In this document: positions 1 through 64,000 of the stretch, piece after piece
Layout of the letters: each line of letters begins with the position of its first letter
Numbering within the stretch: position 1 is the stretch's first letter
Assembly: GCF_000423225.1 (NCBI RefSeq)
Contig: NZ_KE383991.1
Location: forward strand, 196,217-260,216
DNA length: 64,000 nucleotides
DNA from: Kaistia adipata DSM 17808
GTDB taxonomy: Bacteria; Pseudomonadota; Alphaproteobacteria; Rhizobiales; Kaistiaceae
Direction of reading: 5' to 3'
The notes under the pieces: model-generated
Database searches by the model: none
Seen by the model: the letters and a program-made list of their open reading frames with translations, nothing else
Told to the model about the DNA's origin: nothing
Position numbers and translations under genes: made by a program

Positions 1-53
1 TCGGCCATGCGCCTGATCTTCTCTTCGTCACTCGGCGAACCCGTGTCGCGCAT
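1..53 (-). CDS. 5' end of an unidentified gene running off the window
   Basis: Only about 17 codons lie inside the window, reading leftward from an ATG at 53-51. The predicted start is hydrophilic (begins MRDTGSPSDEEKIRRMA). A good ribosome binding site, AAGGA, sits 7 bases upstream of this ATG, which is the main reason for calling it. The product cannot be identified from so short a piece. The gene would be divergent from the dciA-like gene, and the bases between them (54-281) would hold both promoters. Confidence 0.3.
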   Translation of the reverse strand, partial: MRDTGSPSDEEKIRRMA

Positions 54-281
54 CGCGTCATCCTTGCCAAGTGACGACAGAGCCTCTCAAAGCTCTTGCC
101 GCCCCGAAACCGCGCGCACCATAGTGAGGCCTCCCCACCGTGTCAAGAAGCCGTAAAGAACGTGTAACCATCTGATTTCGTTTATGAATTCAGAAGCCAA
201 GATGAGACATTTTGGCTCGACGAGCGAATCCGTGGCGAGCGTGGCGTTCACAGGACGCGGCCACCATGCGAGAAGAGCTGC

Positions 282-788
282 ATGAGCGACGATACCAACC
301 GCAAGGTCAACCGCGGCCCCCAGACCATCGGCGCGCTGATCGGCAGCGTGATCGCCCCGGTCTGCGCCAAGCGCGGCTTTGCCACGGCCGACCTGATCGC
401 GGCCTGGTCCGACATCGTCGGGCCGCGCTACGCCACCACCACCATGCCCGAAAAGCTGACCTGGCCGCGGCGCGACCAGGCCAAGGCGCCGGGCGGCGCG
501 ACGCTGGTGATCCGGGTCGATTCCGGCATGGCGATCTATCTGCAGCACGAGACCGCCGTGCTGCTCGACCGCATCAACGGCTTCCTCGGCTTCGGCGCCG
601 TGACGCAGCTGAAGATCGTGCAGGGCGTGGTGTCGCAGCCGGCGCCCCGCCGCGTCGCCCCTCCCCCGCTGACGCAGGCCGAGGAGGCGGAGGTCGCCGC
701 CACCGTCGCCTCGGTCGAAAGCGACGGCCTGCGCGAGGCCCTCGCGCGGCTCGGTCGCGGCGTCTATGGTTCCGTCAAGCGTTCGTGA
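282..788 (+). CDS. DUF721/DciA-like protein
   Basis: The product is 168 residues and matches the DUF721 family by its pattern: an N-terminal stretch like GALIGSVIAPVCAKRGF, then a segment on assembly of the domain (LIAAWSDIVGP), and a hydrophobic strand ending in LVIRVDSG. Members of this family in many bacteria are DciA, which helps place the replicative helicase DnaB on DNA; the alphaproteobacterial members are less studied. The residues after about 115 are a low-complexity tail. A GAAGAG motif just upstream serves as ribosome binding site. It lies directly before the dsbA-like gene and smc, as in many Rhizobiales. The family call is from pattern recognition; the helicase-loading role is inferred. 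Confidence 0.75.
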   Translation: MSDDTNRKVNRGPQTIGALIGSVIAPVCAKRGFATADLIAAWSDIVGPRYATTTMPEKLTWPRRDQAKAPGGATLVIRVDSGMAIYLQHETAVLLDRINGFLGFGAVTQLKIVQGVVSQPAPRRVAPPPLTQAEEAEVAATVASVESDGLREALARLGRGVYGSVKRS

Positions 789-906
789 CCGTATCGGGGA
801 ATCGTCGGCTGACATTCGCCGCAATTGGCCTGATACTTCACGCCGAGCGTTTGAATCGCGTCGGCCGCCCCGTGGGGTTGTGCCCCGCCCAAGGAGAACA
901 GAGACC

Positions 907-1545
907 GTGACGTCCAATCGCAGACAGTTTCTCGGCCAGGTCGGAACCGCTTCGCTCGCCATCGGCGCGCTCGCGCTGCTGCCGCGCACGGCCCAGGCGG
1001 CCGAGGCCGTCGATGTCGCGGAGCTGCTGAAGCCCGGCCCGCTCGGTGACAACATCCTCGGCGACGCGAACGCTCCGATCACCGTGGTCGAGTACATGTC
1101 GCTGACCTGCTCGCACTGCAAGCACTTCCACGACACCACCTGGAAGCCGCTCAAGGAGAAGTACATCGACACCGGCAAGGTGCGCTTCATCCTGCGCGAT
1201 TTCCCGCTCGACCCGCTGGCGACCGCCGCGATCATGCTGGCGCACGCCGCCCCGAACGGCAAATTCTTCGAGATGGTCGACCTGCTGTTCGACCAGCAGG
1301 AGAAGTGGGCCTTTGTCGACGATCCCGTCAGCGCCCTGCTCGCCATCGCCAAGCAGGTCGGTTTTACACAGGAGACTTTCGAGCTGACCTTGAAAAACCA
1401 GGCCCTGCTCGATGGTGTCAACGCAGTGAAGGAGCGGGGCGCGTCGCAGTTCGGCGTCAACTCCACCCCGACCTTCTTTATCAACGGGGCAAGGCATCCG
1501 GGTGCGCTCTCCTTCGAGGAAATGGAAAAGCTGCTCGCATCCTGA
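907..1545 (+). CDS. DsbA-family thiol:disulfide oxidoreductase, Tat-exported
   Basis: The 212-residue product is a thioredoxin-fold (DsbA/Thioredoxin_4) protein that would form or reshuffle disulfides in the periplasm. The GTG start at 907 is chosen because AAGGAG lies 10 bases upstream and the N-terminus then reads as a twin-arginine signal (SNRRQFLGQ followed by a hydrophobic run and a likely cleavage after AQA). The redox motif is CSHC at residues 68-71, and the cis-proline loop is seen in NSTPTFFING. Two-cysteine CxxC and an all-helical insert fit the family. It sits between the dciA-like gene and smc and is followed by a strong terminator, so it probably ends its own transcript. Confidence 0.88.
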   Translation: MTSNRRQFLGQVGTASLAIGALALLPRTAQAAEAVDVAELLKPGPLGDNILGDANAPITVVEYMSLTCSHCKHFHDTTWKPLKEKYIDTGKVRFILRDFPLDPLATAAIMLAHAAPNGKFFEMVDLLFDQQEKWAFVDDPVSALLAIAKQVGFTQETFELTLKNQALLDGVNAVKERGASQFGVNSTPTFFINGARHPGALSFEEMEKLLAS

Positions 1546-1625
1546 CCGCGCGCGACGCGGCGACCGCGGCCGTCGGGGGGCAGCGCGCCCTGACGGCTGG
1601 CACTGTTGCCTATCTACATTGAGTA

Positions 1626-1651
1626 CCCCTCCCCGGTCGGGGCGGGGTTTT
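1626..1651 (+). terminator. Rho-independent terminator after the dsbA-like gene
   Basis: CCCC-T-CCCC (1626-1634), loop GGTC, then GGGG-C-GGGG (1639-1647) followed by TTTT (1648-1651). The stem pairs perfectly except for one T/C mismatch. It lies 80 bases past the dsbA-like stop codon and 38 bases before smc. Confidence 0.8.
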
Positions 1652-1689
1652 GACATGCGTGCAGAATCCCAGAGCGTCGGAGCCGCGTC

Positions 1690-4600
1690 ATGAAATTCAC
1701 GCGGCTTCGCGTCCACGGCTTCAAGTCCTTCGTCGAAGGCACCGACTTCCTGATCGAGCCGGGCCTGACCGGTGTCGTCGGCCCGAATGGCTGCGGCAAG
1801 TCGAACCTCGTCGAGGCGCTGCGCTGGGTGATGGGCGAAAGCTCGTACAAGAACATGCGCGCGTCCGGCATGGACGACGTCATCTTCGCCGGCAGCGGCA
1901 AGCGCCCGGCCCGCAATACCGCCGAGGTGACGCTGGTCGTCGACAATCACGACCACAAGGCGCCGGCCGCCTTCAACGACGCCGACGTGCTGGAAGTCAC
2001 CCGCCGCATCGAGCGCGAATCCGGCTCCGTCTACAAGATCAATGGCAAGGACGTGCGCGCCCGCGACGTCCAGCTGCTCTTCGCCGACGCCTCGACCGGC
2101 GCCCGCTCTCCGGCCATGGTCGGCCAGGGCCGGATTGGCGAGCTGATCTCGGCCAAGCCGCAGGCGCGCCGCGCCGTACTCGAGGAAGCCGCCGGCATTT
2201 CCGGTCTCTATTCCCGCCGCAACGAGGCGGAGCTGCGCCTGCGCGCGGCCGAGCAGAACCTCGAACGGCTGGAAGACGTGCTCTCCGAGCTGGAGAATCA
2301 GCTCGAGGCCCTAAAGCGCCAGGCGCGCCAGGCGAACCGCTACCGCAACCTCTCCGCCGACATCCGCAAGACCGAGGCGACCGTCCTTTACCTGCGCATG
2401 CTGGCCGCGAGCGTGCAGACGCGCGAGGCCGAGGCCGCGCTCGCCGCCGCCGGCGAGACGGTGGTGGCGCGCAGCGAGGCGCAGGCCAAGGCGGCGCGCG
2501 ACCAGGCCGTGGCGGCGAGCGTGCTGCCGGGACTGCGCGACGCCGAATCGGCCGCCGCGGCCGGGCTGCAGCGCATGGTGCTGGCGCGCGACGCGCTCGA
2601 CAGCGACGAGCGGCGGATGAAGGAGCGGCTGGTCGACCTCGACCGCCGCCTCGCCCAGCTCAACGAGGACATCCAGCGCGAGCAGCGCATGGTGAGCGAA
2701 AACGCCGCCATTCTCGAGCGTCTCGACGCCGAGGAGCAGGCGCTCGGCCGCGACGAGCAGACGGCGACCGGCAAGCAGGCCGAGGCCGACGCGGCGCGCG
2801 GAAATGCCGAGGCGAAGCTCGCCGACACCGAGCGCAGGCTGGCCGAGGCGACGGCCGCGCACGCGGCCATCGCGGCGCGTCGTTCCGAACTCGAACGCGC
2901 CCATCGCGAGGCCGGCGACCGCACGCTGCGCGCGCGCGGGCAGCTGGCCGAGGTCGACCGCGAGCTGATCGCGCTGGTGCGCCAGATCGCGGAGTTGCCG
3001 GGCGTGGCGCCGGCGCAGGAGGCGGTCTCGGCTGCCGAAGCGACGATCGCCAAGGCGGACGAGCAGGTGATGGCTGCGGAGGGCCGCGCCATCGCCGCGC
3101 GCGAGAGCGAGACCGCCGCGCGGACGCCGCTCGCCGAGGCCGAACGCGCGCTTTCCGGCATCGAGACGGAAGCGCGCACGCTCGCCAAGATCCTCGGCTC
3201 CGGCGCGCCGGCCGGCCGACGGCCGCCGCTCCTCGACACGCTTTCCGTCGCCAAGGGCTACGAGGCGGCGCTCGCCGCCGCCTTCGGCGATGCGCTCGAC
3301 GCCTCCGACGACCGCCAGGTGGCGGCGCACTGGCGCGGCGCCACGCCGCTCGCCGACGATCCGGCGCTGCCCGAGGGCGCCCAGCCGCTGGCGATCAAGG
3401 TCAAGGCCCCCGCCCTCCTGGCGCGCGCGCTGGCGCAGGTCGGCATCGTCGCGCGCGCCGATGGCCCCACCCTGCAAAGCCTGCTCAAGACCGGCCAGGT
3501 GCTGGTTTCGCGCGAGGGCGACCTCTGGCGCTGGGACGGCTATGTCGCAACCGCCGAGGCGCCGACCGCCGCCGCCATGCGGCTCGCCAACCGCAACCGG
3601 CTTGCCGAACTCGAAGATTCCGCGATCGGCGCCAGGGCGTCCGTCGCCGAGCGCCAGGCCGTGCTGGCGCAGGCGGCGCTGGCGGCGCGCGGCGCGCAGG
3701 AACAGGAGCGGCTCGCCCGCGAGGCGGCCCGCGCCGCGCAGCGCGCGCTCGACGAGGCCCGCAACCGCCTCGCCGCCGTCGAGCGCGAGGCCGGACGGCT
3801 GACCAGTCGCCGCGCGGCGCTGGACGAATCACGCGCCCGCATGGCGTCGACCGTGGAAGAGACGGAGGCGCAGGCCCGCGACGCGGAAGCGGCGCTCGCC
3901 GCCGCCGCCGACCCGCTCACCGCGCAGCAGGAAGTGATGATGCTGCGCGGCGCCGTCGCGGAGGATCGCGGCGCGCTGGCCGAGGCGCGCGCGGCGGCCG
4001 ACGCGCTCATGCGCGAGACCGACGTCCGTCGCCGCCGCCTCGCCGCGATCGCCGGCGAACGGCGGAACTGGCAGGAGCGTGCCGTCAACGCCGACAGCCA
4101 GATCCGCATCCTGACCGGCCGCCGCACCGAGATCGAAACGGAACGGGCGGGACATGCCGACGCGCCGGCCGCCTTCGAGCAGAAGCGGCGTGCGCTGCTC
4201 TCCGAGATCGACAAGGCGGAAACGGCGCGGCGCGAAGCCGCCGATTCGCTGCGCCAGGCCGAGACGACGCTCGCCGGCTTCGACAAGGCGTCGCAGGACG
4301 CGATGACCGCGCTGTCCGAGGCGCGCGAGCAGCGCGGCCGCGGCGAGGAGCGACTGAAGGCAACGCAGGAGCGGCGACTGGAGATCGAGGCTCGCATCCT
4401 CGAGATCCTCGATTGCGAGCCGCATGAGGTGATCAAGCAGGCCGAGATCGATCCCTCGGCGCCGATGCCGGATCTCGGCCAGCTCGAAACCCGCCTCGAT
4501 CGGCTGCGGCAGGAGCGCGAGAAGCTCGGTGGCGTCAATCTGCGCGCCGACGACGAGGCGGTCGAGGTCGCCGCCCGGCGCGAGGCGCTGATCAAGGACC

Positions 4601-5151
4601 GCGACGACCTGATCGAGGCGATCCGCCGCCTGCGCCAGGGCATCGCCAGTTTGAACCGCGAGGGTCGCGAGCGGCTGCTCGCCGCCTTCGACGTCGTGAA
4701 CGGCCATTTCCAGCGCCTGTTCACCCATCTCTTCGGCGGCGGCACGGCCGAATTGCAGCTGACCGAATCGGACGATCCGCTCGAGGCCGGGCTCGAGATC
4801 ATGGCGAGCCCGCCGGGCAAGAAGCCGCAGACCATGACGCTGCTCTCCGGCGGCGAGCAGGCGCTGACGGCGCTGGCGCTGATCTTCGGCGTGTTCCTGA
4901 CCAACCCGGCGCCGATCTGCGTGCTCGACGAGGTCGACGCACCGCTCGACGACCACAATGTCGAGCGTTTCTGCAACCTGCTCGACGAGATGGCGCGGAC
5001 GACCGACACCCGCTTCGTGACGATCACCCACAACCCGATCACCATGGCGCGGATGAACCGCCTGTTCGGCGTCACCATGGGCGAGCGCGGCGTCAGCCAG
5101 CTGGTGTCGGTGGACCTCGAAACGGCGGAGCAATATCGCGAGGCCGGCTAG
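1690..5151 (+). CDS. smc: Chromosome segregation protein SMC
   Basis: This 1153-residue protein is a full-length SMC ATPase, the core of the condensin-like complex that compacts and segregates the chromosome with ScpA and ScpB. The Walker A motif GPNGCGKSN is at residues 31-39. Long Ala/Glu/Arg-rich coiled coils occupy roughly residues 165-500 and 650-1000, separated by a hinge near residues 510-640. The C-terminal half-ATPase has the signature LSGGEQALTALAL near residue 1052 and Walker B VLDEVDAPLDDHN near 1078. The start gives the standard MKFTRLRVHGFKSF opening. It is preceded by a terminator, so smc probably has its own promoter in 1652-1689 or depends on read-through. Confidence 0.98.
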   Translation: MKFTRLRVHGFKSFVEGTDFLIEPGLTGVVGPNGCGKSNLVEALRWVMGESSYKNMRASGMDDVIFAGSGKRPARNTAEVTLVVDNHDHKAPAAFNDADVLEVTRRIERESGSVYKINGKDVRARDVQLLFADASTGARSPAMVGQGRIGELISAKPQARRAVLEEAAGISGLYSRRNEAELRLRAAEQNLERLEDVLSELENQLEALKRQARQANRYRNLSADIRKTEATVLYLRMLAASVQTREAEAALAAAGETVVARSEAQAKAARDQAVAASVLPGLRDAESAAAAGLQRMVLARDALDSDERRMKERLVDLDRRLAQLNEDIQREQRMVSENAAILERLDAEEQALGRDEQTATGKQAEADAARGNAEAKLADTERRLAEATAAHAAIAARRSELERAHREAGDRTLRARGQLAEVDRELIALVRQIAELPGVAPAQEAVSAAEATIAKADEQVMAAEGRAIAARESETAARTPLAEAERALSGIETEARTLAKILGSGAPAGRRPPLLDTLSVAKGYEAALAAAFGDALDASDDRQVAAHWRGATPLADDPALPEGAQPLAIKVKAPALLARALAQVGIVARADGPTLQSLLKTGQVLVSREGDLWRWDGYVATAEAPTAAAMRLANRNRLAELEDSAIGARASVAERQAVLAQAALAARGAQEQERLAREAARAAQRALDEARNRLAAVEREAGRLTSRRAALDESRARMASTVEETEAQARDAEAALAAAADPLTAQQEVMMLRGAVAEDRGALAEARAAADALMRETDVRRRRLAAIAGERRNWQERAVNADSQIRILTGRRTEIETERAGHADAPAAFEQKRRALLSEIDKAETARREAADSLRQAETTLAGFDKASQDAMTALSEAREQRGRGEERLKATQERRLEIEARILEILDCEPHEVIKQAEIDPSAPMPDLGQLETRLDRLRQEREKLGGVNLRADDEAVEVAARREALIKDRDDLIEAIRRLRQGIASLNREGRERLLAAFDVVNGHFQRLFTHLFGGGTAELQLTESDDPLEAGLEIMASPPGKKPQTMTLLSGGEQALTALALIFGVFLTNPAPICVLDEVDAPLDDHNVERFCNLLDEMARTTDTRFVTITHNPITMARMNRLFGVTMGERGVSQLVSVDLETAEQYREAG

Positions 5152-5202
5152 AGCGCGGTCCGGCCGCGTCCTCTCCACGCGGCATCCGCTTCGCCCTCGC
5201 AG

Positions 5203-6021
5203 CTATTCCGGCTTCCGGGCCTGATAGACGTAGATCTTCAGGGGCATCTCGCCCGGGTCCGGCCCGAACTCGCGCCGAAGCGCCTCGGCCACCGCCTCGA
5301 CCAGCGTGTCGGGATCGGTGCCGCCACGGGCACGGATCTCGGCGATGGCGGGATTGCCGTAGACGAGACCATGGGCAAAGGCGCGGGCATCGGGGATCGC
5401 TCCCCGCCGCGCCACCTCCGTGACCTCGACATCCTCGAACCCGGCCCCTTCCAGCGAATCGCGGATCGGCGCGATGGCGGCGCAGGAATACGGCACCTTG
5501 TAGAATTGCGGCGGATCGCTCGGGAAGAACCCCGCCACCACCTCATAGGCGATGCGGCCGAACGGGTTGTCGTCGAAGCTGCCCCAGACATTGAACAGAT
5601 AGGTTCCGCCGGGATCGAGGACGCGGAAGACCTCGCGGTTGCAGCGATCCTTGTCGGGGAAGAACATGAAGCCGAACTGGCAGGCGACGGCATCGAAGGA
5701 TGCGTCGCGGAACGGCAGGACCATGGCGTCGGCTGTCTGGAACTCGACCGCCTCGCCGGGCCCGAACTTCGCCTGCGCCCGCTCCAGCATCGGCGCGTTC
5801 AGATCCGTCGCCGTCAGGCGGACGCTGGCGGGCAGCCGGTCGCGCAGGAAGCGGGTCAGGATCCCCGTTCCGGCCGCGATCTCGAGCACGGTTGCCGGGT
5901 TGACCGCCTCGACGCGGCGGGCGAGATCGTCGGCATAGCCGGCAAAGATCACGGGGCCGAGCCCCTGATCATAGTGCTCGGGGATGTTGCCGACGAAGCG
6001 CGCGTTCTCGCTGCTGCCCAT
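5203..6021 (-). CDS. Class I SAM-dependent methyltransferase
   Basis: The predicted 272-residue protein has a Rossmann methyltransferase fold. The SAM-binding motif I is VLEIAAGTG, followed by an acidic strand-2 end (LTATDLNAPML) and motif ...AVACQFGFMFFPD, as in the Methyltransf_11/25 families. The substrate cannot be told; such proteins methylate small molecules such as quinone precursors or other metabolites. The start at 6021 (MGSSENARF) is preferred over an upstream ATG at 6045 because homologous domains begin close to this point and AGG lies just upstream; this choice is not certain. It converges with smc and diverges from the ABC-F gene. Confidence 0.8.
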   Translation of the reverse strand: MGSSENARFVGNIPEHYDQGLGPVIFAGYADDLARRVEAVNPATVLEIAAGTGILTRFLRDRLPASVRLTATDLNAPMLERAQAKFGPGEAVEFQTADAMVLPFRDASFDAVACQFGFMFFPDKDRCNREVFRVLDPGGTYLFNVWGSFDDNPFGRIAYEVVAGFFPSDPPQFYKVPYSCAAIAPIRDSLEGAGFEDVEVTEVARRGAIPDARAFAHGLVYGNPAIAEIRARGGTDPDTLVEAVAEALRREFGPDPGEMPLKIYVYQARKPE

Positions 6022-6266
6022 GATCAACCTGAGGTGGTTTGGCATGGAGATAGCGGCGGCGCGAGCCGCGGCAAGCCCTCGCCGCGAGCGGAGCAGAAGC
6101 GCGTGAATCAGGCCGGCTTGGCAAACCGGCCCTGGATCCCTATGTTGGCGGCGACCGAAACGAGGAGCATCCCGACAATGAAGCAACAGGCCACCGCAGC
6201 GGCGTAACGCCGTCTTTCGCCTGTTCCGCGCCGCCTGAAGGCGCCTGCTTCCTGTCCGGTGTTCTC

Positions 6267-7928
6267 ATGTCTCCTCGATTCGCGTCGCTCGTCGCGCTGC
6301 ACGACGTTTCCTTCGCCACGCCCGACGGCCGCATCCTCCTCGACCGAATCGATCTTTCCTTCGGCTCCGAACGCACCGGCCTCGTCGGCCGCAACGGCGT
6401 CGGCAAGTCGACGCTGCTTGGCCTCGTCACAGGCGCGCTGCAACCGGCCTCCGGCTCCGTCGAGCGCAGCGGCCGGATCGGCATGTTGCGCCAGGACGTG
6501 CAGGCCCCAACGAGCCAGACGGTGAGCGAGGCGCTCGGCATCGATGCCGGCCTCGCCCGGCTCGCGCGCATGGAACAGGGCCGTGGCTCGGCCGAGGACG
6601 CGGCCGAGGCGGACTGGACGCTCGAGGCGCGGCTTCAGGATTCGCTCGCGACGGTCGATCTCGCCGGTCTCGATCCGGAACGTACGATGGCGAGTCTCAG
6701 CGGCGGCCAGAGGACGCGCGTCGCGCTCGCCGCGCTGCTCCTCGCCGAGCCCGACATGCTCTTGCTCGACGAACCCACCAACAATCTCGACGCCGAGGGC
6801 CGCGCCGTGGTGGCCCGCATCCTCGCCGGCTGGAAAAAGGGCGCGATCGTCGTCAGCCATGACCGCGCGCTGCTGCGCGACATGGACCGCATCGTCGAGC
6901 TCTCGACGCTGGGCGCCCGAATCTATGGCGGCAATTTCGACCTCTATGCCGAGCGCCGCCAGGCCGAGCGCGCCAATGCCGCGCGCGATCTCGACGTCGC
7001 GAAGAGCGAAGCCAAGGCGACTGAAAGGCGGATCCAGGCGGCGACGGAACGGCAGCAGAAGCGCGACTCGCGCGGCGCCAAGCAGGGCTCGAAGAACGAC
7101 CAGCCGAAGATCCTGCTCGACGCGCGGCGCGACCGAAGCGAACGCACCAGCGGGTCGATGGGACAACTGGCGGCGCGCCAGCGCCAGGCGGCCGCGACGA
7201 CGCTGGCCGAGGCGGAGGCGGAGGTCGAGCGCATCGAGACGTTCGGGATCAAACTGCCGTCGACCGGGTTGCCGGCCGGCCGAACCGTGCTCGCCTTCGA
7301 CAAGGTGTGGTTTGGCTATGCCGGCCAGCCACTGATTCTCGCCGATCTCAGCCTGACGATATCAGGCCCGGAGCGCATCGCGCTCACCGGGCCGAACGGC
7401 ACCGGCAAGTCGACCGTGCTGCGGCTTTCGAACGGCGATCTCGCGCCGAGCTGTGGGACGGTCAGCCGGCCGGTCGCCTCGGCCATGCTGGACCAGAGCG
7501 TCGGCCTGCTCGATCCCGCCCAGTCGATCCTGGAGAATTTCCGCTGGTTGAACCCGGACGCCGGCATGAACCACGCCCATGCGATGCTGGCGCGCTTCCT
7601 GTTCCGCAACCAGGCGGCGCTGAAGCCGGTGCGGGCGCTTTCGGGCGGCGAGATGCTGCGGGCCGGCCTCGCCTGCGTGCTGGGCGGCACAAGGCCCCCG
7701 GAACTCCTCATCCTCGACGAGCCGACCAACCATCTCGACCTCGATTCGATCGCAGCGATCGAGGCGGCGCTGGTCGATTTCGACGGCGCCCTGCTGGTCG
7801 CCAGCCACGATCCGGACTTCCTCGCCGCGATCGGCGTCACGCGTCGGATCGAGCTGAAGCGGCCCAAGGAAACACCGAATGGGCGACGACCGGCAGATGC
7901 TGGCGCGGCATGCGCCTTTGAACCATGA
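6267..7928 (+). CDS. ABC-F family ATPase (two ATP-binding domains, no membrane part)
   Basis: The 553-residue protein has two ABC domains and no membrane segments, which is the ABC-F arrangement. Domain 1 has Walker A GRNGVGKST (residues 41-49), signature SLSGGQRTRVALA and Walker B DMLLLDEPTNNLD. Domain 2 has Walker A GPNGTGKST near residue 375, signature ALSGGEMLRAGLA and Walker B ELLILDEPTNHLD. A charged linker between them (about residues 230-310) is rich in Arg, Lys and Glu. ABC-F proteins act on the ribosome in translation or antibiotic protection; which subgroup this is cannot be told by eye. The last residues are poorly conserved and overlap the mutY start by four bases, so the two are probably cotranscribed. 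Confidence 0.9.
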   Translation: MSPRFASLVALHDVSFATPDGRILLDRIDLSFGSERTGLVGRNGVGKSTLLGLVTGALQPASGSVERSGRIGMLRQDVQAPTSQTVSEALGIDAGLARLARMEQGRGSAEDAAEADWTLEARLQDSLATVDLAGLDPERTMASLSGGQRTRVALAALLLAEPDMLLLDEPTNNLDAEGRAVVARILAGWKKGAIVVSHDRALLRDMDRIVELSTLGARIYGGNFDLYAERRQAERANAARDLDVAKSEAKATERRIQAATERQQKRDSRGAKQGSKNDQPKILLDARRDRSERTSGSMGQLAARQRQAAATTLAEAEAEVERIETFGIKLPSTGLPAGRTVLAFDKVWFGYAGQPLILADLSLTISGPERIALTGPNGTGKSTVLRLSNGDLAPSCGTVSRPVASAMLDQSVGLLDPAQSILENFRWLNPDAGMNHAHAMLARFLFRNQAALKPVRALSGGEMLRAGLACVLGGTRPPELLILDEPTNHLDLDSIAAIEAALVDFDGALLVASHDPDFLAAIGVTRRIELKRPKETPNGRRPADAGAACAFEP

Positions 7929-9043
7929 TCGCGACCATGATTCAGAGCCCCGCCATTTCACGCGACTTGCCGCCCCGCGCCCCCGACCTCCTCGCCTGGT
8001 ATGACCGCCACGCCCGCCGGCTCCCCTGGCGGACATCGCCGGCCGAGCGTCGCGCCGGCGTGAAACCCGATCCCTACCGGGTCTGGCTGTCGGAGATCAT
8101 GCTGCAGCAGACAAACGTGACGACGGTGAAGCCCTATTTCGAGGACTTCCTGGCGCGCTGGCCGACCGTCTCCGACCTCGCCGCGGCTTCGACAGAGGAC
8201 GTCATGAAGGCCTGGGCCGGGCTCGGCTATTATTCGCGCGCCCGCAACCTGAAGGCCTGTGCCGACACGGTCGTACGCGAGCACGGCGGCCGCTTCCCGG
8301 AAAATGCGGCGGGGCTGCGCGACCTGCCCGGCATCGGCGCCTATACCTCGGCGGCGATCGCGGCGATCGCGCATGACGAGCCGGCCGCCGTCGTCGACGG
8401 CAATGTCGAGCGCGTGCTGTCCCGCATCTTCGCCGTCGAAACGCCGCTGCCGGCGGCCAAGAAGGAGATCGCCGCGCTGCAGGCGGAGCTGACGCCGGAG
8501 CGCCGCGCCGGCGACTATGCGCAGGCGATGATGGATCTCGGCGCGACGCTCTGCACGCCGAAGCGCCCGGCCTGCCCGCTCTGCCCGTGGGAGGCATCCT
8601 GCACGGCCCATGCGCGCGGCACCGAGGAGCTCTATCCGCGCAAGGCGGCGAAGGCCGACCGGCCCGAGCGCGCCGGCGCCGCCTTCGTCGCGATCCGCTC
8701 CGACGGCGCGATCCTGCTCCGAAAGCGGGCCGAGCGCGGCCTGCTCGGCGGCATGACCGAAGTGCCGGGATCGGATTGGCTCGCCGGACCAGCGCCCGCA
8801 CCGGGCACCAACGCCGCCCCCTTCCCGGCCGACTGGCGGCGCGTCGCAGCGCCCGTCGTGCATATCTTCACCCATTTCCGCCTGACGCTCGACATCTGGC
8901 ACGCCAGCCTGCCCGAAGCCCATCCGGCCCCGGCGGATGCCTGGTGGGCGAGCGCACGCGACCTGCCGCACGAGGCGCTGCCGAGCGTGATGAAGAAGGC
9001 GATCGAGGCGGCGGCACCCGGAGCGACGCGCAAACGCAGATGA
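7925..9043 (+). CDS. mutY: A/G-specific adenine glycosylase MutY
   Basis: The 372-residue enzyme removes adenine mispaired with 8-oxoguanine in base excision repair. It has the catalytic glutamate in SEIMLQQT (about residue 57), the helix-hairpin-helix LPGIGAYTSAAIAAIA, the catalytic aspartate in VVDGNVERVLSR, and four iron-sulfur cysteines spaced C-x6-C-x2-C-x5-C near residues 210-226. The C-terminal third is a NUDIX-like 8-oxoguanine recognition domain. The usual LQQTQV is LQQTNV here. The ATG overlaps the ABC-F stop as ATGA; an in-frame ATG at 7937 is an alternative. A short GC hairpin just past the stop (from about 9046) has no T-tract. Confidence 0.95.
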   Translation: MIATMIQSPAISRDLPPRAPDLLAWYDRHARRLPWRTSPAERRAGVKPDPYRVWLSEIMLQQTNVTTVKPYFEDFLARWPTVSDLAAASTEDVMKAWAGLGYYSRARNLKACADTVVREHGGRFPENAAGLRDLPGIGAYTSAAIAAIAHDEPAAVVDGNVERVLSRIFAVETPLPAAKKEIAALQAELTPERRAGDYAQAMMDLGATLCTPKRPACPLCPWEASCTAHARGTEELYPRKAAKADRPERAGAAFVAIRSDGAILLRKRAERGLLGGMTEVPGSDWLAGPAPAPGTNAAPFPADWRRVAAPVVHIFTHFRLTLDIWHASLPEAHPAPADAWWASARDLPHEALPSVMKKAIEAAAPGATRKRR

Positions 9044-9083
9044 CGGCGGGAGGTCCCGCCGCCATCGCTCCCCGGCAATCGGG

Positions 9084-12000
9084 TCACTGCTGCTGCGGCG
9101 GCTGCGGCGGCTCCTGCGGCTGCAGCTTCTCCATCTGCTGACGCATCCGGTTCGGCAGACGCTGCGACGCGTTGTCCTCCTGCGGCGGCGGCTTCACGCA
9201 CTGGCCACGACGCAGCACCGTGCCCTCCGGACAATCCGGCCCCTTGCGCTGCGGCTTCGACTGACGATCGGGCGGCGGCTGGCGCTGCGGCTGGACGTCG
9301 ACGCAACGGCCGTTGCGCAGGCGCTGGTCCGGGCCGCACTCGATCGGCGCCGGCCGCGCCGGGCGATCCGGCTGCGTCGCCTGGGTCGGCACGCAGCGGC
9401 CACGCCGCAGTACTGTTCCCTCGGCGCAGTCCGGCGCCTTGCGTTGCGGCTCGGCGTCGCGCTTCGGCGGCGGCTGCCGCTGCGGCGGCACGTCGACGCA
9501 GCGGCCGTTGCGCAGGCGCTGGTCCGGACCGCACTGGACAGGCGCCGGCCGGGTCGGACGATCCGGCTGCGTCGCCTCGGTGGGCACGCAGCGGCCGCGC
9601 CGCATCGTCGTGCCATCGGGACAGTCGCGCGGCGGCGGGCGGCGGGCATCGACGCAGACGCCGTCGACCAGGCGCTGGCCGCGACGGCATTGCGTCGGGC
9701 CCGGCCCCGGTTCCACCGGAGGCGTGACGACCGGCGGCGTCACGACGGGGGGTACGACCGGAGGCACGACGGCCGGCACGCAGCGTCCGTCCTGACGGAC
9801 CTCGCCCTCGGCGCAGGGCTGGGCGACGATCGGCCGGCAGCGGCCATTCTCGGCACGCTCCTGCCCGCGCGGGCACGGCCGCGGCGGCACGCAACGGCCC
9901 TTGTCGTCGCGCATCATCGGCGGACGGCATTCACCCTGCGGCGGTACGCAGCGACCGTTGTCGTCACGCACCATCGGCGGACGGCACTCACCCTGCGGCG
10001 GTACGCAGCGGCCGTTGTCGTCACGCACCATCGGCGGGCGGCATTCGCCCTGCGGCGGTACGCAGCGGCCGTTGTCGTCGCGCACCATCGGCGGACGGCA
10101 ACCCTGCGGCGGCACGCAGCGGCCACGGTCGTCGCGCACCATCGGCGGGCGGCAGTCCTGCGGCGGTACGCAGCGGCCATAGCTGTCCAGCGTCATCGGC
10201 GGACGGCAGTCCAGCGGCGGCACGCAACGGCCGCGATGATCGCGCACCATCGGCGGACGGCACCATTGCGACGGCACGCAGCGGCCATCCGGCGTCATGA
10301 ACAGGTCCGGCGGACAGCGCGGCGGCAGGCACTGGCCCCGCACGAAGATCTCGTCGCGCGGGCAGCCGCAATAGCCGTTCGGCAGGCGCACCATGTCGGG
10401 CGGGCAGCGCCAGGGAATGCAGCGGCCGTTGACGAAGGTCTCGTAGCGATCGCAGACGATCGGCGGCGGCAGGCAGGCGCCATTGATGCGGATCATGTCC
10501 GGCGGACAGCCGATGGCGACGCAATAGCCATCGCGGAACCGGGTTCCCGGCGGGCAGCTCGGCGGCAACAGGCAGGTGTCGCCGACCAGATAGGTGCCGA
10601 TGGGGCAGCCGATCACCACCGGCGGCGGAGGCGGCAGCGGCTGCGCGACACGCGGCGGCGGGGGTGGCGGCGGCGGAGGCGGCGCGGCGGCCCGGCGCGG
10701 CGCCACGCAGGGCAACGTCGCAATCGCGCCCATGTGGCCGGCATCGGCACTCTCGCCCGGCTGATCGTCATAGTCGATGAACCAGCTCGCGGTCGGCGGC
10801 GCATTGGCCGGCTGGACGAGCTGGGTGTCATTGCCCTGCAGCCCCTCGACCGGTTCGGTCGACGGCGCATCGCCGAGTAATTGCGAACCGGTGGACCAGA
10901 GCGTCACGGCGCAGGCGTTCGGCAGCATCCGCCCATTACCGTCATAGCCGCGCCCGAGCGCGACGCCGCCATTGGCGTTCTCGTATTCGGGCAACAGGCC
11001 GATCGCGTAGTCCTCGGCGACCGGAATCCAAAGACCCGGCTCGGCATCCGGTCGCGGCTTCGGCTTGAAACGGAGGACGCGGCTGCTGCCGCCCTCCGCG
11101 ACATTGCGGAGATCATAGGCGCCGGTCGGCGGCGCACGCTCGGCCGCGTAGAGCAGGCCGCGATTGTCGAACGCGATGGAGGCGATCTCGATTCCGGGCT
11201 GCAGCGTCTCCACCGCGACCTCGAACCGCGCGTCCGCCGCGAAACCGCCGCCGGGCTGGATGCCGACGGACCAGATCTCCGGCCCGGCGGCGACCGAGTA
11301 GTAGAGCCGGTTGTTGCGCACCGCGAGGGCGAACACCAGCCGCTCCGGGGCGGCGTAGCCCCACGTCGCCGGCTGCTCGGTGTCGAAGGCAGAGCTGGCG
11401 ATATCGACATTGACCGCCGCCCACGGCACTTCCGGCAGGCCGCTCTGCGCCCGACCGGTGATGCCATGGTCGTAGACGCCACGCTCGGTGCCGTCGAGGG
11501 TGAAGCGATGGATCATCCCGGAGGCGCGGTCGGCCACGAAGAGCTGCTGGCTCTCCGGGTCATAGGCCAGGCCGCCGAGCGCGGCGGCGGCGTTGACGCC
11601 CTCGTCGCCGACATCGGCGAACAGCGTGACCTGCCCCGTCGTGCCGTCGACGCGCCAGACCGAGCCCGGACCGCCATCGGGGCCGAACTGGTTGGGAATG
11701 AAGGCGGCGCCGGAAAGCCCATGCAGCAGGCGCTTCATCGGTTCGCCCGAGGCGCCGGGAAGGCCGATCGACAGGCCGTAGGCCGAGGTCGCGGCGAGAT
11801 AGATCGACGGCGCCGGCGCATCGTCAAGCGCGACGCCGAACACCTGGCCGACCTGGCCCGCGGTCACGGTGAAGGGATTGGGCGCGTCGGTCAGCGCCCC
11901 CTGGGCGCCGAGGCGCGAGAGATCGACGACCCTGGCGGCGGGCCCATCCGGAGGAAGGACGAGATAGTCGAGCGGATCGGCGCCGGCCGGCGTCTGGCCC

Positions 12001-12212
12001 TCGGCCGCGCCGGAGAAGCCGGTGACAACAGCGTCCTCGGGACCGACGATCGCCTGCTGCGCCTCGGCGCGCGGCGATCCGAAAGCCGCCGCGCCGAGCA
12101 GCGCCGCGGCGAGCAGCCGCCAGCGCCAGTCTGGCGCTCGCCTAGCCGGCAGCGTTGCCGAACCCTGCCCTGCTCCCGGGGCCTCACCCCGCCCACCCGC
12201 GCGAATCCGCAT
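9084..12212 (-). CDS. Large secreted protein: propeller-like N-terminal part plus 22 cysteine-bracketed repeats
   Basis: The start at 12212 is set by a very strong ribosome binding site (AGGAGGAA, 5 bases upstream), giving 1042 residues. A signal peptide follows (hydrophobic LLAAALLGAAAFGS, cleavage likely after AEAQ). Residues about 60-480 look like a beta-propeller or NHL-type fold, with strands such as GGLAYDPESQQLFVAD and WSVGIQPGGG. After a polyproline stretch near residue 515, 22 units of the form C-x9 to x11-C follow, commonly ending in NGRCVPP, with a central block of seven near-identical units beginning CRPPM. Pro/Gln-rich linkers separate the last units. The family is not one I can name. 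Paired cysteines and export suggest a disulfide-rich surface or matrix protein. The promoter region is shared with the divergent HAD gene. Confidence 0.75.
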   Translation of the reverse strand: MRIRAGGRGEAPGAGQGSATLPARRAPDWRWRLLAAALLGAAAFGSPRAEAQQAIVGPEDAVVTGFSGAAEGQTPAGADPLDYLVLPPDGPAARVVDLSRLGAQGALTDAPNPFTVTAGQVGQVFGVALDDAPAPSIYLAATSAYGLSIGLPGASGEPMKRLLHGLSGAAFIPNQFGPDGGPGSVWRVDGTTGQVTLFADVGDEGVNAAAALGGLAYDPESQQLFVADRASGMIHRFTLDGTERGVYDHGITGRAQSGLPEVPWAAVNVDIASSAFDTEQPATWGYAAPERLVFALAVRNNRLYYSVAAGPEIWSVGIQPGGGFAADARFEVAVETLQPGIEIASIAFDNRGLLYAAERAPPTGAYDLRNVAEGGSSRVLRFKPKPRPDAEPGLWIPVAEDYAIGLLPEYENANGGVALGRGYDGNGRMLPNACAVTLWSTGSQLLGDAPSTEPVEGLQGNDTQLVQPANAPPTASWFIDYDDQPGESADAGHMGAIATLPCVAPRRAAAPPPPPPPPPPRVAQPLPPPPPVVIGCPIGTYLVGDTCLLPPSCPPGTRFRDGYCVAIGCPPDMIRINGACLPPPIVCDRYETFVNGRCIPWRCPPDMVRLPNGYCGCPRDEIFVRGQCLPPRCPPDLFMTPDGRCVPSQWCRPPMVRDHRGRCVPPLDCRPPMTLDSYGRCVPPQDCRPPMVRDDRGRCVPPQGCRPPMVRDDNGRCVPPQGECRPPMVRDDNGRCVPPQGECRPPMVRDDNGRCVPPQGECRPPMMRDDKGRCVPPRPCPRGQERAENGRCRPIVAQPCAEGEVRQDGRCVPAVVPPVVPPVVTPPVVTPPVEPGPGPTQCRRGQRLVDGVCVDARRPPPRDCPDGTTMRRGRCVPTEATQPDRPTRPAPVQCGPDQRLRNGRCVDVPPQRQPPPKRDAEPQRKAPDCAEGTVLRRGRCVPTQATQPDRPARPAPIECGPDQRLRNGRCVDVQPQRQPPPDRQSKPQRKGPDCPEGTVLRRGQCVKPPPQEDNASQRLPNRMRQQMEKLQPQEPPQPPQQQ
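9881..10262. repeat. Tandem in-frame coding repeat, seven units of about 57-60 bp
   Basis: Seven consecutive copies encode CRPPM(V/T/M)-x-D-x-x-GRCVPP units. Three adjacent copies (coding RDDNGRC) are nearly identical in DNA and others differ by a few bases, which points to recent amplification by slippage or unequal recombination. The repeat lies entirely inside the cysteine-rich gene on the minus strand. Confidence 0.85.
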
Positions 12213-12373
12213 CTCGTTCCTCCTGGAACTTCTTCCCGTGCGAGAGTCGCGGCAAGGCGAAACCAGAAGAGCCGCAATCCTGAACACGAAGCGAGCTGTT
12301 CTTCCTCGCCGAAACCTAGCGCAGCGCAAATGTTCCGGCCAGCATGATCAATCCGTCGACATACGAAATTGTC

Positions 12374-12417
12374 AGTGATCGCCATCACAACGTCATGAAG
12401 TTGCTGAAGCTCATGAC
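12374..12417. promoter_or_regulatory. Two dyads in the divergent promoter: CRP/FNR-type site and a second inverted repeat
   Basis: AGTGA-TCGCCA-TCACA at 12374-12389 matches the CRP half-site spacing (TGTGA-N6-TCACA) at nine of ten positions. Just downstream, GTCATGA (12392-12398) and TCATGAC (12411-12417) form a perfect 7-bp inverted repeat with a 12-base spacer. Both lie between the cysteine-rich protein gene and the HAD gene, so either could be the target. Binding is inferred. Confidence 0.45.
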
Positions 12418-12446
12418 ATGATCGACGAAACGCGGGAAACGGCAGT

Positions 12447-13079
12447 ATGAACGAGATCAGGCACATCGTCTTCGACATCGGTAACGTCCTGTTGCGCTGG
12501 GAACCCGAGATCCCGTATCGCCGGCTCATCCCGGACGACGCCGCGCGCCGCCATTTCCTCCGTGAGATCTGCAGCGGCGACTGGAACAAGGAGCAGGATC
12601 GCGGGCGCAGCTGGCCCGACGCCGAGGCGGCGCTAATCGCGCGCTTCCCAGAGCACGAGCCGCTGATCCGTGCCTGGCGCGCCAACTGGCACGAGATGAT
12701 CCCCGGCTCGCTCGACGAGACACCGGATATCCTCGACGCGCTGGTGGCGGAGGGACGCGACGTCACCGCGCTGACCAACTTCGCCAGCGACACCTTCGTC
12801 GAGGCGGTGGAGCGCTTTCCCTATCTCCGGCTGTTTCGCGGCATCACCGTCTCCGGCGACATCGGCCTCATCAAGCCCGAGCCGGAAATCTACCGGCTGC
12901 ACGCCGAGACGTTCGGGCTGACGCCGGCGGCAACCCTGTTCTTCGACGACACCGCCGTGAATGTCGAAGCGGCGCGCCAAGCGGGCTGGCAGGCGGAGCT
13001 TTTCGTCGACGCGGCGACAATGCGCGCCGACCTCGCCCGCCACGGCCTCGGCCGCGCGGCCGCCGCCGGCCTGCCCTAG
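12447..13079 (+). CDS. HAD-superfamily hydrolase (subfamily IA, YihX-like)
   Basis: The 210-residue protein has a HAD core: nucleophile aspartate in VFDIGNVLL near residue 10, motif II threonine in ALTNF, motif III lysine in LIKPEPEIY, and motif IV aspartates in LFFDDTAVN. The second aspartate of the usual DxD is glycine here (DIG), as in the YihX group of sugar-phosphate phosphatases and in dehalogenase-like members. An alpha-helical cap lies between residues 20 and 90. Substrate is unknown; a small phosphorylated metabolite is likely. It is divergent from the cysteine-repeat gene. Confidence 0.82.
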   Translation: MNEIRHIVFDIGNVLLRWEPEIPYRRLIPDDAARRHFLREICSGDWNKEQDRGRSWPDAEAALIARFPEHEPLIRAWRANWHEMIPGSLDETPDILDALVAEGRDVTALTNFASDTFVEAVERFPYLRLFRGITVSGDIGLIKPEPEIYRLHAETFGLTPAATLFFDDTAVNVEAARQAGWQAELFVDAATMRADLARHGLGRAAAAGLP

Positions 13080-13108
13080 CCCAATTTGATTTCCGAGAAG
13101 CCCGGGGC

Positions 13109-13144
13109 TTGACGCTCGCGCCATCACGTAACATTTATTGTTAC
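13109..13144 (+). promoter_or_regulatory. Rrf2 promoter with palindromic operator directly before the ATG
   Basis: TTGACG (13109-13114) fits a -35 element. ATTTAT (13133-13138), 18 bases on, fits a -10. The 17-bp sequence GTAACA-TTTAT-TGTTAC (13128-13144) is a perfect 6-bp dyad overlapping that -10 and ending one base before the Rrf2 ATG. No ribosome binding site is visible, and transcription would start at or next to the ATG. Autoregulation by the Rrf2 protein is inferred. Confidence 0.6.
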
Positions 13145-13606
13145 ATGAGACACGACAGCAGACTATCGGGCGTGCTGCACGTCCTGCTCCACATGATCGA
13201 GGCCGGCGAGCCGATCACCTCCGAGCGCCTCGCGGCGATGATGTCGACCAACCCGGTCGTCGTCCGCCGCACCATGGCCGGCCTCCGGGAGGCCGGCTTC
13301 GTCCGCTCGGAAAAGGGCCATGGCGGCGGCTGGACGATCGCCTGCGATCCCGCCGCCGTGACGATCGACGACATCTACGCCGCGATCGGTTCGCCCGCGG
13401 TCTTCGCGCTCGGCCACCGCTCGGACAACCCGGCCTGCCTCGTCGAGCAGGCCGTCAACGCCTCGCTCGAGGCCGCCTTCGAGGAGGCCGAGCAGTTGCT
13501 GATGAAGCGGCTCGGCACCGTCACGCTGGCGACGCTCGCGGCCGATTTCCATGCCCGCTACCGGGCCCGCAAGGCAACCATGAAGGACATCAGCCATGAT
13601 GTATGA
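13145..13606 (+). CDS. Rrf2-family transcriptional regulator
   Basis: The 153-residue protein has an Rrf2 winged helix: LSGVLHVLLHM, the recognition region TNPVVVRRTMAGLREAGFV, and the wing KGHGGGWTIA. The three clustered cysteines that hold an iron-sulfur cluster in IscR-type members are absent; only one cysteine (residue about 98, in NPACLV) lies in the sensor region, resembling the YwnA-like group. The ATG at 13145 is preferred because the Rrf2 domain starts there. Its stop overlaps the start of the next gene by 11 bases, so the reductase is its likely partner and target. A single-cysteine thiol switch is possible but not shown. Confidence 0.9.
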   Translation: MRHDSRLSGVLHVLLHMIEAGEPITSERLAAMMSTNPVVVRRTMAGLREAGFVRSEKGHGGGWTIACDPAAVTIDDIYAAIGSPAVFALGHRSDNPACLVEQAVNASLEAAFEEAEQLLMKRLGTVTLATLAADFHARYRARKATMKDISHDV

Positions 13607-14501
13607 CGCCATCGTCGTCGGCGGCAGCTATGCCGGCCTTTCGGCCGCGATGCAGCTCGCCCGCGCCGGACGCGCCGTCTGCGTGATCGACAGCGGCAGC
13701 CCCAGGAACCGCTTCGCTAGCGCCTCGCACGGCTTTTTCGGCCAGGACGGCGCCGCGCCCCGCGCCATGATCCTGCAGGGTCGCGAGAAGCTCGCCGCCT
13801 ATCCGACCGTCCATTTCGTCGACGATCGCGCCACCGAGGCCGTCGCGACGGAGGCCGGCTTCTCGCTGCGCCTCGAATCCGGCAACACCCGCGAAGGCGC
13901 CAAGCTGGTTCTCGCCTTCGGCCTGATCGACGACCTGCCCGAGATCCCGGGCCTCGCCGGCAAATGGGGCCAGTCGGTGCTGCACTGCCCGTACTGCCAC
14001 GGCTACGAGTTCAAGGGGCAGCGGCTCGGCGTCCTCAACGTCATGGAGAATTCGGCGCACCAGGCGCTGATGATCCCGGACTGGGGTCCGACCACCTTCT
14101 TCCTGAACGGCGGCGCGATGCCCGATCCCGAAACGGTAGAGAAGCTGCGCCGGCGGGTGGCCACGATCGAGCCGGGCCGCGTCGTGGCGCTCGAGGGCGA
14201 CACGACCCTGACGGGCGTGCGCCTGGAGGATGGGCGCGTGGTCGAGCTCGACGCGCTCTTCACGGCGTCGCGGACGCGTATGGCCTGCCCGATCGCCGAA
14301 CAGCTCGGCTGCGCCTTCGACGAGGGCATGCTGGGGCCGGTGATCCGGGTCGACGGCAAGCAGATGACGACAGTGCCAGGCGTCTACGCGGCCGGCGACA
14401 TCGCGCGCCAGATGCACAACGCCACCTTCGCCTCGGCCGACGGCGTCATGGCGGGAACGGCGGCGCACCAGGCGCTGGTCTTCGAGCCGCTGGCGGCCTG
14501 A
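13596..14501 (+). CDS. Thioredoxin-reductase-like FAD/NAD(P) oxidoreductase
   Basis: The 301-residue flavoprotein has the FAD-binding GxGxxG-like VVGGSYAGLSAAMQLARAG at the N-terminus, the redox pair HCPYCHGYE near residue 130, and the C-terminal FAD motif YAAGDIAR. This is the thioredoxin reductase/AhpF fold, close to the short bacterial ferredoxin-thioredoxin-reductase-like and gliotoxin-reductase-like enzymes. A second Rossmann motif for NADPH is not clear (LGVLNVMENSAHQ), so the electron donor may not be NADPH. It overlaps the Rrf2 gene and is very probably cotranscribed with it, suggesting a redox-responsive unit. An in-frame ATG follows three bases after the first. Confidence 0.87.
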   Translation: MMYDAIVVGGSYAGLSAAMQLARAGRAVCVIDSGSPRNRFASASHGFFGQDGAAPRAMILQGREKLAAYPTVHFVDDRATEAVATEAGFSLRLESGNTREGAKLVLAFGLIDDLPEIPGLAGKWGQSVLHCPYCHGYEFKGQRLGVLNVMENSAHQALMIPDWGPTTFFLNGGAMPDPETVEKLRRRVATIEPGRVVALEGDTTLTGVRLEDGRVVELDALFTASRTRMACPIAEQLGCAFDEGMLGPVIRVDGKQMTTVPGVYAAGDIARQMHNATFASADGVMAGTAAHQALVFEPLAA

Positions 14502-14555
14502 GGCGCGCCAGCGGGGAAACAGGACACCGCGGGGCCGGAGCCCCGCGGCGTCGGC

Positions 14556-15755
<1,200 letters not shown>

Positions 15756-15770
15756 TTAACCAATTGTAAC
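15756..15770 (-). promoter_or_regulatory. Possible CtrA box upstream of ccrM
   Basis: The sequence TTAA-CCAATTG-TAAC resembles the CtrA site TTAA-N7-TTAA with one half degenerate. It is about 75 bases upstream of the ccrM ATG. ccrM is a direct CtrA target in Caulobacter. No GANTC site is visible between the two divergent genes. The match is imperfect, so confidence is low. Confidence 0.35.
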
Positions 15771-15880
15771 CGCGCCGGATTGCACGTTTTTTTGGTCATC
15801 CGACATCGTTTTGCCGAAACTCTTGGGTTATGGTTTCGGCCCGAAAAGGCCCGGCGCCGGGCTCCTTGATCGAGGCTGAC

Positions 15881-17326
15881 ATGATCCGCGGTTTTCTTGC
15901 CCTGCCGGCTGCGCTGGCGCTTCTCTGCGCATCGAGCGCCGCCGTGCTCGCCGACGATGTGATGCTGGTGATCGATGCTTCGGCATCCATGGCCGGCAAG
16001 CTCGGCCGCGACCGCAAGATCGACCTGGTCGCGGAAAGCATCGAGGCGGCGGTCACCGACTTCCCGACCGAGGCCCGCATCGGCCTTCTGGCCTTCGGCG
16101 CCAAGAGCAAGACGAGCTGCACCGACGCCGCCGTGGTGACGAAGCCGCAGCGGAACGGCAACGAGGCGGTCACCACCGCGGCCGCCAAGCTGACGCCGCG
16201 CGGCAAGGCGCCGCTCGCCGTCGCCGTCGAGCGCGCCGCCAATGCGATCAACTATCGCAGCGAGCGCGCCACGGTCATCGTCTTCGTCGACAAGGTCGAG
16301 GCCTGCGACGCCAATCCCTGCGTGCTGGCGGAATCGCTCGCGACCCGCGCCAAGGACCTGACGGTCGAGGTGATCGGCCTCGGTCTCGACGAAAAGGAGA
16401 TCGAGCAGGTCGCCTGCCTCGCCGACAAGACCGGCGGCAAGTTCATCAACGCCAAGGACGGCACCGACGTCGCCGGCGGCCTCGCCGCGGCGCTCGCCTC
16501 CGCCAAGGCGCCGCCGCCCAACCTGCCCTCGGCCAGCCTCGACGCGCCGGAGAAGGTCATGCAGTCGGCCGTGTTCGAGATCGGCTATGACGGCCCGAAG
16601 CTGAAGGGCGACCGCCTGCAGGTCGTCTGGCCGGGATTGCCACCGGGATCGGAAATCCGCAGCGCGCTCGTCACCAAGGACGGCAAGAAGCGCAAGCTGC
16701 GGGCGCCGGCCGAGGCCGGCGTCTACGAACTGCGCTACTACCACCCCAAGCTCAACGTCGTGCTCGCCGCGCGGCCGATCGAGGTCGACGTCAAGCCGGT
16801 CACCGTCGGCGTGGCCGAGCGGATCGGCGCCGGTGCGCCGCTGACCGTGAACTGGACGGGCCCCGCCGCGGCCAAGGACGAACTGCAGATCGCGCCGCTC
16901 GACGCGGCGCCGGCCATCAAGCTCGCCTCGCTCCCCGTCAACAAGGACGGCCGCGCCCTGACCTTCATCGCGCCGACCACGCCCGGCCGCTACGAGGCCC
17001 GCTATCTCTCGGGCGAAGACGGCGCCATCGCCGCCAAGACGGCCTTCACGGTCGATCCGCCCTCCGCCTCGATCCGCGGCCCCGAGACGGCGAAGGCCGG
17101 CAGCCGCATCGCGGTCGACTGGACCGGCCCCGGCGCGCGCTTCGACGACGTCGTCATCGCCCGCGCCGGCATGGATGCCAGCGACCACCTGACCATGGCG
17201 CGCATCCGGCCCGACCGCTCGACGGTCCATATCGAGGTGCCGCGCGAGGCCGGCCAGTACGAACTGCGCTACATCGCCGGCGACGGCAAGGCGATCTTCG
17301 CCCGCGCGCCGATCCGGGTGCGCTGA
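15881..17326 (+). CDS. Secreted von Willebrand factor A protein with three C-terminal beta repeats
   Basis: The 481-residue product has a signal peptide (FLALPAALALLCASSAAVLA) and then a vWA domain with the metal-binding DASASM motif (MIDAS) at about residue 31 and a second conserved stretch IVFVDKVEACDANPC. Residues about 225-480 hold three related units of about 75-90 residues, each with a W-(T/P)-G-P/L start and a Y-E-(L/A)-R-Y end, a pattern like immunoglobulin-type modules. The start at 15881 has a GAGG site; an in-frame GTG or ATG upstream would add a non-hydrophobic extension. Such proteins bind ligands or assemble complexes in the periplasm. The partner is unknown. Confidence 0.8.
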   Translation: MIRGFLALPAALALLCASSAAVLADDVMLVIDASASMAGKLGRDRKIDLVAESIEAAVTDFPTEARIGLLAFGAKSKTSCTDAAVVTKPQRNGNEAVTTAAAKLTPRGKAPLAVAVERAANAINYRSERATVIVFVDKVEACDANPCVLAESLATRAKDLTVEVIGLGLDEKEIEQVACLADKTGGKFINAKDGTDVAGGLAAALASAKAPPPNLPSASLDAPEKVMQSAVFEIGYDGPKLKGDRLQVVWPGLPPGSEIRSALVTKDGKKRKLRAPAEAGVYELRYYHPKLNVVLAARPIEVDVKPVTVGVAERIGAGAPLTVNWTGPAAAKDELQIAPLDAAPAIKLASLPVNKDGRALTFIAPTTPGRYEARYLSGEDGAIAAKTAFTVDPPSASIRGPETAKAGSRIAVDWTGPGARFDDVVIARAGMDASDHLTMARIRPDRSTVHIEVPREAGQYELRYIAGDGKAIFARAPIRVR

Positions 17327-17505
17327 GCCGCGCGCCGGACGCGCGCCCGAGACAGGCGGGCGGCAATCTGATAGAGAGCCGCCTGGCTTGCGGAAACGGC
17401 CGCCGTCGGCGCCCGGCTCCGCCTCATCCCTTCCCCGCATCGTCCCGCCTCCGGAATCGCCCGCGACGCGCCGGGGCCATGCCCAGACTGATCGGAAAGT
17501 CCTCC

Positions 17506-18186
17506 ATGCTCGTGCTCTTCGATTGCGACGGTGTGCTCGTCGATTCCGAAATCATCTCCTCCCGCGTCGACAGCGAGCGGCTCACCGCCATCGGCTACGA
17601 CATCTCGGTCGAGGAGATGTCGCACCGCTTCGCCGGCCTGACCTGGGAGCGCGCCGCCAAGCTGATCGAGGCGGATCTCGGCTATTCGCTGCCCGAGAAC
17701 TTCCATGACGAGACCAATGCGGAGCTCGACCGGCGCCTCGCCAAGGACCTGCAGATCATCCCCGGCGTGCAGGAGATGCTCGACAAGCTCGACTACCAGC
17801 GCTGCATCTGCTCGAACTCCTCGCCCGAGCGGCTCAAGATCTCGCTGACCAAGACCGAGCTCTACGACCGTTTCCGGCCCTACATCTTCTCGGCTGTCGC
17901 CGTCCGCAACAAGCAGCCGAAGCCGGCGCCCGACGTCTACCTGCACGGCGCGGCCGAGTTCGGCGTCGACCCCAAGGATTGCATCGTCATCGAGGACTCG
18001 ACGCACGGCATCCACGCCGGCCGCGCCGCCGGCATGCGCGTCATCGGCTTCACCGGCGGCTCGCATTCCTGGCCCGGCCATGCCGATGCGCTGACCGCCG
18101 CCGGCGCCATCACGGTGATCAACCGCATGGCGGACCTGCCGGCCACCATCGAGGCGCTGGCCGCCTGGAATCCCGAGGACGTCTGA
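17506..18186 (+). CDS. HAD-superfamily hydrolase (beta-phosphoglucomutase/phosphoglycolate phosphatase type)
   Basis: The 226-residue protein shows all HAD motifs: FDCDGVLVDSE at the N-terminus, CSNSSPERLK (motif II), KPAPDVYLHGA (motif III lysine), and VIEDSTHGIHAGRAAGM (motif IV). The helical cap lies between motif I and II. This pattern is that of subfamily IA phosphatases acting on sugar phosphates or phosphoglycolate. The start at 17506 is chosen for the GGAAAG site six bases upstream; an in-frame ATG at 17479 would add nine residues. It is followed at 16 bases by bioY and could share a transcript with it. Confidence 0.85.
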   Translation: MLVLFDCDGVLVDSEIISSRVDSERLTAIGYDISVEEMSHRFAGLTWERAAKLIEADLGYSLPENFHDETNAELDRRLAKDLQIIPGVQEMLDKLDYQRCICSNSSPERLKISLTKTELYDRFRPYIFSAVAVRNKQPKPAPDVYLHGAAEFGVDPKDCIVIEDSTHGIHAGRAAGMRVIGFTGGSHSWPGHADALTAAGAITVINRMADLPATIEALAAWNPEDV

Positions 18187-18202
18187 GCGACGGGAGCCTG
18201 AC

Positions 18203-18784
18203 TTGACCAAGCCCGCTTCGGACGCCTTCGTCCCGCTCCTGAACGCGGAGCGCTCCGCGACGCAGGTCGCCATCCTCGTCGCCTGCGGGGCGCTGTTCCT
18301 CGCGGCGTCGTCCTATATCTCCGTGCCGATGGTGCCCGTGCCGGTGACGATGCAGACCTACGCGGTCATGCTCGTCGGCGCGCTGGCCGGTTGGCGGTTC
18401 GGCGCGCTGATCGTTCTCGTCTGGCTCGCGGCCGGCCTCTCCGGCCTGCCGGTGCTCGCCGGCGGCGCGGGCGGCGTGGCTCCGTTCATGGGGCCGACAG
18501 CCGGCTATCTCGCGAGTTTCCCCTTCGCCGCCGCCTTCTGCGGCTGGATGGCGGAACGCGGCTGGACGCGCCGGATCGGACTGTCCTTCCTCGGCTTCCT
18601 GCTGGCGCAGGCGATCTGCCTCGCCCCCGGCGCAGCGTGGCTCGCCACCTTCGTCGGCCCGGAAAAGGCGCTCACCTTCGGCGTGACGCCCTTCCTGGTC
18701 GGCGCCGTCATCAAGGCCGCGCTCGCGGTCTGCACCATCGCCATCGTCAGCCGGGTCGCCGGCGCACGCACTTCCGCACCGTGA
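18203..18784 (+). CDS. bioY: Biotin transporter BioY
   Basis: The 193-residue protein is strongly hydrophobic with about six membrane segments and is the S-component of the energy-coupling-factor biotin transporter. Family marks are PMVPVPVTMQTYAVMLVGALAG, the GGAGGVAPFMGPTAGYL loop, and LGFLLAQAICLAPGAAWL. The TTG start is supported by GGGAG eight bases upstream. The bioM and bioN partners are not in the window; BioY can work alone or with them elsewhere. No BioR-type operator is visible just upstream. Its stop overlaps the GTG of the next gene as GTGA. Confidence 0.92.
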   Translation: MTKPASDAFVPLLNAERSATQVAILVACGALFLAASSYISVPMVPVPVTMQTYAVMLVGALAGWRFGALIVLVWLAAGLSGLPVLAGGAGGVAPFMGPTAGYLASFPFAAAFCGWMAERGWTRRIGLSFLGFLLAQAICLAPGAAWLATFVGPEKALTFGVTPFLVGAVIKAALAVCTIAIVSRVAGARTSAP

Positions 18785-19209
18785 CGGTCCGGCTTCGCGC
18801 CCACCACCTGCTCTGCATGCTGACCTATGTCGGCAAGGGCTACACGCCGGATTTCTGCGCCAACTACGACGGGATCGCCGCGCGGCTGACGCGCGGCGAG
18901 GAAGTCGAGATCGTCGACGGACCCGACGATGTCTGCGCGCCGCTACTTTCCACCGAGGCGCCGCATTGCCACAACGAGAGCGTGCTCGTCCGCGATGCCG
19001 AAGCGGCGGTCTCGGTCGCCGCCCTGCTCGACACGCCCGTCAAGCCGGGCTTCCGGCTTTCCCTCGACGCGATGACGCTCGCCCGCTTCCGCGCCGCCTT
19101 CGCCGCCGGCACGACGCGAACCGCCTGCGGCGGCTGCGAATGGTCAGGGCTCTGCGACAGCGTCGCGGCGGGGGGGTTCCAGGGCACGCGGCTCGCGACC
19201 GACGGCTAG
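18781..19209 (+). CDS. DUF1284 protein
   Basis: The 142-residue product begins with the family opening VRLRAHHLLCMLTYVGKGY and has six to eight cysteines, including LCD, CGGCEWSGLC and HCHNES, a pattern suggesting metal or iron-sulfur binding. This is the DUF1284 family of unknown function. The GTG start at 18781 overlaps the bioY stop by four bases, so translation is probably coupled. Its role next to bioY is not known; a link to biotin is only a neighbourhood hint. It ends before a strong hairpin shared with the convergent gcvPB. Confidence 0.8.
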   Translation: MTVRLRAHHLLCMLTYVGKGYTPDFCANYDGIAARLTRGEEVEIVDGPDDVCAPLLSTEAPHCHNESVLVRDAEAAVSVAALLDTPVKPGFRLSLDAMTLARFRAAFAAGTTRTACGGCEWSGLCDSVAAGGFQGTRLATDG

Positions 19210-19263
19210 CGCCGGCCGGCGCCATCGCCGCCATCGTGCCGCAGAGCAACAACAACAAGGGCT

Positions 19264-19293
19264 GATCCCCTTCGGCCGCGACCGAAGGGGATC
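19264..19293. terminator. Hairpin between convergent DUF1284 and gcvPB genes
   Basis: GATCCCCTTCGG (19264-19275), loop CCGCGA, CCGAAGGGGATC (19282-19293) is a perfect 12-bp stem. There is no clean T-run on either side, so it may be a bidirectional structure-based terminator or an mRNA end protector. Confidence 0.55.
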
Positions 19294-19298
19294 TTGTC

Positions 19299-20879
19299 CT
19301 ACTCGGCCGCGGCTGCTTCCACCCACGGCTCCGGCTTTTCCCATTTGAGCTTGGGCGCTCGGGCGGCGCGCGTCTCGTCGAGGCGGCGACGTGGCGCGAA
19401 GCGCGGTGCCTGCTGGAAGCGCTCGAGATCTCCCGCCTTCGCCTTCATCACGAGATCGCGGAGCGTCGCGATGAAGAGGTCGAGCGAGGCCTTCGATTCC
19501 GACTCGGTCGGCTCGATCAGCATCGCCCCATGCACGACGAGCGGGAAATACATCGTCATCGGGTGATAGCCCTCGTCGATCATCGCCTTGGCGAAGTCGA
19601 GCGTGGTGACGCCCGTCCCCTCCAGGAACGTGTCGTCGAACAGCACCTCGTGCATGCAGGTGCGGTCGCCGGACGGCTGGCTCATCAGGTCGCGCAGGCC
19701 GGCGCGGACATAGTTGGCGTTGAGCACAGCGTCCTCCGACGCCTGCTGCAGCCCGTCCGACCCGTGCGACAGCATGTAGGAAAGCGCCCGCACGAACATG
19801 CCCATCTGGCCGTGGAAGGCGGTCATGCGGCCGAAGGGTGTTTCACCCGGCAACAGCGCTTCCTCGCTTTCGACCAGGACCGGGCCGTCCGCCTCGACGC
19901 GGACGAAGGGCAGCGGCGCGAAGGCGGCGAGCCGCTCGGAGAGCACCACCGGTCCCGCGCCCGGCCCGCCGCCGCCATGCGGCGTCGAAAACGTCTTGTG
20001 CAGGTTGATGTGCATGGCGTCGACGCCGAGCTCGCCGACCTTGGCCTTGCCGACGATGGCGTTGAAATTGGCGCCGTCGCAGTAGAAATAGGCCCCCGCC
20101 GCGTGGATCGCCGCGGCGATCTCGACCACGTCGCGCTCGAACAGGCCGCAGGTATTCGGGTTGGTCAGCATGATCGCGGCGACGTCGGGCGACAGCAGCG
20201 CCTTGACCGCCTCGGGGGCGACGGTGCCGTCCGGACGCGCCGGCACGGTGACGACCTTGAAGCCGATCAGCGCGGCGGTCGCCGGATTGGTGCCATGCGC
20301 CGATTCCGGCACCAGCACGATGTTGCGCGTCTCGCCCTTGGCGGCGATGGCGGCCTTGATCGCCATCATGCCGCAGAGCTCGCCATGCGCGCCGGCCTTG
20401 GGCGACAGCGCCACCGCCTTCATGCCGGTCATCTCGATCAGCCAGCGGCCGAGCTCGGCCATCAGTTCGACCGCGCCCTTCACGGTCGAGAGCGGCTGCA
20501 GCGGATGCACGTCGCCGATGCCGGGAAGCCGGGCGACCTTCTCGTTGAGGCGCGGATTGTGCTTCATCGTGCAGGAGCCGAGCGGATAGAGGCCGCTGTC
20601 GATGGCGTAGTTCTTCTGGCTGAGGCGCACATAGTGGCGCATCGTTTCCGGCTCGGAGAGACCCGGCAGATCGATCGGCTGCTTGCGGGCGAGCTTGCCG
20701 AGGCGCGGCGCGAAGTCCGCCGGCTCGTCGAGATCGACGCCGGTGACGTCGTGCCGGCCGACCTCGAAGAGCAGTGCCTCTTCGATCTGCAGGGCGCGGT
20801 TGCCGGTGAAGGTATCGGGGATGGCCGAGGTCGCGGCGGTGGCGGCGACGGTGGGACGGCCCTTTGCGTTCATGCTCAT
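19299..20879 (-). CDS. gcvPB: Glycine dehydrogenase (decarboxylating) subunit 2
   Basis: The 526-residue subunit holds the PLP site of the P-protein that decarboxylates glycine. The PLP lysine is in [16 protein letters not shown], near residue 280, and the [10 protein letters not shown] and CDGANFNA stretches are typical. The first 20 residues are extended. It overlaps the end of gcvPA by four bases (ATGA), so the two subunits are translationally coupled. It ends the gcv operon and converges with the DUF1284 gene at a strong hairpin. Confidence 0.97.
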
Positions 20880-22219
20880 GCGAGCACCTCCGAAAGCGCG
20901 GCCACGAAGGCGGCGCGGTCTTCGTCCGTGTTCACCTCGGTCGAGGCGACGATCAGGAGATCGGCGAGCTCGCTCTTGCCCGGCTCGAGACGCGAGACGG
21001 GCACACCGGCCAGAACGCCCTTGGCGACGAGCTTTTCGACGATGTCAGCGGCATCGCCAGGCAGGCGGATCGTGAACTCGTTGAAGAACGAGTCATTCAA
21101 GAGGGTTAGGCCGGGAAGCGCAGAAAGCGATTCCGCGAGCTTCACCGCGTTGGCGTGGTTGATCCGCGCCAGCCGGGCGAGGCCCTTCTCGCCGAGCAGC
21201 GTCATATGGATCGTGAACGCCAGCGCGCAAAGCCCTGAATTCGTACAGATATTCGAGGTCGCCTTGTCACGGCGGATATGCTGCTCGCGGGTCGAGAGCG
21301 TCAGCACGAAGCCGCGCCTCCCTTCCGCGTCGACCGTCTCGCCGCAGAGCCTTCCCGGCATCTGGCGAACATATTTCAGCCGCGTCGCGAACAGACCGAC
21401 ATAGGGGCCGCCGAAGGAGAGCGCGTTGCCGATCGACTGGCCCTCGCCGACGACGATGTCGGCGCCCTGCGCGCCCGGCGGCTCGACGAGACCGAGCGAC
21501 ACCACCTCGGTGAAGACGGCGATCAACAGCGCGCCGACCTCGTGCGCCTTCGCCGCGATCGGCGCGAGGTCGATCAGGTGGCCGTAGACGGAGGGCGACT
21601 GCACGACGACGCAGGAAGTGTCGGCGTCGATCGAGGCCAGGATGTCCTCGGTGCCGGTCGGATCGGCCGGCAGCGCGTCGACGGTGTCGCCGGCCATCGG
21701 CGACAGCGATTCGACCACGGCGCGATACTGCGGATGCAGGCCGCCGGAGAGCACGGCCTTGCTGCGCTTGGTGATGCGGTGCGCCATCAGCACCGCCTCG
21801 ACGGTGGCGGTGGAGCCGTCATACATCGAGGCGTTCGCCACCTCCATGCCGGTCAGATGCGCGACCTGGGTCTGGAACTCGAACAGATATTGCAGCGTCC
21901 CCTGCGTGATCTCCGGCTGGTACGGCGTGTAGGAGGTCAGGAACTCGGACCTCTGGATGAGATGATCCACCGTCGCCGGCACATGGTGCTTATAGGCGCC
22001 GGCGCCGACGAAGAACGGCACCGACGAGGCGGCGATGTTCTCAGCCGAAAGCCGTCCGAGCGTGCGCTCGACCGAGATCTCGCCGGCGGCGCGCGGCAAA
22101 TCGAGGCCGTGGACGCGAAGATCGCTCGGAATGTCGGCGAAGAGGTCGTCGATCGAGCCGACGCCGATCGCGGCGAGCATCGCCTGCCGGTCGGCCTCGG
22201 AATGGGGGAGATAGCGCAT
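20876..22219 (-). CDS. gcvPA: Glycine dehydrogenase (decarboxylating) subunit 1
   Basis: The 447-residue subunit is the N-terminal half of the split P-protein and partners GcvPB as a heterotetramer. Marks are [19 protein letters not shown] at the start, [17 protein letters not shown], and [21 protein letters not shown]. The ribosome binding site GGAAAG is eight bases before the ATG. It follows gcvH after a 162-base gap that carries a paired inverted repeat. Confidence 0.97.
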
Positions 22220-22236
22220 CGTCTGGTCTTTCCTTC

Positions 22237-22355
22237 ACCTCTCCCTGAGGGAGAGGTCGACGGCGCAGCCGTCGGGTGAGGGTTTAGGGAACCATCCGGA
22301 AAGGCCGTAAACCCTCTCCCGGCCCTGCGGGCCGACCTCTCCCTCAGGGAGGGGT
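22237..22355. repeat. Paired palindromic intergenic repeat (RIME-like) inside the gcv operon
   Basis: Two arms (22237-22286 and 22308-22355) are inverted copies of one element: each holds the palindrome CTCCCTGAGGGAG and ends in GAGGGTTTA (or its complement). Between the palindrome and this end, arm 1 has the stem GACGGC-GCA-GCCGTC and arm 2 has GGCCC-GCA-GGGCC, so the stem sequence differs but pairing is kept. The spacer is about 21 bases. The structure lies in the transcribed gap between gcvH and gcvPA. Similar palindromic elements are widespread in Rhizobiales. Confidence 0.75.
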
Positions 22356-22381
22356 AAAGAGAACGGATCCGGCCAGCCCGC

Positions 22382-22753
22382 CTACAGCGTGTCGACGAAG
22401 GCCTTGTAGGCCGCCTCGTCGAGCAGGCCCTGCAGTTCGTCCGGCTCGGTCAGCGTCAGCTTCATGAACCAGCCATCCGTCTCGGCTGCCTCGTTGATGG
22501 TGGAGGGCGAATCCGGGAGCTTGGAGTTGACGGCGATGACGAGGCCGGAGACCGGCGCATAGACGTCGCTCGCGGCCTTGACGGATTCGACCACGGCCGC
22601 CTCGTCGCCCTTGGCGAAGGTCTTGCCGACTTCCGGCAGCTCGACATAGACGACGTCGCCGAGCTGGGCCTGGGCGTAGTCGGTGATGCCGACATAGGCC
22701 GCGTCGCCCTCGAGGCGAACCCATTCGTGGTCCTTGGTGAAGTAGACGGTCAT
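22382..22753 (-). CDS. gcvH: Glycine cleavage system H protein
   Basis: The 123-residue lipoyl carrier shuttles the aminomethyl group between P- and T-proteins. The lipoylated lysine is in [14 protein letters not shown], near residue 60. The start at 22753 gives the family opening [13 protein letters not shown] and has AGGGAAG upstream. It sits 26 bases after gcvT and before the intergenic repeat, so it is the second gene of the operon. Confidence 0.97.
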
Positions 22754-22779
22754 GTGGTGGTCTTCCCTGGAAAGGCCGT

Positions 22780-23928
22780 TCAGGCCTGTTTGCGGAAATA
22801 GCGGTGTGGAACGAAAGGCAGCGCCACGACGGACGCGGCGAGATCCTTGCCGCGCACGACGAGCGTGAGCGGCGTGCCGATGGCGGCGCATTCGGCCGGG
22901 ACATAGCCCATGGCGACCGGGCCGCCGGCGGTGGGGCCGAAGCCGCCCGAGGTGACGATGCCGATCTCGACGCCTGCGGCGTCGCGGATCACCGTGCCCT
23001 CGCGCGCCGGCGCCCTGCCCTGCGGCTTGATTCCGACGCGAACGCGCGCCGGTCCCGCCGCGAGCTCGGAAAGGATGCGCCCGGCGCCGGGGAAGCCGCC
23101 CTCGGCGCGGCGCCGCTTGGCGATCGCGAAGCCGAGATCGGCCTCGCCGGGCGAGGTCGCCTCGTCGATGTCGTGGCCATAGAGGCAGAGGCCGGCCTCG
23201 AGGCGGAGCGAATCGCGCGCGCCGAGCCCGATCGCCTCGACCTCCGGCTCCGCCAGCAGCGTGCGCACCAGCGCCTCGGCGCGATCGGCCGCGACGGAGA
23301 TCTCGTAGCCGTCCTCGCCGGTATAGCCGGAGCGGCTGACATGGCAGTCATGGCCATCGACGACGGTGCGGATCGCGGTCATGAAGCCCATCGTGGCGGA
23401 ATCGGTCGAGTGGCGCGCCAGCACCTCCGCCGCCTTCGGGCCCTGCAGCGCCACCAGCGCCAAATCGTCGGCGACCTCGAGGCGGACATCCGCCGGCAGG
23501 TTGGCGGCGATATGGGCGTAGTCGATCGCCTTGCGGCCGGCATTGACGACGAGATAGAGCCGGCCGTCCTCGGCCGGATCGACCGGGCGGGTAACCATCA
23601 GATCGTCGATGATGCCGCCCTCGGCGGTCGTCAGCAGCGTGTAGCGGATGCGGCCGAGGGCGAGCGCCTGGAACTCGCCAGGCGTCAGCGCCTCCAGCGC
23701 GCGCGCCGTCGTCGCATGGTCCGGCCCGACGAGCACGGCCTGGCCCATATGCGAGACGTCGAACAGGCCGGCGCTGGCGCGGGTCCAATTATGTTCGGAA
23801 AGCACGCCGAGCGGATATTGCACCGGCATGGAATAGCCGGCGAACGGCACCATCTTGGCGCCGAGTTCGCGATGGAGGCCGGCGAGCGGCGTCTCGAGCA
23901 GGAGGTCTGTAGCGGCCGAATCAGCCAT
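22780..23928 (-). CDS. gcvT: Aminomethyltransferase (glycine cleavage T protein)
   Basis: The 382-residue enzyme transfers the methylene group to tetrahydrofolate and releases ammonia. Marks include [30 protein letters not shown], the folate-binding [14 protein letters not shown] and the aspartate in that region, and [22 protein letters not shown] eight bases upstream is the ribosome binding site. It is first in the operon and lies behind the glycine riboswitch and promoter. Confidence 0.97.
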
Positions 23929-23987
23929 GCACCGGGTCCCTGGACAGAGTCGTTGACACGGTCAGGCCCGTATGGCCTGTCCCGCGC

Positions 23988-24190
23988 CCCCTCTGTCCGA
24001 GAACCTGAGAGATTTCCCGCGCGCCGATGACGGCGACGCGGCTACTCCTTCGGTGAGCCCATCGCCGGAATCCCGGTTTCAGGGCTGCTTTCCAGAGTGT
24101 CGCCGACCGTCCGGTCCTTTGGCCTGAGAGTTTCCGGGGCGGTTGCTCCTTCGGCGCCGACGAGGCTTTCGCCCCTTCGGTCTCTCCCGG
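23988..24190 (-). promoter_or_regulatory. Tandem glycine riboswitch controlling gcvT-gcvH-gcvPA-gcvPB
   Basis: On the minus strand two glycine aptamers follow each other. Aptamer 1 (about 24188-24105) starts with GGAGAGACCG and contains CGAAGGAGCAA and ACTCTCAGG. Aptamer 2 (about 24100-23989) contains CTCTGGAAAGCAG, CACCGAAGGAGTAGCC and ATCTCTCAGG and closes with GGACAGAGG. These are the conserved cores of the class. The 3' strand of the second P1 helix (GGACAGAG, 23998-23991) can also pair with CTCTGTCC (23949-23942) just before the gcvT ribosome binding site, a likely expression platform. An ON switch for glycine breakdown is the usual logic. Confidence 0.93.
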
Positions 24191-24256
24191 CGGTCGTTCA
24201 GCCGTGCCCGAAGGCCCGACTCGGCCGGGTCGCGACACGGACCCAGCCTGCTATCT

Positions 24257-24284
24257 ACTGTAGGATCGCGCGATGCGCTGTCAA
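24257..24284 (-). promoter_or_regulatory. Sigma-70 promoter of the gcv operon
   Basis: On the minus strand, a perfect -35 TTGACA (24284-24279) is followed, after 16 bases, by TACAGT (24262-24257) as -10. Transcription would begin about 60 bases before the first aptamer. Confidence 0.65.
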
Positions 24285-24325
24285 TCGACGCCGCGCGCGA
24301 TCCTGCACGATTGTGAGGCAGCCGA

Positions 24326-24988
24326 TCAGCTGCGGCCCTTGCCGGCGCCCTTGTCGTCGAGCCCGACATAGATCAGGTAGTTGCCGGTATCCACCGACGC
24401 CGGCAGCGTGATCGACTGGTCGATCTTGCTGAAATCGGCGGCGAGCGAGGGCGCCTGCAGCGGCACGGCGATGCGGTGCAGCTCCGACTTCACCACCTTG
24501 TCACGCCCTTCCATGACCACCACGCGGATCGGCACGTTGACCGTCTGCGCCTTGCCGGCTGGGCCGGCGGCGACGCGGCCCTTGATGCCGAGCTTGACGT
24601 TGAGGCCACCGTCGGCGGTCTTGATGCATTCGCGCGCCGTGTCGGTGATCGTCATCTGGTAGACGATCGGCGGCGGCGCGCCGGTGATCGGGTCGGGACG
24701 GCCCGGGGCCTGCACCCGAACTTCCTCGGTGCCCGGACGGATCGCCACTGACGGACAGCTGGTCGTGAAGCCGAAATTCTCGGCCGACACGATCGTCGCA
24801 TTCTCCAGATTCTTGTTCGGAGCGCCGAAGATCGCGTTGTTGACGACGTTGCCGGAGCTCGGCGACGCCGCGGAAGATCCGTCGGCAACGCTGTTGCACG
24901 CGGCGACGAGACCGGCCAGGGCGGCGACCGAAACGAAGGCCATGAGGCGACGCGACGCGGTCGAGCCACCGAAAGAAGAACCATGCAT
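24326..24988 (-). CDS. Predicted lipoprotein of unknown function
   Basis: The 220-residue product has a positively charged start, a hydrophobic stretch (LMAFVSVAALAGLVAAC) and a lipobox LVAAC with cysteine at residue 31, so it is probably lipid-anchored. A serine/alanine linker follows, then a domain with strands such as VYQMTITDTARECIKTADGG, and two or three conserved-looking cysteines. No family name can be given. The start is the ATG at 24988. It lies between the gcv promoter and the divergent thrC. Confidence 0.75.
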   Translation of the reverse strand: MHGSSFGGSTASRRLMAFVSVAALAGLVAACNSVADGSSAASPSSGNVVNNAIFGAPNKNLENATIVSAENFGFTTSCPSVAIRPGTEEVRVQAPGRPDPITGAPPPIVYQMTITDTARECIKTADGGLNVKLGIKGRVAAGPAGKAQTVNVPIRVVVMEGRDKVVKSELHRIAVPLQAPSLAADFSKIDQSITLPASVDTGNYLIYVGLDDKGAGKGRS

Positions 24989-25156
24989 CCCAATAATCCT
25001 CGACGCTGATGCGCGACGTCTATAACAGTCCGATCGATCTTTGGCGACTTAGTGGCCGACGAACCGCGGCACCTTGCCCGCTGCATCACGCGACGATAGG
25101 GTTGCGGCAAAGGGCGGCTTGCCACAATTCGAGCCGCATGTGGAGGCGTTTCTTCC

Positions 25157-26563
25157 GTGAAATATGTAAGCACGCGCGGCATTGCCCCCGCGCTCGGCTT
25201 TTCCGACGTTCTTCTGGCTGGGCTCGCGCGTGACGGCGGCCTCTATGTTCCGGAGACATGGCCAACGTTCACCGCCGCGGACTTCACGCGGCTCGCCGGC
25301 CGCCCCTATGACGAAGTCGCCTATGCGGTGATCCATCCCTTCGTCGCCGGCGAGATCGCCGATGCCGACCTGAAGCGGATGTGCGCGGAAGCCTACGCGA
25401 CCTTCCGCCATCCGGCCGTCGCGCCGCTGGTGCAGACCGGCCCGAACAGCTTCATCCTCGAGCTCTTCCACGGCCCCACGCTGGCCTTCAAGGACGTGGC
25501 GATGCAGTTGCTCGCCCGGCTGATGGACCATGTCCTCGCCGAGCGCGGCCAGCGCGCCACCATCGTCGGCGCCACCTCGGGCGATACCGGCGGCGCCGCC
25601 ATCGAGGCATTCCGCGGCCGCGCCGCGACCGACATCTTCATCCTGTTCCCGCATGGCCGCGTCTCGCCGGTGCAGCAGCGCCAGATGACGACGGTGCACG
25701 ACGCCAACGTCCACGCGATCGCGCTCGAAGGCACGTTCGACGACTGCCAGGCGATCGTGAAGGGCCTGTTCAACGACCACGGTTTCCGCGATCGCGTCTC
25801 GCTCTCGGGCGTCAACTCGATCAACTGGGGCCGCATCGTCGCGCAGGTCGTCTATTACGTCACCGCCGCGCTGTCGCTCGGCGCGCCGGCCCGCGCGATC
25901 TCCTTCACCGTCCCGACCGGCAATTTCGGCGACGTGTTCGCCGGCTATGTCGCGAAGAAGATCGGCCTGCCGATCGACCGGCTGGTGATCGCCACCAACA
26001 CCAACGACATCCTGGCGCGCACGCTCGAGAGCGGGCGCTACGAGACCACCGGCGTCGTGCCGACGCAGTCGCCCTCGATGGACATCCAGGTCTCGTCGAA
26101 CTTCGAGCGGCTGCTGTTCGAGGCGGCTGGCCGCGACGGCGACACGGTGCGCCGCCTGATGGATAGCCTCGGCCAGTCCGGCGCCTTCACGATTCCGAAA
26201 GCCGCTCTCGGCGCCATCCGCGCCGAATTCGCCGCCGGCCGCGCCAACGAGGCCGAGACCGACGCGACGATGCGCGACACGCTCGCCTCGACCGGCTACC
26301 TCGCCGACCCGCACACGGCCGTCGCGCTCGCCGTCGCGGGCCGACAGGCCGAGACCGCCTCGCCGATGGTGACGCTCTCGACCGCGCATCCGGCCAAGTT
26401 CCCCGCGGCCGTCGAGGCGGCGACCGGGATCGACCCGGCCCTGCCCGCCTGGCTCGGCGACCTCATGCAGCGGGAGGAGCGGTTCACCGTCCTTCCGAAC
26501 GACATCGGTGCCATCGCCCGCTTCGTCGAAGCCCGCGCCCGCGCCATCCACGAAAAGGTGTGA
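25157..26563 (+). CDS. thrC: Threonine synthase
   Basis: The 468-residue PLP enzyme converts O-phosphohomoserine to threonine. The PLP lysine is K112 in TLAFKDVAMQ, and the phosphate loop is TSGDTGGAA with the FTVPTGNFGDVFAGY motif. The GTG start at 25157 (MKYVSTRG) has GGAGG about ten bases upstream. Together with thrB later in the window it completes the last two steps of threonine synthesis, but the genes are not in one operon. Confidence 0.97.
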   Translation: MKYVSTRGIAPALGFSDVLLAGLARDGGLYVPETWPTFTAADFTRLAGRPYDEVAYAVIHPFVAGEIADADLKRMCAEAYATFRHPAVAPLVQTGPNSFILELFHGPTLAFKDVAMQLLARLMDHVLAERGQRATIVGATSGDTGGAAIEAFRGRAATDIFILFPHGRVSPVQQRQMTTVHDANVHAIALEGTFDDCQAIVKGLFNDHGFRDRVSLSGVNSINWGRIVAQVVYYVTAALSLGAPARAISFTVPTGNFGDVFAGYVAKKIGLPIDRLVIATNTNDILARTLESGRYETTGVVPTQSPSMDIQVSSNFERLLFEAAGRDGDTVRRLMDSLGQSGAFTIPKAALGAIRAEFAAGRANEAETDATMRDTLASTGYLADPHTAVALAVAGRQAETASPMVTLSTAHPAKFPAAVEAATGIDPALPAWLGDLMQREERFTVLPNDIGAIARFVEARARAIHEKV

Positions 26564-26604
26564 AGCATGGCGTTCGACGCAACCCTGACGCCGGTGACCC
26601 ACGC

Positions 26605-27879
26605 ATGACCGTGCAGGTGACGAAACTCAAGTCGGGACTGACGGTCGCGACCCATGACATGAATCACCTGCAAAGCGCGGCGCTCGGCGTGTGGGTCGGC
26701 GCCGGCTCGCGACGCGAGGAGACCGCGGAGCACGGGATCTCCCACCTGCTCGAGCACATGGCGTTCAAGGGCACGCGCAAGCGTTCCGCCACCGACATCG
26801 CCGAGGAGATCGAGGCGGTCGGCGGCGAGCTGAACGCGGCGACGAGCGTCGAGACGACCTCCTACTACGCCCGCATCCTGAAGCCGGACACCGAGCTCGC
26901 GGTCGATATCCTGAGCGACATCCTCTGCAACTCCGCCTTCGACGCGGAGGAGCTGAAGCGCGAGCAGCACGTCATCGTGCAGGAGATCGGCGCCTCGCTC
27001 GATACGCCCGAGGACCGCGTGTTCGACTTCTTCGTCGAGGGCGCCTTTCCCGACCAGCCGATCGGCCGCACCATCCTCGGCACCGAGGAAACGGTCCGCC
27101 GTACGCGCTCGGACGATCTTTCGTCCTATCTCGACCGCCACTATCACGGCCCGAACATGGTGCTGTCGGCGGCCGGCGCCATCGACCACGACGCGCTGGT
27201 GAAGCTCGCCGAAGACCGCTTTGCCTCCCTGCCCTCGGCCGAGCTCGCCGCGGAAATTCCCGCCCATTATCGCGGCGGCGACGTGCGCGAGACGCGCGAC
27301 CTGATGGAAGCCCAGATCCTGCTCGGTTTCGAGGGCATGCCCTACAAGTCGGACGATTTCCACGCGGTGCAGATCCTCGCCTCCCTGCTCGGCGGCGGCA
27401 TGTCCTCGCGCCTGTTCCAGGAAGTGCGCGAGAAGCGCGGCCTCTGCTATTCCGTCTACGCCTTCCACTGGAGCTTCGCCGATACCGGCCTGTTCGGCAT
27501 CCATGCCGCGACCGGCGGCGAGGACATCGAGGAGCTGATGCCGGTGATGCTGGGCGAGCTGGAGCGGGCGAGCCTCGACATCACCGAGGCCGAACTCGGC
27601 CGTGCCCGGGCCCAGATGCGCGCCAGCCTGCTGATGAGCCTGGAAAGCCCGGCGGCGCGCGCCGGCCAGCTGGCGCGCCAGATGCTGCTGTTCGGCCGGC
27701 CGATCCCGGTCGAGGAAATCGTCGCCCGCATCGACGACGTCAGCGTCACGCGGGTGCGCGACCTCGCCCAGCGCATCTTCACCGGCAGTCCGCCCACCAT
27801 CGCGGCCATCGGCCCGATCGACAAGCTGATCCGCCGCGACCAGATCGCCGGCCGCCTGGGTTCGCCGATCGCGGCCTAA
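26605..27879 (+). CDS. M16 family zinc peptidase (mitochondrial processing peptidase-like)
   Basis: The 424-residue protein has the inverted zinc motif HLLEH at residues 47-51 and the third ligand glutamate at E127 in VIVQEIG, exactly 76 residues on, so it should be active. The C-terminal half repeats the fold without the motif and has LLGGGMSSRLFQEVREKRGLCY. This is the processing-peptidase type found beside thrC in many Alphaproteobacteria. The start at 26605 (MTVQVTKLKS) is at the domain edge with GGTGA upstream; a GTG at 26560 overlapping the thrC stop is the alternative. Confidence 0.93.
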   Translation: MTVQVTKLKSGLTVATHDMNHLQSAALGVWVGAGSRREETAEHGISHLLEHMAFKGTRKRSATDIAEEIEAVGGELNAATSVETTSYYARILKPDTELAVDILSDILCNSAFDAEELKREQHVIVQEIGASLDTPEDRVFDFFVEGAFPDQPIGRTILGTEETVRRTRSDDLSSYLDRHYHGPNMVLSAAGAIDHDALVKLAEDRFASLPSAELAAEIPAHYRGGDVRETRDLMEAQILLGFEGMPYKSDDFHAVQILASLLGGGMSSRLFQEVREKRGLCYSVYAFHWSFADTGLFGIHAATGGEDIEELMPVMLGELERASLDITEAELGRARAQMRASLLMSLESPAARAGQLARQMLLFGRPIPVEEIVARIDDVSVTRVRDLAQRIFTGSPPTIAAIGPIDKLIRRDQIAGRLGSPIAA

Positions 27880-27888
27880 GCGGCCATG

Positions 27889-27918
27889 CCGGCCCGCCCC
27901 GCTTCAGGGGCTGGCCGG
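27889..27918 (+). terminator. Hairpin after the M16 peptidase gene
   Basis: CCGGCC-CG-CCCC (27889-27900), loop GCTTCA, GGGG-CT-GGCCGG (27907-27918). The stem is symmetrical with an internal loop of two bases per side. No T-tract follows, so termination is inferred from the structure and position. Confidence 0.4.
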
Positions 27919-28011
27919 GCCAGACGTGAGACCGATCGATCCTGCGACAATCGATCCAGCGGCAAGGAACGCGCTGGTCGAAGTGAGCGAACCGGGGGCG
28001 CTGCGCGGCAA

Positions 28012-28599
28012 ATGGAATTCCTGCGGTCCGTCGTGCCGTATCACCCGATGCCGGAGATCCGGAGCAGCACCGTGCTGCTGCGCCCGCCGGCCATGGCCGA
28101 CTTCCCGGCCTGGGCCAGCCTGCGCGCGGAGAGCCGTGCCTTCCTCGCCCCCTGGGAGCCGCTCTGGCCGGTCGACGACCTGACACGTGGCGCATTCCGG
28201 CGCCGCCTCCGGCGCTACCAGCGCGAGATGCGCGATTCGACCGGCTATCCCTTCCTCGTCTTCACCGCCGACGGCCGGCAGCTCGTCGGCGGGCTGACGC
28301 TGTCGCATGTCGTCCGCGGCGTCACCCAATCCTGCTCGCTCGGCTACTGGATGGGCGCGCCGCACGCCGGCAAGGGCCTGATGACCGCCGCCGTCCGCGC
28401 GGTCATCCCCTTCGTCTTCGATACCCTCAATCTCCACAGGCTGGAGGCGGCCTGCCTGCCGCACAACGCGGCATCGATCCGTCTTCTCGAAAAAGCCGGA
28501 TTCACGCGAGAAGGCTACGCCCGTCGCTATCTCTGCATCGATGGCCGGTGGCAGGACCACCTCCTCTACGCGATCATCAGCGACGACCCCCGACCATGA
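28012..28599 (+). CDS. GNAT-family N-acetyltransferase (RimJ/RimL type)
   Basis: The predicted 195-residue protein has a GNAT fold in which the acetyl-CoA loop is GYWMGAPHAGKGLMTAAVRA, followed by the LHRLEAACLPHNAASIRLLEKAGF motif that is typical of RimJ/RimL. These enzymes acetylate protein N-termini or small amines; the exact substrate is unknown. The start at 28012 is preferred, with an in-frame ATG at 28048 (MPEIRSST) as a good alternative. It follows the M16 gene as in other Rhizobiales. Confidence 0.87.
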   Translation: MEFLRSVVPYHPMPEIRSSTVLLRPPAMADFPAWASLRAESRAFLAPWEPLWPVDDLTRGAFRRRLRRYQREMRDSTGYPFLVFTADGRQLVGGLTLSHVVRGVTQSCSLGYWMGAPHAGKGLMTAAVRAVIPFVFDTLNLHRLEAACLPHNAASIRLLEKAGFTREGYARRYLCIDGRWQDHLLYAIISDDPRP

Positions 28600-28725
28600 C
28601 GTGCGGCTTCCCTCCCGGTACCCGTCCGATCAGTCTGTTACCAACATGTCACGCAGCCGAAAATTCCTTGTGCTGCTCCGGCCCGGATAGTACTTCTCGA
28701 CGGCCTTCGGGCTCTGGAGGTTCGT

Positions 28726-31614
28726 TTGTTGCTTAACCGCATCGTCGCCGCGGTCTTGTTTGTCCTGTTCGCAACCGTGGGCGCGGCCACGCATGTGCAG
28801 GCGCTCGACGCGGTCAACATTCCGCTGGACGGCACGACGCTGGACCTGACCCGGGCGGTGGAACGCGCCTCGCGCGACCCGTCCGATCGTGTCCAGGTTT
28901 CGACCGCGCCCGGCGCGGACGGCATCGTCCGCCGCATCGAAGTGCGCTCCAACGAAGCCGGCGGCACCTCCTACTGGGTCTCCTTCGCGCTCACCAACAA
29001 TGGCGACGAGCAGATCGACCGCCTGCTGGTGGCACCGCATTTCCGCCTCGCCAATTCCGGCCTGCTGATCCCCGATCTCGGCGCCTCGCGCATCGCGACC
29101 GTGACGCCGAGCCAGGGCTTCGCGCCGGAACGCCAGCCGAGCCAGGAAGCCGACGTCTTCCGCATCACGCTCGATCCCGGCGCGGTCGTGACCTTCGTGG
29201 CGGAGCTGCGCACCCCTGTGCTGCCGCAGCTCTATCTTTGGGATCCCGACAACTACAAGGACGCGATCAACAGCTACACGCTGTATCACGGCATCGTCCT
29301 GGGCATTTCCGGCCTGCTGGCGCTGTTCCTGACCATCGTCTTCGTGGTCAAGGGCACGGCGATGTTCCCGGCGACCGCGGCGCTCGCCTGGTCCGTCCTG
29401 ATCTATCTCGCCATCGATTTCGGCTTCTGGAACAAGGTGATCCAGATCGCGCCCGGGGACGACAAGATGTGGCGCGCCTTCGCCGAGGTACTGCTCTCGG
29501 CGACGCTGCTGATCTTCACCTACACCTATCTCAACCTGAACCGCTGGCACGCGCGCTACAGCCACGCGACCATCGCCTGGCTGGTCGGCCTGCTGATCCT
29601 GCTCGGCGTTGCCGTGTTCGAGCCGGGCATCGCCGCCGGCGTCGCCCGCTTCTCCTTCGGCCTCACGGTCACGCTCGGCTTCGTCGTCATCCTCTACCTG
29701 GCGATGCACCACTACGACCGCGCCATCATGCTGATCCCGACCTGGGTGCTGCTGATGGTGTGGATCCTCGGCGCCTATCTGACCGTGACCGGAAATCTGA
29801 CCAACGACGTCATCCAGCCGGCGTTGAATGGCGGCCTGGTGCTGATCGTGCTCCTGATCGGCTTCACGGTGATGCAGCACGCCTTCGCCGGCGGCGCGAT
29901 CGCGCAGGGCGCGATCGGCGAGACCGAGCGGCGGGCGCTGGCGCTGACCGGCGCCGGCGACATCGTCTGGGACTGGGACGTCTCGCGCGACCGCATGTAT
30001 ACCGGTTCCGACGCCGAGGACCTGCTCGGCCTCAAGCGCGGTGCGCTCGAAGGCCCGGCGCGCGACTGGCTCGACCTGCTGCATCCCTCCGATCGCGACC
30101 GCTTCAAGGCGACGCTCGACGCGGTGATCGAGCAGCGGCGAGGCCGCATCGCCCAGGATTTCCGCCTCCGCGCCGAGGACGGCCACTATCGCTGGTTCCA
30201 TCTCCGCGCCCGCCCGGTGCTCGGCTCGGATGGCGAGGTCACGCGCTGCGTCGGCACGCTCGCCGACGTCACCGAGGACCGGACGGCCGAGGAGCGGCTG
30301 CTGCACGACGCCGTGCACGACAACCTGACCGGCCTGCCGAACCGCGAGCTGTTCATGGACCGCCTCGCCTCGGCCGTGACGCGCACCCAGACAGAAGGCG
30401 CGCCGCGCCCGTCGGTGTTCGTGCTCGACATCGACCGCTTCAAGCACGTCAATGACGGCTTCGGCCTGTCGGTCGGCGACTCGATCCTGCTGACGATCGC
30501 CCGCCGCCTGACACGCCTCCTGAAGCCGCAGGACACGCTGGCCCGCATCTCGGGCGACCAGTTCGCCTTCCTCCTGATCTCGGAGAGCGAGCCCGAGCGC
30601 ATCGCCGGCTTCGCCGATTCCGTGCGCCGCACGCTGCGCGCCCCGATCTCCTTCGGCGACAAGGAGATCTTCCTGACCGCCTCGATCGGCATCGCCATGC
30701 ACGACGCCAAGCAGGGCGACCCGCAGGAGATCGTCAAGGACGCCGAGATCGGCATGTACTACGCCAAGCGCCTCGGCGGCGACCGCATCGAGGCCTTCCG
30801 GCCGGCGCTGCGCCAGCACGGCGCCGACACGCTGACGCTCGAAGCGGATCTCCGCCGCGCGATCGGCCGCGAGGAGATCAAGGTGCTCTACCAGCCGATC
30901 GTCCGGCTGGAGGACCGTACCATCGCCGGCTTCGAGGCATTGGCGCGCTGGGACCATCCGCAGCACGGCCGCATCCCGCCGGCGGAGTTCATCCCGCTCG
31001 CCGAGCGCAGCGGCCTGATTATCCCGCTTGGCCTCTTCATGCTGGAGCGCGCCGCCAAGCAGCTCTCCGACTGGCAGGAACAGCTCGGCCGCGACGTGCC
31101 GCTGTTCGTCTCCGTCAACGTCTCCAGCCGGCAGTTGCTGCGGCATGACCTCATCAACGACGTCAAGTCGGTGCTCTCCCGCTCGGCCGTGACGCGCGGC
31201 TCGCTCAAGCTCGAGATGACCGAGAGCCTGGTGATGGAGAACCCGGAATATGCGGCGCAGGTGCTGACCCGCGTCCGCGAGCTCGGCGCCGGCCTGTCGC
31301 TCGACGATTTCGGCACCGGCTATTCCTCGCTCTCCTATCTGCAGCGCTTCCCGTTCGAGACGCTGAAGATCGACCAGAGCTTCGTGCGCGGGCCCTCCGC
31401 CAAGCAGAAGCGCGTGATCCTGAAGGCGATCGTCGGCCTGGCGCATGAGCTTGGCATGGATGTCGTCGCCGAGGGCGCCGAGACCGAGGACGACGCGCTC
31501 GACCTCTACGATCTCGGCTGCGAGTTCGCGCAGGGCTTCCTGTTCGGCCAGGCGATGACCGCCCCCGAGGCCGGCAAGCTGATCTTCCGCGAGGAAGAGG
31601 CGCTGATCGCCTGA
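28726..31614 (+). CDS. Membrane GGDEF/EAL protein, probable c-di-GMP phosphodiesterase
   Basis: The 962-residue protein starts at a TTG with GGAGG five bases upstream. It has a signal-like N-terminus, an extracellular beta-rich part (residues about 25-180), a membrane block of seven or so segments (about 182-395), a PAS domain (about 400-520), a GGDEF domain (about 525-690) and an EAL domain (about 708-955). The GGDEF signature is SGDQF at residues 609-613, so cyclase activity is unlikely. The EAL side is intact: EALARWDHP, NVSSRQL, EMTES, DDFGTGYSSL, EGAE. It would break down c-di-GMP in response to an extracytoplasmic cue. Confidence 0.92.
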   Translation: MLLNRIVAAVLFVLFATVGAATHVQALDAVNIPLDGTTLDLTRAVERASRDPSDRVQVSTAPGADGIVRRIEVRSNEAGGTSYWVSFALTNNGDEQIDRLLVAPHFRLANSGLLIPDLGASRIATVTPSQGFAPERQPSQEADVFRITLDPGAVVTFVAELRTPVLPQLYLWDPDNYKDAINSYTLYHGIVLGISGLLALFLTIVFVVKGTAMFPATAALAWSVLIYLAIDFGFWNKVIQIAPGDDKMWRAFAEVLLSATLLIFTYTYLNLNRWHARYSHATIAWLVGLLILLGVAVFEPGIAAGVARFSFGLTVTLGFVVILYLAMHHYDRAIMLIPTWVLLMVWILGAYLTVTGNLTNDVIQPALNGGLVLIVLLIGFTVMQHAFAGGAIAQGAIGETERRALALTGAGDIVWDWDVSRDRMYTGSDAEDLLGLKRGALEGPARDWLDLLHPSDRDRFKATLDAVIEQRRGRIAQDFRLRAEDGHYRWFHLRARPVLGSDGEVTRCVGTLADVTEDRTAEERLLHDAVHDNLTGLPNRELFMDRLASAVTRTQTEGAPRPSVFVLDIDRFKHVNDGFGLSVGDSILLTIARRLTRLLKPQDTLARISGDQFAFLLISESEPERIAGFADSVRRTLRAPISFGDKEIFLTASIGIAMHDAKQGDPQEIVKDAEIGMYYAKRLGGDRIEAFRPALRQHGADTLTLEADLRRAIGREEIKVLYQPIVRLEDRTIAGFEALARWDHPQHGRIPPAEFIPLAERSGLIIPLGLFMLERAAKQLSDWQEQLGRDVPLFVSVNVSSRQLLRHDLINDVKSVLSRSAVTRGSLKLEMTESLVMENPEYAAQVLTRVRELGAGLSLDDFGTGYSSLSYLQRFPFETLKIDQSFVRGPSAKQKRVILKAIVGLAHELGMDVVAEGAETEDDALDLYDLGCEFAQGFLFGQAMTAPEAGKLIFREEEALIA

Positions 31615-31644
31615 CGTCGCGGCGGCCGCAGACGCGGCGGCCGG

Positions 31645-32436
31645 TCAGGCGGCCTGCAACCCATCGGTCATGCCGACCTGGGCCAGCACACGTGCGCGCA
31701 GCGCGAGAAGCTCCGGATCGCAGAGGATGCGAGCGAACAGGACCTGCTCGCCCTCGCTGAGCTGACTATGCCGCGACAAGCGTCGCTCAACGGCATCGGC
31801 ACCGAGTGGAGCCATCCCCTCGAACGAGCTGCCGCCACCATGCGGAGGAACAATCTCCAAGGCGGCCTCGTCCGGCACCAGGCCGAGCCGCGCCGCGATG
31901 TCGGCGCGATAAGCAAGGTCCGTCAGCCAGCTGTCGTAGTAGATGCCAACATGTTCCGGCAGATGGCGGGTATCGCCGAGGAACTCTCGCGCATGCGACT
32001 TCCAGAGGGAGATGGAGTTTCGAAAATAGAGCGCCTCACCCTCGGCGCCGCCGACGTTGTGCAGCCCCTCGGTCATGCGGATCCGGCTGGCGAACATGTT
32101 CAGCGGATCACGGATCAGAAGAATGTGCCGGATATTCGCCGGCCAAGGATCGAAGATCGGATCCTCGATGGACCAATCCTCCAAGCTGACGCAGAGCCCG
32201 CCGCTGAAGAGCTTTCCGCCGTCCCGGAGCAGCAGCTTGCGTATGCGCTTGCGCGCACACTGTCTCAGGAGCCAACTCCAGAACCCCGGCGGAGGAACCG
32301 GATCGCCGAGCAATCTCGCCGACTGGTCGGCGCGCCGGATGTCGTTCAGGAAGAGCGGAAACGCGCTCAGGCCCGTCCAGTTCAGAACGACATGATTGCC
32401 GCTCCGGCGCATGCCGTGGAATGCCCAGACCTTCAT
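31645..32436 (-). CDS. Sulfotransferase-like protein
   Basis: The 263-residue protein opens with AFHGMRRSGNHVVLNW, a P-loop-like 5'-phosphosulfate (PAPS) motif, and has HILLIRDPLNMFASRIR, the second PAPS-binding stretch seen in sulfotransferases. The acceptor is unknown; a polysaccharide, lipid or small molecule is possible. The ATG at 32436 overlaps the stop of a 40-residue upstream reading frame. It lies alone between the GGDEF/EAL gene and ispH, where many relatives have nothing, so it may have been acquired. Confidence 0.7.
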   Translation of the reverse strand: MKVWAFHGMRRSGNHVVLNWTGLSAFPLFLNDIRRADQSARLLGDPVPPPGFWSWLLRQCARKRIRKLLLRDGGKLFSGGLCVSLEDWSIEDPIFDPWPANIRHILLIRDPLNMFASRIRMTEGLHNVGGAEGEALYFRNSISLWKSHAREFLGDTRHLPEHVGIYYDSWLTDLAYRADIAARLGLVPDEAALEIVPPHGGGSSFEGMAPLGADAVERRLSRHSQLSEGEQVLFARILCDPELLALRARVLAQVGMTDGLQAA

Positions 32437-32555
32437 GGATCCATCAGTACCTCGTGCAGCGCCCCCCGCAGCGCTTTTAGGATGCAGAACGAGTCCCGAT
32501 CCGGCCACCAACCCAAGATCAGCGCCATAACCGCAGTACACGCGAAGAGCGGCAC
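32433..32555 (-). CDS. Possible 40-residue membrane microprotein coupled to the sulfotransferase gene
   Basis: A GTG at 32555 with GGAG six bases upstream opens a 40-residue frame: a hydrophobic segment (PLFACTAVMALILGWW) followed by a charged tail ending in GALHEVLMDP. Its stop overlaps the sulfotransferase ATG as ATGA, the usual sign of translational coupling. It could also be the worn-down end of a longer membrane protein. The evidence is positional only. Confidence 0.35.
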   Translation of the reverse strand: MPLFACTAVMALILGWWPDRDSFCILKALRGALHEVLMDP

Positions 32556-32717
32556 GGCGTTCTCCGACCGTGCCCCCGCCGGGCCAGGGTCATGTGTCGA
32601 TCCTCGATTCCCCGCCGCCGTCCGTCGACCCTGGTTGGGCCATCCATGGCCCCATAGAAGGCTGTTTCCCTCCGCATGCGCTTGACAGCGACCCACCCGC
32701 TCCCTCTATTCCCCTCC

Positions 32718-33725
32718 ATGTCGATCGAAGAGCCCCGCATGGCCGACGCCGCCATTTCCCCCGCCTCCCCCAAGCCGCCGCTTGAGATCCTGCTCTGCGC
32801 GCCGCGCGGCTTCTGCGCCGGCGTCGACCGCGCGATCCAGATCGTCGAGCTGGCGCTGCAGCGCTTCGGCGCGCCGGTCTATGTCCGGCACGAGATCGTC
32901 CACAACCGCTATGTCGTCGATGGCCTGCGCGACAAGGGCGCCGTCTTCGTCGAGGAGCTGGACGAGATCCCCGACGATGGCCAGCCGGTCGTGTTCTCGG
33001 CACACGGCGTGCCGAAATCGGTCCCGGAGGACGCCCGCGCCCGCGAGATGTTCTTCCTCGACGCCACCTGCCCGCTCGTCTCCAAGGTGCACAAGGAGGC
33101 GCAGATCCATTTCAAGCGCGACCGCGAGATCGTGCTGATCGGCCATGCCGGCCATCCCGAAGTGATCGGCACCATGGGCCAGCTGCCGGACGGCACCGTG
33201 ACCCTGATCGAGACGGTCGAGGATGCCCGCGCCTTCACACCCAAGAATCCCGAGGCGCTCGCCTTCATCACCCAGACGACGCTGTCGGTCGACGACACCT
33301 CGGCGATCGTCAAGGTGCTGACCGAGCGCTTCCCGGCGATCACCGCGCCGCACAAGGAAGATATCTGCTACGCGACGACCAACCGGCAGGAAGCGGTCAA
33401 GCGCATCGCCGGCGACGTCGATGCGATGATCGTCGTCGGCGCGCCGAACTCCTCGAACTCGCAGCGCCTGCGCGAGGTGGCGGAGCGCGAGGGCTGCCCC
33501 GTCTCCGTGCTGATTCAGCGCGCCGCCGATATCGACTGGGCGCAGCTCGGCGACATCCGCAAGGTCGGCGTCACCGCCGGTGCGTCGGCGCCCGAGATCC
33601 TGGTCGAAGAGGTGATCGACGCCTTTGCCGCCCGCTACGAGGTCTCCGTCGAGATCGTGCGCAACGCCGAAGAGACGATCGCCTTCAACCTGCCCCGCGA
33701 ACTCCGCCTTCCAGCCGCAGAATGA
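32718..33725 (+). CDS. ispH: 4-hydroxy-3-methylbut-2-enyl diphosphate reductase
   Basis: The 335-residue enzyme makes isopentenyl and dimethylallyl diphosphate in the last step of the MEP pathway. The three cysteines that hold its iron-sulfur cluster are in [13 protein letters not shown] (C33), [11 protein letters not shown] (about C118) and [10 protein letters not shown] (about C217), and the conserved TTLSVDDT and [10 protein letters not shown] stretches are present. The start may be 32718 or 32739 (MADAAISP), where GAAGAG lies upstream. Dxs, the first enzyme of the pathway, is at 58.9 kb. Confidence 0.97.
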
Positions 33726-33735
33726 GCTTTCCCTG

Positions 33736-34701
33736 ATGGCCGTCTATACCGAGATCGCCGACGACGAACTCGCATGCTTCGTCGCGCGCTACGACATCGG
33801 CTCCGTGCTCTCCATCAAAGGGATTGCCGAGGGTGTCGAGAACTCCAACTACCTGCTCGTCACCGACGCGGGGCCCTACATCCTCACCCTCTACGAGAAG
33901 CGGGTTGATCCGAACGACCTCCCCTTCTTCATCGGGCTGATGGATCATTTGGCCGATCGCGGCATCACCTGCCCGCAGCCCGTGCGCGATCGCACCGGTG
34001 AGGCGCTCGGCACGCTGGCTGGCCGGCCGGCGGCGATCGTCACCTTCCTGCAGGGCATGTGGGTGCGCCGGCCGCGCGCCGAGCACTGCCTGGCCGTCGG
34101 CGCCGAGCTCGCCAAGCTGCATATCGCCGGAGAAGGTTTCCAGCTCACCCGCCGCAACGCGCTCACCGTCGATGGCTGGCGCCCGCTCTTCGACCGCGCC
34201 TCGGCGCGCGCCGACGAGGTGCTGCCCGACCTCGCCGCCGATATCGCGGCCGAACTGGACCTGCTCGAGGCGACATGGCCGAGCGCCCTGCCGCATGGCG
34301 TGATCCATGCCGATCTCTTCCCCGACAACGTCTTCTTCCTGCATGACGCGCTGTCGGGCGTGATCGACTTCTATTTCGCCTGCAACGATTTCCTCGCCTA
34401 TGACGTCGCGGTGTGCCTCAACGCCTGGTGCTTCGAGCCGGACGGCTCGCTGAACGTCACCAAGGCGCGCGCGCTTCTTGCCGGCTACCAGAAGGTCCGC
34501 CCCTTCACGCCGGAGGAGCTCGCCGCGCTGCCGCTGCTCGCGCGCGGCTCGGCGCTGCGCTTCCTGCTGACGCGCCTCTACGACTGGCTGAACGTGCCAC
34601 CCGGCGCTCTCGTTGCGCCCAAGGACCCGCTCGAATATCTGAAGAAGCTGCGCTTTCACCGTACGGTGAAGGACGTCAGCGCATATGGACTGACCTTGTG
34701 A
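33736..34701 (+). CDS. thrB: Homoserine kinase, type II
   Basis: The 321-residue enzyme phosphorylates homoserine for threonine synthesis. It is the aminoglycoside-phosphotransferase-fold (type II) form usual in Rhizobiales. The catalytic [15 protein letters not shown] motif and [19 protein letters not shown] are clear. The ATG at 33736 is ten bases after ispH. Its last codon overlaps the rnhA GTG (GTGA), so the ispH-thrB-rnhA row is likely one operon. Threonine synthase is at 25.2 kb. Confidence 0.97.
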
Positions 34702-35171
34702 CTGAAGAAAAACGCATCGCCATCTGGACCGACGGCGCCTGCTCCGGCAATCCCGGACCGGGCGGCTGGGGGGCCGTTCTCATCGCCGGCGAGCATGAGA
34801 AGGACCTGAAGGGCGGCGAGGCCGACACCACCAACAACCGCATGGAGCTGACCGCAGCGATCGAGGCGCTCGATGCGCTGAAGCGCCCCTCGATCGTCGA
34901 TCTCCACACCGACTCGCAATATGTGAAGGGCGGCATCACCGGCTGGATCCACGGCTGGAAGCGCAACGGCTGGAAGACGGCCGATAAGAAACCGGTCAAG
35001 AACGTCGACCTCTGGCAGCGCCTCGACACGGCGTTGCAGCGCCACAAGGTGACCTGGCACTGGGTCAAGGGCCACGCCGGCAACGAAGAGAACGAGCGCG
35101 CCGACCAGCTCGCGCGCGAGGGCATGGCGCCCTACAAGGCATCCCGCCGCAAGAGCCTTTCCTCCGCCTAG
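34698..35171 (+). CDS. rnhA: Ribonuclease HI
   Basis: The 157-residue enzyme cleaves RNA in RNA:DNA hybrids. The catalytic residues are D12 ([11 protein letters not shown]), E50 ([13 protein letters not shown]), D72 (HTDSQYV), H126 and D136 ([15 protein letters not shown]). The basic-protrusion region ([17 protein letters not shown]) is present. The GTG start overlaps the thrB stop by four bases. The tail is Lys/Arg/Ser-rich. Confidence 0.97.
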
Positions 35172-35359
35172 GAGCCCTCCCCGTTTCCTGGAGCCGACGG
35201 ATCGGCGTGCCGGCCTCCGGCCGCGCCGGGCCGGAACCGCGCCCGCCGCCTGGGCGGGCGAGGCACCTTCGTCACGCGGATCCTGGCCGCGGATCCTGGC
35301 GCGGAACCCATCCCCTCGCATCGAGCCGATGGATTCCGCGCTGGACGCAAGTGGATGCG

Positions 35360-35842
35360 TCAGAGCAGTTCCAGGACCGCCGCGGCGCCGGAGACGGAGA
35401 CGCCACCCGCTTCCTCGACGTTGAGCGTCTTGACGACGCCGTCCTCGACGATCATGGCGTAGCGCTTGGAGCGGACGCCGAGACCGTTCGCGGTCAGGTC
35501 GAACTCGAGGCCGATCGACTTGGTGAAGTCGGCGGAACCGTCGGCAAGGAAGAGGATCTTGTCGTCGGCGTCCGTCGCCTTCGACCAGGCGCCCATGACG
35601 AACTGGTCATTCACCGCGACGACCGCGATGGTGTCGACGCCCTTCGCCTTGATCGTGTCCGCCTGCTCGAGATAGCCCGGCAGGTGATTCTTGTGGCAGG
35701 TCGGAGTGAAGGCGCCGGGAACGGCGAAGAGGACGACCTTCTTGCCGGCGAAGACATCGGAATCCGTCTTCTCGACGGCACCGTCGGGGGTCATGACGCG
35801 GAACTTGGCTGCGGGAATGCGGTCGCCGACCGAAATGGCCAT
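35360..35842 (-). CDS. Peroxiredoxin (PRX5/hybrid-like group)
   Basis: The 160-residue enzyme reduces peroxides. The peroxidatic cysteine is C49 in PGAFTPTCHKNHLPGY; there is no second cysteine, so it works as a 1-Cys form and needs an external thiol such as glutathione or glutaredoxin. Family marks are FAVPGAFTPTCH and KRYAMIVEDG. The ATG at 35842 is preferred over an upstream one at 35854. It converges with rnhA. Confidence 0.93.
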   Translation of the reverse strand: MAISVGDRIPAAKFRVMTPDGAVEKTDSDVFAGKKVVLFAVPGAFTPTCHKNHLPGYLEQADTIKAKGVDTIAVVAVNDQFVMGAWSKATDADDKILFLADGSADFTKSIGLEFDLTANGLGVRSKRYAMIVEDGVVKTLNVEEAGGVSVSGAAAVLELL

Positions 35843-35920
35843 CACGGGCTCCATGGGATGCGAGTTGGGGGATCAGGTGGAAGGAAGGCGCGACGCGAGG
35901 ACGCGCCGCCGGCAGGGAGG

Positions 35921-36757
35921 TTACGGCGTCGGGCCGTCGCCGTCGAGCTTGAAACGCCTCGACGTCGCCGCCCTCCCCTCGGTCAGCGTCAGGCCGATCT
36001 CGGCACCGTCGATCCCTCCGGCGGCCGTCCTGCGATCGACGGCGAAGCGGAACGCCAGCCTGCCGCCGGTCCCGGCGGCGGGCTTTGGCGGATCGGCGAA
36101 CCAGTCGGCGGGCGTCTCGACAAAGAGTTGCGCCTCCGCCGGCTCGGCCGCATGGAAGGTCGCCTCGAACTCGGGCTTGCTGTCCGGGCCGCCGACACGC
36201 TTCAGGGACAGCAGCTCGAACTCGCCGGGACGGCCAGGGCCCGGCAAGGCGGCGCGCGCGCGTTCAATCATCGGCGCGCCATCCTGGTCGGCGGCGTCGG
36301 CCGACACTTCCACCCGCGCGCGCAGGTTGACGGGAATGCAGATCGCCTCGCAGACGCCGATATCGAGAACGACGTCGAGCCGCACCGGCGCGTCCGGCTC
36401 GGGCACCTTCAGGCTGAGCGGCAGGATGACGCGGTCGCGATAGACGTTGGAGGCGGCATAGCCGTCATCGACGCGCTCCGGGGCCGGAAAGTCGACCACG
36501 GCGTCGCGCGCATTGACGGAGGCGGAGAAATCGAAGCGGGGCGGCACGCCCGCATCGCCCGGGTTCCGCCAATAGGTCTTCCAGCCCGGCGCCAGCGCGA
36601 TCTCGATCGCGCCATGCAGCGCGCCGTCGGCGCGTGGCGGCGTCGCGACGATCCGCACATGGACCTTGTCGGCACCGACCCATGGCCCCACCGTGGCTGC
36701 CGCCGGCAGGGTCGTGAGGGCGAGAAATGCCGTGGCGATGAGGGGGCGCGCTGACAT
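35921..36757 (-). CDS. Secreted DsbD N-terminal-domain-like protein
   Basis: The 278-residue product has a signal peptide (LIATAFLALTTLPAAA) and then an immunoglobulin-like domain resembling the periplasmic alpha domain of DsbD (pattern GWKTYWRNPGDAG...; cysteine pair VCEAIC near residue 125). The membrane and thioredoxin domains of full DsbD are absent, so it would relay electrons to or from a separate membrane partner. The partner is not in the window. It shares a divergent region with yqgE. Confidence 0.78.
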   Translation of the reverse strand: MSARPLIATAFLALTTLPAAATVGPWVGADKVHVRIVATPPRADGALHGAIEIALAPGWKTYWRNPGDAGVPPRFDFSASVNARDAVVDFPAPERVDDGYAASNVYRDRVILPLSLKVPEPDAPVRLDVVLDIGVCEAICIPVNLRARVEVSADAADQDGAPMIERARAALPGPGRPGEFELLSLKRVGGPDSKPEFEATFHAAEPAEAQLFVETPADWFADPPKPAAGTGGRLAFRFAVDRRTAAGGIDGAEIGLTLTEGRAATSRRFKLDGDGPTP

Positions 36758-36887
36758 GGTGCGAACGCTAGTCGGGCATTTCGGCAATCTCCAGACCGCC
36801 TTATTACCTGTCCCATCATTTGTTCGTGTCCGGTGACAGTGACGCCACGGTCTTTTCTTTTGGCAGGCCCGTGCTACGATTCAACAC

Positions 36888-37499
36888 ATGATTGGGAACC
36901 AGCCTCGCTCGCTCGCCGAGCCAAGCTATCTCGATGGGCAGCTCCTCATCGCCATGCCCAGCATGGAAGATGGCCGCTTCGCCCGTTCCGTCGTCTATGT
37001 CTGCGCCCATTCCCCGGACGGAGCGATGGGCATCGTCATCAACCAGGTGGCGCCGCAGATCGATTTCGTCGACCTGCTGATGCAGCTCGACATCATTCCC
37101 GAGGGTCCCGAGATCCGCCTGCCGCCGGCCGCGAACCGGATGATCGTGCAGCGCGGCGGACCGGTCGAGACCGGTCGTGGCTTCGTCCTGCACAGCGCCG
37201 ACTATTTCATCGAGAATTCGACGCTGCCGATCGACAACGGCATCTGCCTGACCGCGACGCTGGAGATCCTGAAGGCGATCGTCGCGGGATCCGGCCCGAA
37301 GAGCGCCATGCTCGCGCTCGGCTATGCCGGCTGGGCGCCGGGCCAGCTCGACGCCGAGATCCGCGCCAATGGCTGGCTGCACTGCGCCGCCCGGCCGGAG
37401 CTGGTCTTCGACCGCGACCTGAGCTCGAAATATGATCGCGCCATGGCGCTGCTGGGCGTCGACCCGGCGATGCTCTCCGGCGAATCCGGCCACGGCTGA
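36888..37499 (+). CDS. yqgE: YqgE/AlgH family protein (UPF0301)
   Basis: The 203-residue protein matches the family throughout: [31 protein letters not shown], a [14 protein letters not shown] stretch and [17 protein letters not shown]. Its function is not settled; it is a cytoplasmic protein linked in some bacteria to regulation of alginate or to ribosome-related processes. It has its own promoter region shared with the DsbD-like gene and converges with surf1. Confidence 0.93.
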
Positions 37500-37523
37500 G
37501 GACGGCGGCCGCCTTCCCCCGGC

Positions 37524-38285
37524 TCAGCGCTTCCGCTTCACGACCCCATAGGCATAGACGCCGAAGACGCCGAGCAGCGCGACCGCGAGACCGTACCAGG
37601 TCACCACATATTGCAGGTGGTTGTTGGAGAAGGTGACGAGCGTCTCGCCGCCCTGCGGCAGGCCGCCCGGATTGGGCGTGGCGTCCGCGTCGATCGAGTA
37701 TGGCGCGACCTGATCCGCCGGCAGCCCCGCCGCGTCGGCGAAGCGGGCCGGCTCGCGGGCGAACCACTGGTTGGTCACGAGGTTGGGCGAGGCCTGGAAC
37801 CGGCCGGGCTGCTCCGGACGGCGCAGCAGGCCGGTGACGGTGACGCGGCCCTGCGGCTGGCCTTCGAGGCGCTTCGACGCATCCTTCGCGGCCTCGGGCA
37901 CGAAACCGCGATTGACGTAGACGATCCAGCCCTCATCGGTCCGCAGCGGCGTGAAGACGAACCAGCCGACGCCGCCAACCGGCCCGCGCGGCTGCATCAG
38001 GGCGCTGTAGAAATGCGCTTCCTTGTCGTTCAGCAGCGTCCCCGAGACGCTCACCGGGGTGTAGTCGGCCGCCGCCAGATCGAGCTTCGGCCAGTCCGCC
38101 GGCCCGGGCGCCGGGATCGGCGCGTCCTTCAGGCGACTGTCGACCTGGGCGATGAGCGCCTCCTTCCATTCCATGCGCCGCCACTGCCATGTGCCGAGCG
38201 AACAGAGGATCGCGAAGACGATGATCGTCGCGATAGTGGGCCAGATCAGCCTGCGGACGGAAGAGCGGTCGGACGTTTGGGTCAT
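37524..38285 (-). CDS. SURF1 family cytochrome oxidase assembly protein
   Basis: The 253-residue protein has two membrane segments, near residues 13-33 (IWPTIATIIVFAILCSLGTWQW) and near 225-245 (YGLAVALLGVFGVYAYG), flanking a large periplasmic domain with the family stretch VNRGFVP. SURF1 proteins help insert haem a into the oxidase. It is the last gene of the cox cluster, ten bases after DUF983. Confidence 0.95.
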   Translation of the reverse strand: MTQTSDRSSVRRLIWPTIATIIVFAILCSLGTWQWRRMEWKEALIAQVDSRLKDAPIPAPGPADWPKLDLAAADYTPVSVSGTLLNDKEAHFYSALMQPRGPVGGVGWFVFTPLRTDEGWIVYVNRGFVPEAAKDASKRLEGQPQGRVTVTGLLRRPEQPGRFQASPNLVTNQWFAREPARFADAAGLPADQVAPYSIDADATPNPGGLPQGGETLVTFSNNHLQYVVTWYGLAVALLGVFGVYAYGVVKRKR

Positions 38286-38295
38286 GGTGATCGGG

Positions 38296-38700
38296 TCAGC
38301 CCTGCTCGAGCCGCCCCTCCTCGGCCTTGTGCTTGTACTGGATCGCGATCATCAGCCCCTTCAGCGGCCTGAGCGTGCCGAGCCCGAGCACGACGATCAG
38401 CGGGATCCAGAGCAGCGCGTGCAGCCAAAAGGGCGGCTGGAAGGTGAACTCGACATAGAGCGCGAGGAACGCGACCACGAAGCCGACGATCAGCATGACG
38501 AAGACGGCGGGTCCGTCGCCGGCATCGCTGAAGGCGTAGTCGAGCCCGCAGTTCGAGCAGCCCGGCGCGAGCGCCAGGAAGCCGTTGAACAACCGTCCCT
38601 CGCCGCAGCGGGGGCAACGCCCGTGCAGGCCGGTGCTCGACGGCGAGAGCGGCGGATAGAGGGCCCTGTCGCGATGCGGATTCGGTTGGGTCGCGCTCAA
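38296..38700 (-). CDS. DUF983 zinc-ribbon membrane protein
   Basis: The 134-residue protein has an N-terminal zinc-ribbon (RCPRCGEGRLFNGF ... CSNCGLDY) and two or three membrane segments. This is DUF983, commonly found in cox operons of Rhizobiales and thought to be linked to oxidase assembly. The start is a TTG at 38700, supported by GGAGGAG six bases upstream. It follows a terminator-like hairpin, so its expression may depend on read-through. Confidence 0.85.
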   Translation of the reverse strand: MSATQPNPHRDRALYPPLSPSSTGLHGRCPRCGEGRLFNGFLALAPGCSNCGLDYAFSDAGDGPAVFVMLIVGFVVAFLALYVEFTFQPPFWLHALLWIPLIVVLGLGTLRPLKGLMIAIQYKHKAEEGRLEQG

Positions 38701-38732
38701 GATGGCTCCTCCATGGCGGCGAAATGGCCGCC

Positions 38733-38764
38733 GAAAAGACAACGGGCGGCCGAAGCCGCCCGTT
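38733..38764 (-). terminator. Hairpin with UUCG loop after ctaE
   Basis: On the minus strand AACGGGCGGC-TTCG-GCCGCCCGTT (38764-38741) is a perfect 10-bp stem with a stable UUCG loop, followed by GTCTTTTC. It lies between ctaE and DUF983-surf1. It could partly end the cox transcript or protect the upstream mRNA. Confidence 0.65.
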
Positions 38765-38781
38765 GATTGAATTGGCTCGGC

Positions 38782-39621
38782 TCAGGCGCCGTGCATCGGG
38801 GCGCCCCAGCCACCCCAGACGTAGATGGCGAAGAAGAGGAACAGCCAGACCACGTCGACGAAGTGCCAGTACCAGGCCGCCGCCTCCATGCCGAAATGCT
38901 CCTTCGGCGTGAACTGGCCGGCGATCGCCCGCAGCAGGCAGACGAGCAGGAAGATCGTCCCGACGAAGACGTGGAAGCCGTGGAAGCCGGTCGCCATGAA
39001 GAAGGTGGCGCCATAGATGTTGCCGCCGAACGAGAACGCCGCATGGGCATACTCATAGGCCTGGACGCAGGAGAAGATCACGCCCAGCACGACGGTCAGG
39101 ATCAGGCCCCACTTCAGGCCGTCGCGATCGTTGTGCAGCAGCGCGTGGTGCGCCCAGGTCAGCGTCGTGCCCGAGGTGAGCAGGATCAGCGTGTTGAGCA
39201 GCGGCAGGTGCCACGGGTCGAACACCTCGATGCCCTTCGGCGGCCAATGCCCGCCGGTGAACTCGTAGCGCGCGACGTTCTGCGCCTCGCTGGCGAACAG
39301 GCTGGCGTCGAAGAAGGCCCAGAACCAGGCCACGAAGAACATGACTTCCGAGGCGATGAACAGGATCATGCCGTAGCGCAGGTGCAGCTGCACGACCCGC
39401 GTGTGGTGGCCCTGCTGGCCCTCGGCGATGACGTCGGCCCACCACGCATACATGGTGTAGAGCGTGATCAGCAGGCCCGGCAGCATCCACAGCAGGCTGC
39501 CGCCATGCATGTAGACGACGCCGCCACCCGTCAGCGCGAACGCGCCAACCGAAGCCAGGAAGGGCCAGGGGCTGGGATTGACGAGATGGTAGTCGTGGTG
39601 CTTGGCGTGGGCCTCAGCCAT
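38782..39621 (-). CDS. ctaE: Cytochrome c oxidase subunit III
   Basis: The 279-residue membrane protein is subunit III of the aa3 oxidase, with seven predicted helices. Marks are MAEAHAKHHDYHLVNPSPWP at the start, SEVMFFVAWFWAFFDAS and HGFHVFVGTIFLLVCLLRA. It stabilises subunit I and the proton path. It follows ctaG by 21 bases. Confidence 0.97.
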   Translation of the reverse strand: MAEAHAKHHDYHLVNPSPWPFLASVGAFALTGGGVVYMHGGSLLWMLPGLLITLYTMYAWWADVIAEGQQGHHTRVVQLHLRYGMILFIASEVMFFVAWFWAFFDASLFASEAQNVARYEFTGGHWPPKGIEVFDPWHLPLLNTLILLTSGTTLTWAHHALLHNDRDGLKWGLILTVVLGVIFSCVQAYEYAHAAFSFGGNIYGATFFMATGFHGFHVFVGTIFLLVCLLRAIAGQFTPKEHFGMEAAAWYWHFVDVVWLFLFFAIYVWGGWGAPMHGA

Positions 39622-39642
39622 GGAGATGCTCCCCGGTCTTTC

Positions 39643-40239
39643 TTAAAGCGAACTTCCCTGAGCCTGCGTCTTGACCGCGGCGACGGGCGCCGGAGCCTCT
39701 TCGGAGCTCGGGAAGAAGGTGTAGGACAGAGTAATCGTGTCGATGAACCGCGCCTGCGCGTTCTCGTCGATCGCGGGATCGATGAAGAAGGTCACGGGCA
39801 TCTCGACGCGCTCGCCCGGCTTCAGCGTCTGCGAGGTGAAGCAGAAGCAGGCGATCTTGTTGAAATACTGCCCGGTCAGTTCCGGCGTGACGTTGAAGGT
39901 GGCGGTGCCGGTCGAGCTGCGATCGGTGCGGTTCTCGGCGACGAAATTGACCTGGTTGATCTCGCCGACCTTGACCTTGATCTGACGCTGCTCGGGCCGG
40001 AACGCCCAGCCGATGCCGTTGGCGACGTTGCCGTCGAAACGCACGGTGATGGTGCGATTGAGCTTCTTGTCCGGCGCCGCATCGGCGCGCACCGGGGTGC
40101 CGCCATAGCCGGTCACGCGGCAGAACATGTCGTAGAGCGGCACGGAGGCGAAGGCCGCGCCCAGCATGGTGAGAACGAACACGCCGCACGCGATGGCCGT
40201 CACGCCGTGAGAGCGCCCCCCTGGCTGCTGCTTGCTCAT
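39643..40239 (-). CDS. ctaG: Cytochrome c oxidase assembly protein CtaG/Cox11
   Basis: The 198-residue protein delivers copper to the CuB site of subunit I. It has one N-terminal membrane segment and the copper-binding IACFCFTSQTL motif. It lies between the small protein and ctaE, seven bases after the former. SCO1 and PCuAC for the CuA site are at 62-63 kb. Confidence 0.97.
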   Translation of the reverse strand: MSKQQPGGRSHGVTAIACGVFVLTMLGAAFASVPLYDMFCRVTGYGGTPVRADAAPDKKLNRTITVRFDGNVANGIGWAFRPEQRQIKVKVGEINQVNFVAENRTDRSSTGTATFNVTPELTGQYFNKIACFCFTSQTLKPGERVEMPVTFFIDPAIDENAQARFIDTITLSYTFFPSSEEAPAPVAAVKTQAQGSSL

Positions 40240-40246
40240 CCTATCC

Positions 40247-40405
40247 TCACAAAGGCCGGTTGGTGATCACGCCGGGACCCATCTTGACGATGGTCACGAC
40301 ATAGAACAGCACGACGAGCGCGACCAGCACCGCGGCGATCGCGATCGACCGAGCCCGCTGACGCTTCTTCTGTTCCGGAGTGAGACGCACGCCCTCGTCG
40401 CCCAT
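40247..40405 (-). CDS. Small single-pass membrane protein of the cox operon
   Basis: The 52-residue product has a charged N-terminus (QKKRQRARS) and one membrane segment (IAIAAVLVALVVLFYVVTI), ending in GPGVITNRPL. AAGGA lies seven bases before the ATG. A small protein at this site between ctaB and ctaG is common in Rhizobiales and sometimes labelled CoxF/CtaF-like. Its role is unproven; a link to oxidase assembly or stability is likely from the context. Confidence 0.8.
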   Translation of the reverse strand: MGDEGVRLTPEQKKRQRARSIAIAAVLVALVVLFYVVTIVKMGPGVITNRPL

Positions 40406-40416
40406 GCTGATGTCCT

Positions 40417-41358
40417 TCACGCCGCAAATCCCATCAAGCCAAGCGAGCGATCGACAAGCAGCAAGGCAAAGAGCAGGAAGAGATAGATGATCGAATAGCC
40501 GAACAGACGCCGCGCCGGCACCATGATCTTGTCGCTGTCGGGCATCCGGTAGACGCGCCAGGCCAGGATGACGAAGCCGACGCCGAGCGCCGCCGCGGCG
40601 ACGCCATAGGCGAAGGAGGCGAAGCCGAGGATCGTCGGCAGCACGGCGATCGGCGCCAGCAGCACCGAATAGATGAGGATCTGCTTGCGGGTCTCGGCCT
40701 GGCCGGAGACGACCGGCATCATCGGCACGCCGGCGCGCTGGTAGTCGTCCGACTTGAACAGCGCCAGCGCCCAGAAATGCGGCGGCGTCCACATGAAGAT
40801 GATCAGGAAGAGCACGAGGCTCTCGAGGCTGACCGTGCCCGTCACGGCCGCCCAGCCGACGACCGGCGGGAAGGCGCCGGCGGCGCCGCCGATGACGATG
40901 TTCTGCTGCGTCGAGCGCTTCAGCCACATCGAGTAGATGACGGCATAGAAGAAGATGGTGAAGGCGAGCAGCGCGCCGGCGGTGAAATTGACGAACAGAG
41001 CCAGCAGCACGACCGAGAAGCAGGCGAGCGTCAGCCCGAAGGCGAGCGCCTCTCCCTCGGTGATCTTGCCCATCGGGATCGGGCGGGACTGGGTCCGCTT
41101 CATCATCCGATCGATGTCGGCGTCGTACCACATGTTCAGCGCGCCGGAGGCGCCGGCGCCGATGGCGATGCAGAGCAGCGCCGTGAAACCGAGAACCGGA
41201 TGGATCGATCCGGGGGCCAGCATCATGCCGACGAACGCCGTGAAGATGACGAGCGACATCACGCGCGGCTTCAGCAGCGCGAGGTAGTCGGAGGGGCTAG
41301 CGAGATTGCCGGCCACAGCGTCGATCCGGTTCAGGTGCACATCAGACATTGCGGTCAC
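40417..41358 (-). CDS. ctaB: Protoheme IX farnesyltransferase (haem O synthase)
   Basis: The 313-residue membrane enzyme adds a farnesyl group to haem. It has the prenyltransferase motif [19 protein letters not shown] and about eight or nine helices. The start may be the GTG at 41358 (AGAG upstream) or the ATG at 41349. It lies between ctaD and the small membrane protein. Confidence 0.97.
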
Positions 41359-41410
41359 TATTACTCTAAAAATCGGGGCCGGGACGCGTCCCGGCCCCTG
41401 TTAGTTGCGC

Positions 41411-43033
41411 TTAGTGCTTCACGTCACCGATGCGCGGCAGAACTTCCCACTGGTGGAAGGGCGGCGGCGACGACAGCTGCCACTCGAGCGTGGTCGCACC
41501 CGAGCCCCAGGGGTTGTTCGGCGCCGGGACCTTCTTCAGCAGGGCGTCGATGACGCCATAGAGGAAGATCAGCACGCCGCAGGCGGAGATATAGGAACCG
41601 ATCGACGACACGAAGTTCCAGCCCCAGAACGCGTCCGGATAGTCGACATAGCGACGCGGCATGCCGTCCAGGCCGAGGAAGTGCTGCGGGAAGAACACAA
41701 GGTTCACGCCGATGAACATCACCCAGAAGTGCAGCTTGGCGATGTTGTCGCTGTACATGTAGCCGAACATCTTCGGGAACCAGTAGTACCAGCCCGCGAA
41801 GATCGCGAAGACGGCGCCGAGCGACAGCACGTAGTGGAAGTGCGCCACCACGAAGTAGGTGTCGTGGAAGGAGCGGTCGAGGCCGGCATTGGCGAGCATG
41901 ACGCCCGTGACGCCGCCGACGGTGAACAGGAAGACGAAGCCAAGGGCCCAGAGCATCGGCGCCTTGAAGTCGATCGAGCCGCCCCACATCGTCGCGATCC
42001 ACGAGAAGATCTTGATGCCCGTCGGAACGGCGATGACCATCGTCGCGGCGACGAAATAGGCCTGCGTCTCGAAGGACAGACCCGTCGTGTACATGTGGTG
42101 CGCCCACACGATGAAGCCGACGACGCCGATCGCGACCATGGCGTAGGCCATGCCGATGTAGCCGAAGATCGGCTTCTTCGAGAAGGTCGAGATGATGTGG
42201 CTGATCATGCCGAAGCCGGGCAGGATCATGATGTACACTTCCGGGTGACCGAAGAACCAGAACAGGTGCTGGAACAGGATCGGGTCACCGCCGCCCTCGG
42301 GCTTGAAGAAGGTGGTGCCGAAGTTGCGGTCGGTCAGCAGCATGGTGATCGCGCCGGCGAGAACCGGGAGCGACAGCAGCAGCAGGAAGGCGGTCACGAG
42401 CACGGACCAAGCGAACAGCGGCATCTTGTGCAGCGTCATGCCCGGGGCGCGCATGTTGAAGATCGTGGTGATGAAGTTGATGGCGCCGAGGATCGACGAG
42501 ATGCCCGAGATGTGCAGCGCGAAGATCGCCAGGTCCATGGCCGGGCCGGGCTGGCCCTCGGGGCCGGAACCGGAGAACGGCGGGTAGATCGTCCAGCCGC
42601 CCGACGGGCCGTTATGGCCGGCGGCGCCCGGGACGAACAGCGCGATGATGAGCAGCAGCAGCGCCGGCGGCAGGAGCCAGAACGAGATGTTGTTCATGCG
42701 CGGGAACGCCATGTCCGGCGCGCCGATCATGATCGGCACCATCCAGTTGCCGAAGCCGCCAATCATAGCCGGCATGACCATGAAGAAGATCATGATCAGG
42801 CCGTGCGCCGTCGTGAACATGTTGAACACGTTCGGATTGTTGAAGATCTGCAGTCCGGGCTGCTGAAGCTCCAGACGAATGCCGACCGAGAGAGCGCCAC
42901 CGATGATACCCGCGCAGATCGCGAAGATCAGGTACATCGTGCCGATGTCTTTGTGGTTGGTCGAATAGACCCACCGACGCCAACCCGTCGGATGGTCGTG
43001 GTGGTCCGCAGCGTGTGCAGCACCCGTGGCCAT
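41411..43033 (-). CDS. ctaD: Cytochrome c oxidase subunit I
   Basis: The 540-residue subunit carries haem a, haem a3 and CuB. The haem a ligand lies in [20 protein letters not shown]. The [17 protein letters not shown] motif gives the CuB histidine and cross-linked tyrosine, [11 protein letters not shown] gives the other CuB histidines, and [12 protein letters not shown] holds the remaining haem ligands. The ATG at 43033 has GGGAG six bases upstream; an upstream ATG at 43051 is weaker. Confidence 0.98.
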
Positions 43034-43119
43034 GGCCTGCTCCCTTTTCATGTCCTACGGCATCACGGCGCAGAGCGCGCGCCGGAGCCGATCATCATCG
43101 ATCCTGTGAAGTGGCCACC

Positions 43120-44040
43120 TCAGCGGGCGGCCACCTCGACGGCGGCTTCCGAAGCCTGCGCGACCTTGTCCTGCGCCAGAGCGGCGGCGAGCGTCTTGTA
43201 GGCGCCCGGCAGATCGTCCTTGGCCTGCGCGGCCCAGGCCTTGAACTGCTCCGGCTTCACGACGCGGATAGCGATCGGCATGTAGGCATGGTTGATGCCG
43301 CAGAGCTCCGAGCACTGGCCGTAGTAAACACCCTCGCGCTCGGCGAGGAACCAGGTCTCGTTGAGGCGGCCCGGGACGGCGTCCAGCTTCAGGCCGAACG
43401 ACGGCATCGCGAACGAATGGATCACGTCGGCGCCGATGACCTGGAGGCGGACGACGGTGCCGACCGGAACGATCATCTCGTTGTCGACGGCGAGCAGGCG
43501 CGGCTGGTTGACCGGGTCGGTGCGATCCTTGTCCTCGAGCATGGTCGAGTCGAAGGCGATGCCGTCATTGTCCGGGTACTCGTAGTTCCAGTACCACTGC
43601 AGGCCGGTCGCCTTGATGGTCATCACCTTCTCCGGATCGTAGTCCTTGACGATACGGGCGGGGTCGGCCTGGGCGAACAGGAGCGAGAAGGACGGGACCG
43701 AGATGCCGATCAGGATGAGGATCGGCGCCAGCGTCCAGATCACCTCGATCATCGTGTTGTGCGAGGTCTTGGACGGAACCGGGTTCGCCTTCGCGTTGAA
43801 GCGGACGACGCAGTAGATGATCAGCGCCAGCACGACCACCACCACCAGCGCCATGACGATGGTGATGCCGGCGTTGAAGCGCTCGATCATCGCCTGGATC
43901 GGCGAAGCGGCGGTCTGCGACCACACCGCCCAGGGGGTCGGCTGGGCAGCTTGCGCGGCACCGGTGAGCCCGCCCAAAGTCGCAGCGGACGCCGTAGCCA
44001 TCGTCAAAATTGTTCCGAGACGCGTGATCGCCTTCGTCAC
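43120..44040 (-). CDS. ctaC: Cytochrome c oxidase subunit II
   Basis: The 306-residue subunit has a signal peptide (AQA cleavage near residue 32), two membrane helices and a periplasmic CuA domain. CuA ligands lie in HSFAMPSFG and GQCSELCGINHAYM. The GTG start at 44040 is chosen for GGGAG seven bases upstream and for the signal peptide that follows. The C-terminal 30 residues are Ala-rich and variable. It opens the cox operon. Confidence 0.97.
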   Translation of the reverse strand: MTKAITRLGTILTMATASAATLGGLTGAAQAAQPTPWAVWSQTAASPIQAMIERFNAGITIVMALVVVVVLALIIYCVVRFNAKANPVPSKTSHNTMIEVIWTLAPILILIGISVPSFSLLFAQADPARIVKDYDPEKVMTIKATGLQWYWNYEYPDNDGIAFDSTMLEDKDRTDPVNQPRLLAVDNEMIVPVGTVVRLQVIGADVIHSFAMPSFGLKLDAVPGRLNETWFLAEREGVYYGQCSELCGINHAYMPIAIRVVKPEQFKAWAAQAKDDLPGAYKTLAAALAQDKVAQASEAAVEVAAR

Positions 44041-44132
44041 GTGTTCACTCCCTATCCATGCCATTGCGGCATCGAAGCCGATCAGCGCAGCGAAGCTCGA
44101 GAAACCGCCTCCGTTGCGCCATTTTCCACAAC

Positions 44133-44138
44133 AGTATA
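44133..44138 (-). promoter_or_regulatory. Likely -10 element of the ctaC promoter in the 305-base divergent region
   Basis: TATACT on the minus strand (44138-44133) is a near-consensus -10, about 95 bases before the ctaC start. The matching -35 is poor. The rest of 44041-44345 holds no clear gene and would also contain the ialB promoter. A CCCCC/GGGGG hairpin lies near 44205-44230. Confidence 0.35.
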
Positions 44139-44345
44139 GGCCGATGTTAGTTTCTGCCATGCGCAGAGTTTGGAATCGGCCAAATATGGACCGAGACAAA
44201 CCACATGCCCCCTGTGCTCGCAACGGGGGATCGTGAGATGGGATGCGGCAAATCGCGCTCAGCGAAGCGCCCCGCAAGGGTTACTGCGCCGCACCTCGTC
44301 GTGCATGGATGTGCGACACATGTGAGAATCGAGGAGATCGCTCAG

Positions 44346-44885
44346 GTGAAGGTATTTCCGACCGCGCGTCGTGGCGCATTCCGGCCCCTGCGAATCGTCC
44401 AGGCGGGGCTGGCGGCCGCCGCGCTCGCCGCGCTGATGCCGGCGACGGCAGGCGCGCAGGGCGTCTCCAAGGGCATGCATGGCGACTGGGAAACCCGCTG
44501 CGACAAGCCGCCGGGGGCCCAGGGCGAAGTCTGCTCGATGATGCAGTTCGTCACCGCCGAGGACCGCGACAATGTCGGCCTGTCGGTGATCGTGCTGAAG
44601 ACGGCCGACAAGAAGGCCAAGGTCATGCGCGTGCTGGCGCCGCTCGGCGTGCTGCTGCCGTCCGGCCTCGGCCTCAAGATCGACCAGAACGAGATGGGCC
44701 GCGCCGGCTTCGTGCGCTGCCTCCCGGATGGCTGCCTCGCCGAGGTCATCCTCGACGACGAGTTGATCAAGAAGCTGCGTGACGGCAAGACGGCGACCTT
44801 CGTCATCTTCCAGACACCCGAGGAAGGTATCGGCATTCCGATCTCCCTCAACGGCTTCGGACCCGGCTTCGACGCCCTCCCCTAG
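44346..44885 (+). CDS. Invasion-associated locus B (IalB) family protein
   Basis: The 179-residue secreted protein has a signal peptide (AGLAAAALAALMPATAGAQG) and the IalB family pattern: HGDWETRCDKPPG, EVCSMMQFV, GLGLKIDQNE and VRCLPDGCLAEVI with four conserved cysteines. IalB was first described in Bartonella; in free-living species its role is unclear. The GTG start at 44346 has GAGGAG about nine bases upstream. It lies beside the cox operon as in relatives. Confidence 0.88.
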   Translation: MKVFPTARRGAFRPLRIVQAGLAAAALAALMPATAGAQGVSKGMHGDWETRCDKPPGAQGEVCSMMQFVTAEDRDNVGLSVIVLKTADKKAKVMRVLAPLGVLLPSGLGLKIDQNEMGRAGFVRCLPDGCLAEVILDDELIKKLRDGKTATFVIFQTPEEGIGIPISLNGFGPGFDALP

Positions 44886-44900
44886 GACTGGAAAGCACGC

Positions 44901-45512
44901 ATGGCCCGCATCGAGACGATGGAATCGCTGCGGGCCATCTATGGCGCGCCCAAGGGCCGTTCGGTCGCCAAGCAACTCGACCGCCTCGACCGGCACTGCC
45001 GGTCGTTCATCGCCCTCTCGCCCTTCGTGATCCTCGCGACCCAGGGCGCCGACGGCTTCGGCGACGCCACGCCGCGCGGCGATCATCCGGGCTTCGTCAC
45101 TGTCGCCGACGACACCACGCTGATCCTCCCGGACCGCGTCGGCAACAACCGGATCGACACGCTTTCCAACATCGTCGAGCGTCCCGGAATCGGCCTGATC
45201 TTCCTGATCCCCGGCGTCGACGAGACCTTGCGCGTGAACGGCACGGCGGTGATCGACGACGACCTGGCGCTGCGCAGCGCCCATATGGCGGAAGGCAGGA
45301 TCCCCGCCACCGTCCTCGTGGTGACGGTGCGGGAAGCCTATCTGCAATGCGCCAAGGCGCTGATGCGCTCGAAGCTATGGGCCGAGGAAAGCCGCGTCCC
45401 GCGCGATCGCCTGCCGACCATGGGCGAGATGCTCAAGGACCATACGCGCTCGCACGAGCAGGCCGAAACCCAGTCCGAGATGCTCGCCCGCTACGCCACG
45501 TCGCTGTACTGA
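44901..45512 (+). CDS. PPOX-class FMN flavoprotein
   Basis: The 203-residue protein matches the pyridoxamine 5'-phosphate oxidase-like FMN fold, in the group of MSMEG_1061-type enzymes: FIALSPFVILATQGADGFGDATPRG, LPDRVGNNRIDTLSNIVERP, GLIFLIPGVDETLRVNG. These bind FMN or F420 and reduce small molecules; the substrate is unknown. It follows ialB by 15 bases. Confidence 0.85.
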   Translation: MARIETMESLRAIYGAPKGRSVAKQLDRLDRHCRSFIALSPFVILATQGADGFGDATPRGDHPGFVTVADDTTLILPDRVGNNRIDTLSNIVERPGIGLIFLIPGVDETLRVNGTAVIDDDLALRSAHMAEGRIPATVLVVTVREAYLQCAKALMRSKLWAEESRVPRDRLPTMGEMLKDHTRSHEQAETQSEMLARYATSLY

Positions 45513-45584
45513 GCATGATTTAGGCCTGCCGCCGTCCCTGATGAGGGCGTCGCACGGCCTTCCGGCCGATCGACAGACACCGCC

Positions 45585-45690
45585 ATCATCCTGAGGCGCT
45601 TCGCGCGAGCGAAGCCTCGAAGGAGGATCCAGCGGCGCGCTCCCTGGACCCTCCTTCGAGGCCCGGCTACGCCGGGCACCTCAGGATGAT
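45585..45690. repeat. Dispersed palindromic repeat, copy A
   Basis: The element has perfect 12-base ends, ATCATCCTGAGG and CCTCAGGATGAT, and inner arms CCTCGAAGGAGG and CCTCCTTCGAGG. Between them are two stem-loops of different sequence: a CTTCGC type on the left and a CCCGGC type on the right. Copy B at 55789-55931 carries the same two stems in swapped order. It lies in the gap between the PPOX and aroA genes, in which no gene is seen. Confidence 0.8.
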
Positions 45691-45741
45691 GGTCGAGCTT
45701 TGGGAATGCAGCCTGGGCGGATCGTGCGCCGCCCGCCGCCG

Positions 45742-47010
45742 CTACTCGACGAGCTGGACGCCGAGGCTCTTCAGCGCTTCCCAATAGGTCGGGTAGGTCT
45801 TGGCGACGCAGCCGGGATCGAGAATCGTGATGCCGCCGATCTTCAGGCCGGCGAGCGCCAGGCTCATGGCGATGCGGTGATCCGAATAGGTCTCGATCCG
45901 CGTCGACAGAACCTGGCCGGCGAGCTTCGGATCCGAGGCGACGATCAGGTCATCCCCCTCCTCCGTGCCCAGACCGGGACGGATTCGCGACAGCTCCGTC
46001 GCCACGGCGGCGACACGGTCGCACTCCTTGACGCGCAGATTGGCGATGCCGACGAAGCGGACCGGCGTTTCGTTGAAGGCCGCCAGCACCGCGATGGTCG
46101 GGATCGCGTCCTGCATCTGCGAGCCGTCGATGACGGCCGGCAGGTGCGGAAACTGGGCGATCACCTCCCGCGCCTTGGCATCGGGCTGCGTGAAGGCATC
46201 CGAGGCGACACCGAGGTCGATCTTGCCGCCCGTCAGCACTTCAGCGGCCCAGAGATAGGTGGCGGCCGAGGCGTCCGGCTCGATGACGTAGTCGGTCGCG
46301 GTGTAGCCGGTCGGCTGCACGCGCCAGCTCGCGGCGTCGAGCTGCTCGACCGAGGCGCCAAAGGCACGCATCGCCGCGATGGTCAGGTCGACATAGCCGC
46401 GCGCGCCGATCTCGCTGCCGGTCAGCGCCACCTCGATCGGGCCGTTGCCGAAAGCGGCCGCCATCAGCAGCGCCGAAACGTACTGGCTCGAAAGCCCGCC
46501 GTCGATTTCCACGCGGCCGCTGCCGAAGGCGCCGTTGCCATGCACGATGACCGGCGGATAGCCGCTGGCGTCGGAGGCAGCGATGCCGATCGAGCGCAGC
46601 GCCTCGACGAGCGGGCCGATCGGACGCTTGCGCATATGCGCGTCGCCATCGACGACGACGGTGCCCTGCACCAGCGTCACCGCCGCGGTGAGGAAGCGCA
46701 TCGCCGTGCCGGCATTGCCGAGCGACAGCGGCGCCGCCGGCGCCTCGAGGCGGCCCGTGCTGGTGACGATGAAGCTGGTGTCGTCCGGCTCGTCGATGGT
46801 GACGCCCATGGCGCGCAGCGCCTCGGCCATCAGCTTGGTGTCGACGCTCTTCAGCGCGCCGGTGAGATGGCTGGTGCCCTTGGCGAGCGCCGCCAGCAGC
46901 AGCGCGCGATTGGTGATCGACTTGGATCCGGGCGGCGTGACGCGTCCGCTAAGCGGGCCGTCGACCGGCATGATCGTCAGTTCACTCTTGTCCAGGCCGA
47001 ATGCCGCCAT
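45742..47010 (-). CDS. aroA: 3-phosphoshikimate 1-carboxyvinyltransferase (EPSP synthase)
   Basis: The 422-residue enzyme condenses shikimate 3-phosphate with phosphoenolpyruvate in the aromatic pathway. Family marks are PGSKSITNRALLLAALAKG, LGNAGTAMRFLTAAV, the GGLSSQYVSALLMAAA stretch, and RVKECDR...ETYSDHRIAM. Its motifs are of class I type. The position that is Pro101 in E. coli (GNAGTAMRP) is Phe here. Rhizobiales often also have a class II aroA elsewhere. It converges with the PPOX gene across repeat A. Confidence 0.95.
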   Translation of the reverse strand: MAAFGLDKSELTIMPVDGPLSGRVTPPGSKSITNRALLLAALAKGTSHLTGALKSVDTKLMAEALRAMGVTIDEPDDTSFIVTSTGRLEAPAAPLSLGNAGTAMRFLTAAVTLVQGTVVVDGDAHMRKRPIGPLVEALRSIGIAASDASGYPPVIVHGNGAFGSGRVEIDGGLSSQYVSALLMAAAFGNGPIEVALTGSEIGARGYVDLTIAAMRAFGASVEQLDAASWRVQPTGYTATDYVIEPDASAATYLWAAEVLTGGKIDLGVASDAFTQPDAKAREVIAQFPHLPAVIDGSQMQDAIPTIAVLAAFNETPVRFVGIANLRVKECDRVAAVATELSRIRPGLGTEEGDDLIVASDPKLAGQVLSTRIETYSDHRIAMSLALAGLKIGGITILDPGCVAKTYPTYWEALKSLGVQLVE

Positions 47011-47216
47011 CGTCTTGTCCCTCGTGCTCCAGGCGATCGGGCGCGAGCGCTACGGGGCGTCCCTGCGGCCTTCGATCACAATTCGTTGTTCCGTGCCGCA
47101 GCGTATGGGCCATTCCGGGGCCTGATGGCAATGGGCAGCGCGTCCGGGCGCTCGACAAGTCGGGCTCGAAATATCAAGGTCGCGCCGAATCTGCAGCGCG
47201 AACCAGGGACCACACC

Positions 47217-47585
47217 ATGATCCGCCTTGCCACGCTCGCCGCGCTCGCCGCCGCCCCGATTGCCGCAACCGCTTTCGCCGATCCGGCGCTGGCCGCCAGC
47301 TTCGATTGCGCGAAGGCCGCCACGCCGGTCGAGACCGCCATCTGCCAGAACCCGCGTCTCTCGGAACAGGACACCGAAATGGCGGCGCTCTGGTTCGCCT
47401 ACAACAAGGTGCCGATGCTGATGGGCGCGAACGGCGCCCGCCGCGACGCGGCAGCCGAGTTCCTGCGCCTGCGCGACGCGTGCGGCGGCGACGTCGCCTG
47501 CCTGGGCCGCGTCTATGACGCCCGCATCGCCGCGCTCAAGGCCGAGATCACCACCGCGATGGACGCGTTCGCCAACCAGCAATAG
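47217..47585 (+). CDS. Small secreted LprI/DUF1311-like protein
   Basis: The 122-residue product has a signal peptide (LATLAALAAAPIAATAFA) and a domain resembling the LprI/DUF1311 lysozyme-inhibitor-like family: SFDCAKAATPVETAICQNPRL with two cysteines, and another pair in ACGGDVACL. AGGGA lies seven bases before the ATG. The function is not known; it would be periplasmic. Confidence 0.75.
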   Translation: MIRLATLAALAAAPIAATAFADPALAASFDCAKAATPVETAICQNPRLSEQDTEMAALWFAYNKVPMLMGANGARRDAAAEFLRLRDACGGDVACLGRVYDARIAALKAEITTAMDAFANQQ

Positions 47586-47594
47586 GCGGCGCTT

Positions 47595-47618
47595 CCCCTG
47601 CCCTGGCGACGGCAGGGG
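47595..47618 (+). terminator. Hairpin after the LprI-like gene
   Basis: CCCCTGCC (47595-47602), loop of eight bases, GGCAGGGG (47611-47618): a perfect 8-bp stem nine bases past the stop. No T-tract follows. Confidence 0.4.
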
Positions 47619-47677
47619 GTGCCAAACCCGGCCGGATCGCCTATCTCAGCGATTGAAACTCGATCGCGGAGCTTGCC

Positions 47678-49105
47678 ATGGCCGATGACCAAATCTCAAT
47701 TCTCGCACGCGCCGGCCTCGACCGCGAGGCGACACGCGGCGTCGTCGCGGACGCCCTTTCCGGCGCGGACGACGGCGAGCTCTATCTCGAATACGCCCAG
47801 TCCGAGGGCCTGGCCTTCGACAATGGCCGGCTGACCGGCGCCAGCTTCGACACGCGCCAGGGTTTCGGCCTGCGCGCCGTCGCGGGCGAGGCGGTCGGCT
47901 ACGCCCATGCCGGCGAAGTCTCGCTCGACGCCATCCGCCGCGCCGGCGAGGCCGTCGCCTCGGTCAAGCGCGGCCATTCCGGCACGCTCGCGGCGCCGCC
48001 GCAGGGCACCAACCGCATCCTCTACACCGACGAGAACCCGCTCGGCAGCCCGAGCTTCGCCGACAAGGTGAAGCTGCTCGAGGCGATCGACGCCTATGCG
48101 CGGGCCAAGGATTCGCGCGTCCGCCAGGTCAGCGCCTCGCTGGCCGGCACGTGGCAGGTGATCGAGATCCTGCGCCCGGACGGCACCTATCGCCGCGACG
48201 TGCGGCCGCTGGTGCGCGTCAGCGTGTCGATCATCGCCGGCGAAGGCGACCGGCAGGAAACCGGCTCCTACGGCATGGGCGGACGCGAGGGCTTCGGCCA
48301 GTTCGTCGCGACCGACCGCTGGCAGCACGCGGTCGACGAGGCGCTGCGCCAGGCGCTCGTCAATCTGGAGGCGGTCCCCGCCCCCGCCGGCACGTTCGAC
48401 GTCGTGCTCGGCCCCGGCTGGCCGGGCGTCATGCTGCACGAGGCGGTCGGCCACGGACTCGAGGGCGACTTCAACCGCCGTGGCGAGAGCGCCTTCGCCG
48501 GACTGATGGGCCAGCAGGTCGCCGCCAAGGGCGTCACCGTCGTCGACGACGGCTCGATCCTCGACCGGCGCGGCTCGCTTTCCTTCGACGACGAGGGCAC
48601 GCCGACGCAGGCGACGACGCTGATCGAGGACGGCGTCCTCGTCGGCTACATGCAGGACCGCCAGAACGCCCGGCTGATGGGCATGAAGCCGACCGGCAAT
48701 GGTCGCCGGCAGTCCTATGCGCATGTGCCGATGCCGCGCATGACCAACACGATCATGAAGAGCGGCAAGGACAATCCCGCTGAGATCCTCGCCTCGGTGA
48801 AGAAGGGCCTCTACATGGTGTCGTTCGGCGGCGGCCAGGTCGACATCACGAGCGGCAAGTTCGTCTTCGCCTGCACCGAAGGCTACATGATCGAGAACGG
48901 CAAGATCGGCGCGCCGGTCAAGGGCGCCATGCTGATCGGCAACGGTCCGGAGGCGATGAAGCGCGTCTCGATGGTCGGCGACGACATGGCGCTCGACCTC
49001 GGCATCGGCACTTGCGGCAAGAGCGGCCAGGGCGTGCCGGTCGGCGTCGGCCAGCCGACCATCCGCATCGACCAGATCACGGTCGGCGGCACCGCCGCCG
49101 CCTGA
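47678..49105 (+). CDS. tldD: TldD metalloprotease subunit
   Basis: The 475-residue protein is TldD of the TldD/TldE protease. The zinc motif HEAVGHGLEGD is near residue 253 and is followed by the family regions ILDRRGSLSFDDEGTPTQ and CTEGYMIENGKI. With TldE it cleaves peptides and natural-product precursors. The tldE partner is not in the window. A tldD next to the cox locus is typical of Rhizobiales. Confidence 0.96.
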   Translation: MADDQISILARAGLDREATRGVVADALSGADDGELYLEYAQSEGLAFDNGRLTGASFDTRQGFGLRAVAGEAVGYAHAGEVSLDAIRRAGEAVASVKRGHSGTLAAPPQGTNRILYTDENPLGSPSFADKVKLLEAIDAYARAKDSRVRQVSASLAGTWQVIEILRPDGTYRRDVRPLVRVSVSIIAGEGDRQETGSYGMGGREGFGQFVATDRWQHAVDEALRQALVNLEAVPAPAGTFDVVLGPGWPGVMLHEAVGHGLEGDFNRRGESAFAGLMGQQVAAKGVTVVDDGSILDRRGSLSFDDEGTPTQATTLIEDGVLVGYMQDRQNARLMGMKPTGNGRRQSYAHVPMPRMTNTIMKSGKDNPAEILASVKKGLYMVSFGGGQVDITSGKFVFACTEGYMIENGKIGAPVKGAMLIGNGPEAMKRVSMVGDDMALDLGIGTCGKSGQGVPVGVGQPTIRIDQITVGGTAAA

Positions 49106-49122
49106 CCCATGAATGCGGGCGC

Positions 49123-49725
49123 CTAGGGATAGAGGCGCTCGCGGCTCCATTCCCCCGCGCCCGGGACGTCGCGACGGAAGACGACGCGATCGTGCAGGCG
49201 GAAGGCGCCGTCCTTCCAAAACTCGACCTGCACCGGCGTGATGCGGAAGCCCGACCAGTGCGACGGGCGCGGAATCTCGCCGAGCGGATATTTGGCGGCG
49301 ACGGTCGCGACCGCCTTTTCCAGCGCGAAACGCGATTCGAGCGGCTGCGACTGCTTCGACGCCCAGGCACCGAGCCGGCTATGACGCGGCCGCGACGCGA
49401 AATAGGCGTCGGCCTCGTCGTCCGTCACCCGCTCGACAGGCCCGCGCACGCGGACCTGGCGGCGCAGGCTCTTCCAGTGGAACAGCACCGCCGCCTTGGG
49501 ATTGGCCAGCAGCTCCTGCCCCTTGGCGCTGCCGTAGTTCGTGTAGAACACGATCCCGCGCTCGTCGAAATCCTTCATCAGCACCATGCGAACGTCCGGC
49601 AGGCCGTCGGAATCGACGGTCGCCAGCGCCATGCCGTTCGGGTCGTTCGGTTCGGACGCCTCCGCCTCCAGCAGCCATTCGGCGAAAAGGGCGAAGGGAT
49701 CCGTCGCGGCTGTGAAGTCACTCAT
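49123..49725 (-). CDS. pdxH: Pyridoxamine 5'-phosphate oxidase
   Basis: The 200-residue FMN enzyme makes pyridoxal 5'-phosphate. Family marks are [53 protein letters not shown] and the end [10 protein letters not shown] and RERLYP. It converges with tldD. It diverges from the lipoprotein gene at 49850. Confidence 0.96.
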
Positions 49726-49849
49726 CCTTAATCATCTTTTCCGATGCTGCGATCCGCAGGGCGTCCGCTGGGGGGTCATTCGTGCTGCTACGGGACAGAC
49801 ATATATCGACCGGACGGCATATGACCAGACAAGACGGGATCCAGCGGGC

Positions 49850-50311
49850 ATGCGGATAGTACGCCGCTTCCGCCCCATTCTCATGATTGCCGGTTGCGGG
49901 CTCGCCGGATGCGGACTGGCACCCGGCGGCCCGGAAGCAGACCTCGACCCGATGACGACGGCCTCGATCGCGCCGGTCCGGCCGGCGACGCCGGCCGCAA
50001 AAGCGCGCAGCGTGGTCGAAGCCGTGGCGCCCTCCGACTGGGAGCATATCCGCCTGACGGCCTCGACCTTCATGCCCGGCTCGGCGAAGGGCGAAGTCAT
50101 CGACTGGACCAACCCGGACACCGGCTCCAACGGCACGATCTCTCCCCTCGCTTCTGCCCGCAACGAGCCGGACGGCCGGAACTGCCGCGCCTTCTCGCTG
50201 ACCGTCAGCGACGTTCGCGGCATCCGCCGCTATCGCGGCGACGCCTGCCGCGCGCCGGACGGGATGTGGCAGCTGTTCGAGGTCGTTCCCGAAGACAGCG
50301 CACTTCTCTAA
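49850..50311 (+). CDS. Outer-membrane lipoprotein, RT0821/Lpp0805-like surface antigen type
   Basis: The 153-residue product has a lipid-attachment site (hydrophobic LMIAGCGLAGCGL, with IAGC or LAGC as lipobox) and a domain with DWTNPDTGSNGTISPLASA, NCRAFSLTV and GIRRYRGDACRA, typical of the 17 kDa surface-antigen-like family that helps outer-membrane integrity. The ATG at 49850 has GGG nearby but a weak site. It is upstream of the dnaJ-family gene. Confidence 0.8.
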   Translation: MRIVRRFRPILMIAGCGLAGCGLAPGGPEADLDPMTTASIAPVRPATPAAKARSVVEAVAPSDWEHIRLTASTFMPGSAKGEVIDWTNPDTGSNGTISPLASARNEPDGRNCRAFSLTVSDVRGIRRYRGDACRAPDGMWQLFEVVPEDSALL

Positions 50312-50332
50312 TCTGCAAACGATTCGAGGCGA

Positions 50333-50361
50333 TTGGAATCAATTCCTAGCCTCCCTATGTT
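50333..50361 (+). promoter_or_regulatory. Promoter of the DnaJ-family gene
   Basis: TTGGAA (50333-50338) and TATGTT (50356-50361) with a 17-base spacer form a good sigma-70 promoter. Transcription would start about 55 bases before the gene. Confidence 0.55.
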
Positions 50362-50423
50362 ATGGAGAGTTCCGGTGCCGCATGGCGGGCCGGGATGAAT
50401 CCTGCCCTTAGAGGGGGTTTCCC

Positions 50424-51431
50424 ATGCGTGATCCATATCAGGTCCTCGGCGTCGACAAGAAGGCGTCCGCGGCCGAGGTGAAGAAGGCGTTTCGCCGTCT
50501 CGCCAAAAAACACCATCCCGATCAGAATCAGGATGATCCGAAGGCCCAGGAGAAGTTCGCCGAGATCAATTCGGCCTACGAGATCCTGAGCGACGAAGAG
50601 AAGCGTGGCCAGTTCGACCGCGGCGAAATCGACGCCGAGGGCAAGCCCAAGTTCCAGGGCTTCGAAGGGTTTTCCGGCTTCGATCCGCGCGCCGCGTCCG
50701 GCTCCGGCGCCCGCAGCTATCGCTGGTCTTCCAGTGGTGGTGGTGGCGGTGGTGGCGGCGCCGACGACATCCTGAACGACCTGTTCGGCTTCGGCGGCGG
50801 CCAGACCGGCGGCTTCAGCGGCTTTGGCGGCCAATCCGGCGGCTTCAGCGGTTTCAGCGGCGGCGGCGCCAGGGCCTCGGCCCAGCCGCGTGGCCGTGGC
50901 GAAGACGTGTCGGCGACCGTCGCGGTAACGCTCGAGCAGATCGTGCGCGAGGAAAAGGCGCGCGTCGAACTGCCGACCGGCCGGACGCTCGAAATCTCGA
51001 TTCCCGCCGGCACCAGGCCGGGCCGGGTGATCCGGCTGCGCGGCCAGGGCTGGGCCAGCCCGACCGGCGGCCCGTCCGGCGACGCGCTGGTGACGGTCGA
51101 GTTCGTGCCGCATCCGCTGTTCAAGGTGGACGGCGATACGCTCCGCCTCGACCTGCCGGTGACGCTCGACGAAGCCGTGCTCGGCGCCAAGGTGCGCGTG
51201 CCGACCCTGACCGGTTCCGGCACGATGACGATTCCCGCCCGCTCGGACGGTGGTCGTGTCATGCGGCTGAAGGGCAAGGGCCTGCCGACCAGCGTCGGCG
51301 GTCATGGCGACCTTCTGGTCTCGCTCAAGATCGTCCTGCCGGACGAGATCGATCCCGAGTTCGAGGCGCTGATGAAGCGCTGGCGCGAGACGAACTTCTA
51401 TTCGGCGCGCGGCCCGGAATTCGAAGGCTGA
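50424..51431 (+). CDS. DnaJ-family co-chaperone without zinc finger (CbpA-like)
   Basis: The 335-residue protein has a J-domain with HPD at residues 31-33, a Gly/Phe-rich linker (about 75-155), and the two C-terminal peptide-binding domains, but no CxxCxGxG zinc repeats. That is the CbpA/DjlA-like type II J-protein. It would deliver substrates to DnaK. It sits between a lipoprotein and a convergent tRNA-modification gene. It has its own promoter. Confidence 0.94.
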
Positions 51432-51444
51432 GGCTAACCCGACC

Positions 51445-52431
51445 TCAGGGGCGCGGCGCCGCCGCGCGCCGGAGGCGATCAGCGATCGCCTCTCCCAGTC
51501 CCGTCGCCGGGATCGGCGCGACGGCGATCGTCGCGGCCTTGCCGTCCAGCTCGCGGAGCGCCGAGAACAGCCGCGCCGCCGCCTCGATCAGGTCGCCGCG
51601 CGGGCTGAGATTGACCATCGCGACCGCGGCCTCGGCATTGCGCGGCAGCTCCGGCCCGAACGCGATCAGCGCCTCGCCGGGCCGCACCTCGTCGGCGCCG
51701 AGCCGGACGGCCGCGCCGGGCGCATAGTGCGAGGCGAGTTGGCCGGGCGCCGTCGGCGCCTCCGGATCCGTGAGGTCGACCGCCTCCAGCGGCGCGCCCG
51801 CCACCGCCTCGATCGCCTCGCGCGGCACGCCACCAGCCCGGAGCAGCGCCAGCCCGCGCGGGGTCGCGGCGACAATGGTGGATTCGACGCCGACCTTGCT
51901 CGCGCCGGCATCGAGGATGACGGAAACGGCATGGCCGAGATCCGCCGCAACATGCGCGGCGGTGGTGGCGCTGACATGGCCCGACCGGTTGGCGCTCGGC
52001 GCGGCGACCGGACGCCCGAACGCCTTCAGGAGCGCATGCGCGGCCGGATGCGACGGCATGCGCACGGCCAGCGTGTCGAGCCCGGCGGTCGCGAGGTCGG
52101 AGACGCCGGCATCGGCGCGCTTCGGCAGCACCAGCGTCAGCGGGCCCGGCCAGAACGCCTCGGCGAGACGACGCGACAGCGGGTCGAACACGACGAGCTT
52201 TTCCGCGGCGGCGAGATCGGCCACATGCGCGATCAGCGGGTTGAAGCTCGGCCGCCCCTTGGCGGCGTAGATTCGCGCCACCGCCTCGCCATTGGTGGCA
52301 TCGGCCGCCAGGCCGTAGACGGTCTCGGTCGGCATGCCGACGAGTTCGCCAGCCCTCAGCGCCGCCACTGCGGCGTTTTGCGCATCGGCGTCGAAGGCAG
52401 GGCGAATTGAAGGCAATTTGCGCGCGTTCAC
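51445..52431 (-). CDS. L-threonylcarbamoyladenylate synthase (Sua5)
   Basis: The 328-residue enzyme makes the intermediate for the t6A modification of tRNAs. The YrdC domain has GELVGMPTETVYGLAAD, AAKGRPSFNPLIAHV, the ATP-binding PSANRSGHVSAT and KVGVESTIV. The C-terminal domain after about residue 220 is the Sua5 extension. It converges with the dnaJ-family gene, which ends 13 bases away. Confidence 0.96.
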   Translation of the reverse strand: MNARKLPSIRPAFDADAQNAAVAALRAGELVGMPTETVYGLAADATNGEAVARIYAAKGRPSFNPLIAHVADLAAAEKLVVFDPLSRRLAEAFWPGPLTLVLPKRADAGVSDLATAGLDTLAVRMPSHPAAHALLKAFGRPVAAPSANRSGHVSATTAAHVAADLGHAVSVILDAGASKVGVESTIVAATPRGLALLRAGGVPREAIEAVAGAPLEAVDLTDPEAPTAPGQLASHYAPGAAVRLGADEVRPGEALIAFGPELPRNAEAAVAMVNLSPRGDLIEAAARLFSALRELDGKAATIAVAPIPATGLGEAIADRLRRAAAPRP

Positions 52432-52627
52432 GCCGGACTCCGGGAGATTGTTTCGGATCTGGACGCCAAAAGGCGCTTCGCGTGCTTCCAGTCAAGCGCT
52501 TCCTTGGCGGTCATCAACCGGATGCGACGATCCGGACTATCTAGAATTGCAAACAAAGTGTGCCGAAGACTTTACTTTGGGACATGACCGGTCCAATTCT
52601 CTCGGCGAGTGGGGAGTCCGATATCGC

Positions 52628-53389
52628 ATGAATGACCGCATGAGTTTGCCGATCGCCGTCGACGCGAGAGGCGGTGTGACCGTCATTCGCCTCGAGCGGC
52701 CGGAAACTCAGAATGCCCTCTCGGCCGAACTGCTGTCGGCCCTGTCCGATGCGCTGGTCGTCGGCGAGCGCGACGGACGCAACAAGGCGTTCGTCATCGT
52801 CGGATCGCCCGGCGTCTTCTCGACCGGCACGGACCTGCGTGAACTTCTCGACTATGTCGACGGGCGGCGGATCGACGAAAGCATCATCCGCTTCATGAAG
52901 ACCATCGCCACGATCGAGAAGCCCCTGATCGCGGCCGTCGACGGCCTGGCGCTCGGCCTCGGCTCCCATCTGCTGATGCATTGCGACTATGTCGTCGCGA
53001 GCGAATGGTCCGCCTTCGAATCGACCTGCACCGAACTCGGCCTCGTGCCCTGCGCCGCCGCTACCCTGCTCGCCCCGCGCCTGATGGGATACCAGCGCGC
53101 CTTCGAATATCTCGTGCTCGGCGAGCGCTTCGACGTCGAGCGCGCGCTCGCTGTCGGGCTGGTCAACCGGATCGTGCCGGCGGCGGAAGTCGAGCAGGAG
53201 GCCGTCAAGGTGGCGCGCCGGCTGATCAGCCTGCCCGACGAAAGCGTTGGCCAGACCCGCCGCCTGATGCGGGGCGACCGGCGCGAAGTCCTGACCCGCA
53301 TCGACCAGGAACTTACCCAGATCCTTGCCCGCCTGCGCTCGCCCCTCGTCCGGGACGCGGTGGTCGCCTACATGCGAAAAGGCTTCTGA
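52628..53389 (+). CDS. Enoyl-CoA hydratase/isomerase-family protein
   Basis: The 253-residue protein has a crotonase fold. The oxyanion loops are STGTDLRELLD and LALGLGSHLLMH. The usual catalytic glutamate position is hard to read; the region TELGLVPCAAATLLAPRLMG fits the isomerase-type subgroup. The substrate CoA ester is unknown. The 196-base gap before it has no gene. Confidence 0.88.
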   Translation: MNDRMSLPIAVDARGGVTVIRLERPETQNALSAELLSALSDALVVGERDGRNKAFVIVGSPGVFSTGTDLRELLDYVDGRRIDESIIRFMKTIATIEKPLIAAVDGLALGLGSHLLMHCDYVVASEWSAFESTCTELGLVPCAAATLLAPRLMGYQRAFEYLVLGERFDVERALAVGLVNRIVPAAEVEQEAVKVARRLISLPDESVGQTRRLMRGDRREVLTRIDQELTQILARLRSPLVRDAVVAYMRKGF

Positions 53390-53450
53390 ACACGCTCGAC
53401 CGACAGACGCGGGCAATCGGGCCCGGATCCACCGACGACCAGGGACCCAC

Positions 53451-54380
53451 ATGGCGACGCTGCTGATCCACCACCCCGTCTTCGCCGAGCATCTCGTGCC
53501 GTTCGGCCATCCGGAGCGCCCGGAGCGCATTCAGGCCGTCGAGGCGGCGCTGGCGGACGAGCGCTTCGCGCCGCTCCTGCGCGAAAAGGCCCGCATGGCC
53601 GACGTCGCCATGATCCGCCTCTGCCACACCGAGGCCCATCTCGACGCGATGCGCCACTACAGCCCTTCCGAAAGCATGGTCCGCATCGACGCCGACACGA
53701 TCATGTCGTCGAAGACGCTGGAGGCCGCGCTGGTCGCCGTCGGCGGCGCCTGCCAGGCCGTCGACGCGGTGATGGACGACGACGCGAAGAACGCCTTCTG
53801 CGCCATGCGCCCGCCCGGCCATCACGCCGAGCCGGAGCGCGCCATGGGCTTCTGCTACTTCAACCAGGCGGCCATCGCGGCGCGCCACGCCCAGCGCGCC
53901 CATGGCATCGAACGGGTCGCGATCGTCGACTGGGACGTGCATCACGGCAACGGCACGCAGGCGATCTTCTGGGACGATCCCTCGGTGCTCTATGCCTCGA
54001 CGCACCAGATGCCGCTCTATCCCGGTACGGGCGCGGCGAGCGAGACGGGCGCAGGCAACATCGTCAACGCGCCGCTCGCGCCCGGCGCCGGCAGCGCCGA
54101 GTTCCGCGCCGCGCTCGAAGGCCACATCCTGCCGGCGCTCGATGCGTTCCGGCCTGAACTCGTCATCATCTCGGCAGGGTTCGACGCCCACCACCAGGAC
54201 CCCCTCGGCGAGCTCAGGCTCGACGAGGCGGACTTCGCCGAGGCGACCGACCTGCTGATGGCCTGCGCGGACCGCCACGCCAGGGGTCGCCTCGTCAGCA
54301 TCCTCGAAGGCGGCTACGACCTGAAAGCCCTCGCCTCTTCCACCGCCGTTCATGTCGAACGGCTGATGCGGGCCGGCTGA
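53451..54380 (+). CDS. Histone deacetylase/acetoin utilisation-family deacetylase
   Basis: The 309-residue zinc enzyme has [33 protein letters not shown] (zinc aspartate and histidine) and [15 protein letters not shown]. It would remove acetyl groups from proteins or small amines; the substrate is not known. It is followed by xseB 62 bases on, as in many Rhizobiales. Confidence 0.95.
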
Positions 54381-54442
54381 GCCGCTTGCATCACGGGCCG
54401 CGATGGCCGAAAAGGTTCGCCGCACAATCCGGAGTTTCGCCC

Positions 54443-54691
54443 ATGTCCGACGTCCAGACCGCCATCGAAAGCCTCTCCTTCGAAAAGGCGCTCGCCGAGC
54501 TGGAGACGATCGTCGGCCATCTCGAGCGGGGCGACGTGCCGCTCGAGGAATCGATCAAGATCTACGAGCGCGGCGAAGCGCTGAAGAAGCATTGCGAGGC
54601 CCTGCTCAAGCAGGCCGAGGCCAAGGTCGAGAAGATCCGCACCGGCGCGAACGGCCAGCCGACCGGAACCGAGCCGCTCGACGTCGACTAG
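54443..54691 (+). CDS. xseB: Exodeoxyribonuclease VII small subunit
   Basis: The 82-residue subunit is short and helical: [20 protein letters not shown], followed by [19 protein letters not shown]. It binds XseA to make the exonuclease. In many Rhizobiales xseB is directly followed by dxs; here dxs is 4.2 kb on. Confidence 0.95.
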
Positions 54692-54794
54692 GTGGCGACG
54701 TTTCGCTGAACAATCCGTCGCCGGAACCGCGTCTATCGGCCCATGCTGACGACCTCCACTATCGGTGCCGGCACCGGACGAAGAGGAGAGTGCC

Positions 54795-55724
54795 ATGAGC
54801 CGTCTGCCCGATATCGACCCCATCTTCGGCGATGCCGCCTCCAGCGACGCGATCAATCTCGTCGTGGTGCCGCGCTCCGTCGACATTGGCGGCTTCGCCG
54901 TGAAGCGCGCGCTGCCGACCGTCAAGCGGCGCATGGTCGGGCCCTTCATCTTCCTCGACCAGATGGGCCCCGGCGAGTTTCCCGCCGGCGAAGGCCTCGA
55001 CGTGCGGCCGCATCCGCATATCGGGCTCGCCACGGTGACCTATCTGTTCGATGGCGAGATCATCCACCGCGATTCGACCGGCGTCGAACAGGCGATCCGG
55101 CCGGGCGACGTCAACTGGATGACCGCCGGTCGCGGCATCGCCCATTCCGAGCGTTCGAGCCAGGAATTCCGCCAGAAGGCGAACGACCGCCGCATCGGCG
55201 GCCTGCAGACCTGGGTGGCGCTGCCGCAGGACAAGGAAGAGGCTGCGCCCGTCTTCCACCACCACGCCCGCGCCGACCTGCCGGTGATCACCGGCGACGG
55301 CGTCGATCTGCGCCTGATCGTCGGCTCCGCCTATGGCGAAACCTCCCCGGTCGAGACCTTCTCCGACACGATCTATGCCGACATCGTGCTGCGGCCGGGC
55401 GGCCGGCTGCCGGTCGACACGCAGCATGAAGAGCGGGCGATCTATATCTTCGAGGGCGAGATCGAGATTGCGGGCGACGTGTTCGAGGCCGGACGGCTGC
55501 TGGTGCTGCGCCCCGGCGACCCGATCCTGGTCACGGCGCGGGCGCCCTCGCGGCTGATGCTGGTCGGCGGCGCGCCGATGGACGGCCCACGCCACATCTG
55601 GTGGAATTTCGTCTCTTCGTCGAAGGACCGCATCGAGCAGGCCAAGGCCGACTGGAGAGCCGGCCGCTTCGACAAGGTGTTCGGCGACGAGAAGGAATTC
55701 ATTCCGTTGCCGGAAGGGCCGTAG
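54795..55724 (+). CDS. Pirin-family protein
   Basis: The 309-residue bicupin has the pirin metal site with [33 protein letters not shown] and the C-terminal cupin (FEGEIEIAG). Pirins act as quercetin dioxygenase-like enzymes or redox regulators. AGGAGAG lies six bases before the ATG at 54795. Confidence 0.95.
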
Positions 55725-55788
55725 GGCTCTCCCGCCGCACTTCGGCGTCAACCCCGACGGGCCGAGTCCGAAACGCGACCATCGTCCT

Positions 55789-55931
55789 GAGGTGCCCGGC
55801 AAAGCCGGGCCTCGAAGGAGGGTCCAGGAAACACCGGAAACGCCGGCAGAGTTCAAACGTCATCCGCCAAACTGGCGCCCGCCTGGATCCCCCTTCGAGG
55901 CTTCGCTTACGCGAAGCACCTCAGGATGCTG
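55789..55931. repeat. Dispersed palindromic repeat, copy B
   Basis: The left arm (about 55789-55827) has a CCCGGC-type stem (GCCCGGCAAAGCCGGGC) then CCTCGAAGGAGGG. The right arm (about 55883-55931) has CCCCCTTCGAGG then a CTTCGC-type stem (GCTTCGCTTACGCGAAGC) and CACCTCAGGATG. Relative to copy A (45585-45690) the element is turned round, and its central spacer is longer and unrelated. Confidence 0.8.
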
Positions 55932-55980
55932 GCGGAGCGGGCCAATCGGCATGGAAGGTTCTCGCTAAGCACAAGTCCCC

Positions 55981-56991
55981 TCAGAGGAAAACCGGCTCCT
56001 CGACGAGCTGGACGCCGAACTTCTCCATGACGCCGGCCTTGATGCGGCCGGCGAGCGTGGTGATCTCGGCCGCCGAACCTCCGCCATGATTGACCAGGAT
56101 CAGGGCGTGGCGGTCGTAGACGCCGACATGGCCGAGCCGCATGCCCTTGAAGCCGCTCTGCTCGACCAGCCAGGCGGCCGAGAGCTTGATCCGGCCATCG
56201 GCCTGCGGATAGCCGCCCATGGCCGGGTGCGACACCTTGAGGCGGGCATGCTGGTCGGCCGCGACAACCGGGTTCTGGAAGAAGCTGCCGGCGTTGCCGA
56301 TCACCGCCGGGTCGGGCAGCTTGCGGCCGCGCACGGCGACGACCTCGTCGAACACGGCCCGGGGCGAAACCGGATCCGCGTCGCGGAACGCCGCCGCGAT
56401 ATCGGGATAGCTCAGCACTGGCTGCCATGGCCGTGGCAGGCGGAAGCGCACGCTGGTGACGACATATCGGCCCGGGCGATGCTTGAAGACGCTGTCGCGG
56501 TAGGCGAAGGCGCACGCCTCCCTGTCGAAGGTGACGAAGGTCCCCGCCTCGGTATCAAACGCCCGGAGCGTCTCGAACCGATCGGCCAGCTCGATGCCAT
56601 AGGCACCGATGTTCTGCACCGGCGCGGCGCCGACCGTGCCGGGAATGAGCGCGAGATTCTCGAGGCCTGGATAGCCCTCGTCGAGCGTCCAGCGCACGAA
56701 ATCATGCCAGGTCTCGCCACCGGCGGCCTCGACGATGAAATGGTCCGCCTCGGCCTGTACCAGCTGGCGCCCGGCGATCCGCATCAACAGGGTCACGCCG
56801 TCGAATTCGGAGGCGAGCACGATGTTGCTGCCGCCGCCGAGCAGCCGGCGCGGCAGATCCTTCAGGCGCGGATCGGCGAGCGCGGACTGGAGGTCCGCCT
56901 CCGAGCGGATCTCGACCGCATAGCGGCTACGCGCGCGAAAGCCGAAGCTGTTGCAGGCGTCGAGCGGATGGTCCGTCAGTATCTCGTGCAT
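55981..56991 (-). CDS. murB: UDP-N-acetylenolpyruvoylglucosamine reductase, type I (E. coli-like)
   Basis: The 336-residue flavoenzyme makes UDP-MurNAc for peptidoglycan. FAD-binding LLGGGSNIVL, then PGTVGAAPVQNIGAYGIEL, the catalytic serine in NAGSFFQNPVV, and GFKGMRLGHVGVYDRHALILVN are present. Length and the long C-terminal part are those of the E. coli-type enzyme. It is not with other mur or fts genes. Alphaproteobacteria normally have a type II murB in the division cluster, so this may be an extra or acquired copy. Confidence 0.92.
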   Translation of the reverse strand: MHEILTDHPLDACNSFGFRARSRYAVEIRSEADLQSALADPRLKDLPRRLLGGGSNIVLASEFDGVTLLMRIAGRQLVQAEADHFIVEAAGGETWHDFVRWTLDEGYPGLENLALIPGTVGAAPVQNIGAYGIELADRFETLRAFDTEAGTFVTFDREACAFAYRDSVFKHRPGRYVVTSVRFRLPRPWQPVLSYPDIAAAFRDADPVSPRAVFDEVVAVRGRKLPDPAVIGNAGSFFQNPVVAADQHARLKVSHPAMGGYPQADGRIKLSAAWLVEQSGFKGMRLGHVGVYDRHALILVNHGGGSAAEITTLAGRIKAGVMEKFGVQLVEEPVFL

Positions 56992-57067
56992 TCTGATCCC
57001 GGCAGAAGGGCCCCGTCAGTCCGGCATTCCTATGACGGATCGTGGCGCCGGTGTCGACCGCCGCCCG

Positions 57068-58381
57068 TCATTCCTTCTTCAGCAGCGGCTCGGCCAGGCC
57101 GTGATACAGCGATTGCGGCACCAGGAGGCTGGAGACGCTGTAGCCGATCACCGAGGCGCACATGATCGGAATGAGATCGGCGCTGTCGGCCGTCATTTCC
57201 AGAATGATGACGAAGGCAGTGATCGGTGCCTGCACGACGCCGGCGAAGTAGCCGGCCATGCCGAGCAGCGCCGCGACGCCGGCGCTCGCTCCGAAGACGA
57301 GCGCGAGCAGGCTGCCAATGCCCGTCCCGACGGCGAGCGACGGCGCGAAGATGCCGCCCGGTATGCCGGAAAGGGAGGACAGCAGCGTCACCACCAGCTT
57401 GGCCGGCGCGAAATACCACGGCAGCAGCTCGCCCTCGATCGCCGATCGCGCATGCTCGTAGCCCGTACCGAAGGTGCTGCCGCCGGTCGCAAGGCCGATG
57501 ACCGCGACGGCGAGGCCGCAGAGACCGGCGACCAGCAGCGTCCGCCGTCCCGGCATCGCGCTGGTCCAGATGCGGATCTGCCGGGTGCCCCAGAGCATGG
57601 CCTTGCCGAACAGCGCACCGGCGAGGCCGCCGAACAGGCCGCAGAACAGCACCATCAGCCATCCCTCGACGCCTTTGACCGAGCCCGAGACCTGGCCGAA
57701 ATAGTCATAGTTGCCGACCAGCCCGAGCGAGACGAGACCGGCGATGATCACCGCCGACAGCACCAGCCCCGCCGTCTTCTGCTCGAAGGAACGGCTCATC
57801 TCCTCGATGGCGAAGACGATGCCGGCGAGCGGCGCGTTGAAGGCGGCCGAAATGCCGGCGGCCGAGCCGGCGAGGATCAGGCCCCGGGCGCGGTCGGCGC
57901 CGGCGATGGTGCCGACCTTGAGCATGATCGCCGCGCCGATCTGCACGGTCGGCCCCTCGCGGCCGATCGATCCGCCCGAGGCGATGCCGATCAGGGTCAG
58001 GAAGATCTTGCCGACGGCGACGCGCAGCGACAGCAGCCGGGAGCGCGACGCGGCGTCGTTCAACTCGCACGCCGCGATCGCCTGCTGGATGCCGCTGCCG
58101 GCGGCGCCGGGAAACACCGTCCGCGCCAGATGCGCGCAGAGCATGAAGCCGAGCGGCGCCAGGATCAGCGGCAGCCAGATCGCCTTGCCCGTCATCCACT
58201 GGAACAGCAGCTGCGCCTGATCGGCGGCGAAGGCGAAGGCGACGCTCACCAGGCCGATCATGGCGGCGCCGACCCAGAAGGCGATGCGCCGGCGCCAGAG
58301 GTCGCGGGAGAGCCAGGCGGGCGCCGGCTGGTCAACCAGCCTGCGGATGCGCGGCCGCTTCAGTTTCAGTCGCAACAGCAA
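57068..58381 (-). CDS. ClC-family chloride channel/antiporter
   Basis: The 437-residue membrane protein has the ClC selectivity motifs: GSGIQ (for GSGIP), GGSIGREGPTVQIGA with the gating glutamate, and GIPGGIFAPSLAVG. About ten to twelve helices are visible. The motif GSGIQ carries Gln where Pro is usual. Such proteins move chloride or fluoride, often in exchange for protons. It follows murB on the same strand by about 76 bases. Confidence 0.93.
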   Translation of the reverse strand: MLLRLKLKRPRIRRLVDQPAPAWLSRDLWRRRIAFWVGAAMIGLVSVAFAFAADQAQLLFQWMTGKAIWLPLILAPLGFMLCAHLARTVFPGAAGSGIQQAIAACELNDAASRSRLLSLRVAVGKIFLTLIGIASGGSIGREGPTVQIGAAIMLKVGTIAGADRARGLILAGSAAGISAAFNAPLAGIVFAIEEMSRSFEQKTAGLVLSAVIIAGLVSLGLVGNYDYFGQVSGSVKGVEGWLMVLFCGLFGGLAGALFGKAMLWGTRQIRIWTSAMPGRRTLLVAGLCGLAVAVIGLATGGSTFGTGYEHARSAIEGELLPWYFAPAKLVVTLLSSLSGIPGGIFAPSLAVGTGIGSLLALVFGASAGVAALLGMAGYFAGVVQAPITAFVIILEMTADSADLIPIMCASVIGYSVSSLLVPQSLYHGLAEPLLKKE

Positions 58382-58886
58382 GAATTCACTCCAAGACGGA
58401 TCACGGGTCGCACCCGCGCTGTGCCGATCGGCATCTGGCCGGAACGAGCGCTCCAGGGGCCGGCGGCCCGGAAACCACCGCGCTCATCCGCCACCGACGC
58501 CGCTCCGAGCGCAGCAGCCGGCGAGATGGACAAGGCTCCGGCCAAACAAGGCCTGGTGGACGAAATCGATCGGGGAACCCATATCAAGACCGTTTTCGAT
58601 GTCAGCCTAGCGCCTCGGGTCGAAAATCTCGACGCCGGGGATTTAGCGCCTGCGCACTGGCCAGAAATGACCTCTCCGCGGCGGAACCCCTCTCCTGCTC
58701 CAGCCGGAAGACAACGGTATGACGGATTGTCATTGCCCCTCGCATGAATCAGGCAGACACAGTAGCGGTCGCGTCGCGGTTCGCAACCACGCGGGATTTG
58801 GCCGCGCCCCTGCGCGGCTCCGCGCGTTGCCTCCCGTCGCCCGGTCGTGTAACCGTGCCCGTTCATGTAACAGACATGCTCGATAG
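58382..58886. other. 505-base region without a clear gene, upstream of dxs
   Basis: No convincing gene is seen. A 74-codon frame at 58525-58747 is hydrophilic and lacks codon bias or homology I can recognise. The region should contain the ClC and dxs promoters. No riboswitch motif was spotted. Confidence 0.4.
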
Positions 58887-60809
58887 ATGACCGGCAAGAC
58901 CGATACGCCCCTTCTCGATACCGTCGACACGCCCGCCGATCTCCGCAACCTGCCGGAGAGCGCGCTCGCGCAGCTGGCCGCGGAGCTCCGCGCCGAAACC
59001 ATCGACGCGGTGTCGATCACCGGCGGCCATCTCGGTGCCGGCCTCGGCGTCGTCGAGCTGACGGTGGCGCTGCACTATGTCTTCAACACCCCTGATGACC
59101 GGATCATCTGGGACGTCGGCCACCAGGCCTATCCGCACAAGATCCTGACCGGCCGCCGCGACCGCATCCGCACGCTGCGCCAGCCGGGCGGCCTCTCGGG
59201 CTTCACCAAGCGCTCCGAAAGCGCCTACGACCCCTTCGGCGCGGCGCATTCCTCGACCTCGATCTCCGCCGGCCTCGGCATGGCGGTCGCCCGCGACCTG
59301 TCGCAGGGCGACAACGCCGTCGTCTGCGTGATCGGCGACGGTGCGATGTCGGCCGGCATGGCCTATGAGGCGATGAACAACGCCGGCGCAGAGCGCTCGC
59401 GCCTGATCGTCATCCTGAACGACAACGACATGTCGATCGCGCCGCCGGTCGGCGCCATGTCGGCCTATCTGGCCCGCCTCGTCTCCGGCCGGACCTATCG
59501 CTCGTTCCGCGAAGCGGCGAAGCAGCTGGCCAGCAAGCTGCCGCGCTTCCTGCACGAGAAGGCCAAGCAGACCGAGGAATATGCGCGCGGCTTCTTCACC
59601 GGCGGCACGCTGTTCGAGGAGCTCGGCTTCTACTATGTCGGCCCGATCGACGGCCACAATCTCGACCATCTGCTGCCGGTCCTGCGCAATCTGCGCGACG
59701 CGCCGGAGGGGCCGATCCTGCTGCATGTCGTGACGCAGAAGGGCAAGGGCTACGCGCCCGCTGAAGCCGCCGCCGACAAGTATCACGGCGTCAACCGCTT
59801 CGACGTCATCACCGGCAAGCAGGCCAAGGCGACGCCGAACGCGCCGAGCTACACCCGCGTCTTCGCGGAAACGCTGATCAAGGAAGCCGAGACCGATGAC
59901 AAGATCGTCGCCGTCACGGCCGCGATGCCGTCCGGTACGGGTCTCGACCTGTTCGGCCAGGCCTTCCCGAAGCGCACCTTCGACGTCGGCATCGCCGAGC
60001 AGCACGCCGTCACCTTCGCGGCCGGCCTCGCGTCGGAAGGCTACAAGCCGTTCTGCGCGATCTACTCGACCTTCCTGCAGCGCGGCTACGACCAGATCGT
60101 GCACGACGTGGCGATCCAGAAGCTGCCCGTGCGCTTCGCGATCGACCGCGCCGGCTTCGTCGGCGCCGACGGCGCCACCCATGCCGGCTCGTTCGACACC
60201 GGCTTCCTGACGGCGCTGCCCGGCATGATCGTCATGGCCCCGTCCGACGAGGCCGAGCTGGTGCACATGATCGCCACCTCGGTCGCGATCGACGACGCCC
60301 CCTCCTCCTTCCGCTATCCGCGCGGCGAAGGCGTCGGCATCGACATGCCGGCGCGCGGCGAAATCCTGCCGATCGGCAAGGGCCGCATCCTGCGCCAGGG
60401 CAGCAAGGTGGCGATCCTCTCCTTCGGCACCCGTCTCAAGGATGCGCTGAAGGCGGCAGAGGAACTCGACACCTACGGACTTTCGACCACCGTCGCCGAC
60501 GCGCGCTTCGCCAAGCCGCTCGACACGGACCTGGTCCTGGACCTCGCCCGCAATCACGAAGTCGTGATCACGGTCGAGGAAGGCGCCGTCGGCGGCTTCG
60601 GCGGCCAGGTGCTGGCCTTCCTCGCCGGCGCCGGCGCCTTCGATCGCGGCCTGAAGATCCGCACGCTCGTCATGCGCGACGATTTCGTCGACCACGACAA
60701 GCCGGAGGCGATGATCGCCGACAGCGGCCTCGACTCCCGCGGCATCGTTGCGACCGTGTTCGAGGCACTCGGCCGCGGCGACGAGGCGGCCGGCTTCCGC
60801 CGCGCCTAG
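58887..60809 (+). CDS. dxs: 1-deoxy-D-xylulose-5-phosphate synthase
   Basis: The 640-residue enzyme is the first step of the MEP isoprenoid pathway. The TPP motif is [18 protein letters not shown] ... NDNDMSIA, the pyrimidine-domain glutamate is in [17 protein letters not shown], and the transketolase C-terminal domain follows. The ATG at 58887 has no strong ribosome site. Its stop codon lies within an end of an intergenic repeat. Confidence 0.98.
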
Positions 60810-60873
60810 AGCGTTTTCGAGCGAAGCGGATACCGCTTCGCGAGAAGAAGACGCGATCCAACAAAGGCTCTAG
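60806..60873. repeat. Intergenic palindromic repeat that contains both flanking stop codons
   Basis: The ends CTAGAGC (60806-60812) and GCTCTAG (60867-60873) are inverted copies and include the TAG stops of both dxs (+) and the ABM gene (-). Inside, GCGAAGCGG (60821-60829), loop ATA, CCGCTTCGC (60833-60841) is a perfect 9-bp stem. The sequence resembles an element common between Rhizobiales genes (AGAGCGTTTTCGAGCGAAG type). Confidence 0.7.
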
Positions 60874-61232
60874 GCTTCGGCCTCCCTTGCATCATGCGCC
60901 TGGCGGCTGTCGCCGGGCGCCTGCGCCCGATCATCGAGACCGTAGTCCCGCAGCACGCTCGCGACGCGCAGCCGATAGCCGCTGAAGACCCCGGCGCGGC
61001 CCTTCGCCTGCGTTGCGCGATGGGCCGGCCGGTTGCGCCACGCCCTGACCGCCTCTTCGTCGCGCCAGAACGACAGCGACAGCAGCTTGCCCGGCTCGGC
61101 GAGGCTCTCGAAGCGCTCGATCGACAGGAACCCGTCCATCTCCTGCAGATCCGCTTTCAGCGCGGCGGCGAGATCCAGATAGACCTGCCGCTCGCCTTCC
61201 GCCGGCCAGACCTCGAAGATCACGGCGATCAC
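60870..61232 (-). CDS. Antibiotic biosynthesis monooxygenase-type (ABM) protein
   Basis: The 120-residue product has an ABM/dimeric alpha-beta barrel domain ([46 protein letters not shown]). A charged tail follows. Such small proteins act as monooxygenases or haem-degrading enzymes. The GTG at 61232 overlaps the NIPSNAP stop (GTGA), so the two are coupled. Confidence 0.8.
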
Positions 61233-61558
61233 GGCTTCACCAGCGCTCCGTGCGGCGCCGAGGCGAGCCGCAGGAACAGCCGATCCTCGCGCCGGATGAA
61301 CTGCTCCTTGCGAGCAAACTCGTAGTTCTCGCGGCCGAGCGGATCGTCGCGCAGGCGGGCGCGATAGGCCTCGTAGGCCGCGAGGCTCTCGATGTTGTAG
61401 ACGCCATAGGCCGTGGTGCTCGATCCCTCTTGTGGCGAAAAATAGCCGATCAGATCGGCGCCGCAGCGCGGGATCGCCTGTCCCCAGTTGCGGGCATAGG
61501 CGTCGAACGCGTCGACCCGGAACGGATCGATCTCGTAGCGGATGAAACAGGTGATCAT
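61229..61558 (-). CDS. NIPSNAP-family protein
   Basis: The 109-residue protein has the NIPSNAP (dimeric alpha-beta barrel) fold: [36 protein letters not shown], and an R-rich tail. The family function is uncertain. AAGGAG lies upstream. It forms a coupled pair with the ABM gene, facing the ArsR gene. Confidence 0.83.
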
Positions 61559-61598
61559 CGGTAGGCTCCTTGCAGATTGCGGGCAAAGCCTAGCGCAT

Positions 61599-61632
61599 TG
61601 ATCACCACGGACACTTCGACTAGCATCGAACT
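61599..61632. promoter_or_regulatory. ArsR promoter with a palindrome just before the ATG
   Basis: TTGATC (61599-61604) and TAGCAT (61621-61626), 16 bases apart, fit -35 and -10. TTCGA (61615-61619), spacer CTAGCA, TCGAA (61626-61630) is a 5-bp dyad that overlaps the -10 and ends two bases before the ATG at 61633. No ribosome site is visible; a leaderless message is likely. The same short region (61559-61632) must serve the NIPSNAP gene. Confidence 0.55.
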
Positions 61633-62325
61633 ATGAAGGAAGGACCCGTCATCGCTTCCGTCGCCGCGCTGATCGGCGATCCCGCCCGCGCCAACATGCT
61701 GACGGCGCTGATGGACGGCCGCGCGCTGACGGTGAGCGAACTTGCCGAGGCCGCCGGTGTTACCCTGCCGACAGCCAGCAGCCATCTGGCGCGGCTGGAC
61801 GCGGCGAACCTGCTTGCCGCCGAGCGCCAGGGCCGGCACCGCTATTTCCGCCTCGCCGATCCCGAAGTCGCCCGCGTGCTGGAAGCCCTGATGGGGCTGG
61901 CCGAACGCACCGGCGCCAAACGGGTGCGCACCGGCCCACGCGACGCCGAGCTCCGCACCGCCCGCATCTGCTACGACCATCTCGCCGGCGAGCGCGGCGT
62001 CGCCCTGCTCGCGACGCTGAAGCGGGCTGGCCGGATCGCCGGCGAGGACGAACTGACAGTCCCTCCCGAGGGGCGCGCGTTCTTCGTCGATTTCGGCATC
62101 GACATGGACGGACTGGAAAAGGCGCGGCGCCCCGTCTGCAAGACCTGCCTCGACTGGAGCGAGCGGCGCAGCCATCTCGGCGGCGCGCTGGGCGCGGCGC
62201 TGCTCGACCGCTTTCTGGCGGAAGGCTGGGCGCGGCGTGACCCGGGCCGCGTCATCGCCTTCTCCGGAGCCGGCCTCGGCGCCCTGCGAAACGCCTTCGG
62301 CGAGGCGATCGCGCCAGCGGGTTGA
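61633..62325 (+). CDS. ArsR/SmtB-like winged-helix regulator
   Basis: The 230-residue protein has an N-terminal winged helix (LIGDPARANMLTALMDGRALTVSELAEAAGVTLPTASSHLARL) and a longer C-terminal domain with VCKTCLDWSERRSHL and an LLDRF helix. The CxxC near residue 177 could bind metal or sense thiols. It is longer than classic ArsR. It is divergent from NIPSNAP-ABM and probably controls them. Confidence 0.88.
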   Translation: MKEGPVIASVAALIGDPARANMLTALMDGRALTVSELAEAAGVTLPTASSHLARLDAANLLAAERQGRHRYFRLADPEVARVLEALMGLAERTGAKRVRTGPRDAELRTARICYDHLAGERGVALLATLKRAGRIAGEDELTVPPEGRAFFVDFGIDMDGLEKARRPVCKTCLDWSERRSHLGGALGAALLDRFLAEGWARRDPGRVIAFSGAGLGALRNAFGEAIAPAG

Positions 62326-62394
62326 GCCGCCCCGCTCCCCTCGCGGCAGTCCGCCGCGCTTCTCAGCGGGATCGGGGGACGTTATCTCTGCGAC

Positions 62395-62952
62395 ATGATC
62401 AAGAATCTAGCCCTTTCGCTGCTTCTCGCCGCGTCGCTGGCCACGCCCGCGCTCGCCGATGTCACCGCAGGCTCGATCGTCGTGAGCGAACCCTGGTCCC
62501 GGGCGACGCCGCCCGGTGCACGGGTCGGCGGCGGCTACCTGACGATCAGGAACACCGGCACCGAGGCCGACACGCTGGTGTCCGTCGCCTCGACCGTGTC
62601 CGAGAAGACCGAGCTCCACCTGATGAAGACCGAGGACGGCGTGATGACCATGCGCCCGGCCGAGGGCGGCGTGGAAATTCCGGCCGGCGGCACGCTGACG
62701 CTCGAGCCCGGCGGCTACCACGTCATGTTCATCCGGCCCAAGGCGCCCTTCAAACAGGGCGAGAGCGTGCCTCTGACGCTGACCTTCGCCAAGGCCGGCG
62801 CCGTCGAGGTCGAGCTGGTCGTGTCGCCGATCGGCGCGCCCGGCCCCGACAGGACGGACGGCGAGAAGCCGGGCATGAACCATTCCGGCCAGGGCGCCGG
62901 GCACGAGGACGCCGCGCCGCAGGGCCACGGCAAGCACGGATCGAACGAATGA
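62395..62952 (+). CDS. Copper chaperone PCuAC
   Basis: The 185-residue protein has a signal peptide (LSLLLAASLATPALA) and the PCuAC copper motif with HLM(K)...MTM and GGYHVMF. A His-rich C-terminal tail (HSGQGAGHEDAAPQGHGKHG) adds copper-binding residues. It delivers copper to the CuA site of cytochrome oxidase with SCO1, whose gene overlaps its stop. Confidence 0.93.
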   Translation: MIKNLALSLLLAASLATPALADVTAGSIVVSEPWSRATPPGARVGGGYLTIRNTGTEADTLVSVASTVSEKTELHLMKTEDGVMTMRPAEGGVEIPAGGTLTLEPGGYHVMFIRPKAPFKQGESVPLTLTFAKAGAVEVELVVSPIGAPGPDRTDGEKPGMNHSGQGAGHEDAAPQGHGKHGSNE

Positions 62953-63572
62953 GCGAAGCCAAGACCGGGGGCAATCCCCACAAGACGCTGCGAACCGTCC
63001 GCTACGTGCTCTGGGCGCTGGTGGCGGTCGTCGTCGTCGCGATCGGCGCCTTCGCGCTGCTGCCGAAGAACAGCAACCCGGTCACCCAGCTGAGCGCGAT
63101 CGGCGGTCCGTTCTCGGTCGTCGACCAGAAGGGTCAGCCGGTCACCGAGGCGGCGCTGCAGGGCCACCCCTCGGCGCTGTTCTTCGGCTTCACCTTCTGC
63201 CCCGACGTCTGCCCGACCACGCTCTACCAGGCGACGCAGTGGCTGAAGCAGCTCGGCCCCGACGGCGACAAGCTCAAGGTCTACTTCGTCACCGTCGACC
63301 CCGAGCGCGACACGCCCGAGCAGATGGCGAACTACCTCAACGCGTTCGACCCGCGCATCACCGGCCTGACCGGCAGCCGCGAGCAGATCGACGGCATGCT
63401 GAAGGCGTTCAAGGTCTACTCGAAGAAGGTCGGCGAGGGCGAGGACTACACGATGGACCACAGCGCCGCCGTGTACCTGCTCGATTCCAACGCCAACTTC
63501 GTCGGCACGGCCGACTATCACGAGAAGGACGCGACGATCATGGAGAAGCTGAAGCGCCTCGTCGCCAGCTGA
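62949..63572 (+). CDS. SCO1/SenC copper chaperone
   Basis: The 207-residue protein has a membrane anchor (LWALVAVVVVAIGAFALL) and a thioredoxin-like domain. The copper ligands are C84 and C88 (FCPDVC) and the histidine near 171 (MDHSAAVY). It fills the CuA site of the oxidase encoded at 37-44 kb. The ATG overlaps the PCuAC stop (ATGA). Confidence 0.95.
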   Translation: MSEAKTGGNPHKTLRTVRYVLWALVAVVVVAIGAFALLPKNSNPVTQLSAIGGPFSVVDQKGQPVTEAALQGHPSALFFGFTFCPDVCPTTLYQATQWLKQLGPDGDKLKVYFVTVDPERDTPEQMANYLNAFDPRITGLTGSREQIDGMLKAFKVYSKKVGEGEDYTMDHSAAVYLLDSNANFVGTADYHEKDATIMEKLKRLVAS

Positions 63573-63632
63573 TCCTACTCATCTGACCGGGCGGCGGCGC
63601 GAGACCCGCGCTTGCCGCCGACGCTTCGTTTC

Positions 63633-63657
63633 CGAGCCCCTCCGAAGGCGGGGCTCG
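63633..63657 (+). terminator. Hairpin after the SCO1 gene
   Basis: CGAGCCCC (63633-63640), loop of nine bases, GGGGCTCG (63650-63657): a perfect 8-bp stem about 60 bases past the SCO1 stop. No T-tract follows. Confidence 0.4.
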
Positions 63658-64000
63658 CGTGTCCGCTTCTGCGGTCGAGGCGCACCGCTACCGAGGCTCT
63701 CATCCCGGGCACAGACCCGGGACCCGTTCGGCCGGGTTGGCATTCGTGTGAGCCCCATCAGCATTGAGCTGGCTGCCAATCGTGCGAGCACCGTCCGCGT
63801 AAGCATCTCCGATCATAGCTGCATGGATCCCTGCTTTCGCAGGGATGACGGCCGGGGGGCGGGGCGGCCTCGGAGCGCACTTGGCCGAAGCGACAACAGG
63901 GCCCCATCCGATTCCCTTGCTGCGGCCGGGTGGAATCTCACCAGCCCGTGCAACACGCTCGCCGTCATCTCGGCGAGCGCCGTCCGCGCAAGCGTCCGCG
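63658..64000. other. Non-coding end of the window
   Basis: No supportable gene is seen. The region holds repeat-like segments: GTGCGAGCACCGTCCGCGTA (near 63780-63800) and GGCGAGCGCCGTCCGCGCAA (near 63973-63993) are imperfect direct copies, and GGATCCCTGCTTTCGCAGGG (near 63826-63845) is a short palindrome of a kind common between Rhizobiales genes. Confidence 0.45.

Follow-up and report, generated by a model that had tools for sequence, protein, structure and literature searches.

A propeller-like head and a tail of 22 cysteine-pair units in a Kaistia adipata protein with relatives across the Hyphomicrobiales

The window, the whole stretch of 64,000 nucleotides analysed here from the soil bacterium Kaistia adipata DSM 17808, carries on its minus strand an intact 1042-residue open reading frame (9084-12212; ATG at 12212, stop at 9084-9086). 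From N- to C-terminus it encodes a signal-peptide-like start, a domain of about 455 residues, a proline hinge and 22 C-x(10-11)-C units. We propose, at roughly even odds (probability about 0.5), that the product is an exported modular envelope protein in which an acidic binding head is carried on a basic, disulfide-bonded rod. More tentatively, it may represent the minimal, head-plus-hairpin-rod form of an envelope system of the Hyphomicrobiales not described before, in which an acidic propeller head would be combined with an exchangeable stalk (single-disulfide hairpins, DUF11-like modules, peptidoglycan-binding modules) in one chain or two adjacent genes, with dedicated ECF sigma/anti-sigma/subtilase control in several lineages. 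The first-pass annotation had singled out the protein as a candidate for an undescribed protein type; the architecture is real, but it proves to be one form within an order-wide family whose stalks are swapped or separately encoded. No Pfam or NCBIfam family spans the full arrangement, as that annotation had supposed, and a search of open-licence papers found no description of the protein or the system.

The gene and its surroundings

Table 1. Features of the gene and its upstream region, in window coordinates
Feature	Position	Strand	Basis
CRP-like palindrome TGTGA-N6-TCACT	12374..12389	-	intergenic, upstream of gene
Shine-Dalgarno-like AGGAGG	12219..12224	-	6 nt 5' of ATG; sequence
Signal peptide region, residues 1-51	12060..12212	-	hydrophobic core 33-47; similar N-terminus in relatives
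Acidic propeller-like N-domain, residues 52-505	10698..12059	-	net charge -29; own pair C434/C502
Proline-rich hinge region, residues 506-535	10608..10697	-	proline runs 511-531; sequence
Cys units 1-7	10278..10607	-	order and spacing kept between genera (alignment, 13 copies)
Cys units 8-14, near-identical CRPPMVRDxxGRCVPPQ array	9891..10262	-	variable copy number
Cys units 15-22	9198..9875	-	later units with long P/Q/R-rich linkers
C-terminal Q/P/R-rich end, residues 1006-1042	9087..9197	-	sequence

Hydropathy computation places a hydrophobic stretch at residues 33-47, the highest 19-residue mean elsewhere in the protein being 1.59. The stretch is compatible with a signal peptide, probably cleaved near AEA/QQA, and agrees with the earlier reading of a secreted protein. 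The CRP-like palindrome upstream is the single match in 64 kb, against 0.04 expected, and could act for either of two divergent genes. Exact copies lie upstream in five relatives (L002, L003, L004, L005, L189), and it is visible too in the upstream alignment rows L009, L013 and L014; it was not found in L006, and six genomes with an empty site also lack it between HAD and mutY. A candidate EcfG general-stress promoter (GGAAC-N16-GTT) lies upstream in the window but is missing from the 13 relatives scanned, and this reading was therefore dropped.

Within the Kaistiaceae the gene is accessory, the same six genomes showing a clean empty site. It is absent from four of the 14 genomes of the genus and is therefore dispensable; in another genus member (G023) the gene is truncated, its start and roughly the first quarter of the head being gone. 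The K. adipata genome holds no second copy of head or Cys units. A viral origin was rejected, as viral contigs yielded no relative, and likewise a plasmid origin, plasmids giving one 30% match to the head and none to the tail. Against PHROGs the head had no match and the tail one marginal match (E 0.0094).

An acidic head and a tail of paired cysteines

When the N-terminal domain is searched by itself, none of 49 heads matches any Pfam family at E<=0.01. NHL is matched by three of 17 heads at E<=0.1 (best 0.018, below the Pfam gathering score), and the NCBIfam ScyD/ScyE model by four of 49 (best E 6.2e-06). The propeller assignment made at first pass nevertheless receives weak but consistent support. 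A 49-row head profile returns 29 PDB matches at E<=0.05, all of them DFPase entries or engineered chains listed alongside, and among the 50 Foldseek matches listed for the head model, 41 are NHL, LRP/YWTD or SMP-30 propellers, with low TM-scores. That model, built from a six-row alignment, has a pLDDT of 37 and can give a hint of the fold class at most. Of 83 rows, 81 have an acidic head (median net charge -22; the set includes seven duplicates and cut tails), and in six pairs of sequences the head is under purifying selection (dN/dS 0.08-0.22).

Could the head be an SMP-30/DFPase-type enzyme, a lactonase or phosphotriesterase, with the tail as a mere envelope holder? The best solved-structure matches invite the idea, as they are the engineered chain VEnT1.3 (E 0.00025), listed with DFPase, and a chain named DFPase (E 0.00088), and an SMP-30-like putative lactonase stands at Foldseek rank 47. 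However, the DFPase-type matches are weak, most of them spanning about 100 of the 459 profile positions, the alignment does not place the metal ligands reliably, and most of the Foldseek matches listed for the low-confidence model are NHL or LRP/YWTD chains. These are binding propellers. We consider an enzymatic head unlikely and favour a binding domain.

The tail contains 44 cysteines in 22 pairs. The number of units first counted was exactly right, but the x9 spacing it allowed does not occur, every spacing being x10 or x11; the polyproline hinge ahead of them was likewise recognised correctly, whereas the statement that many units end in NGRCVPP was overstated (NGRCVPP in three, GRCVPP in seven). 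In 2000 residue shuffles of the tail the maximum was 10 units and the mean 2.7. A glycine stands two positions before the second cysteine in 21 of the 22 units, and linkers between pairs run from 1 to 30 residues. Units 8-14 form a tandem repeat at the DNA level (TRF: period 57, 6.9 copies, 84% matches), and a 195-base tandem period spans 9195-9604. Across six complete Kaistia-type copies the number of units is 18-25; homologues that have the gene thus keep the repeats. For units 1-7, dN/dS is 0-0.26 in six pairs.

An AlphaFold2 (AF2) model of units 1-8 (pLDDT 72) shows a pair of strands in every one of units 1-7. Given this and the fixed spacing of the pairs, a disulfide-stapled rod, as first suggested, is the most plausible structure of the tail. 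Each unit may form a hairpin closed by a single disulfide, comparable to the one at the C-terminus of TIL and EB modules. The mature protein has an even cysteine count in all seven complete Cys-only copies checked, the window protein included; a good number of other architectures have odd tail counts, so the all-paired rule was checked for the Cys-only type alone. The tail is basic in 63 of 83 rows (median +17) and not basic in the other 20. Neither the tail model (E<=0.001) nor the tail profile (E<=0.1) has a match in the PDB.

The view of the tail as a new repeat needs qualification. No family covers the whole architecture, but the tail scanned alone reaches 34.5 bits for TIL (PF01826; cut-off 24.5). 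The EB module (PF01683) gives 10.5 bits in the window tail, below its cut-off of 24.3, and passes in two relatives' tails (L017, 78.7 bits; L020, 46.5), failing in a third (L019, 20.9). With the tail alone passing for TIL and the tails of L017 and L020 passing for EB, the repeat unit is not entirely without known counterparts.

Fused, swapped and split stalks in the order

The search for the same architecture in other Hyphomicrobiales found the head in 114 of 397 sampled genomes of the order; it is rare outside. A domain present in over a quarter of these genomes thus has neither a Pfam match nor a description in the literature searched. It is fused to differing stalks: Cys units, DUF11-like modules with Cys units, or His-rich repeats (DUF11-like and good-unit counts rest on an HMM and patterns built in this analysis). 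Short-tailed heads, defined as order-search rows extending to model position 454 or further with an open frame of 802 residues or fewer, number 27, and all 27 are followed by a second, cysteine-containing frame on the same strand at -246 to +376 bases. This frame is stalk-like in 23, with at least nine good Cys units in 22 and three in one. The other four are incomplete and lie at or near contig ends: L147 closes about 150 bases before the end, and L162, L165 and L167 run into it. PG_binding_1 occurs in both stalk genes scanned with Pfam; a third (L142), scanned with NCBIfam only, has just the DUF11-type repeat. Given the fused and split forms, we predict a physical partnership between head and stalk.

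In a tree of 99 heads the Cys-only architecture groups in a single clade (SH-aLRT 98), no fewer than four changes are required to explain the split state, and 15 of the 20 rows of a deep sister clade are labelled His-rich or low-complexity. The 99 are 104 rows minus identical heads. Heads starting beyond model position 60 had been dropped earlier, with L005 and L015 kept as exceptions, and loci L025-L052 were included only where a longer stretch was retrieved. Outside the tree as such are at least L034, L035, L037, L042, L043, L045, L046 and L052, and the class and phylum matches L113-L125. A six-row Kaistia tail profile matches in 7 of 199 genomes of the order and is narrow; the spread of the units therefore rests on pattern counts in the retrieved loci.

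Divergently upstream of the head gene, 13 of 48 genomes carry a gene for an ECF sigma factor. The 48 are genomes other than the window and L002-L006 with a located head start and 900 bp or more of retrieved upstream sequence; a 49th (G031, L200) gave no match in the neighbour search. An anti-sigma gene and a subtilase gene stand behind the sigma gene in 12 of the 13, the 13th stretch being cut. Strict dependence on this triad was rejected as a rule, since 35 of the 48 genomes lack it next door. Kaistia's own triad lies about 50 kb from the head gene. An orthologue of the anti-sigma factor (E<=1e-80) occurs in seven of 14 genus genomes, all seven with the head gene, and three further genus genomes carry the head gene but lack the orthologue; the co-occurrence may reflect shared ancestry. 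PMC8999054 mentions subtilases near some ECF sigma factors without anti-sigma factors, an arrangement that differs from the present one. The neighbours found in some lineages offer a handle on the timing of head production.

A subtilase encoded beside the gene, or elsewhere in the genome as in Kaistia, raises the question whether the tail is an array of TIL-like serine-protease inhibitors that restrains the secreted enzyme. The TIL score of the tail alone and the linked loci speak for such a role, yet the best stretch covers only profile positions 14-55 of 55, the whole protein scores 22.4 bits, below the cut-off, and none of the 13 sigma-linked loci has the Cys-only architecture. TIL domains have ten cysteines and five disulfides in about 55 residues, and that unit is absent here, where cysteines come in pairs set apart by very unequal linkers. 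We judge an inhibitor array improbable. Equally little weight can be given to an ordinary secreted low-complexity protein of little function whose tail grows by replication slippage. Units 8-14 do look like a recent tandem array, copy number varies, and some genus members do without the gene; against this, dN/dS is well below 1 in both head and units 1-7, units 1-7 keep the same order between genera, and in 23 of 27 split cases the retained stalk gene has three or more good units, the other four being incomplete. Least probable is a metal-binding or redox buffer, for which the very high cysteine content and the His-rich or low-complexity rows of the sister clade could be cited, as the regular C-x(10-11)-C pairs, the glycine before the second cysteine and the even counts resemble structural disulfides, not CxC/CxxC clusters, in a protein seemingly exported to an oxidising space.

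A proposed role and its known counterparts

For the modular envelope protein that we favour, the following course is conceivable. After Sec export, the oxidation system of the periplasm would form 22 disulfides in the tail and a single one in the head. Every unit would then be a beta-hairpin stapled by its own bond, and the basic tail would extend as a rod that probably withstands proteases. Conservation reaches furthest in the acidic propeller-like head, which would bind a ligand, protein or glycan; the basic rod would attach to the anionic cell envelope, or pass through it, and would fix the head's distance. Head and stalk would work together; in relatives a single reading frame or a pair of neighbouring genes encodes them, with DUF11-like modules, a peptidoglycan-binding domain or His-rich repeats as alternative stalks. 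The first-pass annotation had spoken of a rod or a surface fibre: the rod is the likelier part, but a surface position is unproven, as Pfam and NCBIfam scans of the whole protein revealed no exporter, anchor, C-terminal barrel or sorting domain (Pfam gave TIL alone, below cut-off, and NCBIfam nothing). A periplasmic, peptidoglycan-associated location fits at least as well; the same scans find no peptidoglycan-binding domain in the Kaistia protein, and the location is plausible because some relatives carry one.

Several known systems share parts of this design. The DUF11-type repeat (PF01345 / TIGR01451) is present in stalks of relatives, but neither in the window protein (Pfam) nor in 17 Cys-only rows (our HMM), and both the propeller head and the Cys units are foreign to the DUF11 family. 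In predicted fold and, weakly, in profile the head resembles six-bladed NHL, YWTD and SMP-30 propellers, DFPase included, yet no head falls within these families at the Pfam threshold given above. The unit C-P-P-G-x-x-R-x-x-x-G-x-C-V-P resembles the C-terminal disulfide hairpin of TIL and EB; unlike their multi-disulfide knots, it would hold a single disulfide, repeated in 22 units and in a bacterium. LDL-receptor-type proteins also set a propeller next to small disulfide modules (EGF-like), and LRP chains recur among the matches of the head and, weakly, of the tail. The analogy is one of layout: the units would be single-disulfide ones and the window protein has no EGF match in Pfam. If real, a single-disulfide hairpin rod would give bacteria a simple counterpart to the cysteine-rich rods found in animal receptors.

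The tail and its repeated cysteine units

The gene encodes, in order, a signal-peptide-like start, a 454-residue head domain with a cysteine pair of its own, a proline hinge, a cysteine tail and a Q/P-rich end; a search of the window's genome found no second copy. The first-pass annotation holds in general, except for two details of the repeat: the 44 tail cysteines form 22 units spaced C-x(10-11)-C, rather than x9-11, and NGRCVPP, put forward as a frequent unit ending, is exact in 3 units, while GRCVPP ends 7. Shuffling the tail 2000 times never yielded more than 10 such units, against the 22 observed. Three zones can be told apart along the tail. Seven individual units come first; a recently formed array of CRPPMVRDxxGRCVPP units in tandem (TRF period 57) makes up the middle; the later units, some of them with long linkers, show a period of 195 bases. 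Units 1-7 are alignable in the same order with copies from other genera, and unit number ranges from 18 to 25 in complete Kaistia-type tails (n=6). Over six pairs, dN/dS indicates purifying selection on both the head (0.08-0.22) and units 1-7 (0-0.26). Net charge is -29 in the head and +24 in the tail, a contrast of acidic head and basic tail seen repeatedly across the family.

Scanned alone, the tail scores 34.5 bits with the TIL model, above the cut-off, the best stretch being positions 14-55 only; the EB cut-off is passed by the relatives at loci L017 and L020, not by that at L019. In TIL, a hairpin of the layout C-P-x-G-x-x-R-x-x-x-G-x-C is closed by the final local disulfide; by analogy, each unit may be such a hairpin standing alone. 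In an AlphaFold2 model of units 1-8 (pLDDT 72, pTM 0.45) every one of units 1-7 contains two strands, which we read as paired, with a putative disulfide closing each unit. Searched with this model, solved structures gave no match at E<=0.001; the non-significant list includes TNF-receptor, insulin-receptor and LRP among its many elongated, cysteine-rich chains. Mature cysteines are even in number in all seven complete copies whose tails are cysteine units alone, the window's among them; in other architectures the tail number is often odd.

The head family and the Kaistia locus

None of 49 diverse heads matches a Pfam family at E<=0.01, and four of the 49 match NCBIfam ScyD/ScyE (best E 6.2e-06). 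A 49-row head profile retrieved, among solved structures, DFPase entries and the engineered chains listed with them, best VEnT1.3 (E 0.00025) and a chain named DFPase (E 0.00088). An AlphaFold2 head model from six sequences reached pLDDT 37; with this low confidence in mind, NHL, LRP/YWTD or SMP-30 propellers make up 41 of the 50 Foldseek rows shown. Within the order, 114 of 397 genomes and 59 of 142 genera carry the head. A class-wide sample has it in 5 of 385 genomes (window's own counted), a phylum-wide one in 12 of 398, 11 from the same order and one marginal.

Close homologues, 63-79% identical in the head, are found in Kaistia granuli, K. defluvii, K. terrae, K. hirudinis and one Hyphomicrobiales MAG, and the locus is common to genomes classed as the same genus, which points to Kaistia as the genus of the window. 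Two relatives' loci (L002, L003) keep the order vWA, ccrM, reductase-like, rrf2-like, HAD, gene, mutY, abcF. L004-L006 share it as far as their contigs reach, L006 partly excepted, with no match there to the rrf2-like or reductase-like gene. Counting the window's own, 10 of 14 genomes of the genus carry the head, as do 17 of 28 of the family. In six head-less genomes, four from the genus and two from a different genus in the family, 17-100 bases separate the HAD match from the mutY match; given this clean empty site, the gene is accessory in the family. One genus member (G023) has a copy truncated at the front, the start, signal peptide and roughly the first quarter of its head being gone.

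Coordinates of the features discussed
Feature	Location	Strand	Remarks
Propeller-like head gene	window 12212 to 9084	minus	intact ORF, 1042 codons; AGGAGG ribosome site present
CRP-like palindrome TGTGA-N6-TCACT	window 12374-12389		upstream of the gene; only one in 64 kb
vWA-type protein	window 15830-17326		exported-looking; named from sequence; synteny with the gene kept in Kaistia
Kaistia triad (ECF sigma, anti-sigma, subtilase)	L213:4838-7654 (G000:C1, window's own genome)		intact
Truncated head gene of G023	L189:2052-4760
CsgG and curlin-repeat genes	L154:11360-14410		start ~0.9 kb past a propeller-like head gene; one genome

Fused and separate stalks

Stalks joined to heads vary: cysteine units alone, DUF11-like modules with cysteine units, the latter combination with a peptidoglycan-binding-like domain (recognised by eye at L052, L068 and L109), and His-rich low-complexity repeats. 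In most of L093-L111, the cysteine units behind the head give way to long tandem repeats rich in His, Lys, Pro or Gln. On a tree of 99 heads, made by a quick method with no bootstrap, the type with cysteine units alone is a single clade (SH-aLRT 98), His-rich tails occupy 15 of the 20 rows of a deep sister clade, and the short-tailed type requires at least four changes. A second cysteine-containing frame follows on the same strand, overlapping or close by, in all 27 short-tailed cases; 22 of these frames have nine or more good units, that of L174 has three, and those of L147, L162, L165 and L167, incomplete at or near contig ends, contain DUF11-like motifs. Both separate stalk genes scanned with Pfam contain PG_binding_1, and a third, scanned with NCBIfam only, shows a DUF11-type repeat and nothing else. 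Because head and stalk are found fused or as neighbouring genes, they probably act together, this pattern being the best evidence. Exported-looking proteins made almost wholly of cysteine units occur in one genus of another family (L130-L132); neither these chains nor the surrounding 18 kb contain a head.

Regulatory neighbours and proposed working

An ECF sigma gene stands divergent to the head gene in 13 of the 48 genomes with >=900 bp of sequence upstream of the head; these 13 come from three families, and the distance to the head-domain start is 103-773 bases. Anti-sigma and subtilase genes lie behind it in 12 of the 13; the stretch from G191 is too short to show them. Both Pfam and NCBIfam recognise the sigma factor, and Pfam also the subtilase; hits for the anti-sigma gene fall short of the cut-off. 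In the window's own Kaistia genome the triad lies ~50 kb away, preceded by a small Gly/His-rich, signal-bearing ORF, so its linkage to the head gene is lineage-specific. The CRP-like palindrome sits between two divergent genes, one of them the propeller-like head gene; it is kept in near relatives, and is absent from L006 and from the six empty-site genomes.

Judged from sequence, the protein is most likely an exported acidic head on a tail of stapled hairpins, positioned for binding. It would be exported into an oxidising compartment, where the basic tail would fold into a string of stapled hairpins and keep the head in place at the peptidoglycan or cell surface, or beyond it, there to bind some ligand. 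None of the families and papers searched contains the head family, the putative rod of single-disulfide units or the fused-or-split system; the propeller, the disulfide hairpin, DUF11 and the ECF cassette are each known in kind.
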